Source: a virus
Direction: 5' to 3' (one strand)
DNA length: 23,480 nt
IMG/VR virus record: IMGVR_UViG_3300020190_000357
Coordinates: 1-23,480 of that record
The notes beneath the pieces are model-generated. The model was not told where the DNA came from. It did not search any database and saw only the letters and a list, made by a program, of their open reading frames with translations. The translations under genes were made by a program, and so were the position numbers. This document shows, piece by piece, positions 1-23,480 of this stretch; within the stretch, counting starts at the first letter, position 1; every line of letters begins with the position of its first letter.

Positions 1-150
1 GACTAAACGGGCGTTATCAACGGGCGTGCCGACAGGTGGTTGTTTGGTCTTTAGCTCCTTCTGCCACTGCAGCGTTGTCCTGTTCACTAGCTTTCGAACC
101 TGATCGTCCATCAAGCCAGCGATTTGATCGATCCTGATAGTGCGTGCCAT
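1..150 (-). CDS. Neck/tail-completion protein, HK97 gp10-like (partial, C-terminus off window)
   Basis: An open frame starts at ATG 150 and runs off the left edge after 50 codons with no stop. The N-terminus (MARTIRIDQIAGLMDDQV) is followed by a W-Q-K-E-L helix and a TPVDNARLV stretch, which resembles the 'TPVDTGRLR' signature of HK97 gp10-like proteins that help join head and tail. It sits directly after the head-closure-like gene (153-509), the normal position for this family in siphophages, with only two bases between them. The function is inferred from the motif and gene order; the fragment is too short for certainty. Confidence 0.6.
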   Translation of the reverse strand, partial: MARTIRIDQIAGLMDDQVRKLVNRTTLQWQKELKTKQPPVGTPVDNARLV

Positions 151-152
151 GG

Positions 153-509
153 TCAAGCCCTCAAGATCAGTTCGTAGACAATCGCAGTGTTGTCTTGCTC
201 AATCGTATTGACTTGAATGATCTGATGCACAACGCTGCTGATGACGATGCGATCCTTGGTTTCAGGTGCTGTTGCCACAGCAGAGGCAGCGATCAACAAA
301 CGCTTGTCGCCAGCTTGCACCAGCTCGTTAGCCTCCTTCAGGCTTACGTCAGACAGAACGCCTTTGACAGTGCTATCAGACTCTGATTCAGTGATGGCAC
401 CCGTAGTGGTGTTATAGCTGCCGCCAGTGACGATGCGAACAGTCACATTACCGCCAAACTTACTGACGACTTTATTGGCAACCTTTCGTAGCGAGGTTGA
501 AAGCGCCAT
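153..509 (-). CDS. Head-tail joining / head-closure (stopper-like) protein
   Basis: This 118-residue protein has no signal peptide or membrane segment. A basic N-terminal helix (about residues 4-20) precedes a beta-rich body with a central 'VKGVLSDVS' strand. Size, composition and position between the connector and a gp10-like protein fit the small beta-barrel neck proteins (SPP1 gp16 / HK97 head-closure type) that seal the portal after packaging. Its ATG overlaps the stop codon of the preceding gene (509-763) by one base, so translation is probably coupled. The family assignment is by context and general fold appearance; no catalytic motif is expected. Confidence 0.6.
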   Translation of the reverse strand: MALSTSLRKVANKVVSKFGGNVTVRIVTGGSYNTTTGAITESESDSTVKGVLSDVSLKEANELVQAGDKRLLIAASAVATAPETKDRIVISSVVHQIIQVNTIEQDNTAIVYELILRA

Positions 510-763
510 CAGATTTTATACGCGATACACGCCCCATTCTGGAGCCGAATGCTGGTAAAATATCCCGTCAGGTGAGAACCTGAATCCACCGTTGCACCGC
601 TGAAGTTGTCATCAATCACATTGGTGCTGATGATCGTATGGATGGTGCTGTTCTCGTAGAAGTCAATATGCATGAATTTGCCAGTGTGCGTTGTAGTGTC
701 ATGAATGACTTCAGCGCCTACTGCGTAGTCAACTGGTGATGAACTGCCGTGGGATTTTGCCAT
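509..763 (-). CDS. Small virion-like protein, tandem paralogue 3 of 3 (most diverged)
   Basis: This 84-residue protein is related to the two genes upstream (765-1022 and 1025-1252). All three share a G-A-[ED]-[FV] start, then T-x-x-HTG-[KR]-[FW], a central variable strand region, G-x-FTSI-x-L and a C-terminal AY-[KR]-[IL]. Here these appear as VGAEV, HTGKF, GYFTSIRL and CIAYKI. The predicted structure is all beta, with no membrane segment. Proteins of this pattern occur in structural regions of other phages, usually as unknowns; a head decoration, fibre or neck-associated role is inferred from position. It is more diverged than the other two, having lost the TGN-x-L motif of its sisters. Confidence 0.6.
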   Translation of the reverse strand: MAKSHGSSSPVDYAVGAEVIHDTTTHTGKFMHIDFYENSTIHTIISTNVIDDNFSGATVDSGSHLTGYFTSIRLQNGACIAYKI

Positions 764-764
764 G

Positions 765-1022
765 TCAGATCTTGTAAGCGATCACAACGCCAGAGCTGCT
801 AAGGGTAAAAGCAGTGAACACGCCTTGGATTTCAAACCCAGACGGCAGCGACTCGCCAACCAGGCTGTTGCCAGTCCAGTTCTGTGCTGTCAAAGCACTA
901 AAGCTGGTGTTGTTCTTCAGAATGACGATGCGATTCCACCTGCCAGTATGGGCATCGGTGGTGTTCACAAAGTCAGCACCAATGCTGTAGGACGGATCAA
1001 TGGCGTTGCTGTTATGCGCCAT
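765..1022 (-). CDS. Small virion-like protein, tandem paralogue 2 of 3
   Basis: This 85-residue protein is the middle member of three adjacent homologues. It contains IGADFVNTTDAHTGRW, TGNSL, GVFTAFTL and VVIAYKI at positions matching the neighbours. A single base separates its stop from the next start, so the three genes are surely co-translated. There are no cysteines, signal peptide or transmembrane helix, and the alternating hydrophobic pattern suggests a compact beta fold. The exact function is unknown. Position between the connector and head-closure genes, and the repeated duplication, suggest a virion surface component such as decoration or fibre rather than an enzyme. Confidence 0.62.
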   Translation of the reverse strand: MAHNSNAIDPSYSIGADFVNTTDAHTGRWNRIVILKNNTSFSALTAQNWTGNSLVGESLPSGFEIQGVFTAFTLSSSGVVIAYKI

Positions 1023-1024
1023 AA

Positions 1025-1252
1025 TCAGAGCCTATAAGCCACCACAGTGCCGCTTGTCAGCGTGATGCTAGTGAACACGCCACATAGCTCGCAACTCGCC
1101 TTGAAAGGGATTGCCGAGAGGGCATTGCCGGTGTAACCGTCTGCGCTGAGGCTGGCAATTACCGAATCCTCAAGTGCAACGATCTTGCCAAAGCGCCCAG
1201 TATGAGCACTGGTGTCATCGATGAACTCGGCACCGGGGTAGGCGTAACCCAT
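1025..1252 (-). CDS. Small virion-like protein, tandem paralogue 1 of 3
   Basis: This 75-residue protein is the first of the three paralogues in transcription order. It shows the shortest and cleanest version of the shared pattern: PGAEFIDDTSAHTGRFGKI, TGNALS, GVFTSITL and VVAYRL. Two cysteines in CELC are absent from its sisters. It follows the connector gene (1256-1816) by three bases. It looks like a soluble beta-rich structural protein. Function is not known; a role in the virion is inferred from its place in the head-neck operon. Confidence 0.62.
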   Translation of the reverse strand: MGYAYPGAEFIDDTSAHTGRFGKIVALEDSVIASLSADGYTGNALSAIPFKASCELCGVFTSITLTSGTVVAYRL

Positions 1253-1255
1253 GAA

Positions 1256-1816
1256 TCAGCTCCGCTTGACGGCAATGTTGCCAGGTCCACTGATTCTAAG
1301 TCCGGTGAAATACCGCTCAACCATCGGCGGGATGCGATCAGCACCAGTCGCGCCATAGGTGTTAGGCGTCACGTCTAGGCTGCCGATCTTAACGTTCTTG
1401 TAATCTTCCAGACCACTCAGCCCCAGACCATCCTTGTTGTTGTTCAGGTAAACGGCGAGGACCGCCTGCGCCTTCTTGACCTGATCCGGGATCTCGGTAT
1501 TAGTGAAATAATCAGTTGTGATACGAAACGGAAAGCCCACGGCGTACGTGTTGATGTACGTATCTGGCTTGCGGACTCCAGTGCGCGGCCACTGGAGAGA
1601 CTGCGTATCAGTCGCACGGGCACCTAAAAAACGTTCACGGTCAATGCGTTGAGCCGCTGTGTACAAAGCTCGATTTTTCTGATCTGTCGTCGCAGAAGCC
1701 CAAGCAGTTACATCAGCATCTTGCACCAAGCCATCAATGATGTCGTTGGCATTATTCAGGGTCAGGTAGCTGTTTGCGCTTGCGCCCCCGACCGTTGCGT
1801 CGATTGAGATTGCCAT
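1256..1816 (-). CDS. Head-tail connector (gp6-like; 'DnaT-like' family)
   Basis: This 186-residue protein starts with VGGASANSYLTL, then an all-helical region with a 'AQRIDRERFLGARATDTQSLQWPRTG' type segment (about residues 53-80). This is the hallmark of a phage family often auto-annotated as DnaT-like ssDNA-binding but located where HK97 gp6-like connectors sit. In virions these proteins form a ring under the portal. It lies between the capsid/decoration genes and the neck genes. Its first 22 codons overlap the end of a small upstream ORF (1752-1922) in another frame. The connector role is inferred from family and gene order. Confidence 0.7.
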   Translation of the reverse strand: MAISIDATVGGASANSYLTLNNANDIIDGLVQDADVTAWASATTDQKNRALYTAAQRIDRERFLGARATDTQSLQWPRTGVRKPDTYINTYAVGFPFRITTDYFTNTEIPDQVKKAQAVLAVYLNNNKDGLGLSGLEDYKNVKIGSLDVTPNTYGATGADRIPPMVERYFTGLRISGPGNIAVKRS

Positions 1817-1922
1817 CGGGCGGTTCCGAAGATTGGTCAGTTACAAGCTCAGGAGGAGTAGAGGCTGCCGCCAAAGCAGCAGCCTCCAGTTCCCGTGCTC
1901 GCTTAAAGGCGAACAACCCCAT
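1752..1922 (-). CDS. Small basic-tailed phage protein, overlaps connector start
   Basis: This is a 56-codon frame from ATG 1922 to TAA 1752. The protein starts MGLFAFKRARELEAAA, continues through an acidic/proline linker, and ends in a very basic stretch (NRRNGRGRKRKQLPDPE). Similar short 'MxLFAFKRAREREEAA' proteins with lysine-rich tails are common between capsid and connector genes of phages, so I regard it as real. Its start lies two bases after the stop of the decoration-like gene (1925-2290), and its last 65 bases overlap the connector gene. No function is known; the basic tail suggests nucleic acid or capsid-surface binding. Without it the interval 1817-1924 would be empty, which is unusual for this compact operon. 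Confidence 0.55.
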   Translation of the reverse strand: MGLFAFKRARELEAAALAAASTPPELVTDQSSEPPDGNLNRRNGRGRKRKQLPDPE

Positions 1923-1924
1923 CG

Positions 1925-2290
1925 TCAGGAGGCAGCAGCCTTGAAGACGGCGTAGGTCAGCACGATTGCCTGAGACAACGCGCCTGCCGACACATTGCTG
2001 ACAGTGATCTTGAAAGATCCATCAGCGATGCTATTGGCTTGCACCAGGTAGGAACCAGCAGTTCCAGCAGAACTGTGGTTAACCAGAACGATGTCAGTTG
2101 CAGCAACTTCGCTGTTGGTCACCGTAAAGGAGACCTCAACGCCTGCTGCAAGCTCAGCATCGTGCATGGTGATGGCACCACACACCCTGTTCAGGACAAC
2201 CGTAGTTGCCTTGCTGGTCGCTTGGGTCACGGCACCGCCAGAGACGTAGCCGATTGCCTTGCCAGCAGAAACCTCAAATTGAGAAGCCAT
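1925..2290 (-). CDS. Capsid decoration / head fibre-like protein
   Basis: This 121-residue all-beta protein is rich in Ala, Ser, Thr and Val. It contains GGAVTQATSKATTVVLNRVCGAI, a central S-FTVTNSEVAATDIVLVN region and a C-terminal NVSAGALSQAIVLTYAV. The pattern 'VTQ-T-K-T-V-LN-xCG-ITM...' followed by 'FTVTNS-I-ATDVV' is frequent in proteins encoded just after the major capsid gene of siphophages. They are thought to decorate capsids, although many are listed only as hypothetical. It is separated from the capsid gene by 14 bases. Assignment rests on this pattern and its adjacency to the capsid gene. Confidence 0.6.
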   Translation of the reverse strand: MASQFEVSAGKAIGYVSGGAVTQATSKATTVVLNRVCGAITMHDAELAAGVEVSFTVTNSEVAATDIVLVNHSSAGTAGSYLVQANSIADGSFKITVSNVSAGALSQAIVLTYAVFKAAAS

Positions 2291-2304
2291 GATTAATTAA
2301 CTCC

Positions 2305-3330
2305 TCAATCGAAGTTGGAGGTGTTAGTGGCGCGAACGATGCCGAGGTTCTTAAGCTCGTACACCTTCGACCAGTTGCCCACCGTCTCCAGTTGAGCACG
2401 AGTTGGGTTGGTGGTAGTCACCGCCCACTTCGAGCCGACCGGGTGGTAGCAATAGTGCAGGTCAATCGACATAGCATCGCTCTTGGCGAGGATGTCACGA
2501 TCGGTTTCGGTCTGCATCGCCATTTGCTCGCCGCTCGCAACTGCACCTTCGGTGAAGAAGTAAGTTGCGTATTCGGTCGAGGCACCGCTGCCCTCGGTTT
2601 GCACATCATCCGAAACGATGACACGCAGACCCATGTAGGTCGGGACAGTGGGATTGCCGTAAGCAGCAACCATCGAACCACCGGATTGGGTGGTGGAGGT
2701 GCCACGGGCATCGGCAGTGCTTACATAGTCGATTGCACGGCGCTCAACCAGGTCGTAATAGACCTTGGAGTGCATGCAAACGGCAGTCAGCTTGTCGCCT
2801 TGATCGCCCAGCAAGGAGCGAGCTTCAGCAACGTGACGTGGGCTGAGCACAGTCGGGGTGTCGGCAGACTCACCATCAATGGTCAGACCAAAGAAGGCGG
2901 CGGAGGAAGTGGTGGTGCCCAGGGTGCCGAACACGCCCTTGAGGCAGGACAGCAGATCCTTCTGACGCTGGTTGGCAACGTAATCAGCCACCTTGGCACC
3001 AATGGCAGCCATCGGGTCCGAACCGGCTGCAAGCGCAGCAAGATCACGAGCCTCGAAGGCACGCCCACGGTGAAGGATCACGCCAACTTGCTTGTCAGCA
3101 GTGATTTTGCCGGGGGTCAGGGAAGAGCTGTCAGACAGCACTTCAAAATCACCTGACAGGTTTGCCTTCCAAAAAGGCACGTTGATGAAGTCACCGCCCT
3201 CGGTAGCGTTCAACTCCGCCATCGGACGCACAACACCGCTAGCCAGGAAGGCATCGCGCTGGGTGGTCTGTTCGATGACATACGGGGTGAACACCTCGGG
3301 AACGATGATGTCCGACCGAAGAGTCGCCAT
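2305..3330 (-). CDS. Major capsid protein (HK97-fold)
   Basis: This 341-residue protein begins MATLRSDIIVPEVFTPYVIEQ and contains a capsid-like long helix region (residues about 105-150) and a middle domain with 'HSKVYYDLVERRAIDYV' near residue 190. A C-terminal domain with 'VIVSDDV' is typical of phage coat proteins of the gp13-like group. It follows a scaffold-like gene and precedes decoration and connector genes, the canonical order. It is predicted to form the icosahedral shell. The gene is preceded by a 67-base intergenic stretch containing a hairpin, the longest gap in the structural operon, which may help set its higher expression. Confidence is high from order, size and sequence character. 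Confidence 0.85.
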   Translation of the reverse strand: MATLRSDIIVPEVFTPYVIEQTTQRDAFLASGVVRPMAELNATEGGDFINVPFWKANLSGDFEVLSDSSSLTPGKITADKQVGVILHRGRAFEARDLAALAAGSDPMAAIGAKVADYVANQRQKDLLSCLKGVFGTLGTTTSSAAFFGLTIDGESADTPTVLSPRHVAEARSLLGDQGDKLTAVCMHSKVYYDLVERRAIDYVSTADARGTSTTQSGGSMVAAYGNPTVPTYMGLRVIVSDDVQTEGSGASTEYATYFFTEGAVASGEQMAMQTETDRDILAKSDAMSIDLHYCYHPVGSKWAVTTTNPTRAQLETVGNWSKVYELKNLGIVRATNTSNFD

Positions 3331-3379
3331 CGTTTTAATCCAAAAGTGTTTGTAGGTATGGGCGCAGCCCTAACCAGCG

Positions 3380-3407
3380 CAGCCGGTTGACGACATATTA
3401 CCGGCTG
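3380..3407 (-). other. Intergenic hairpin between scaffold and capsid genes
   Basis: CAGCCGG at 3380-3386 is complementary to CCGGCTG at 3401-3407, with a 14-base loop that includes the TAA stop of the scaffold gene (3398-3400). A second small GGGC/GCCC hairpin lies at 3360-3370. In the minus-strand mRNA these would fold just before the capsid message. No T-run follows on the minus strand, so a terminator is unlikely; mRNA processing or stabilisation of the capsid message is possible. Confidence 0.4.
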
Positions 3408-4081
3408 GCTTGTGCTTTTAGCTTTTCATACAAGTCACGATCAGTTCTAAACAACCGTGATTGTTCAGTCAGGTTGTAGCTTTCGGGTGCAAAGGGATTT
3501 GCAATGCCTGCTGGGATCTCGCCGGAGCTACGCCCGATAGGTGCGCCACTGCCTTGCGGCTTCGGTTGCTTTTGCATCCAGAACGGCAGGGTTTTTGCCC
3601 ATTCCTGTACTGGTGTGCGCTGGTAACCGTCAACCACGACCACGGTGCCGTCAGGTTCCCGTTCGATTTGATCGGGTGACAGCTTGGTCTTCATGATGAG
3701 GTCAGGATCATGAACGATGTCAGCCAAGGCGCTAACAGCAGGCGTTAGCAGCTCAAGTTCCCGCACACGGGACTCTAGTTCTGCAATGCGCTGGTCCTTT
3801 GCCGCCGTCGCCTCACGGTATTGCTGCTCCAGAGCCTGTCTGGCTTCGGAGTATTTGCCTTGAGATTCAAGCTGTTGTTGCTCGACTTGTCTTTTGAAAT
3901 CAAGCAGCTCTTGGACGTTGATTCCATCAGGCACTGCTTTTGCCTGCTCGACTGCTTTTTTGTACTCATCCAGAAGCTCTGCATTTTTGCGGTCCATCGC
4001 CGCCAGTCTTTTTTGCAGTGCTTCGACTTCCTGTGAAGCATCAAAAGCCGCAGGCTCTTGTGCTTGTGTTTCGTCTGACAT
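3398..4081 (-). CDS. Capsid scaffolding protein
   Basis: This 227-residue protein has an acidic, glutamine-rich N-terminus (MSDETQAQEPAAFDASQEVE). A long charged coiled coil spans about residues 15-110 (heptads of L/A with many K, E, Q). The C-terminal region is proline/glycine-rich, ending in a basic helix (LYEKLKAQASR) typical of coat-binding ends of scaffolds. It lies immediately upstream of the major capsid gene in the operon. It would guide coat assembly and then be lost from the procapsid. No protease domain is visible here, so removal would be by exit or by an enzyme encoded elsewhere. Confidence 0.78.
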   Translation of the reverse strand: MSDETQAQEPAAFDASQEVEALQKRLAAMDRKNAELLDEYKKAVEQAKAVPDGINVQELLDFKRQVEQQQLESQGKYSEARQALEQQYREATAAKDQRIAELESRVRELELLTPAVSALADIVHDPDLIMKTKLSPDQIEREPDGTVVVVDGYQRTPVQEWAKTLPFWMQKQPKPQGSGAPIGRSSGEIPAGIANPFAPESYNLTEQSRLFRTDRDLYEKLKAQASR

Positions 4082-4132
4082 GAATAACCCGCAGGGTTTT
4101 TGCGGTCCTACATTAGTGGTTAGTAACTGGTG

Positions 4133-4327
4133 ATGTCAAAACGGGAATGGAACACGCCATTGCGTGAACCTTGGAATCCCCTGATCCACCAGTGCCTAAA
4201 GGCTATTGATCGTCATACAGCGTTATACCTTGAAACAGGCAACGGCTGGCACGCTGCCAAAGCACAGGAGCTGCGCTCGTACGTTGCTGAGCTTAAAGAT
4301 TGGATCTTCCTGCAGGAAGACAGGTGA
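4133..4327 (+). CDS. Small phage protein, lone plus-strand gene inside the late operon
   Basis: This is a 64-residue protein from ATG 4133 (a GTG at 4130 would add one residue). It reads like a folded, helical soluble domain: EPWNPLIHQCLKAIDRHT, then YLETGNGWHAAKAQELRSYV and ELKDWIFLQE. Similar short W-N-P...L...W-H-x-x-A...L-R-x-Y-V proteins occur in cyanophages as unknowns. It exactly fills the space between the start of the minus-strand scaffold gene (4081) and the stop of the minus-strand gene at 4328, ending one base before it. The strand switch and exact fit argue for a real gene. No convincing SD or promoter is visible. Function unknown. Confidence 0.6.
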   Translation: MSKREWNTPLREPWNPLIHQCLKAIDRHTALYLETGNGWHAAKAQELRSYVAELKDWIFLQEDR

Positions 4328-4600
4328 TCACCACTTTTCCTTGTCAGCCCAGTATGCCGCTGACATCTTGCCTTTGGCGATGTTCTTGGCATGTCGCGCT
4401 TTAAACGATGCCCTTCTGGCTTTGTCTGCTGCTGACTCTCCTTTTTGCGCTGGTGAGCCTGACACGCCCTGCTGACCGAAACGGATGAGCTTCACCTTGT
4501 CGCCTTCCTTGGCGAGAACAGCATGAGAGCTTTTCGGATGCTTTGGCGTCCGTTTGGGCTTGTTATACCCCTCGAACTGCTCGCCACGGTAGGTAATCAT
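4328..4600 (-). CDS. Conserved phage protein of unknown function (basic, Y-W-A-D-K-x-K-W C-terminus)
   Basis: This 90-residue strongly basic protein contains FEGYNKPKRTPKHP, KEGDKVKLIRFGQQGVSG, a K/A-rich helix (KARRASFKARHAKNI) and the C-terminal SAAYWADKEKW. This is a recognisable conserved phage family with an N-terminal small beta part and a basic helical tail, often found beside packaging or head genes. Its start overlaps the stop of the Tudor-like gene (4597-4824) by four bases (ATGA). The composition suggests DNA or RNA contact, but no biochemical role is known to me. Confidence 0.7.
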   Translation of the reverse strand: MITYRGEQFEGYNKPKRTPKHPKSSHAVLAKEGDKVKLIRFGQQGVSGSPAQKGESAADKARRASFKARHAKNIAKGKMSAAYWADKEKW

Positions 4601-4824
4601 TTCCGCTTTGGCGCAGGGCTTAACTCTGACCGCTTCTTCAGCACCGGATTACCAGTGCTTTCAGACTTGATCGCAACCACTGGATCATCAGCAGTGCCAA
4701 GACGGGTGACGGTGCCACCAGTCGGACCCTTGATGGAATGAGAGCCTGCACCAGGCGTACTGGTCACGATGCCATAGGTGCGGGCACCTTGGTACAACCA
4801 GCTCACACGATCACCGCGCTTCAC
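4597..4824 (-). CDS. Hva1/TUDOR-like (DUF2945-type) small protein
   Basis: This 75-residue protein starts MKRGDRVSWLYQGARTYGIV and ends DDPVVAIKSESTG-x-PVLKKRSEL. This matches the Hva1_TUDOR family pattern: G-D-x-V-x-W near the start, G-x-V strand, D-P-x-V/Y strand, then K-K-x-S-E-L. Members form a small SH3/Tudor-like barrel. The basic tail PAPKRK is typical. The partner in phage is unknown. It overlaps both neighbours by four bases, so it is translationally coupled to the DUF6496-like gene before it and the conserved phage gene after it. Confidence 0.65.
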   Translation of the reverse strand: MKRGDRVSWLYQGARTYGIVTSTPGAGSHSIKGPTGGTVTRLGTADDPVVAIKSESTGNPVLKKRSELSPAPKRK

Positions 4825-5015
4825 TTCTTCTTGCCTCCCTTCTTGCCAGGCTTGGCGAGACCAGCTTCGCTGAGAGCAATGGCAATCGCCTGTTTACGGC
4901 TTTTTACCTTGGGTCCCTTTGCCGGTCCCGGTTTGCCGCTTTTTAGCGTCCCCGCCTTGTACTCCGACATGACCTTGCCCACTTTCTTTTGCTGCTTTGA
5001 CGTTGCCTTTGCCAT
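4821..5015 (-). CDS. DUF6496-like small lysine-rich protein
   Basis: This 64-residue protein, about one quarter lysine, contains KVGKVMSEYKAGTLKSG, then a basic linker and KSRKQAIAIALSEAGL. The 'V-M-x-E-[FY]-K-x-G-x-L-x-S-G ... KQAIAIALSEA' combination is characteristic of the DUF6496 family found in phages and bacteria. It may bind nucleic acid; no direct function is established. Its 5' 122 bases overlap the 3' part of the ORF at 4894-5148 in a different frame. It overlaps the Tudor-like gene by ATGA. Confidence 0.65.
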   Translation of the reverse strand: MAKATSKQQKKVGKVMSEYKAGTLKSGKPGPAKGPKVKSRKQAIAIALSEAGLAKPGKKGGKKK

Positions 5016-5148
5016 TGATCGGCTCCACCTGCCCTAATGCTAGGCCGAACTTATTGCGCCATTGCAGGGTGCCATCAGCCAGCCTGACCTGACGTGCAAG
5101 CACCTGTTCGCCGTTGAGGTTAATCGTTTGGAACTCTTGGTTTGACAT
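4894..5148 (-). CDS. Small phage protein overlapping its neighbours on both sides
   Basis: This is an 84-residue frame starting at ATG 5148. Its first 44 codons (FQTINLNGEQVLARQVRLADG, then LQWRNKFGLALGQVEPI) look like a real beta-rich domain. The Gly/Lys-rich last 40 codons run antiphase through the DUF6496-like gene. The start overlaps the end of the Mu-F-like gene by 29 bases. If this ORF were not translated there would be about 100 bases of unused space at 5016-5119, unusual here. The N-terminal half is probably genuine; the tail may simply be what the overlap allows. Function unknown. Confidence 0.5.
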   Translation of the reverse strand: MSNQEFQTINLNGEQVLARQVRLADGTLQWRNKFGLALGQVEPINGKGNVKAAKESGQGHVGVQGGDAKKRQTGTGKGTQGKKP

Positions 5149-6268
5149 TGGGGTAACGTCGCTTGAGTTGTTCCAAGGTTAGTTCGGATCCATCTTCCCT
5201 AACGAAACGCCGTAACGCATCATTCGGTCCATACCTTTTTGCTAGGTAGTTGAAGTACGGCGTCTTGCTGCCAAAGACCTGCTCCTTTTTGGCTGGGTTA
5301 TCCATCAGCCATTCGCCATACGTCTGACGCAACTCAGCATCACGCGCTGCAAACCCCTTGACGATTGGCACCCGCATTGACCTGCAGTTGAAATGCAGCG
5401 GCGGTTGTGGACCTTCACCCCATTTGTAGACCTTGCCATCAAGTGAGCGGCAGATTGGTGAAGTGCGTGTATCGAGGATGGCGGTGTAGCGATATTTTCT
5501 GGTGGCATCAGGGTTTGCGGCTGCTACCTGCTGCATTGCTGCATCCGATACCTGCGTGATGCTGCTACGCACAATGGCGCGGATCTGGTTGTCCGGCATT
5601 GAGGTCAGCAAGCCACCCTGCTGGATGATCTGCTGTGTGGTTCCAAGCTGTTCACGGTTTAACCTGCCGCGCAAGCGACGCACAATGCTGTCGGTTGATT
5701 CGCCAGTCAGAAGCCCGTTGCGGACTGCTTGACTGAACATCTCAGCTTGTTTGGTGCCGATGTTTTCAAACGCCTTGCGGACTACTTCACCATTGGGCAA
5801 CGTCAAAGTGGCACCATCTGCAACCGTGATCCGTGCGACAGCAGTTCTGGTTGCACCTGGCAGTTGATCGCTCAGAGAGACGATTCCAAGCTGCGTCGGA
5901 TCAGTGGTGACAACAGCCTGAGCAAACTGCGGGCTGATTTCCACCGTGCGAACAACAGTGGGCGATCCTGCTGGCAATAAGTCTTGCAGTTGCTGGCTCA
6001 TGAAATCTGACTGCAGGACTGCCAAGCCCTGCAGCTCCTGCGCCATCAATGCCGTGCTTTCGCCGGACCAAGTGGAGAGTGATTCTTTGAGCTGCGCGAG
6101 GATCGCACGCAATCGTGCTGCTGTCTGCGTTTCTGGGTCAAGCGTGGCAAGCCTGTCTGTCGCATCAAGGATCACATCGTTGTAAGCCCTGATAACGCGC
6201 CGTGCGACACCGTTGCTGTAACGGTTCAGGTCAATGGCATTACGAAAGAACTCAGCGTGCTGTGTCAT
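5120..6268 (-). CDS. Head morphogenesis protein (phage Mu F / SPP1 gp7-like minor head protein)
   Basis: This 382-residue protein has helical N-terminal and middle regions. At about residues 262-300 it carries the classic Mu-F signature: TAILDTRTSPICRSLDGKVY, W, then PPLHFNCRS. The conserved residues D266, C273, D277, H292, C295 and R296 are visible. Members bind the portal and are present in a few copies per procapsid, possibly acting on the DNA end or in head assembly. It follows portal and one small gene in the operon, as expected. Its start overlaps the preceding small gene as ATGA. Length is in the usual range. Confidence 0.88.
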   Translation of the reverse strand: MTQHAEFFRNAIDLNRYSNGVARRVIRAYNDVILDATDRLATLDPETQTAARLRAILAQLKESLSTWSGESTALMAQELQGLAVLQSDFMSQQLQDLLPAGSPTVVRTVEISPQFAQAVVTTDPTQLGIVSLSDQLPGATRTAVARITVADGATLTLPNGEVVRKAFENIGTKQAEMFSQAVRNGLLTGESTDSIVRRLRGRLNREQLGTTQQIIQQGGLLTSMPDNQIRAIVRSSITQVSDAAMQQVAAANPDATRKYRYTAILDTRTSPICRSLDGKVYKWGEGPQPPLHFNCRSMRVPIVKGFAARDAELRQTYGEWLMDNPAKKEQVFGSKTPYFNYLAKRYGPNDALRRFVREDGSELTLEQLKRRYPNVKPRVPND

Positions 6269-6519
6269 GACACCAGCCCTAATTCTTCGGCGGAGCAGGG
6301 TGACATGACCATCACATCAGCACCGGCACGAAGACAGCGTTCCACCAAGCCATGCAAGACGTACTCAACATGTTCGACGCCGTATTCAAGCTGCATCTCT
6401 TCGACCTCGTATTCCTTGCCGTTACGAAACCAGGCAACACGAACGACAGCATAAACCGACTGTTCTAGCTGATGTTGAATGATGTTTAGCTGTTGCTTGC
6501 GTGGCTTTGAAGCGCCCAT
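6265..6519 (-). CDS. Small phage protein between portal and head morphogenesis genes
   Basis: This 84-residue protein starts at ATG 6519, preceded seven bases upstream by a good Shine-Dalgarno AGGAGG, which decides against longer upstream starts in the same frame that would run inside the portal gene. The protein has a helical N-terminus (KPRKQQLNIIQHQLEQSVY), a central WFRNGKEYEVEEMQLEYG beta hairpin, and a helix with LHGLVERCLRAGAD. It is soluble and slightly acidic. No family is recognised. It ends in a four-base overlap with the Mu-F-like gene. Position suggests a head assembly accessory protein. Confidence 0.65.
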   Translation of the reverse strand: MGASKPRKQQLNIIQHQLEQSVYAVVRVAWFRNGKEYEVEEMQLEYGVEHVEYVLHGLVERCLRAGADVMVMSPCSAEELGLVS

Positions 6520-6541
6520 GACCAAGCCTCCTGCCACCCAA

Positions 6542-7987
6542 TCATGTTGGCATCTCATCCTCGTCTTCTGGCTCAGCAGACTCTTCTGGGATTGAAGCCA
6601 ACGCACGGGATTCAGGTGCTGCCATTTCGACGTAACCACCAGCTTGAGTTGACTCAATCTCCTCTTCAACATCAAACTCATCACCAAGCACCTCGCCTTC
6701 ATAAAGCTGATCGAGCAGTGTTTTCTGGGTGATGGTGCCAGCGGTGTAGAGCTGTAGGAGTGCTTGGATTTCTTGCGGTTCAAGGCGTGTGCCAAGGAAG
6801 TCGCGGTTGACGTAGCTGCTGCCAACTTCCTCGATATTGAGGTAGTGGGCATGGTGGGCAAGGCAGTTATCAATCAGGTCTTGCATGTTCTGTGCAATGA
6901 CCATCATCGTGCTGTCACCCTGACTGCGGTCGATGCGCTTGGATTCAGCAGTTTCAGCGGACAGCTTTTGACCGAGCACAGCAGACAGCCCTAGCTCATT
7001 GATCTGTGAAGCAAGCTGATCGAGGCGACGGAACTGCGAATCAAAGGCGCTGCTAGGCGGCGCGATATATTCTGCACGCCCTTCTGCCGGGAAGCTGATC
7101 GCTTCACCAGGACCGGCTGAGACTTCCTCAGCAGAGCTTGGGAAACCAAAGAAGGCAAGCATTGGCACTGCACTGATATGCAGTTGGTTGTCAAGATCAG
7201 ATTGGACCTGATACGCCTTTAGGTTGAGATTGGCGATGTCCTCCAGCGGCGGGCGTGACTCCATGAAGTTCACGCGATTGGAATATGCAACGGCAAACGG
7301 GATGTGATCCATCGTGGTAGTACCACTGTCATGGATCACGAATTGCCCTTTGGCGTCATGACGATGGATCTCAAAAGCACCAGGCGTTAGCACTCGTACC
7401 TGCTCGACTTCCTTCTCGCCGTAGTCACCATCTGGAACGATGACCTTTTCAAGTAGGCGAAGCTGTGTGACCTTTTGTGCGCCATCAATTAACTCAGTGC
7501 GCCAGCCGAGGATCTCACGCGGGGTGTAGGTCACCCAGTAAGGACGACCAAGCTCACCAGCAGCAGGAGCATCGACCAGGACACCGATGTGCCCATAGCG
7601 AACCATTTTCCTAGCTGCTTCATAACACCAAACGTTCAGGTCATTGCCCTGAAGGTCAACGTCAAAAAGCTGTTCGCGTACAACGTCTGATACATCGTTG
7701 AGCCTGACCGGCTTGCGGGTCAACATGCCAGCCAGCATCCGTTCAAGGCGCTGGTAATAAGGCGGGCAAACGGAACGTGCCAGGCGGTTGTCGTAGGACT
7801 CGTCCAGCTCCCTTGGTTCTTGCGGGAGGTAACGACGATGGCGACGGCGTAGTTCGTAGGTGCCGCCTACTAGGTCTTCGATCAGGATCCAGTGCGGCTC
7901 TTGATTACGCCAAGCAGCGTTAGGGTCGTTGACCTTAGCGACGCGAGCGGTCAACTGGCGATCGTAATGATTAAAGCCGCTGTACAC
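6542..7987 (-). CDS. Portal protein (DUF4055 type)
   Basis: This 481-residue protein starts at GTG 7987. It contains ARSVCPPYYQRLERMLAGML (about 90-110), a region with VRYGHIGVLVDAPA (about 148) followed by YTPREILGW. A long helical stem/wing region around 300-380 has SAETAESKRIDRSQGDSTM. These match the DUF4055 portal group, found upstream of Mu-F-like proteins in many phages. The portal forms the dodecameric ring for DNA entry and exit and docks the terminase. The very acidic C-terminus (SAEPEDEDEMPT) is typical. Gene order terminase-portal-MuF supports it. Confidence 0.85.
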   Translation of the reverse strand: MYSGFNHYDRQLTARVAKVNDPNAAWRNQEPHWILIEDLVGGTYELRRRHRRYLPQEPRELDESYDNRLARSVCPPYYQRLERMLAGMLTRKPVRLNDVSDVVREQLFDVDLQGNDLNVWCYEAARKMVRYGHIGVLVDAPAAGELGRPYWVTYTPREILGWRTELIDGAQKVTQLRLLEKVIVPDGDYGEKEVEQVRVLTPGAFEIHRHDAKGQFVIHDSGTTTMDHIPFAVAYSNRVNFMESRPPLEDIANLNLKAYQVQSDLDNQLHISAVPMLAFFGFPSSAEEVSAGPGEAISFPAEGRAEYIAPPSSAFDSQFRRLDQLASQINELGLSAVLGQKLSAETAESKRIDRSQGDSTMMVIAQNMQDLIDNCLAHHAHYLNIEEVGSSYVNRDFLGTRLEPQEIQALLQLYTAGTITQKTLLDQLYEGEVLGDEFDVEEEIESTQAGGYVEMAAPESRALASIPEESAEPEDEDEMPT

Positions 7988-8028
7988 GTCCCTGCTTTCT
8001 CAGCTTTTCTGCATTGTAGGTAACGAGG

Positions 8029-9348
8029 CTAGTAGATCCTGATGCCTGTGCCCTTGCCGGCTTGCTTGTACATCGGGTTGAACGCACCAAGGATCAGGTA
8101 GCCCAAGCCATCAGTCCAGTGTTCGATGCCTGCTGACTTGTCGATCACGTAGTCATCAGCCCCTTCTTTGTAGCAGACGTTTTTAAGAGCCTTGATCGTG
8201 TGCTTACAACGTGGATGAACGAAGAGCCTGAGCTGACCATCAGCAGTGCGGATCATCCAGTTGGTTGCGTTGATCTTGTCTTTTACTGCCCAGGGTGCTT
8301 TGGGGCTGATGCATTGGAAGCCGTAACGGCGGATGATGTCGTGGTCAGTGCGACCCGCTGCAGAAGTCTTGCGGGCGCTCCCTGTTGGATCTGGATACGC
8401 AATAAGATGCCGGTCCGGGAATCGTTCCTTGAGGAGTTGGCAGACTTCATCGGTATTGGATTGTTTTACAGCAAGTTCATCCCAGATGTGCACAGTATCA
8501 CCGACACGAGAAGCCAGAACACCAGCCATGACACCAACGTTAAAGTCAGTTCCCCAATAGATTTCTCCTCCGGTGTCTTTGACATCTTCAGAGATGTTGT
8601 CATCGCTGAAGTCAGGGTAGACCCGTCCTGCGAGGGTTTCGAAGGAGGCTAGGTATTCCTGACGGAAGGTGCGTTCGTCGAGTGTGCGACGTGCTGCTTC
8701 AATTTCTTCAGCAGGGACGTTGCCACCTTCAACGGTGGTGTAGGAAAAGGTGCGCCAGTCTTCTTGATCTTGCGCTTGCTCCCATAGATCGTGAAACCAG
8801 TTGAGTCCTGCTGGTGTGGTGATGAACCAGGCGGGACCACCTTGATCTGAGAGTGCAGGGCGGAGAACCATCTCCCATGCTTCTTGCTTGACGTAAGCGG
8901 CTTCATCAACGATGAGGCTGCTGAGGCTAACGCCACGAAGGCTGTCGGCATTTTCTGCGCCTTTTAGGGCGATGATGCTTCCATTGGCAAGCTCGACGCT
9001 GAGTTCAGACTCGTTCTTCTTGACGTAGATGTCTGACGGGACCATGGCGCGTAGCTGCCGCCATGCGATCTGTTTGGCGGACTTGTAGTTCTGAGTGACG
9101 TACCAGTTAAGGCTGCCTGGGTTTTGGATCCCCCATGCGATCAAGCGAGCGATGCAGAGGTAGGTTTTACCAAAGCGACGACCAGAGCACAGGAGCTTGA
9201 AGCGTTCAGGCGATTCCCAGACTTCACGTTGCGGTGCGGTGAGGCTGCCGTAAAGATCATTGGCAAGTGGTGACCAGTCAACTTCCGTGCGAACCGGAAC
9301 GGGTTCAGCAAGGATCGAACCACCAGGACATTGGTTAAGGATGCTCAC
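8029..9348 (-). CDS. terL: Terminase large subunit
   Basis: I place the start at GTG 9348, which overlaps the small-subunit stop as GTGA and gives 439 residues; an upstream ATG at 9444 would add 32 poor residues lying inside the small-subunit gene. Visible motifs are Walker A GRRFGKT (residues 56-62), Walker B LIVDEA (145-150), coupling motif FITTPAG (175-181), and a C-terminal RNase-H-like nuclease with candidate metal ligands D268 (WGTDFN), D320 (YPDPTG) and D413 (HWTDGLGYL). The protein is the ATP-driven packaging motor and headful or site-specific nuclease. It sits between TerS and portal, as usual. Confidence 0.93.
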   Translation of the reverse strand: MSILNQCPGGSILAEPVPVRTEVDWSPLANDLYGSLTAPQREVWESPERFKLLCSGRRFGKTYLCIARLIAWGIQNPGSLNWYVTQNYKSAKQIAWRQLRAMVPSDIYVKKNESELSVELANGSIIALKGAENADSLRGVSLSSLIVDEAAYVKQEAWEMVLRPALSDQGGPAWFITTPAGLNWFHDLWEQAQDQEDWRTFSYTTVEGGNVPAEEIEAARRTLDERTFRQEYLASFETLAGRVYPDFSDDNISEDVKDTGGEIYWGTDFNVGVMAGVLASRVGDTVHIWDELAVKQSNTDEVCQLLKERFPDRHLIAYPDPTGSARKTSAAGRTDHDIIRRYGFQCISPKAPWAVKDKINATNWMIRTADGQLRLFVHPRCKHTIKALKNVCYKEGADDYVIDKSAGIEHWTDGLGYLILGAFNPMYKQAGKGTGIRIY

Positions 9349-9668
9349 GAACAGAGCTGCGCGAGTTTGGCGGCAGTGTTGATGGCACCAAGGGCGATGT
9401 GATATTGCCCAGCCCTGCGAGCCTCCATTTGGAGTGTGGAGCATTGGGAGAGCAGATCAGCGATCATTTGCGGTCGTTCAATGTCCCAATCTGCTCGCAG
9501 TTGCTGGCGAGCGAGTTCTAAGTATTTGTCGCAAGTACGATCACTGACCCCCCAGTTTTCGGAGGCGTAGCGAATGCAGTCCGATCGTCTGCCGCCGTTG
9601 GCAATGATACGGGCGAAGCGTGCGACCCGCAGTTCCGTTTCAGGTTTTGTGGTTCCTCTGGCAGCCAT
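9345..9668 (-). CDS. Terminase small subunit (HTH, TerS-like)
   Basis: This 107-residue basic protein directly precedes terL and overlaps it by four bases. A helix-turn-helix-like segment GRRSDCIRYASENWGVSDR (about residues 26-46) is followed by YLELARQQLRADWDIERPQM and a C-terminal helical oligomerisation-like region (EARRAGQYHIALGAINTAAKL fragment, about residues 80-100). This matches small terminase subunits, which recognise the packaging site and regulate TerL. Length is at the short end for the family but normal for cyanophage siphoviruses. Its start overlaps the methylase stop as TGATG. Confidence 0.75.
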   Translation of the reverse strand: MAARGTTKPETELRVARFARIIANGGRRSDCIRYASENWGVSDRTCDKYLELARQQLRADWDIERPQMIADLLSQCSTLQMEARRAGQYHIALGAINTAAKLAQLCS

Positions 9669-10903
9669 CAGAAGGGTACGGGGACTTGTTCGAGGTCTTC
9701 AGCGGGAGCGAATTCTGCAGGTTGGCAGACGGCGGTTTTGCCGGTGAAGTCTTCCCAGCGTTTGACGATGACATCGCAGTAGGCGGGGTCAAGCTCCATG
9801 AGTCGCGCTTTGCGGTTGATGCGTTCGGCGGCGATCATTGTTGTACCGGAGCCACCAAAGGAATCGAGGACGATATCACCCTGCTTGGTGGAATTATTGA
9901 GCTGATATTGGAACAGCTCAACTGGTTTCATGGTGGGGTGCTCGCCGTTCTTTTTGGGTTTATCGAACTCGAGGAGAGTGGTTTGCTTGCGGTCTGAATT
10001 CCAGAAGTGGCTTGCGCCTTCAACCCAACCATATAGACAGGGTTCATGTTTCCATTGGTAATCTTGGCGTCCCATCACGAGTGAGGATTTTACCCAAATA
10101 AGGCATTGGCGGATTTGCCAGCCGATGTCATGGGCAGCGCCACGGAAGTTATAGCCCTCAGAGTCAGCGTGCCAAATGTAGAAAGCAGCACCAGGGCGAA
10201 GGGCAGTGGCTGCTGTGGCATAAACATCGCGTAGGAACTGACGGAAATCAGCGTCCTTCATGTTGTCGTTCTGGATTTTAAGACCAGTTCCGCCTTCGTA
10301 GTTGACGTTGTAAGGGGGATCGGTGAGCCAGAGGTCGGCTTGTTTCCCATCCATCAAGCGTTTCATGTGTTGAGCGTTGGTGGAGTCCCCGCAGAGAAGA
10401 CGGTGATTGCCGAGGATCCAGAGGTCACCGAGTTTAGTGATTGGATCGGCGGGGGTTTCTGGAACGTCGTCAGGATCAGTGTTGCCCCCTTCAGGGTGTA
10501 GTTCAGCGACATTAAGCAGTTCGTCGAGATCTTGTTGAGTGAACCAAGGTTCGATGTCGTGCTCTTCGGAGAGGCGATGAAGCATCTCTTGATCCCATTC
10601 ACTGAGATCAGCGGTGCGGTTATCTGCAAGAGCGAGACCGACCTTTTGGTCTTCGGATAAACCAGTGCGGCGAACAGCGATAATTTCGTCGCCTTCGGTT
10701 TCGATGATGCGAACGTTTTTAATGCCAGCGGCTTTAGCGCCTTCGATGGTGCCATTGCCCGCGAGGATACGATTGTCTTCATCGATGACGATGGATCGAG
10801 CGGCACCGTAGCGCTGCAGGGATTCTTTGATTAGCTCAGTGGAGCGATCAGTGCGACGGCGAGCGTTTTTATGGTCTGACTTGAGGTTATTGATTGAGGT
10901 CAC
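9668..10903 (-). CDS. ParB-like nuclease domain fused to DNA adenine/cytosine-N4 methylase
   Basis: This 411-residue protein starts at GTG 10903. Residues about 1-110 form a ParB/Srx-like domain (ILAGNGTIEGAKAAGI, ALADNRTADLSEWD). Residues 155-385 form a beta-class DNA methyltransferase: catalytic DPPY at 195-198 precedes the SAM-binding FGGSGTT at 349-355, with HPTMKPVEL at 322-330. No restriction gene lies nearby, so it is an orphan enzyme; it may protect phage DNA, mark packaging or replication sites, or regulate transcription. It is next to terminase, a common phage position. Specificity cannot be read from sequence. It could be N6-adenine or N4-cytosine. Confidence 0.88.
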   Translation of the reverse strand: MTSINNLKSDHKNARRRTDRSTELIKESLQRYGAARSIVIDEDNRILAGNGTIEGAKAAGIKNVRIIETEGDEIIAVRRTGLSEDQKVGLALADNRTADLSEWDQEMLHRLSEEHDIEPWFTQQDLDELLNVAELHPEGGNTDPDDVPETPADPITKLGDLWILGNHRLLCGDSTNAQHMKRLMDGKQADLWLTDPPYNVNYEGGTGLKIQNDNMKDADFRQFLRDVYATAATALRPGAAFYIWHADSEGYNFRGAAHDIGWQIRQCLIWVKSSLVMGRQDYQWKHEPCLYGWVEGASHFWNSDRKQTTLLEFDKPKKNGEHPTMKPVELFQYQLNNSTKQGDIVLDSFGGSGTTMIAAERINRKARLMELDPAYCDVIVKRWEDFTGKTAVCQPAEFAPAEDLEQVPVPF

Positions 10904-10915
10904 AGACCCTACGCG

Positions 10916-10927
10916 TGCAAACTTGCA
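10916..10927. promoter_or_regulatory. Short palindrome upstream of the ParB-methylase gene
   Basis: TGCAAACTTGCA has 5-base arms around AC and lies 13 bases before the GTG start of the methylase gene, in the only 44-base gap of this part of the operon. It could be an operator or methylation-sensitive site, but such a short palindrome can occur by chance. A weak minus-strand -10-like TACGAT lies just upstream. Confidence 0.25.
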
Positions 10928-10947
10928 GGGATCGTATCAGTTTTAGC

Positions 10948-11166
10948 TTAATTAGCAGAAGAGCGTAGCTGGTTGATCTTGGGTTCGACAAGGTGATGTG
11001 ACGAAACGATGCCGCAGTTGCTGCCAACGCAGACGCGAACGCAGCCATCAGGCAAGTTTTCCAAGGTCGGTTGGACGGATGTAGCGGCTGATTCGACCAA
11101 GTGGTTCAGGCGTTGACGGGGGCTGTGGGTCATTGATCTGGCGGTAAAGGGCGAGGTGGTAGTCAT
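10948..11166 (-). CDS. Small phage protein of unknown function (two C, G-S-N-C-G motif)
   Basis: This is a 72-residue frame whose ATG (11166) overlaps the stop of the upstream RHH-like gene as ATGA. The first 11 residues are polar, followed by MTHSPRQRLNHLVESAA, a helix, and a beta segment DGCVRVCVGSNCGIVSSHHL with three cysteines that might bind metal (C-x3-C-x4-C, then HH). An internal start at the second Met (codon 12) is possible. No family recognised. It is supported by coupling and by filling the space before the methylase gene. Confidence 0.5.
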   Translation of the reverse strand: MTTTSPFTARSMTHSPRQRLNHLVESAATSVQPTLENLPDGCVRVCVGSNCGIVSSHHLVEPKINQLRSSAN

Positions 11167-11501
11167 CCCACAGGTTGAGAAGGGAACTGATCTGCTGGTT
11201 GGTTGGCTTGCGTTTTGTCATGGATGGAGCAGAGAACGGCAGCGGTGATGGCTTCGACGATGGGACGCGAGCAAGAGCCTGAGGCAGCCCTGAGAGCGGC
11301 TGTAACGGCTTTCTGGTATTGCCTAAGGGTTAGGGGCGCAAGAGCGGGTTTCGCGGCTTCAAAGCCCACAGAGGGGTCTCCTAGCGCACGCAAGCGCATA
11401 AGGGTGGAGCGATCCATGCCAAGGGCTTGTGCTTGGCGGGTGATGTGAGCGTTTTCTTCGGCGGTAAGACCGACTTTGACGGGGGTGCGCTTTTCGCTCA
11501 T
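11163..11501 (-). CDS. Ribbon-helix-helix / MobC-like DNA-binding protein
   Basis: This is a 112-residue protein from ATG 11501, one base after the preceding stop; longer starts run into that gene. The N-terminus has the typical RHH pattern: basic beta strand RTPVKVGLTAEE followed by two helices (NAHITRQAQALGM and DRSTLMRLRALG), as in MobC-type relaxosome accessory proteins and CopG-like repressors. The C-terminal part has a helix (LTLRQYQKAVTAALRAASG) and a low-complexity Q/P tail. It probably binds DNA as a dimer; the target is unknown. It is one of three RHH-type proteins in this window. Confidence 0.6.
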   Translation of the reverse strand: MSEKRTPVKVGLTAEENAHITRQAQALGMDRSTLMRLRALGDPSVGFEAAKPALAPLTLRQYQKAVTAALRAASGSCSRPIVEAITAAVLCSIHDKTQANQPADQFPSQPVG

Positions 11502-11502
11502 G

Positions 11503-11730
11503 TCAGAAGGGCAATGGGGTTTCGGTTGGTTCAGCGATGAAGTCACGCGGATCCGTGACTTGGACCTTGGGGTCAGGTGCCACGTCACGCAGAAGGTTGC
11601 GGTATGCCTGCGGGTTGACATGCCCTGGTGGTGGGCTGTCGAGCTGATCGATGGTGCAGCGCCCTGCAGCGATTATTCGCTTGAGGATGTCGCGTGCACC
11701 ATCTTCTGTAGAGATGCGTTTCAGTGCCAT
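11503..11730 (-). CDS. Small phage protein with P-P-P-G-H-x-N-P-x-A-Y-R-N-L-L motif
   Basis: This 75-residue protein begins MALKRISTEDGARDILKRII, then GRCTIDQLDSPPPGHVNPQ and AYRNLLRD. The 'PPPGHVNP-AYRNLLRD' segment resembles a conserved part of small proteins in cyanobacterial phages and phage-like regions. It is soluble and helical, with an acidic-proline C-terminus ending LPF. Start and stop are coupled: its ATG shares a base with the stop of the upstream gene (TGATG), and the RHH gene starts one base after its stop. Function unknown; it probably belongs to the replication/regulation sub-operon. Confidence 0.62.
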   Translation of the reverse strand: MALKRISTEDGARDILKRIIAAGRCTIDQLDSPPPGHVNPQAYRNLLRDVAPDPKVQVTDPRDFIAEPTETPLPF

Positions 11731-12044
11731 CAGTTAAAAGCCTCTTGACGTTGCTTTTCTTCTTCCGCCCATGGGTGCCGTACCCAGCGCCCTAAACCAT
11801 GAGCGCCTGCAGCGCCGGGAACGGGCGGGCAGTACGTGCAGTAGTAGCCCTCGTTGTCATACATGCCGATGGCATGGTCGGATGCAACAGGGCTGTAGTG
11901 AAAACGTGCTTCACCTAATTCGGTTTCAGCGAACATTGGTGAGGTAGCAATGCGGTAGACGCTTTTGGGCGAGATGCGTTCTTTGTTGTCGAAGACTTGA
12001 TGAACGCACTTCCCGCGATTGGCGTAGTCGTAAAGAGGAAGCAT
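11730..12044 (-). CDS. Small phage protein of unknown function (Y-Y-C-T-Y-C-P-P)
   Basis: This 104-residue protein starts MLPLYDYANRGKCVHQVFDN. The middle has VYRIATSPMFAETE and SDHAIGMYDNEGYYCTYC, with a C-x2-C pair and aromatic residues, and it ends with a charged helix (WAEEEKQRQEAFN). The C-x2-C plus upstream C and H could bind zinc, but only two closely spaced cysteines are seen. It is coupled to the initiator gene through TGATG and is probably co-expressed with it. No family recognised. Confidence 0.6.
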   Translation of the reverse strand: MLPLYDYANRGKCVHQVFDNKERISPKSVYRIATSPMFAETELGEARFHYSPVASDHAIGMYDNEGYYCTYCPPVPGAAGAHGLGRWVRHPWAEEEKQRQEAFN

Positions 12045-12844
12045 CAGAAGACGTAGGTGGCATGGTTGATTGCTTGTTGCCCTGCCGGTCGGTCGGCAAC
12101 GGTGGCGTAACGCTCATCGCGCAGCCAACGGAAGCAATCAGGCAGTGGGCTAATGAAGGCATCACCAGCGGCTTGCTGGTGCTCGATTTCAGTTTCGAGG
12201 GCTTTGACGAGAACAGCTTCGGTTTCGGTCCGGATGGTTTTCTGCCACTGCGCGAGGGCTTTTGGCTTGGATTGGGAGGTGGCGCGGATGGGCGCGGAGA
12301 GGTACAGCTTCCAGAACCGCTCAAAGGCTTCGCTGCCTTTGGCGTGTGGCTTGCGCTTGGGCGGTTCGGGGGTGAGTTCAAAAAGCTCTTCTGACACGGC
12401 TGCAAACCCCGTTTGCAGCTTTAAGTGGGTTCTTGTTATGGGTTCTTGTTCTTGGGTTCTTGTTAGTGGAGCATTTTTGCTCCGGGTAGGTGGGGCATTT
12501 TTGCTGAGGGTACCCGGAGCATTTTTGACCTGGGTCATTTTTGACCTGGGTTCTTTTTGCTCCGGGTGGTCAACGCGGATGTGGTAGATCGTGGTCTGCC
12601 CTGGGCGCAGCTCGACGGCTACCCAGTCGGTCTTGACCAGTTCTGACAGGCAGCGTTGAACGACCTTTTCGCAGATGCCTGTTTCACGTGAAATTGTCGG
12701 GACTGAAGCAAAACAGCCGTGCGATGAATTCCAGCCGTGGCGATGCAGGCAGGCGTAAACGCCCCAGATTTTGTAGTCAGGGTGCATGTCCATCAAGCGG
12801 TATGGGACGACAGCAAATCCGCTTGATTTGATCCTTAGTGCCAT
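12044..12844 (-). CDS. Replication initiator-like winged-helix protein (lambda O / DnaD-like organisation)
   Basis: This 266-residue protein has three parts. Residues 1-92 form a winged HTH (PDYKIWGVYACLHRHGW, SVPTISRETGICEKVVQR, then wing), similar to phage/plasmid initiator N-domains. Residues 93-141 are a low-complexity linker encoded by two DNA repeat families. Residues 170-250 resemble the C-domain of phage replication proteins: FERFWKLYL, a K-x2-A-x2-W-x-K segment, and ISPLPDCFRWLRDERY. The architecture parallels lambda O, whose gene contains the origin iterons in its linker. It would bind the origin and recruit a host helicase loader; none is encoded here. Function inferred from architecture. 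Confidence 0.68.
   Translation of the reverse strand: MALRIKSSGFAVVPYRLMDMHPDYKIWGVYACLHRHGWNSSHGCFASVPTISRETGICEKVVQRCLSELVKTDWVAVELRPGQTTIYHIRVDHPEQKEPRSKMTQVKNAPGTLSKNAPPTRSKNAPLTRTQEQEPITRTHLKLQTGFAAVSEELFELTPEPPKRKPHAKGSEAFERFWKLYLSAPIRATSQSKPKALAQWQKTIRTETEAVLVKALETEIEHQQAAGDAFISPLPDCFRWLRDERYATVADRPAGQQAINHATYVF
12426..12464 (-). repeat. Three short direct repeats within the initiator gene (family 2)
   Basis: TGGGTTCTTGTT occurs exactly three times, at 12426-12437, 12439-12450 and 12453-12464 (minus-strand reading AACAAGAACCCA). Spacings are 13 and 14 bases, so the copies fall in different codon registers of the initiator gene (encoding parts of LTRTQEQEPITRTH). DNA-level rather than protein-level conservation suggests a binding site, such as an iteron or DnaA/helicase-loading element. 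Confidence 0.7.
12471..12567 (-). repeat. Five iteron-like direct repeats within the initiator gene (family 1)
   Basis: A 17-base unit, approximately GCATTTTTGMYCNGGGT on the plus strand, recurs at 12471-12487, 12495-12511, 12519-12535, 12535-12551 and 12551-12567. Spacings are 24, 24, 16 and 16. The first three share a codon register (peptides TRSKNA, TLSKNA, TQVKNA); the 16-base steps shift register so that the same DNA encodes RSKM and PEQKE. Copies at 12519 and 12535 are identical over 16 bases. GGAGCATTTTTGCTCC (12468-12483) is also a perfect 6-base-arm inverted repeat. This arrangement is typical of iterons in a replication origin placed inside the initiator gene. Confidence 0.78.
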
Positions 12845-12851
12845 GTACAGT
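12823..12851 (+). promoter_or_regulatory. Candidate plus-strand promoter across the initiator start codon
   Basis: TTGATT (12823-12828) and TACAGT (12846-12851) are separated by 17 bases, a sigma-70-like arrangement with 4/6 matches in each box. It overlaps the first codons and ATG of the minus-strand initiator gene (start 12844). Transcription would begin near 12858 and reach a strong terminator about 40 bases later, producing a short RNA antisense to the initiator leader. Boxes of this quality can occur by chance; the support is the terminator immediately downstream. Confidence 0.35.
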
Positions 12852-12857
12852 TGCGGT

Positions 12858-12899
12858 GCGTTTGTGCATTGAGCCTCCGGTCACTGCCGGGGGCTTTTT
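12858..12899 (+). ncRNA. Candidate short antisense RNA to the initiator mRNA leader
   Basis: Predicted from the promoter-like boxes at 12823-12851 and the intrinsic terminator at 12873-12904; no ORF lies within. The RNA would be about 40-45 nt, mostly the terminator hairpin, and complementary to the untranslated stretch between the RHH gene stop (12898) and the initiator start (12844). Its place matches RNAII of pMV158, which is made between copG and repB and blocks repB translation. It is an inference from arrangement only. Confidence 0.35.
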
Positions 12900-12904
12900 A
12901 TTTT
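12873..12904 (+). terminator. Intrinsic terminator pointing right, opposite to flanking genes
   Basis: GCCTCCGG (12873-12880), loop TCACTG and CCGGGGGC (12887-12894) form a GC-rich near-perfect stem followed by TTTTTATTTT. It can only terminate plus-strand transcription, yet both flanking genes (initiator and 59-aa RHH gene) are on the minus strand. The T-run overlaps the RHH gene stop codon. This implies a plus-strand transcript here. Confidence 0.75.
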
Positions 12905-13077
12905 GCTGCCGCCTGGGGAGCCTGCAAGGATTTGAGCTCGCGCAACTCAACGGCTTCTAGAAGAAGCTGATTGACGAAGCCTTTACGAGTCAGATGAGTG
13001 GGCTGAATGAGGTCAATGCGACTGAGGATTTCATCCGCGATGCGGATGGTGACACCCTTTGAAACTGTCAGTGGCAT
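12898..13077 (-). CDS. Small ribbon-helix-helix (CopG/Arc-like) regulator
   Basis: This is a 59-codon gene from ATG 13077 to TAA 12898. The sequence fits the RHH fold: a short beta strand with SKGVTIRIADEI, helix 1 LSRIDLIQPTHL, a turn, and helix 2 TRKGFVNQLLLEAVELREL, with a short Ala/Gln tail. RHH dimers bind operator DNA with the paired strands. It lies upstream of, and in the same direction as, the initiator gene, 53 bases away, and is next to divergent promoter-like boxes. I infer it is the autoregulator of the replication transcript and perhaps of the divergent early genes, like CopG of pMV158. No SD is visible. Confidence 0.72.
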   Translation of the reverse strand: MPLTVSKGVTIRIADEILSRIDLIQPTHLTRKGFVNQLLLEAVELRELKSLQAPQAAAK

Positions 13078-13079
13078 GG

Positions 13080-13108
13080 TTGGAAAAGCGCCGAAGCCGC
13101 GCTACTGT
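13080..13108 (+). promoter_or_regulatory. Candidate promoter for the early plus-strand operon
   Basis: TTGGAA (13080-13085), a 17-base spacer and TACTGT (13103-13108) form a sigma-70-like promoter. The start point would be near 13115, about 11 bases before the TTG start codon of the exonuclease gene. Its -10 box overlaps that of a minus-strand promoter candidate, so the two could not be open at once. Box quality is moderate (4/6 each). Confidence 0.4.
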
Positions 13109-13132
13109 AAAGCCCATCCGCTGATTTGGCAA
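13104..13132 (-). promoter_or_regulatory. Candidate promoter for the RHH-initiator operon
   Basis: On the minus strand TTGCCA (13132-13127), a 17-base spacer and TACAGT (13109-13104) form a sigma-70-like promoter with a predicted start near 13097, about 20 bases before the RHH ATG at 13077. The -10 lies on the same bases as the -10 of the rightward candidate, because TACTGTA reads TACAGTA on the other strand. It would control the replication genes and perhaps the whole leftward operon. Confidence 0.4.
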
Positions 13133-13743
13133 CCTTGCTTGCGCCCATCGAAGGACTCCAATTTCACCCGGAACTGCATCGCTACTGCTTCCACGGGCGC
13201 TGGCTGCCGTTCAGCGTCTCCCGCATCGCCAGCCCTGCCAGTCCAGAAGCGGAGGCACGCTTCAAGCAGACGCAGCACATCTGGGAGCCTCGCGGCAATG
13301 CCGTGCATGCTTTCTGCGAAGCCCTGCTGACCGCCGAGGCGCTGCCAGCTACTGACTACGACGAGTGGACGGAGCCGCTGCAGGACTGCTGGCTGCTGCG
13401 CGACAGCGAGGTGCTTGCGGTCGAGTATCGGCTTTGCGACGCCCGGAAGGGCGTTGGAGGTAGCTTCGATTTCTTGGTGAAGACCAGCAACGGCAAGGTG
13501 GCGCTAGGTGACCTCAAGACCGTTGGCAGCGATTCAGCCGTGAGCCAGCGCAAGCCCGCAACAGCGCAACTTGGAGGCTACCTTTCGATGCTGATCGACC
13601 ATCATCAGCTCAACGTGGACTGGTGCTACACGCTGGTGTCTGGTCCTGGACGTTGCCGGGTGATCCAAAGCGAGCCGGACGAGTGCCTTGGAGCTTGGGT
13701 TGATGCTTGGGATGTGTTCAAGCTGGATCACGCACCGTTCTGA
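13126..13743 (+). CDS. PD-(D/E)XK exonuclease (RecB/Cas4-like)
   Basis: This is a 205-residue protein starting at TTG 13126; no ATG or GTG fits because a stop lies at 13108 in frame. Motifs of PD-(D/E)XK nucleases are present in order: RGNAVHAFCE (residues 57-64 include H61), E100 in AVEYRL, GGSFDFLV with D115, GDLKT with D129 and K131, and AQLGGY with Q148. These are the metal and catalytic residues of RecB-family 5'-3' exonucleases. With SSAP, SSB and RusA further downstream it would make single strands for phage recombination. It is the first gene of the plus-strand operon. The upstream promoter candidate leaves only about an 11-base leader. Confidence 0.82.
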   Translation: MATLLAPIEGLQFHPELHRYCFHGRWLPFSVSRIASPASPEAEARFKQTQHIWEPRGNAVHAFCEALLTAEALPATDYDEWTEPLQDCWLLRDSEVLAVEYRLCDARKGVGGSFDFLVKTSNGKVALGDLKTVGSDSAVSQRKPATAQLGGYLSMLIDHHQLNVDWCYTLVSGPGRCRVIQSEPDECLGAWVDAWDVFKLDHAPF

Positions 13744-13748
13744 TTGAC

Positions 13749-13931
13749 TTGGACTGGGAGGCAATTTTTCGCAAAAGACCCGACCTTGCTCCACTCGGTT
13801 TCGAGCAAGCGGTAGAAGCGGGTCAGCAAGTCAGCCAGGAGCGGTACGAACGCGTTGGCAAGCGGCGTGCAGGCAAAAGCTGCAAGACCAAGCCAAGCAG
13901 GTTTCCGGGGCTGAAGCACGGAACGGACTGA
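13749..13931 (+). CDS. Small basic phage protein (D-W-E-A-x-F-x-K-R-P-D-L motif)
   Basis: This is a 60-residue protein if translation begins at TTG 13749; a CTG at 13740 overlapping the exonuclease stop or an upstream GTG at 13707 are alternatives. The N-terminus DWEAIFRKRPDLAPLGFEQA resembles short proteins in cyanobacteria and their phages that start with W-E-x-x-F-x-x-R-P-D-L-x-x-P-G-[FY]-x-E. The rest is basic (YERVGKRRAGKSCKTK). No function known. It is supported by the motif, position, and short spacing after the exonuclease gene. Start uncertain. Confidence 0.55.
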   Translation: MDWEAIFRKRPDLAPLGFEQAVEAGQQVSQERYERVGKRRAGKSCKTKPSRFPGLKHGTD

Positions 13932-14002
13932 TTTCGGCAAAGCTCCCAAAAAGCGCCAAATGGACTTGCCTTTTCACGGAAGGCGTGGCATCGTTCTCCC
14001 AA

Positions 14003-14053
14003 GGGCAAAAAACGCCCTATAAACGCCCATCTCGCAATGGGCGAAAAATGCCC
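14003..14053. promoter_or_regulatory. Cluster of GGGC/GCCC inverted repeats (operator-like)
   Basis: Three related inverted pairs lie 28-78 bases before the ATG at 14081: GGGC(A6C)GCCC at 14003-14017, CGCCCAT-6-ATGGGCG at 14024-14043 (perfect 7-base arms), and GGGCG-AAAAAT-GCCC starting at 14039. Repeated half-sites with A-tract spacers look like a binding site for a dimeric regulator, for example one of the RHH proteins or the ParB-like product of the next gene. It could also be coding if the gene starts at GTG 13985. Confidence 0.4.
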
Positions 14054-14080
14054 CTCCTTCGATCCTGCCCCAATCTCAAA

Positions 14081-14914
14081 ATGGACAACCCTTTCGAGCT
14101 TGTTCTAGTAACACCGCAATTAGCCGCCGAATGGCTAGGCATGAACGTAGAGATCAATCGATCCGTACGCAACGCCAAGGTTGCTGCCATCGCACGTGAT
14201 ATCAAAAACGGAGCTTGGCGTGTCACGCATCAGCCAATAGCATTCGACTGGGATGGAAAATTAATTGACGGACAACACCGCTTAAGAGCCGTTGTTAAAT
14301 CGGAGACCCCTACAAGAATCTGGGTTTTCCGAGGACTTGATCCGCATTGCTTCACCGTTATTGATTCAGGCGCTGCACGCACGGCATCAGATGCCTTGAA
14401 AAAACATGGTGTAAAAAATACCGCTGCCGTTGCTGCGGGGGTCCGCCTTATTCTTAAGCATCAAAAGCCGCATCGCACATCTCGGCTTCATACCAAAAAC
14501 TTCGCCAACTCAAATACCGAGATCGAACGGTACACGCTTGACAATCTTGAAGCTTGCAATGAGGCGGCGTCTTTTGCAGCCTCGGTCAACCGAGAATGCA
14601 GGCTTATCCGTTGCGCCTCCGCAGTTGGCTTCTTGCTTCTCTGTCACGAAAGGAACGATTCAGAACTGTTTTATGAAGCAATGCAGTTTTTGGGAAGACT
14701 TGCCATTGGAGCTGATCTGCCCAGAGGCTCGGTCGAACTTGCTTTGAGAAAATACCTTGAGAGCACGACTCCTAGAACTCACAATCTTAATAGCACCGAC
14801 TTTTCTCTTGCGATTTTGATTAAAGCCTTCAATCACCATTTAACAGGCGAGCCGATGATTAATTTTAAGGCGGGTAGCCTTTCGCCATTCCCGTCGATTG
14901 GAGTAGAAGCATGA
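14081..14914 (+). CDS. ParB/Srx-like domain protein
   Basis: I choose ATG 14081 (277 residues); GTG 13985 or ATG 14048 would extend it through the inverted-repeat region. Residues about 1-105 show a ParB-like fold seen in phages: VTPQLAAEWLGMN, AAIARDIKNGAWRV, IAFDWDGKLIDGQHRLRAVV (GQHRLRA at 64-70) and FRGLDPHCFTVIDSG. The GxxRxxA motif corresponds to the CTP/ATP-binding arginine motif of ParB relatives. The C-terminal 170 residues are helical and less conserved. It may regulate DNA transactions or transcription. Local base composition is more AT-rich than flanking genes. It overlaps the next small gene as ATGA. Confidence 0.7.
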   Translation: MDNPFELVLVTPQLAAEWLGMNVEINRSVRNAKVAAIARDIKNGAWRVTHQPIAFDWDGKLIDGQHRLRAVVKSETPTRIWVFRGLDPHCFTVIDSGAARTASDALKKHGVKNTAAVAAGVRLILKHQKPHRTSRLHTKNFANSNTEIERYTLDNLEACNEAASFAASVNRECRLIRCASAVGFLLLCHERNDSELFYEAMQFLGRLAIGADLPRGSVELALRKYLESTTPRTHNLNSTDFSLAILIKAFNHHLTGEPMINFKAGSLSPFPSIGVEA

Positions 14915-15051
14915 AAAAAATGACTCAACTAAAAATTCTGCTCACCTACGAACAGAAAACGTGGCTTGCCAAGAAAGCAGAAGAAGATGGGTCCACTTGT
15001 TCGGGAGTTTTGCGAGCCCTACTTGTTAGAGATATGAAAGAACAACGCTAA
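14911..15051 (+). CDS. Very small ribbon-helix-helix protein
   Basis: This is a 46-codon gene whose ATG overlaps the ParB-like stop (ATGA). The product MKKMTQLKILLTYEQKTWL then AKKAEEDGSTCSGVLRALLV and RDMKEQR has strand-helix-helix organisation: beta strand QLKILLTYEQ, helix 1 KTWLAKKAEED and helix 2 CSGVLRALLVRDMKE. This is the CopG-like minimal RHH length (about 45 residues). It may co-regulate with the ParB-like protein it is coupled to. Target unknown. Confidence 0.65.
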   Translation: MKKMTQLKILLTYEQKTWLAKKAEEDGSTCSGVLRALLVRDMKEQR

Positions 15052-15105
15052 CACGGCAACTTGAATCTAATTGCTTGAGACTTTCACATCAAAAACATCC
15101 AAGCC

Positions 15106-15330
15106 ATGAAAGACATCACTATCGGCGCACCAGCCAATCGCCACGAAGTCGTCTACGAAGTTCAGTTCAATGCTGTGGAGCTTGACCTTCTCTACGAGCT
15201 GACCCGCGAGACACGGAACAACATCATGGCAATTCAAGGAGATCCAGAGCCGGGCTCTTGGACCGATAGCATCATTCAGCTAGACAAGAAGCTGACATCC
15301 ATGTTCCACAAAAGGCACTGCTCATGCTGA
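15106..15330 (+). CDS. Small phage protein of unknown function
   Basis: This 74-residue protein begins MKDITIGAPANRHEVVYEVQ and continues with helices LDLLYELTRETRNNIMAI and WTDSIIQLDKKLTSMF. It is acidic to neutral and soluble, and ends HKRHCSC. A 54-base gap separates it from the RHH gene. Its last seven bases overlap the start of the next gene, so these two are coupled. No family recognised. The helix pair looks like a small dimer or an accessory subunit. Confidence 0.6.
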   Translation: MKDITIGAPANRHEVVYEVQFNAVELDLLYELTRETRNNIMAIQGDPEPGSWTDSIIQLDKKLTSMFHKRHCSC

Positions 15331-15527
15331 GGCACAAGCTCCGAAACAACCCAGTCAAGTCCGTCCCGCCTGATCTTCTGATGGTTGGCTACCACTGGGA
15401 GAGCCTTCGTGAACGCTATTTCATCAAGCACAACCTGGGCGCAGAAGCCCTTGAAGCCCTAAAGCTGCGCCAGATCTATGCACGAAGGATCTGGGACGAA
15501 TGCGGTATTCACATCCACGTCAACTGA
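15324..15527 (+). CDS. Small phage protein of unknown function
   Basis: This 67-residue basic protein starts MLRHKLRNNPVKSVPPDLLM, then GYHWESLRERYFIKHNLGAE and helices with LEALKLRQIYARRIWDEC. The frame is maintained with codon use like its neighbours and overlaps the preceding gene by seven bases. It ends nine bases before the 244-residue gene. No family is recognised; the aromatic and basic content would fit nucleic-acid or protein binding. Confidence 0.6.
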   Translation: MLRHKLRNNPVKSVPPDLLMVGYHWESLRERYFIKHNLGAEALEALKLRQIYARRIWDECGIHIHVN

Positions 15528-15536
15528 CCAACCACC

Positions 15537-16271
15537 ATGACCACCACCAATTTTCCGAAATCAATCGAGGCACCAATCCTTCGCTTTTTTCATTCGCCTG
15601 TTACATGGGCAAAGGGCGTTAAAAATGGCGGGATGACCGCTGTTGTGAAACTGCCTGACGACCAGAACGCTGATGGATGGAATGACGTTCTTGTTTATGA
15701 GCCTGACAGCCCCGATGAAAGCTGGTGGGACTTGATCTCTCGTGGCACTGTGATTCGCGTCAGTATTCGTGAAGTTGCCAAGAATAGGCAGGATCTGATT
15801 GGCTTTGCGTTGCCGCTCAAAAACCAGCCTTCTGAACTGCAGGCACTGATCGCCAAGAAAAAAGCGGCTGAGCAAGAAGAGGTAACAGAGCCGTCAGACG
15901 GGGACAAGCTGGAAGCACAGCTCAAGGAAGACGTTGAAAAGACACGCCGCAACCAGCACTTGATCCATCAAGCAAAGCGCATTCAGCGGCTGATCCTGAT
16001 GGGCGAATGGCTCGAAAAGAACGAATCTGCTCTGAAGTGCATTCAATCAACGATCTGTACTGCCGTCTTCCGTTGGTATGACGACAACAGCGATGAAGCT
16101 GACAGCACTGCTTTACACGAAATGCTCGATGCCCTGCACCTGCAGATGGACATCGTTCGTGAGCTGCGCCAAAGCTGCTGGTGCCCTGATACAGATTGCG
16201 ACGATGCCCTTTACTACACCGATGCCAAAGGCAAACCTGTAAAGATCTTTGATCTCAACGAGGTGTCATGA
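15537..16271 (+). CDS. Phage protein of unknown function, coiled-coil and Cys-rich tail
   Basis: This is a 244-residue protein. Residues 1-95 look like a compact beta domain (IEAPILRFFHSPVTWAKG, TAVVKLPDD, DVLVYEPDS, GTVIRVSIREV). Residues about 100-160 are a charged coiled coil (LIAKKKAAEQEEV, LEAQLKEDVEKTRRNQHL). Residues 165-244 are helical, with CWCPDTDCDDALYYTD, a Cys/Asp-rich patch that might bind metal. The sequence does not let me assign a family. It is coupled to the next gene by ATGA. A role in DNA metabolism is suggested by its operon only. Confidence 0.6.
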   Translation: MTTTNFPKSIEAPILRFFHSPVTWAKGVKNGGMTAVVKLPDDQNADGWNDVLVYEPDSPDESWWDLISRGTVIRVSIREVAKNRQDLIGFALPLKNQPSELQALIAKKKAAEQEEVTEPSDGDKLEAQLKEDVEKTRRNQHLIHQAKRIQRLILMGEWLEKNESALKCIQSTICTAVFRWYDDNSDEADSTALHEMLDALHLQMDIVRELRQSCWCPDTDCDDALYYTDAKGKPVKIFDLNEVS

Positions 16272-16456
16272 AAGGTGCCAAGGCTCTGATCGCCTATCTC
16301 GCAGCACTGGTTACAGGCAAGCGAGATCTCGCCCCGATCATTGACATGCCACTCGATGACGAAGCCCGCGAGTACCTGCTGACGATGGAACTCGATTGGC
16401 AGATCGCCTTACTAGAACACTGCCTTACCTTGGCGCCTGGCAAGTATCGCTACTGA
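16268..16456 (+). CDS. Small phage protein of unknown function
   Basis: This 62-residue protein has MKGAKALIAYLAALVTGKRD, an amphipathic or weakly hydrophobic N-terminal helix, followed by IIDMPLDDEAREYLLTMELD and LALLEHC-like helices. It overlaps the 244-residue gene by ATGA, so it is translationally coupled. The N-terminal segment could be a short membrane-associated helix, but it contains charged residues and is not a clear signal peptide. No family recognised. Confidence 0.55.
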   Translation: MKGAKALIAYLAALVTGKRDLAPIIDMPLDDEAREYLLTMELDWQIALLEHCLTLAPGKYRY

Positions 16457-16458
16457 TC

Positions 16459-16659
16459 TTGGGGCATTGAGTAAGGAGTTCTACAGGTCCTTTTAGCTGC
16501 TGCCTGCGTAGGGGATGCCACTGGTCGGGCTAGCTGGTGGGAGGACATCTCAAGCGCAAGAAGCTCAAAGGTTCCCATCGAGGACACGGTGTAGTTCCAG
16601 GCAACGAAAGGAGCCCCCATTGGCACCGTGTAAGCAGCTTCGCTCATGTAAGTCCCCAA
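16459..16659 (+). other. Gene-free, potentially structured leader before the RlpA-like gene
   Basis: The 221 bases at 16457-16677 hold no convincing plus-strand gene but contain nested complementary segments: TTGGGG (16459-16464) with CCCCAA (16654-16659); TGAG (16468-16471) with CTCA (16643-16646); AGCTGCT (16495-16501) with AGCAGCT (16633-16639); and ACACGGTG (16584-16591) with CACCGTGT (16624-16631), an 8-bp stem. Such nesting suggests a folded RNA of about 200 nt, either a leader or a stable RNA. A minus-strand 65-codon frame (16450-16647) with a GGGGA upstream is a competing explanation. Confidence 0.4.
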
Positions 16660-16677
16660 TCTTTCTTTTCCTGTGCA

Positions 16678-17007
16678 ATGAAACGACTTTTCTTTGCAGC
16701 ATTGCTGCTGTTCAATTCACCCGCACTTGCTCATCACACCGGCAGGGCTGTTCAGGCAACCGTCTATGACCCATGGTTTAACGGCAGGACGGCTTACTGC
16801 GGTAGCCGTTATCAACACTGGGGCATTAGCGCAGCGCATCCATGGCTCGAATGCGGCACGAAGGTGCAGGTCAGCCATAAGGGGCGGATGCTGATGGTAC
16901 CGATCACAGATCGATGTGACTGCAACAGCATTGATTTGTCGGCTGGTGCCGCTCATCGGCTGGGCGTGCCGCTGGACGGGACGGCACGAGTACGGATCAG
17001 TTACTAA
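16678..17007 (+). CDS. Secreted RlpA-like double-psi beta-barrel protein
   Basis: This 109-residue protein starts at ATG 16678. A clear signal peptide MKRLFFAALLLFNSPALA is followed by a mature part starting HHTG. The body has DPBB features: VQATVYDPWFNGRTAYCG, AAHPWLECGTKVQVSHKGR, and ITDRCDCNSIDLSAGAAHRL with the conserved D-R and D-L-S. RlpA homologues are lytic transglycosylases; the D-R-C-x-C-x-x-[IL]-D-L-S version also occurs in expansin-like proteins. It would act in the periplasm on peptidoglycan or other polymers. Four cysteines may form disulphides. It is located in the early plus operon, far from the lysis cassette, which is unusual. Confidence 0.8.
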   Translation: MKRLFFAALLLFNSPALAHHTGRAVQATVYDPWFNGRTAYCGSRYQHWGISAAHPWLECGTKVQVSHKGRMLMVPITDRCDCNSIDLSAGAAHRLGVPLDGTARVRISY

Positions 17008-17057
17008 GCAACCAGGCAGCCGTGAACCGCAGCCTGATTTGAAAAGAATTGTTTCTG

Positions 17058-17084
17058 GGCTCAAAACGGCTTGCTTTTGGAGCC
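17058..17084 (+). other. Hairpin overlapping the -35 region of the next promoter
   Basis: GGCTCAAAA (17058-17066) pairs with TTTT-G-GAGCC (17075-17084), one bulged G, around the loop CGGCTTGC; ATTTTGGG follows. It could weakly terminate transcription from the RlpA-like gene. Because TTGCTT of the promoter lies in the loop and descending arm, it could instead act as an operator. Confidence 0.4.
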
Positions 17085-17099
17085 ATTTTGGGTTATAGT
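17071..17099 (+). promoter_or_regulatory. Candidate sigma-70 promoter for the recombination operon
   Basis: TTGCTT (17071-17076) and TATAGT (17094-17099) are separated by exactly 17 bases, the best promoter-like sequence I see in the window (-10 matches 5/6). A start near 17106 gives a leader of about 38 bases to ATG 17144. It would drive the genes from 17144 to the terminator at 19519-19540. Confidence 0.55.
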
Positions 17100-17143
17100 T
17101 GGTTCATGAGGCAGGAGCCTCACCGCACATCGCGTCCTACATC

Positions 17144-17380
17144 ATGCTTCCCCTTTCACCTCCTGACGAAATCGGTCTCGATTACCAAGACGAGACCCGC
17201 ATGGCAGAAGATCTCGCAGATCTGTTCAACGATTACGTCTCCGAAGAGCTTGTAGACACGCTCTTTGAGATGGCAAAGGAAGTCATCGAGCGTCACACAG
17301 GCTTTGAAGCCGAAAGCTCACAAGCCTTTGACATCGCTATGGACCTGATCCATCGCGTCAAAGTCGTCGCCACCAAGTAA
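17144..17380 (+). CDS. Small acidic phage protein of unknown function
   Basis: I choose ATG 17144 (78 residues), downstream of the promoter-like boxes; an upstream GTG at 17099 lies on the -10 box and is unlikely. The product is acidic and helical: IGLDYQDETRMAEDLADLFN, then YVSEELVDTLFEMAKEVIER and AFDIAMDLIHRVKVVATK. It looks like a small all-helical protein, perhaps dimeric. No family recognised. It is the first gene after the promoter, five bases before the 47-codon gene. Confidence 0.62.
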   Translation: MLPLSPPDEIGLDYQDETRMAEDLADLFNDYVSEELVDTLFEMAKEVIERHTGFEAESSQAFDIAMDLIHRVKVVATK

Positions 17381-17385
17381 TCGCC

Positions 17386-17529
17386 ATGAACGACAAACTC
17401 GCCAACATCGCCTGTCTCCTTATCGCTGCTGCAACCTTTGCCTTTATCGGCATGGACGCCACAGCACATCACGGCTTCACTCACAGCGGCACCCAGCCCA
17501 ACACCATCGTCAAAGGCAGCAGCAAATGA
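17386..17529 (+). CDS. Tiny exported or membrane protein
   Basis: This is a 47-codon gene from ATG 17386, ending in ATGA overlap with the next gene. The product begins MNDKLANIACLLIAAATFAF, a hydrophobic segment, followed by IGMDATAHHGFTHSGTQPN. The sequence could be a signal peptide with cleavage after ATA, releasing a His-rich peptide, or a single-pass membrane peptide. The post-cleavage HHGF resembles the HHTG that begins the mature RlpA-like protein encoded just upstream. Function unknown. Confidence 0.6.
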   Translation: MNDKLANIACLLIAAATFAFIGMDATAHHGFTHSGTQPNTIVKGSSK

Positions 17530-17852
17530 CAACCATCACAATCACCACAGCTCAAGATCTGATCGACGCCCTGCTACAACTCCGCGAAGAACGCGCTGAT
17601 CTCGACGCTAAAGAAGCCTTCCTCAAAGAACAGCTCGCAGGTGCTATCGCCCTTGGTGAGCTTGACGACTACGAAAAGGAAGACGGCGTCTTCCAGTTCA
17701 GCAACGCTAAGTACACCCGCTGTGAGCGCAGCACTTACAAGCTCAGCAAAGAAGCTGATCGCGCCATTCGCACAATCAAAGAACAGGACATCGATGCTGG
17801 ACTTGCCCAGCGCAACGTGACAACCTACTGGAGACTGGACACCGCAGTTTGA
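17526..17852 (+). CDS. Phage accessory protein with N-terminal coiled coil (Gp157-like character)
   Basis: This 108-residue protein begins MTTITITTAQDLIDALLQLR followed by the coiled coil EERADLDAKEAFLKEQLAG. A second half includes EDGVFQFSNAKYTRCERSTY, KLSKEADRAIRTIKEQ and VTTYWRLDTAV. The style resembles Gp157-like or similar proteins encoded next to phage recombination genes, but I cannot confirm the family. It overlaps the tiny membrane gene and the RusA gene (TTGA), so it is firmly in the recombination operon. Confidence 0.6.
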   Translation: MTTITITTAQDLIDALLQLREERADLDAKEAFLKEQLAGAIALGELDDYEKEDGVFQFSNAKYTRCERSTYKLSKEADRAIRTIKEQDIDAGLAQRNVTTYWRLDTAV

Positions 17853-18289
17853 ACGACTCCGTTACCTTTCCCGTTCACGGGATCCCCGCTCCGCAAGGCT
17901 CAAAACGCCACGTCGGACGGGGGGTAATGGTCGAATCCAGCAAGAAAGTCAAGCCATGGCGACAGGACGTAAAGTTCGCCGCCATCGACAAAAAGCCCGA
18001 CAACTGGGATACCACCGCCTCAATGTCACTCGCTGTGGTATTCCGCTTTCAACGACCCAAGGCGCATTTCAACAAAAGTGGTCTACGCTCGTCCGCCCCC
18101 TATTACTGCACTTCTGCTTCAACTGGTGACCTTGACAAGCTCCTGCGAAGCACCAATGACGCCTTAACTGGCACACTGTTTGACGATGATCGTCAAGTCG
18201 TCTCCATTAACGCCATCAAGCGTTATTGCGGACCTGATGAGCCACCAGGCGCGATTATCACGCTCACTGCGCTTCCAACTTCCAAATGA
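17849..18289 (+). CDS. rusA: RusA-family Holliday junction resolvase
   Basis: This 146-residue protein starts at TTG 17849, overlapping the preceding stop. RusA hallmarks are seen: an N-terminal GIPAPQGSKRHV strand/turn, K-P-W-R in the middle, and the catalytic block GDLDKLLRSTNDALTGTLF-DDD-RQV with D94, D96, K97 and D112-D114. RusA dimers cut four-way DNA junctions. It would resolve branched intermediates before packaging or during recombination with the SSAP, SSB and exonuclease. It overlaps the next gene by four bases. Length is close to the family's 120-145 residues. Confidence 0.85.
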   Translation: MNDSVTFPVHGIPAPQGSKRHVGRGVMVESSKKVKPWRQDVKFAAIDKKPDNWDTTASMSLAVVFRFQRPKAHFNKSGLRSSAPYYCTSASTGDLDKLLRSTNDALTGTLFDDDRQVVSINAIKRYCGPDEPPGAIITLTALPTSK

Positions 18290-18984
18290 CTTACCCCAAC
18301 CTTGCGGGCGTCATCTCCAAAGATGATGTCTTCCGCAAAGGCACAGGCTCCTACGCCGCTGACTACGTTTCCTGGGCACGCATCGCTAACCACCTCCACG
18401 GCAACGCCGCAGGCTGGCAGATGCAGACCCGTCCAGCCCCTAACGCCGACAACCACGTTTGGCGTGCGCCTGACGGCACTGGTTATCTCGTCGTCTACTT
18501 CAAGCATGAAGACGGCATCGAAACCACTGATTTCGTCTATGCCATCACCGATAACCGCAACATGCCGGTTAATGGTGACAAGATTAACAGCCGCATGATC
18601 TGCGACAGCCACCGTCGCGCTCTCTGTGCTGCTGCTGCCTACTTCTTCTCCCTTGGTTACGAGCTGTGGGCACGAGAAGAAATCGAGGCTGCCAAAGGCG
18701 ATCCTGAAGCGACTGTTGAGGTTCCTGCCGAAGACAAGCCAAAGCCCAAGGCTCCCGCTAGACCGAAGGCTCAGGCTCCAGACCTGACCGCAGAAGAGAC
18801 GCCGCTGAGCGATTCTGATCTCAAGACGATCCGCGATCTCCTCAAGGAAGAGCCGGTCGTCAACAGGAACAAGATCATCAAGGCGTTCATGCAGGAGTTC
18901 AAGGTGCCGGATGGGGAACTCATCTCCACCCACATCACACTCCCCAAACATCTGCGGTTCATCCAGGAGCATTTATCTTCCTGA
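18286..18984 (+). CDS. Single-strand annealing protein, Sak3/DUF1071-like
   Basis: This is a 232-residue protein. Residues about 22-132 show the DUF1071/Sak3 pattern: YVSWARIANHL, a beta part with GTGYLVVYFKHEDGI, DNRNMPV, then INSRMICDSHRRALCAAAAY and FFSLGYELWAREEIE. Compare 'LPVMDxxNKAI...IN-x2-IQRCLVKA-A--GLG-Y-Y-GED' of the family. A Pro/Lys/Ala linker (about 150-175) leads to a C-terminal helical domain (DSDLKTIRDLLKEE ... RFIQEHL). These proteins anneal complementary single strands. It is followed by SSB, a frequent partner. The assignment is by pattern, more diverged than typical members. Confidence 0.65.
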   Translation: MTYPNLAGVISKDDVFRKGTGSYAADYVSWARIANHLHGNAAGWQMQTRPAPNADNHVWRAPDGTGYLVVYFKHEDGIETTDFVYAITDNRNMPVNGDKINSRMICDSHRRALCAAAAYFFSLGYELWAREEIEAAKGDPEATVEVPAEDKPKPKAPARPKAQAPDLTAEETPLSDSDLKTIRDLLKEEPVVNRNKIIKAFMQEFKVPDGELISTHITLPKHLRFIQEHLSS

Positions 18985-18988
18985 CGCC

Positions 18989-19252
18989 ATGACCGATGAG
19001 ATGATGCACGCCCAGATGGCGGCTCTTTACGCTCAGCAGCGTGTAGATCTCAAACCATTGGATCATCTCGAAACCATCCTGCCGCCTCACCTTTGTGATT
19101 CCGTACGGCATTACGCCTCATCACGCGAATACACCACAAAGCAGGCTCTATCCCACATCGTTTCTAAGTTTTTCGGATCATGCTTCAAGTCACAGCCGTC
19201 GGCAATCTCGCAGCCGACCCTGAAGTCCGCACCGTTGGCGACAACGAAGTAG
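18989..19252 (+). CDS. Small phage protein overlapping the SSB gene
   Basis: This is an 87-residue frame from ATG 18989, four bases after the SSAP stop. The non-overlapping part (DEMMHAQMAALYAQQRVDL, DHLETILPPHLCDSVRHYA, SSREYTTKQALSHIVSKFFG) looks genuine and partly RHH-like (L-P-P-x-L-x-D-x-V ... T-x-x-x-A-L-x-x-I). The last 24 codons run out of frame through the first 73 bases of SSB and are polar and probably unconstrained. Function unknown; possibly a DNA-binding or SSAP partner protein. Confidence 0.55.
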   Translation: MTDEMMHAQMAALYAQQRVDLKPLDHLETILPPHLCDSVRHYASSREYTTKQALSHIVSKFFGSCFKSQPSAISQPTLKSAPLATTK

Positions 19253-19512
19253 CGAACTTCCTCATCCTCTGCAACAAGAAGATCAAAGGCGAGGAGCACG
19301 TCTCTGCATTGCGTTGTGCAGTGTGGGGACCACGCGCTAAGGTCGTCGCTGATTATCTGACCAAAGGCTCGCAAGTCACCGTTACTGGTCAGGCTTATGT
19401 CGAGACCTACGAGACGAAAACCGGCGAGACCCGCGCCAACCTGAACGTTGCTGTTAACGACTTCACCTTGCCTCCTAAGCCAAGGGTTGAAACAGCCGAC
19501 ATGCCGTTCTAA
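19180..19512 (+). CDS. ssb: Single-stranded DNA-binding protein
   Basis: This is a 110-residue OB-fold SSB. It shows MLQVTAVGNLAADPEVRTVG, a strand with VANFLILCNKK, ALRCAVWGPRAKVVADYL, TKGSQVTVTGQAYVETYE and NLNVAVNDFTL, and ends ETADMPF, the acidic D-x-P-F tip that binds partner proteins in bacterial SSBs. It is shorter than host SSB (about 120-175), with only a short linker. It protects single strands in recombination and replication and is the last gene before a strong terminator. Its start lies inside the preceding small gene. Confidence 0.88.
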   Translation: MLQVTAVGNLAADPEVRTVGDNEVANFLILCNKKIKGEEHVSALRCAVWGPRAKVVADYLTKGSQVTVTGQAYVETYETKTGETRANLNVAVNDFTLPPKPRVETADMPF

Positions 19513-19515
19513 TGT
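19487..19515 (+). promoter_or_regulatory. Weak candidate promoter that would bypass the terminator
   Basis: TTGAAA (19487-19492; 5/6) and TAATGT (19510-19515; 3/6) are separated by 17 bases at the end of ssb. A transcript would start near 19522, inside the first arm of the terminator hairpin, and so would lack the complete stem. This would let the sigma gene be expressed independently. The -10 is poor. Confidence 0.25.
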
Positions 19516-19518
19516 CCT

Positions 19519-19540
19519 GGGGGGCTTGCCCCCCTTTTTT
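19519..19540 (+). terminator. Strong intrinsic terminator between ssb and the sigma factor gene
   Basis: GGGGGG (19519-19524), loop CTTG, CCCCCC (19529-19534) and TTTTTT (19535-19540) form a perfect 6-bp GC stem with a U-run, starting seven bases after the ssb stop. The sigma gene ATG lies only eight bases after the U-run, leaving no room for a separate promoter downstream. Confidence 0.9.
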
Positions 19541-19548
19541 ATGGGTCA

Positions 19549-20475
19549 ATGTCCAGCGCAGTCAGCGACTATCTCAATCAGATCGGCAAGATTCCGCTGC
19601 TAACCGCTGCGGAAGAAATCGAACTCGGCAACGCAATCCAGCAGATGATGTCCCTAGTGGACAAAGCAGATCTCACCAAAGAGGAGCAACGGACTATTCG
19701 CATCGGTGAACGCGCCAAGAATCGCATGATTCAAGGCAACCTACGTCTTGTCATTCGCGTTGCTGGAAAGTACAGCAGGATGACGAATCGAATCACGATG
19801 CAAGATCTGATTCAAGAAGGCAACATCGGTCTGATCCGTGCTGCTGAAATGTTTGACCCGTCCAGAGGGTACAAGTTTTCAACGTATGCCTACTGGTGGA
19901 TCAAGCAAGGCATCATGCGTGCCTCACAGATGCAGGATCGGATGATAAAACTGCCAAGCGGTGCGCCAGACGCCTTACGCAAAATCAAGTTTTACACCAT
20001 CGAATACCAAAAGGAACACGGCAAAGTGCCAACCATTGAAGAATGTGCTGAACTGGTAGGACTGCAGCCTGACACTGTTCGCGCTTATCTTGCAAGCGCC
20101 GTTGATGCTGGGAGCTTGGACGCCAAGGCTAAGCACAAAGAAGACGATGCTAGCAGCATCATTGACTTGATTGCCTGTGACAGTGAATGCCCAGAAGACG
20201 AGCTGCTGCTTGACACTCAAATTGAAGCGGTACAGCAAGCACTGCCAAAGATCAGCAAGCGTGCGCAGCAGCTTCTTACCCTGCGCTATGGGTTGAACGG
20301 TCAAGAACCGTTATCAGGTCCAGCCATCGCAAAACAGTACGGAATGTACAGAGAATCAATGCGCCGTCAAATCGTCAACGCCGAACAGGAACTTAAAGCT
20401 GCCTTGCAAGGTGAACCGCCGGGAAAGTTGCAGATACAGAAGAACAACTCCAGCTTGATCTGGGGGTGGAGCTAG
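19549..20475 (+). CDS. Phage-encoded group-2 sigma-70 factor
   Basis: This is a 308-residue sigma factor with region 1.2 (DYLNQIGKIPLLTAAEEIEL, 8-27), region 2 (NLRLVIRVAGKYSRM, DLIQEGNIGLIRAAEMFD, YKFSTYAYWWIKQGIMRA, 58-140), region 3 (YQKEHGKVPTIEECAELVGL) and region 4 (KRAQQLLTLRYGLNGQEPLS, 237-285). It resembles cyanobacterial group-2 sigmas. Differences lie at promoter-reading sites: region 2.4 has M123 and SQMQDRMIKLPSG in place of the usual T and AxxQxRTIRLP, and the 4.2 helix reads YRESMRRQIVNAEQ in place of TRERVRQIE. It should direct host polymerase to altered promoters. No SD is visible; GGG lies five bases before ATG. Confidence 0.92.
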   Translation: MSSAVSDYLNQIGKIPLLTAAEEIELGNAIQQMMSLVDKADLTKEEQRTIRIGERAKNRMIQGNLRLVIRVAGKYSRMTNRITMQDLIQEGNIGLIRAAEMFDPSRGYKFSTYAYWWIKQGIMRASQMQDRMIKLPSGAPDALRKIKFYTIEYQKEHGKVPTIEECAELVGLQPDTVRAYLASAVDAGSLDAKAKHKEDDASSIIDLIACDSECPEDELLLDTQIEAVQQALPKISKRAQQLLTLRYGLNGQEPLSGPAIAKQYGMYRESMRRQIVNAEQELKAALQGEPPGKLQIQKNNSSLIWGWS

Positions 20476-20478
20476 ACC

Positions 20479-20742
20479 ATGGGTGCGAATCGGATGGGTC
20501 CGCCCTGCCCTAACTGCGGCAGTCAAGTCACTGATGTCGTCTCAACGTTTCGAACAAAAGAACAAGACGTTGTGCGGTACAGGGTTTGCATTTCCTGTGA
20601 CCACAGGTTTCATACCGCTCAGTACGCTGAAACTGTTGTGGTTTTAAGGCGCGACTTTAAATGGAGTGGTCGCAAAGTCACTCTGCTCAAAGAAGGTATC
20701 AGAAACATGTTCAACGCGCAACTTAAGCAGCATCCGTTATGA
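20479..20742 (+). CDS. NrdR-like zinc-ribbon protein
   Basis: This 87-residue protein has a zinc ribbon C10-x2-C13 ... C37-x2-C40 (PPCPNCGSQVTDVVSTFRTK and YRVCISCDHRFHTAQ), resembling NrdR's N-terminal domain (CPxCG...RRRECxxCxxRFTT). The C-terminal part (VVVLRRDFKWSGRKVTLLKE) recalls only the beginning of an ATP-cone. It starts three bases after the sigma stop and is surely co-transcribed. It could be a transcription regulator that works with the sigma factor or a regulator of nucleotide metabolism. The full NrdR is about 150 residues, so this is a short relative. Confidence 0.72.
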   Translation: MGANRMGPPCPNCGSQVTDVVSTFRTKEQDVVRYRVCISCDHRFHTAQYAETVVVLRRDFKWSGRKVTLLKEGIRNMFNAQLKQHPL

Positions 20743-21074
20743 AACGTGAGCAGCTTTACTTACAAGGTGGCATGTCAGTCGAAACCGGCAAAGACTGGAA
20801 CGGTCGGTTTTTCATCGCCTATGCACGTGGCGGCAGCGTCTTCCTGCGTGATCCTAAAGAAGTTAGATCATTCCTAAAGCTGCCTACCAAAACGCCTAGC
20901 CGCGAAAGCCTCGACTCATGGTTTGCTTCCCTATCACTATCAGACCAACAAAAGCACCTAGCAGCCAAAACACAGGAGCCAGGATTGTCCCCAGAAGCCT
21001 TGCAAACGGGTTTTGGTCCTGAGTGCCACCTGGATGAACAAGATCCCAATTACCAGACTCGCACAATAATCTGA
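20739..21074 (+). CDS. Small phage protein overlapping a gene on the opposite strand
   Basis: This is a 111-residue frame coupled to the zinc-ribbon gene by ATGA. The first 70 residues look genuine: YLQGGMSVETGKDWNGRFFI, ARGGSVFLRDPKEVRSFLKL and SLDSWFASLSLSDQQ. The remaining part lies opposite the 3' end of the minus-strand gene 20896-21354 and is more polar. It is the last plus-strand gene before the convergent lysis side. No family recognised. No terminator hairpin was seen after it. Confidence 0.55.
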   Translation: MKREQLYLQGGMSVETGKDWNGRFFIAYARGGSVFLRDPKEVRSFLKLPTKTPSRESLDSWFASLSLSDQQKHLAAKTQEPGLSPEALQTGFGPECHLDEQDPNYQTRTII

Positions 21075-21354
21075 CCACTTCAGCAGCCCTCGGATCGTCG
21101 CTGTTCATCTCTTGAATGGTCATGGTCATCTCAAGCTCAGCAATATGACCAGTTGCCTGTCGCATCAGCTTTGTCAAGTAAGCGTTTTGCTTGACGAGCG
21201 AAGAGCACAGTCGGGCGACTTCTTTGGGGTCTTCACAATGAAGTACCGTTCTCGACTGGCTTTCTATTCGCAGTTCTTCCTCCACGGAAAACTCAACGAC
21301 CATCCATTGTCCCCATGACATTGGCTTGAGGCATATCTCGCAGGGTAGCCCCAT
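20896..21354 (-). CDS. C-terminally anchored membrane protein with N-terminal C-x2-C
   Basis: This 152-residue protein starts at ATG 21354 with AGGTGG a suitable distance upstream. The N-terminus GLPCEICLKPMSWGQWMVVE has C5-x2-C8, and TVLHCEDP adds H39 and C40, a possible zinc site. A helical, charged middle (VARLCSSLVKQNAYLTKLM, GHIAELEMTMTIQEMN) leads to one strong transmembrane segment at about 117-141 (FARLLGTILAPVFWLLGAFV). It could be a lysis accessory or a membrane anchor for a host-takeover factor. It overlaps the plus-strand gene 20739-21074 by 179 bases, tail to tail. Confidence 0.6.
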   Translation of the reverse strand: MGLPCEICLKPMSWGQWMVVEFSVEEELRIESQSRTVLHCEDPKEVARLCSSLVKQNAYLTKLMRQATGHIAELEMTMTIQEMNSDDPRAAEVVRLLCESGNWDLVHPGGTQDQNPFARLLGTILAPVFWLLGAFVGLIVIGKQTMSRGFRG

Positions 21355-21520
21355 GAAACCACCTAAGCTAGAAAAGATGGTTACAGATGCGGGTATCCTG
21401 TACCGCGTCACTTATGCAGGCATGGTCAAAGACCATAAGCATGATTGGCAAGCAACCAGTCTGTACTGGCACTTATGCGAGTGCTACGTCCTGAATCTTG
21501 CTGCTAGACGCTATCAGTAA
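21353..21520 (+). CDS. Small protein divergent from the membrane protein, start codons overlapping
   Basis: This is a 55-codon frame from ATG 21353. The product MKPPKLEKMVTDAGILYRVT continues AGMVKDHKHDWQATSLYWHL and CECYVLNLAARRYQ, with aromatic/Cys/His content and a plausible small fold. The sequence CATG at 21352-21355 supplies ATG for both this gene and the minus-strand membrane protein gene. AGGG lies about nine bases upstream. It overlaps the endolysin end by seven bases. A real gene is plausible but unproven; function unknown. Confidence 0.45.
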   Translation: MKPPKLEKMVTDAGILYRVTYAGMVKDHKHDWQATSLYWHLCECYVLNLAARRYQ

Positions 21521-22611
21521 TCCCAACGAATACGAGGTGCTTTGCTTGGGTCGTTACTGCCTGACCTAACGCCAAGATGGACAAAGCCTTTGCCAGCGCC
21601 GTAGCCCAAGCTATGCGCCCAGTGCTTATCACACCAGTCTTGAACTGTTCTAATGTTGGCTCCTGAAACGTAAAAATCGACAGCACCGCAGCCAGGCTTG
21701 TACAAGTGCTCCGAATCAGAAGCGCCACCAACTGCGCTATTGATCGCCGGTGGACGGTAACCGCTGGTGATGATGATCGGCTGATTGCCAAATGCAGTGC
21801 GAACCTTTTCCAAGAAGTTGGCAAGGTACAAAGCCACCTTGATCTGATCTGGACGGTCAAAACGCCTGCGCTCTTCTCGCAACGCAAACTCGCCAAGCGT
21901 GATGTTCGGCGTTAGGTGAGCACTGAAGGGTGCTTCAATGCTTAGGTTGGCAGTACCCGCAGGCGAAGCAGGCAATCCCTTACGCCATAGCTGACCTTCA
22001 GCTTTACGGCGTCGCAATAAGCCAGCTTCAACATTAGTGCCAGGATTGCGGTAAAGCTCCAGAGCAGCAGGAACTCCGATCCAATCCTTTTCGCGCAAGC
22101 AACGACTGATCGTCTCAAAGCCAGCAGAGCCATAAAAGCCACTGCCAAGGTTGTAGGCAAAGCTCACTAAAGCAGATTTCTGCTCGTCCGCCATTTCCTC
22201 CCAATGCGGGACGCTAGTGCGGAGCTTTTCAGCAATGCGATCAACCTCAAGTTCAAGAAGCATGTCAGCTTCAATGACCGTGATCTTGTCACCACGCTTA
22301 ACTGCTATGCCACCGCTGTAGCGCGTGGTGCCGTAACCGATAGTCCATGGATCACCGCCGCTAAGCGGATCAGGATATGCCGAAAGATGGCAGCCTTCAA
22401 ACTCTTTGATAAGAGCGATGCCAGCACTCAGATCAGCCTGTTTGCCAGCTTGGCTCCAAGTCAAAAACCATTGACGATCACGACGCATCGCAAGTTCATA
22501 GCCATTGATAGCTAAATCCTGCTGTAACTGCTGGATCGCAGCAGCTTGATGCGGGAGCCCTTTCCAGTATTTAAAGAGCTGTTCAAGACTTATTGGTGCA
22601 GGGTTGCTCAT
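21514..22611 (-). CDS. Two-domain endolysin: GH24 lysozyme plus M15 peptidase
   Basis: This is a 365-residue protein. Residues 60-212 are a GH24 (T4-like) lysozyme: GIALIKEFEGCHLSAYPDPL with catalytic E72 and D81, and WTIGYGTTRY with T90; SFAYNLGSG and LLRRRKAEGQLW are also typical. Residues 235-365 are an M15 (VanY-like) peptidase: ITSGYRPPAINSAVGGASDS, E-H-L with H302, AVDFYV with D312 and GFVHLGV with H345 as zinc ligands. The N-terminal 58 residues may target or inhibit. One domain cuts glycan strands, the other stem peptides. No signal peptide, so export depends on a holin. Confidence 0.9.
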   Translation of the reverse strand: MSNPAPISLEQLFKYWKGLPHQAAAIQQLQQDLAINGYELAMRRDRQWFLTWSQAGKQADLSAGIALIKEFEGCHLSAYPDPLSGGDPWTIGYGTTRYSGGIAVKRGDKITVIEADMLLELEVDRIAEKLRTSVPHWEEMADEQKSALVSFAYNLGSGFYGSAGFETISRCLREKDWIGVPAALELYRNPGTNVEAGLLRRRKAEGQLWRKGLPASPAGTANLSIEAPFSAHLTPNITLGEFALREERRRFDRPDQIKVALYLANFLEKVRTAFGNQPIIITSGYRPPAINSAVGGASDSEHLYKPGCGAVDFYVSGANIRTVQDWCDKHWAHSLGYGAGKGFVHLGVRSGSNDPSKAPRIRWDY

Positions 22612-22748
22612 TAACGCTTAGGGAAAACCATTTTCAGCACTTTGACAATCAACTGCACCCAAGAGTTCTCCTTAATGGGCAGCAGCGTGATGATTTCGGA
22701 GCCAGCAGCAATGACGATGGCGATTGCAGCAGCGGTAGTCGGATCCAT
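22611..22748 (-). CDS. Small membrane peptide, holin-like or lysis accessory
   Basis: This is a 45-codon gene from ATG 22748 to TAA 22611, sharing one base with the endolysin start (TAATG), so it is translationally coupled to it. MDPTTAAAIAIVIAAGSEII is a hydrophobic N-terminal segment, followed by LPIKENSWVQLIVKVLKMVF and a basic PKR end, giving an amphipathic or second membrane segment. Very similar short proteins are common in cyanophages as unknowns. Position immediately before the endolysin suggests a holin or pinholin-like role, not proven. Confidence 0.68.
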   Translation of the reverse strand: MDPTTAAAIAIVIAAGSEIITLLPIKENSWVQLIVKVLKMVFPKR

Positions 22749-22781
22749 GATTCAGTAGCTGATGGATTAACTGTAAGAGTC

Positions 22782-23039
22782 CTAGCGTTGTCTGCCAACG
22801 ATCATTTCAATCTGCCTGACGCGACCCTCCAGATCACTTAGCCGTTCCTTGCTGTCGTTCTTCAGTTCTTGAATGTCAGCCGCGACGGTGCTTACAGATT
22901 GATCGAGCTTTGCCACCTGCATAAATAAACCACCCAGACCAAGTACCGCAGCGACCAAAAGTGCTGGTATCGCTTGATTCCACGGGTTCGCTGCTTCTGC
23001 TGGTGCCGCAGGAACCGGCACCTCATCGTGATGCTCCAT
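22782..23039 (-). CDS. Membrane protein with coiled coil (XhlA/holin-like)
   Basis: This 85-residue protein has a Pro/Ala-rich, acidic N-terminus (HHDEVPVPAAPAEAA), one transmembrane segment at about 24-43 (IPALLVAAVLGLGGLFMQVA) and a cytoplasmic or periplasmic coiled coil at 44-82 (KLDQSVSTVAADIQELKNDS, RLSDLEGRVRQIEMI). The TM-plus-coil layout resembles XhlA-type lysis accessory proteins, with the order of the parts reversed. It lies in the lysis cassette, upstream of the small membrane peptide and endolysin. Holin or spanin-related function is possible. Confidence 0.65.
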   Translation of the reverse strand: MEHHDEVPVPAAPAEAANPWNQAIPALLVAAVLGLGGLFMQVAKLDQSVSTVAADIQELKNDSKERLSDLEGRVRQIEMIVGRQR

Positions 23040-23076
23040 CGCAAGGTGCTGCCAGACCCATGCAGTGTAAAAGCGT

Positions 23077-23226
23077 CTATTTACCTAGTGGTGGCAGCTC
23101 TTTTAGTGGATCTCGACCGCCGTTGCAAATGGCAACAGCACGCCGGTAAAACACGCAATCAGTCTTACCCGCGAGTTCCAGCGCTTCCTTGATTTTGCGC
23201 CAGTTTTCGCGGGTGCGTTGATCCAA
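23077..23226 (-). CDS. Small conserved-looking cyanophage protein
   Basis: This is a 49-codon gene starting at TTG 23226, one base after the preceding stop, and ending at TAG 23077. The product reads DQRTRENWRKIKEALELAGK, then TDCVFYRRAVAICNGGRDPL and a short Pro/Leu tail. Short proteins with 'ENWxKIKEALExAGKTDxxFYxRAVAIxxGxxDPL' occur frequently in cyanophages without known function; recognising this pattern is the main evidence. It is soluble, with two helices. No ATG is available in frame between the stops. Confidence 0.6.
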   Translation of the reverse strand: MDQRTRENWRKIKEALELAGKTDCVFYRRAVAICNGGRDPLKELPPLGK

Positions 23227-23227
23227 T

Positions 23228-23480
23228 TCACTCAGCCTTTCGGCTAAGGCTAATCAAAGTTGTCAATACTGACATCATTACAGTGATCGTTCTGGCATCA
23301 ACGTCGTTACAACCCATTGGCGTTGGGTCGATTGATTTCCCCTGTGGCGTGCCGATATACGCCGCATACCAAGGCCAAATACGCGGCAATACGAGAAATC
23401 TGCAGCTAGCCCATTGCCCTGCAGCCACGACAACAATGGTGGCTGAAACGCCAACGATCGAACGCCACAGCCAGGTGGGC
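23228..23480 (-). CDS. Membrane protein of unknown function (partial, N-terminus off window)
   Basis: The frame is open from the right edge to TGA 23228, at least 83 residues. It includes a hydrophobic segment (TWLWRSIVGVSATIVVVAAG), then QWASCRFLVLPRIWPWYAAY and a loop GTPQGKSIDPTPMGCND, followed by a less hydrophobic TITVMMSVLTTLISLSRK that may be a second membrane segment. Two cysteines lie between the segments and could form a disulphide. It is the first visible gene of the lysis-side operon. The true start lies outside the window; a GTG at 23428 is internal. Holin or membrane accessory protein possible. Confidence 0.55.
   Translation of the reverse strand, partial: PTWLWRSIVGVSATIVVVAAGQWASCRFLVLPRIWPWYAAYIGTPQGKSIDPTPMGCNDVDARTITVMMSVLTTLISLSRKAE

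Follow-up and report, generated by a model that had tools for sequence, protein, structure and literature searches.

In a 23,480-base virus record (IMG/VR IMGVR_UViG_3300020190_000357, positions 1 to 23,480; the window below), the genes of a small protein and of a replication initiator follow each other on one strand, and between them lies a terminator pointing the opposite way. Does this junction hold a separate gene for a very small antisense RNA, and what would such an RNA act on? An earlier note on this DNA answered with a plasmid-style control, laid out like copG-RNAII-repB of pMV158. The two ORFs are arranged as that note described them (Table 1). The comparison with relatives reported here suggests that a conserved, very small antisense-RNA gene adjoins the initiator and probably limits its synthesis.

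Table 1. Features at the regulator–initiator junction of the window.
Feature	Position	Strand	Remarks
Lambda O-like replication initiator, 266 aa	12044..12844	-	PHROG 270, E 5.1e-19; Pfam HTH_36
Four 24-nt direct repeats within the initiator gene	12466..12569		Repeat family D2, 71-83% to reference copy
Possible antisense -35, TTGATT	12823..12828	+	Inside initiator codons 6-8 (KSS); varies in relatives
Antisense -10 box, TACAGT	12846..12851	+	1 nt from complement of initiator ATG; TAnnnT at main position in 33/40
Predicted antisense RNA, 47 nt	12858..12904	+	13-nt 5' tail, 11-bp hairpin, 4-nt loop, 8-nt U-rich end
Intrinsic terminator stem-loop of antisense RNA	12871..12896	+	11-pair stem; wobble G-U on + strand only
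Terminator T-rich tail	12897..12904	+	Overlaps RHH stop codon (complement of 12898-12900)
59-aa ribbon-helix-helix (RHH)-like protein	12898..13077	-	Upstream of initiator, same strand; AF2 and fold matches
Inverted repeat AGCGC-N7-GCGCT	13087..13103		Just downstream of operon -10
Promoter-like site of RHH-initiator operon, TTGCCA-17-TACAGT	13104..13132	-	Consensus match only
Divergent exonuclease-like gene	13126..13743	+	PHROG 298, E 1.4e-16; control region in common with RHH-initiator operon

The window had been called cyanophage DNA, and this label is sound, since the portal proteins of the window and of cyanophage KBS-S-2A share 77% identity, and the one of Synechococcus phage S-H1 reaches 75%. 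An Rfam search of the window at the gathering score returned no matches. The initiator matches HTH_36, O-like or primosomal replication families and, in one weak case, a Ren-like family; the rolling-circle (HUH) RepB family is absent among its Pfam and PHROGs matches. The repeats inside its gene are probably the iterons of an origin, which fits the earlier description of the initiator as "iteron-type". Among phage records, kin of the initiator were found in KBS-S-2A only. A tblastn search of 72,556 plasmid records gave no match at E 1e-3, and none of 18 pattern matches in bacterial genomes was confirmed.

Relatives of the initiator were drawn from IMG/VR, where the best 80 of 115 confirmed matches were retained (79 loci), and from phage records (KBS-S-2A, locus L022). 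The leader set comprised 56 loci, namely 54 of the 79 together with L002 and L022. Sixteen of them were dropped because their 110 nt of upstream DNA were identical to another, which left 40 distinct leaders; L002 represents the leader of the window. Left out of the set were L023 (on the contig of L002), 11 loci with only the C-terminal domain of the initiator, and the loci truncated near the initiator start (L028, L039, L050, L056, L065, L066, L073, L075, L079-L082 and L098), two of which (L056 and L075) contain the antisense unit on later inspection. The leader rows are of common ancestry, and the counts hold in 22 clusters formed at less than 80% initiator identity.

All 40 distinct leaders have an intrinsic antisense terminator in the 130 nt that precede the initiator ATG; on the sense strand, such a terminator was found in 2/40. 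The same search was positive in 51 of 734 random windows of these loci and in 192 of 800 dinucleotide shuffles of the leaders. In the window, the opposite-strand terminator had been placed at 12873-12904, which is nearly exact. The strand on which the hairpin folds can be read from its wobble pairs. A strand-neutral stem finder was used, which treats G-U and A-C alike and picked short 4-pair inner stems in L033, L035 and L036. The stems of the 40 leaders contained 352 Watson–Crick cells, 36 cells that are G-U on the antisense RNA, none that are A-C, and 5 others; for the 22 clusters, the numbers were 197, 18, 0 and 3, respectively. In 302 control windows, G-U (97) and A-C (92) were found. Wobbles that are G-U on the antisense strand, with none that are A-C, mean that selection has acted on the hairpin of the antisense RNA. 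Pair types in the outer part of the stem vary (C-G, G-C, A-T and wobble forms). The fold z-score is -3.71 for the 47-nt antisense RNA of the window and -3.82 for that of L029; the KBS-S-2A stretch (-1.34) folds weakly better than its shuffles.

The promoter proposed earlier, TTGATT-17-TACAGT at 12823-12851, is correctly placed, but within the window alone it does not rise above chance. It agrees with the consensus at 8 of 12 positions, under the scan threshold of 9. Between 10000 and 15500, two promoter-like sites were found versus 2.2 (sd 1.5) in shuffles, and ten terminator-like sites versus 7.2 (sd 3.3), neither number being above chance; a claim from this single sequence would thus be weak. 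A conserved -35 element was considered and rejected: TTGATT is a poor match, sits in conserved codons and has no conservation independent of them.

It is the relatives that reveal the start of the RNA. In the 37 rows anchored on the initiator ATG (L029, L030 and L032 were excluded from these counts), columns -45 to -1 are weakly conserved except for C at -14, A at -7 and T at -3 (33/37 each), and A at -2 and C at -1 (37/37 each). On the antisense strand, positions -14, -7, -3 and -2 read TAnnnT, six free bases and G, which makes a -10 box followed by the base where transcription would start. This reading has no place for the invariant C at -1, a point against the antisense-RNA explanation. Among the 22 clusters, TAnnnT occupies the main position in 17, and G follows in 16 of these 17. 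In L022, L094, L099 and L100, the -10 box and the +1 G are shifted jointly by 3 nt, with TGTGC ahead of the -10. The pattern (TAnnnT or CATAAT)-N6-G, beginning at most 7 nt from the complement of the start codon, was found in 40 of 44 leaders; at other ATGs of the same loci it occurs in 23/3410 cases, and at other ORF starts in 8/262. The 44 leaders are the 40 distinct ones and L116, L117, L132 and L133 (the last two alike), which were added after inspection, as were the CATAAT form and the use of a short-ORF ATG in L029, L030 and L032; both forms of the pattern were applied to the control. The pattern misses L033, L048, L051 and L072, where TAnnnT is present and the +1 G is missing.

Where the promoter pattern is present (40 leaders), the predicted RNA has a length of 40-60 nt, the median being 48.5, and its 5' tail measures 10-28 nt, with 14 as the median. 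Its start precedes, by a steady 10-17 nt, the first of the start codons that lead to the replication protein. At the sequence level, the antisense promoter and start pattern, the terminator, the strand of the folded RNA and their conservation are established, and they bear out the expectation that the interval between regulator and initiator encodes an antisense RNA of RNAII size, whose start is a short way upstream of the initiator ATG. KBS-S-2A, which grows on Synechococcus WH7803, is a cultured cyanophage with this unit. In the accessible part of the literature on cyanophage antisense RNA and OOP RNA, nothing was found that reports such an RNA from a cyanophage; a review (PMC12197685) names CfrI of S-PM2, antisense at psbA, as a cyanophage antisense RNA.

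The nearest known arrangement, which the earlier note did not name, is cII-oop-O of phage lambda, where a small regulator gene, an antisense RNA and an O-like initiator with iterons inside its gene follow one another in the same way. In lambda, OOP begins at base 38,675, and the -10 box of pO has been placed 8-13 nt away from that 5' end (PMC5869508), which puts it on the O start codon (38,686); a pO -10 mutation lies 2 bp from the first O codon (PMC3985674). As far as can be judged from sequence, the unit described here has its antisense -10 in the same place. Another likeness is the terminator, preceded on the sense strand by AATAAAAAACGCC; between cII and O, the lambda sense strand reads ...ccaataaaaaacgcccggcggcaaccgagcg..., a reversed terminator of the same style. 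The differences are also clear. OOP is 77 nt long (PMC12197685), whereas the RNA predicted here has about 48 nt; oop overlaps cII by 52 nt (PMC5869508), whereas the RHH ORF is hardly overlapped here. The upstream regulator is RHH-like and not CII, and lambda O has AGGAG before its start, whereas most initiator starts here lack such a site.

In size and target, the RNA is nearer to RNAII of pMV158 than to OOP. In pMV158 copG-rnaII-repB, an RHH gene and the initiator gene are likewise on one strand, and the antisense RNA (48 nt versus 47 nt in the window) has a 5' tail and one terminator hairpin and is complementary to the region just upstream of the initiator start. In RNAII, 17 nt of tail lead into a stem of 8 bp, followed by a U-rich end of 8 nt; the RNA blocks translation of repB (PMC4485353). 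RepB, however, is a rolling-circle initiator; the initiator here is O-like and thus of another kind, so the window does not contain a pMV158 replicon. Repression by CopG is established in pMV158, whereas for the RHH-like protein it is a guess by analogy, and the RHH gene is not constant here. The parallel drawn in the earlier note therefore holds for the size and target of the RNA and fails for kinship, given the PHROG 270 and HTH_36 matches of the initiator, the lack of plasmid matches, the closer likeness to cII-oop-O, and the six of 40 leaders in which no RHH gene was found. The plasmid-like state which that note considered gained no support: AAA_31 (ParA type) was found in 0/18 and tyrosine integrase in 1/18 records, many of them fragments, and the search of plasmid records gave no match to the initiator.

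The reading we favour, and consider fairly likely, is that a separate cis-antisense RNA gene of about 47 nt at the RHH–initiator junction lowers initiator synthesis and thereby damps replication. RNA polymerase would start at G12858, driven by the -10 box abutting the initiator start codon; transcription would run away from the initiator via a short single-stranded tail and end at the hairpin near 12904. The RNA would be complementary to the leader of the initiator mRNA, beginning 14 nt before the ATG and extending away from it, and pairing with this leader would lower initiator synthesis, most likely at translation. Since RNA output would follow template number, replication would be damped. 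We infer production of the RNA, a block of initiator translation and repression of the operon by the RHH protein. Control of initiator synthesis is favoured by the constant distance of 10-17 nt between the RNA start and the first start codon of the replication protein, and control of translation is suited because this start codon is that of the initiator or, in L029, L030 and L032, of an overlapping short ORF. What counts against leader pairing is that the site to be blocked is no classical ribosome site and nothing singles out this start. Shine–Dalgarno-like sites occur at 5/40 initiator starts and at 12/89 other long ORFs; they are equally rare at both, so their lack is no argument in itself.

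The main rival, which we regard as unlikely, is convergent transcription, as proposed for lambda pO. Polymerases from the antisense and operon promoters would collide, giving less initiator mRNA and less transcription through the origin, and the terminator would only keep the RNA short. The layout is that of lambda, with the -10 on the O start codon, and there pO reportedly reduces pR transcription and influences replication from ori-lambda (PMC3985674). For lambda oop, the closest layout to have been tested, the same paper reports that the RNA acts on cII and leaves the stability of O-P mRNA unaltered and that pO acts by transcription interference, which speaks against our favoured reading; the part of oop/pO in lambda replication has stayed unclear. 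Such interference does not itself demand an RNA of 40-60 nt or a start distance of 10-17 nt; both, however, could be promoter constraints. Leader pairing and convergent-promoter interference cannot be separated by sequence.

It is much less probable that the RNA chiefly destroys the upstream RHH message, as OOP does with cII. The terminator tail reaches into the RHH stop codon in the window, and the 52 oop bases overlapping cII (PMC5869508) offer a precedent. The predicted RNA, however, has no overlap with the RHH ORF in 17 of 34 leaders; in the other 17 they overlap, by more than 8 nt in only one of the 34. The initiator leader is therefore the constant target, and the unit persists in the 6/40 relatives where no RHH gene was found. 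An equally slight chance is given to the hairpin being a mere insulator, with no dedicated RNA, that keeps stray antisense transcription from running on into the promoter of the RHH gene and into the exonuclease gene diverging from it. An exonuclease-like gene does lie beyond the hairpin on the plus strand, but the -10/+1 pattern in 40/44 leaders, with its concerted 3-nt shifts, marks a dedicated start. It is highly improbable that the hairpin serves the sense mRNA, where the initiator leader would use it for translation or for binding a protein. In each of the 40 leaders it does sit roughly 24-93 nt ahead of the initiator start, but wherever a stem cell is a wobble, it is G-U in the antisense transcript, A-C being absent (18 versus 0 in the 22 clusters; 36 versus 0 in the 40 rows), and the 88-nt sense leader of the window has a fold z-score of 0.06.

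The 59-aa protein had been called RHH; Pfam has no RHH model matching it, only weak unrelated matches, and the fold is weakly suggested by structure prediction. The AF2 model (pLDDT 79.5, pTM 0.55) has helices at 15-24 and 31-57 and no assigned strand. Its highest-Z structural matches are chains of TraM (Z 4.3, rmsd 2.0 over 41 residues), MazEF (Z 4.1) and VapBC; TraM, MazE and VapB are RHH proteins. A search with a PDB sequence profile found nothing at E <= 1, and Foldseek alone found no match at E <= 0.001. NF050104 matches in 6/19 (E 0.0087), and there are weak PHROGs matches to 'transcriptional repressor' (best E 0.018); by Pfam or PHROGs, the upstream gene is not CII-like.

An RHH-like gene lies within 450 nt upstream in 34 of the 40 leaders. 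In L022, L078, L083, L094, L099 and L100, none was found within this distance, and the antisense terminator is kept in all six. In KBS-S-2A (L022), an 81-aa gene without Pfam or PHROG match (5680-5925, CPKG_00027) stands before the antisense unit in the place of the RHH gene. As some relatives without the RHH regulator keep the RNA gene, a role in replication could be tested separately from one in expression of the regulator. By analogy with CopG, and given clade-specific inverted repeats near the operon -10, the RHH protein may repress its own operon. Perfect inverted repeats of at least five pairs are present in 16 of 21 regions, a number counted without a chance control. The arms of AGCGC-N7-GCGCT, a possible RHH operator, are identical in L003-L005 and absent from L018. 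The palindromes differ by clade and are at most candidate operators.

When the relatives are compared, it can be noted that the unit stays while the genes around it change. In L018 and L020, the N-terminal part of the initiator differs and the unit is retained. In L116, L117, L132 and L133, the RHH gene and the antisense unit precede a gene that is not the O-like initiator: in L117 and L132, an ORF of 124 or 126 aa overlaps a gene whose AAA_25 product resembles primases/helicases, and the DNA of L116 and L133 is similar. The antisense -10 is CATAAT in all four and, like that of lambda, shares bases with the start codon. Behind the unit thus stands an O-like gene, in some cases with a swapped N-terminus, or a helicase-like module of the AAA_25 type. 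A tie between the unit and the C-terminal domain of the initiator was rejected, since none of the 11 loci with this domain only (L084-L093 and L096; several are near copies of one another) has a terminator at the first in-frame ATG; an inner ATG of L092 gives a weak one. In L085 and L087, which have the C-terminal domain and no antisense unit, the N-terminus looks RHH-like by eye. Retained with a swapped initiator N-terminus or another replication gene and missing where only the C-terminal domain remains, the unit behaves as a cassette. A tentative extension, somewhat more doubtful than not, is that it is a self-standing copy-control cassette of these cyanophages, with an antisense RNA of about 48 nt at the start codon of any replication gene and usually an RHH repressor, that would exert plasmid-style negative feedback on replication during infection. 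Provided that the RNA is made, phages and plasmids would have in common the oop/RNAII design at the initiator start codon, with varied regulators and replication genes.

In L029, L030 and L032, the unit lies beside the ATG of an ORF of 10-11 codons, which is situated between the antisense promoter and the initiator; its stop and the initiator ATG share bases (TAATG or ATGA). The encoded peptides are MRFLSHAGAF (at 2969-3001 of L029), MRFVFCVGAF and MRFIFCLGAFA, respectively. The overlap suggests translational coupling, by analogy with R1 tap-repA. In copB-copA-tap-repA of R1, a short-ORF stop likewise overlaps the initiator start and the antisense start lies beside the short-ORF ATG; here, however, the overlapping ORF is found in three leaders only, and coupling is suggested from their sequence. 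CopA is also a longer RNA. The R1 system provides a precedent for control of translation (PMC5717011). In Bacillus subtilis, an antisense RNA overlaps the 5' untranslated region of dnaA (PMC12112137), likewise that of a replication initiator, but a chromosomal one.

Two other genes of the window can be noted on the far side of the initiator. Downstream of it, 11163-11621 has a NikA-like Pfam match (E 1.9e-5), slightly under the curated cut-off. At 9668-10903, a single protein combines a ParB-like N-terminal part with an N6/N4 DNA methyltransferase (PHROG 498, Pfam N6_N4_Mtase).

Follow-up and report, generated by a model that had tools for sequence, protein, structure and literature searches.

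Small phage proteins that retarget the host polymerase to late genes include gp55 and gp33 of T4 and Ogr of P2. Gp55 is a minimal, diverged sigma factor that does not have regions 1.2-4, and Ogr is a zinc protein. Phage sigma factors have also been reported in P-SS2 (PMC2784084), S-LBS1 (PMC6157547) and KBS2A (PMC3751600), and the group-2 sigma of P-SS2 is expected to read sigma-70 promoters (PMC2784084). The homologues in S-CBS3, S-CBS1, KBS-S-2A and S-LBS1 are already labelled as group-2 or RpoD sigmas. When RpsD4 of S-CBS3 was expressed in Synechococcus elongatus 7942, host growth and acetyl-CoA were changed (reviewed in PMC10452541).

The DNA analysed here, referred to as the window, is a linear fragment of 23,480 nucleotides, deposited as an IMG/VR virus record (IMGVR_UViG_3300020190_000357). 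In its capsid protein it shares 90% identity with cyanophage KBS-S-2A and 82% with S-H1, both phages of Synechococcus WH7803, and the window is thus part of a KBS-S-2A-like cyanosiphovirus. P-SS2 is likewise a cyanosiphovirus carrying a group-2 sigma, but it is larger, has the sigma before the single-strand DNA-binding protein gene (ssb) and encodes a group-3 sigma in addition. The genes of the window considered here are:

2305..3330, minus strand: major capsid protein, which places the phage
19180..19512, plus strand: single-strand DNA-binding protein (ssb), the gene ahead of the terminator
19549..20475, plus strand: sigma-70 family factor of 308 aa, with regions 1.2-4 and a predicted disordered C-terminal tail of 18 residues
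20479..20742, plus strand: NrdR-type zinc ribbon protein of 87 aa, with four Cys (CPNC...CISC) and without ATP-cone
20739..21074, plus strand: o111, a 111-aa protein of phrog_37139, function unknown, which follows the ribbon in the family
21514..22611, minus strand: lysozyme/peptidase M15 endolysin, at the end of the late strand and convergent with the sigma cassette

The order ssb, sigma, ribbon, o111 was constant in 11 genomes of the window family. In most genomes of the family, and also in S-CBS1, S-CBS3, S-LBS1 and KBS-S-2A, the sigma gene closes the early strand and faces the endolysin gene in convergent orientation. The likely main early control region of the window is at 12845-13125, a divergent region between a late-strand replication-protein-like gene and an early-strand exonuclease gene, with terminators and -10-like sites. 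These four phages resemble the window in having a full group-2-like sigma-70 (RpsD4/RpoD) as the last early-strand gene, but their sigmas are only 34-42% identical to that of the window (S-CBS3 42%, S-CBS1 39%, KBS-S-2A 35%, S-LBS1 34%). They also have neither a terminator before the sigma gene nor the invariant 3' element described below. Metagenomic relatives of the window sigma were between about 55% and 100% identical to it; in one of them (G022:C1:22957-23871) the sigma frame is interrupted by one TGA. Among 16 contigs picked by their capsid or terminase, regardless of sigma, 12 carried the gene, several of the 16 being fragments.

The original prediction had described a group-2 type sigma with regions 1.2-4, different from gp55, and this was borne out. 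Regions 1.2, 2 and 3 were matched by Pfam (Sigma70_r1_2 1.3e-12, r2 6.3e-19, r3 1.4e-7). The Pfam match of region 4 was weak (0.028, below cut-off), and its helices were there in the fold model, which matched sigma-A chains over almost the whole length. The four regions follow each other in order, as in group-2-like members of the sigma-70 family. A late sigma of the gp55 type, which is minimal, diverged and without recognisable regions 1.2, 3 and 4, is ruled out, since the window sigma has all of them. By its profile score, the protein is related to the cellular cyanobacterial RpoD/SigA subfamily TIGR02997 (4e-74) but not a member (249.5 bits, below the cut-off of 384.5).

Comparison with the sampled host sigma factors revealed no near-identical host copy; the best plasmid-borne host sigmas were about 38% identical. 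A maximum-likelihood tree (72 rows) placed SigA, plasmid-borne cyanobacterial group-2 sigmas, Omnitrophota sigmas and MaAM05 together (support 98/99). The main phage group stood apart from them, on a branch of only moderate support (86/79). The window sigma belongs to a clade of 8 rows with 100/100 support. Since phage and sampled host sigmas fall on separate branches, a recent transfer from these hosts appears unlikely. An older exchange is possible, because the marine Synechococcus chromosomal sigmas lie outside the tree. Two Omnitrophota MAG contigs (L016, L017) have sigmas that stand beside SigA, yet their residues at positions 440 and 455 are M and Y.

Promoter-recognition residues known from Escherichia coli (roles from PMC2613000) were mapped onto 108 distinct sigmas. 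Cyanobacterial RpoD/SigA and the group-2 sigmas SigB/C/D/E share regions 1.2-4 with the window sigma, which differs from them by T440M, H455G, E458D and Q589R. The residues singled out before fell where expected: M123 occupies the position of E. coli T440, and YRESMRRQIV lies in helix 4.2. T440M and Q589R do change contact positions, but the -35 contacts R584, E585 and R588 are kept, Q589R being the only replacement among the helix 4.2 contacts. Changes that the original prediction had not listed were found in region 3.0, where H455G and E458D affect extended -10 contacts. The -10 melting and recognition residues W433, W434, Q437 and R441 are all present; W434 and Q437 were invariant in 108/108 sigmas, and W433 and R441 varied in one row only. 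Position 440 was occupied by T (35), M (19), S (17), G (14) and N (9), and also by K, A and Q. Since it varies this freely, M is no marker of a changed -10 preference. T440I and Q437H change -12 reading in E. coli (PMC2613000), and an effect of T440M on -12 reading by the window sigma is possible, not predicted. The proposed alteration of promoter recognition is thus weakly supported: position 440 is variable, and the contact residues are mostly kept. Sister clades have lost -35 contacts (R584Q/E585D/R588A or K, or R-A/S-C at these positions), and a changed -35 reading is therefore likelier there than in the window. Sigmas with replaced R584, E585 and R588 are those of G013, G016, G018-G020 and G024-G028. 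The window sigma is known in kind, and a change of specificity is unproven.

Candidate late promoters, and an overlapping reading frame, were located on the structural side of the window:

4139-4134 (-35 TTGACA) and 4115-4110 (-10 TAATGT), minus strand: candidate scaffold/capsid late promoter with an 18-nt spacer
8013..8018, minus strand: candidate -10 TACAAT, 25 nt upstream of the portal ORF
10931..10936, minus strand: candidate -10 TACGAT with TGn ahead, 27 nt upstream of the methyltransferase ORF
4130-4327, plus strand: small opposite-strand ORF (MSKREWNTPLREPWNP...) inside the structural operon, found in many relatives

Before the scaffold gene, 12 distinct sequences shared TTTGACA, a variable spacer of fixed length and TAA..TAGG.CCGC; other phages of the group have TACGAT at this site. 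The methyltransferase and portal candidates lie at conserved distances from their genes, and all candidates keep T-12, A-11 and T-7. The scaffold/capsid promoter, the best of them, appears plain sigma-70-like and looks readable by host SigA. In most genomes its TTGACA overlaps the start codon (MSK start) of the small ORF. Four loci that do not have the overlapping ORF (L094, L104, L071, L092) keep the TTGACA, which is therefore more than a coding effect. A covariation of the -35 contact residues with TTGACA was considered and is not clean, given the overlap with the ORF start in most genomes; G013, G016 and G029, moreover, keep TTGACA despite changed residues. A motif upstream of late genes had been proposed as a check. 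De novo search of the late- and early-strand gaps gave only terminators and weak motifs and no common late motif, and a consensus scan showed no promoter excess. Each genome has a single copy of the exact late promoter, so that no regulon-wide consensus can be derived. As for the proposed phage-specific late promoters, the location of the sigma gene at the early-strand end, convergent with the late strand, fits, but the candidates are plain sigma-70-like.

The sigma could accordingly be a SigA-like factor with no new specificity, which raises or keeps late sigma-70-type transcription of host and phage and opens no phage-specific promoters. The form of the candidate promoters and the mostly kept contact residues agree with this, as does the S-CBS3 RpsD4 homologue, which altered the host and would therefore act on host promoters. 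H455G in region 3.0 and Q589R set the window sigma apart, and the sister clades without -35 contacts suggest a drifting or changed -35 use. On balance, we consider a sigma of unchanged specificity rather unlikely.

Two elements frame the sigma gene:

19519..19541, plus strand: strong intrinsic terminator (GGGGGGCTTGCCCCCC and a T-tract) between ssb and sigma, ending a short way ahead of the sigma ATG
20437..20472, plus strand: nucleotide-invariant element (CAG...CTCCAGCTTGAYCTGGGG.TGG) at the sigma 3' end, overlapping the Shine-Dalgarno region of the ribbon gene

A terminator directly before the sigma gene is a new observation. Each of the 16 distinct upstream sequences of the clade had one, 13-15 nt ahead of the sigma ATG; among control genes the count was 8/295, and among the remaining sigma loci 2 of about 85. 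In the window the terminator fills the 36-nt gap between ssb and sigma, which suggests that sigma is reached by read-through or antitermination.

The invariance of the sigma 3' end at the nucleotide level is also new. Synonymous sites of the CAG codon and the SSL(I/T) codons were 100% frozen in the clade, versus about 50% elsewhere, and exact matches to the element were found at sigma 3' ends only (34/34). The frozen codons encode the tail SSLIWGW. A role of this tail as a protein docking motif is disfavoured, as the tail is predicted to be disordered (pLDDT under 40) while its codons are frozen. The element may be an RNA signal or a recombination joint; both are possible. That it is maintained as a joint at which ribbons are exchanged by recombination, and not as an RNA signal, has slightly less than an even chance in our estimate. 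The ribbon replacement described below starts right past the element, and the hairpin of the window itself is weak (z +0.73) and has no compensatory pairs. Pointing instead to an RNA signal, the element covers the ribosome-binding region of the ribbon gene, and most relatives can form an 11-bp hairpin across it, in which 97.7% of cells are paired, a share that drops to about 60% or less once the pairing is slid. Compensatory pairs were absent from the hairpin across the relatives, and Rfam gave no match. With no such pairs and a weak window hairpin, we do not claim a proven RNA element.

An NrdR-like ribbon three bases after the sigma gene had been proposed, and both the ORFs and PF22811 (Zn_ribbon_NrdR) confirmed it. 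The window protein matched this profile at 6.3e-7, above cut-off, and 29/29 members of the ribbon family are of this type. Its N-terminal half folds like the NrdR zinc ribbon (rmsd 1.3 A over 45 residues, Z 7.2; Foldseek 4.9e-4), the nearest fold being the zinc-ribbon domain of a transcription repressor; a weak likeness to Rpb9/TFIIS ribbons was also seen. The protein shares the N-terminal zinc ribbon with the NrdR repressor but differs in its unrelated C-terminal half and in its linkage to a sigma rather than to ribonucleotide reductase. A Pfam scan of its 87 aa detected no ATP-cone domain, and membership in NrdR was rejected for this absence. A ribbon that acts like NrdR, repressing host ribonucleotide reductase genes, seems highly improbable. 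It would have the same ribbon domain, but the protein is short and without ATP-cone, a search of the window at up to 3 mismatches gave 0 NrdR boxes (the host genome lying outside this search), and a phage would want more nucleotide supply, not less. Two other identities were also rejected. The Ogr/Delta profile (PF04606) of late activators such as P2 Ogr did not match the window ribbon and matched only 3/29 members, weakly (best 0.0064). The Lar restriction-alleviation profile (TIGR03655) scored 21 bits against a cut-off of 39.6 (3e-4).

The occurrence of NrdR-type ribbons near many divergent phage sigmas is new. A profile built from the ribbons was searched in 79 loci fetched by sigma alone, and a ribbon lay within 3 kb of the sigma in 34 of them. 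There were 39 ribbons near a sigma and 2 far from one, even though less of the DNA lay near a sigma than far from one (binomial p 1.4e-11, an optimistic value as the phages are related), and all 39 near ribbons were on the sigma strand. After clustering, 13/37 assessable sigma clusters had a ribbon, the one of S-LBS1 being on the opposite strand, 1.5 kb away, and its only one. The ribbon was downstream of the sigma in some clusters and upstream in others. No ribbon was detected in the cultured phages KBS-S-2A, S-CBS1 and S-CBS3, which carry the sigma; the sigma does therefore not need a ribbon. A ribbon also occurs without the sigma in S-SRP02, which has its own RNA polymerase. In this cyanopodovirus (L323, record 21828-22016), the NrdR-type ribbon is unannotated, and no sigma is annotated in the stretch read.

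The ribbon also behaves as a swap cassette, again a new observation. Two phages, L259 and G021 (L297), have 99% identical sigmas and only 35% identical ribbons:

L259:2554-2811 versus L297:8809-9045: swapped ribbons, distant homologues between nearly identical flanks

Identity of the flanking DNA was 82-100% per 40-nt block, mostly 95-100%, and fell to 32-57% only over the ribbon gene, from just past the sigma stop to the o111 start. The replaced ribbon is still of the PF22811 type. A milder case is L004/L005 (sigma 92%, ribbon 51% identical). From these pairs it follows that the ribbon slot is kept while the identity of the ribbon is free to change without a change of the sigma. A clean swap beside an unchanged sigma disfavours a tight, co-evolved sigma-ribbon complex. 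Judged from these comparisons, the exchange seems harder to reconcile with a sigma subunit in tight co-evolution than with a regulator or counter-defence protein that has its target outside the sigma.

Such an exchange, a 35%-identical homologue placed cleanly between 82-100% identical flanks, is typical of arms-race genes. The ribbon might thus be an anti-defence or host-directed cassette gene that hitch-hikes behind the sigma and is unrelated to transcription, and its below-cut-off resemblance to the Lar family would agree. We find this doubtful: PADLOC found nothing, the ribbon is linked to sigma over many sigma lineages, upstream or downstream, and its nearest fold comes from a transcription repressor.

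The linkage of ribbon and sigma and the exchange of the ribbon do occur, and a terminator-gated sigma-ribbon cassette with exchange is well supported as anatomy. As a full explanation, we slightly favour a terminator-gated late-gene sigma with an exchangeable ribbon that is probably transcription-related. No control gene would follow the sigma on the early (replication) strand. Transcription of the early genes would pass ssb into the intrinsic terminator, and sigma, ribbon and the 111-aa gene product would probably be made late or at low level via read-through, as the anatomy suggests. As a sigma-70 family member, the sigma would bind the host core polymerase and might drive the structural and lysis genes on the other strand, using sigma-70-like promoters of which that of scaffold/capsid is an example. 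The ribbon would be made together with the sigma, probably as a DNA- or polymerase-binding accessory regulator. As it behaves as an exchangeable cassette, the sigma sequence would not be what sets its specificity. Only tentatively do we go further, to a transcription-takeover unit in which the sigma is gated, a swappable ribbon cofactor at the holoenzyme or promoter sets host- or competitor-specific control, and the 3' element couples translation or guides exchange.

Although small cyanosiphoviruses are abundant in metagenomes, little is known about their gene timing. A terminator-fronted sigma with a cleanly swapped ribbon offers a testable control unit, in which the gate of the sigma, the promoters that it reads and the selection for exchange can be addressed; the ribbon replacement between L259 and L297 is a good natural experiment. 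In addition, the small ribbon proteins that recur in phages, labelled NrdR or unknown at present, gain a hypothesis for their function.
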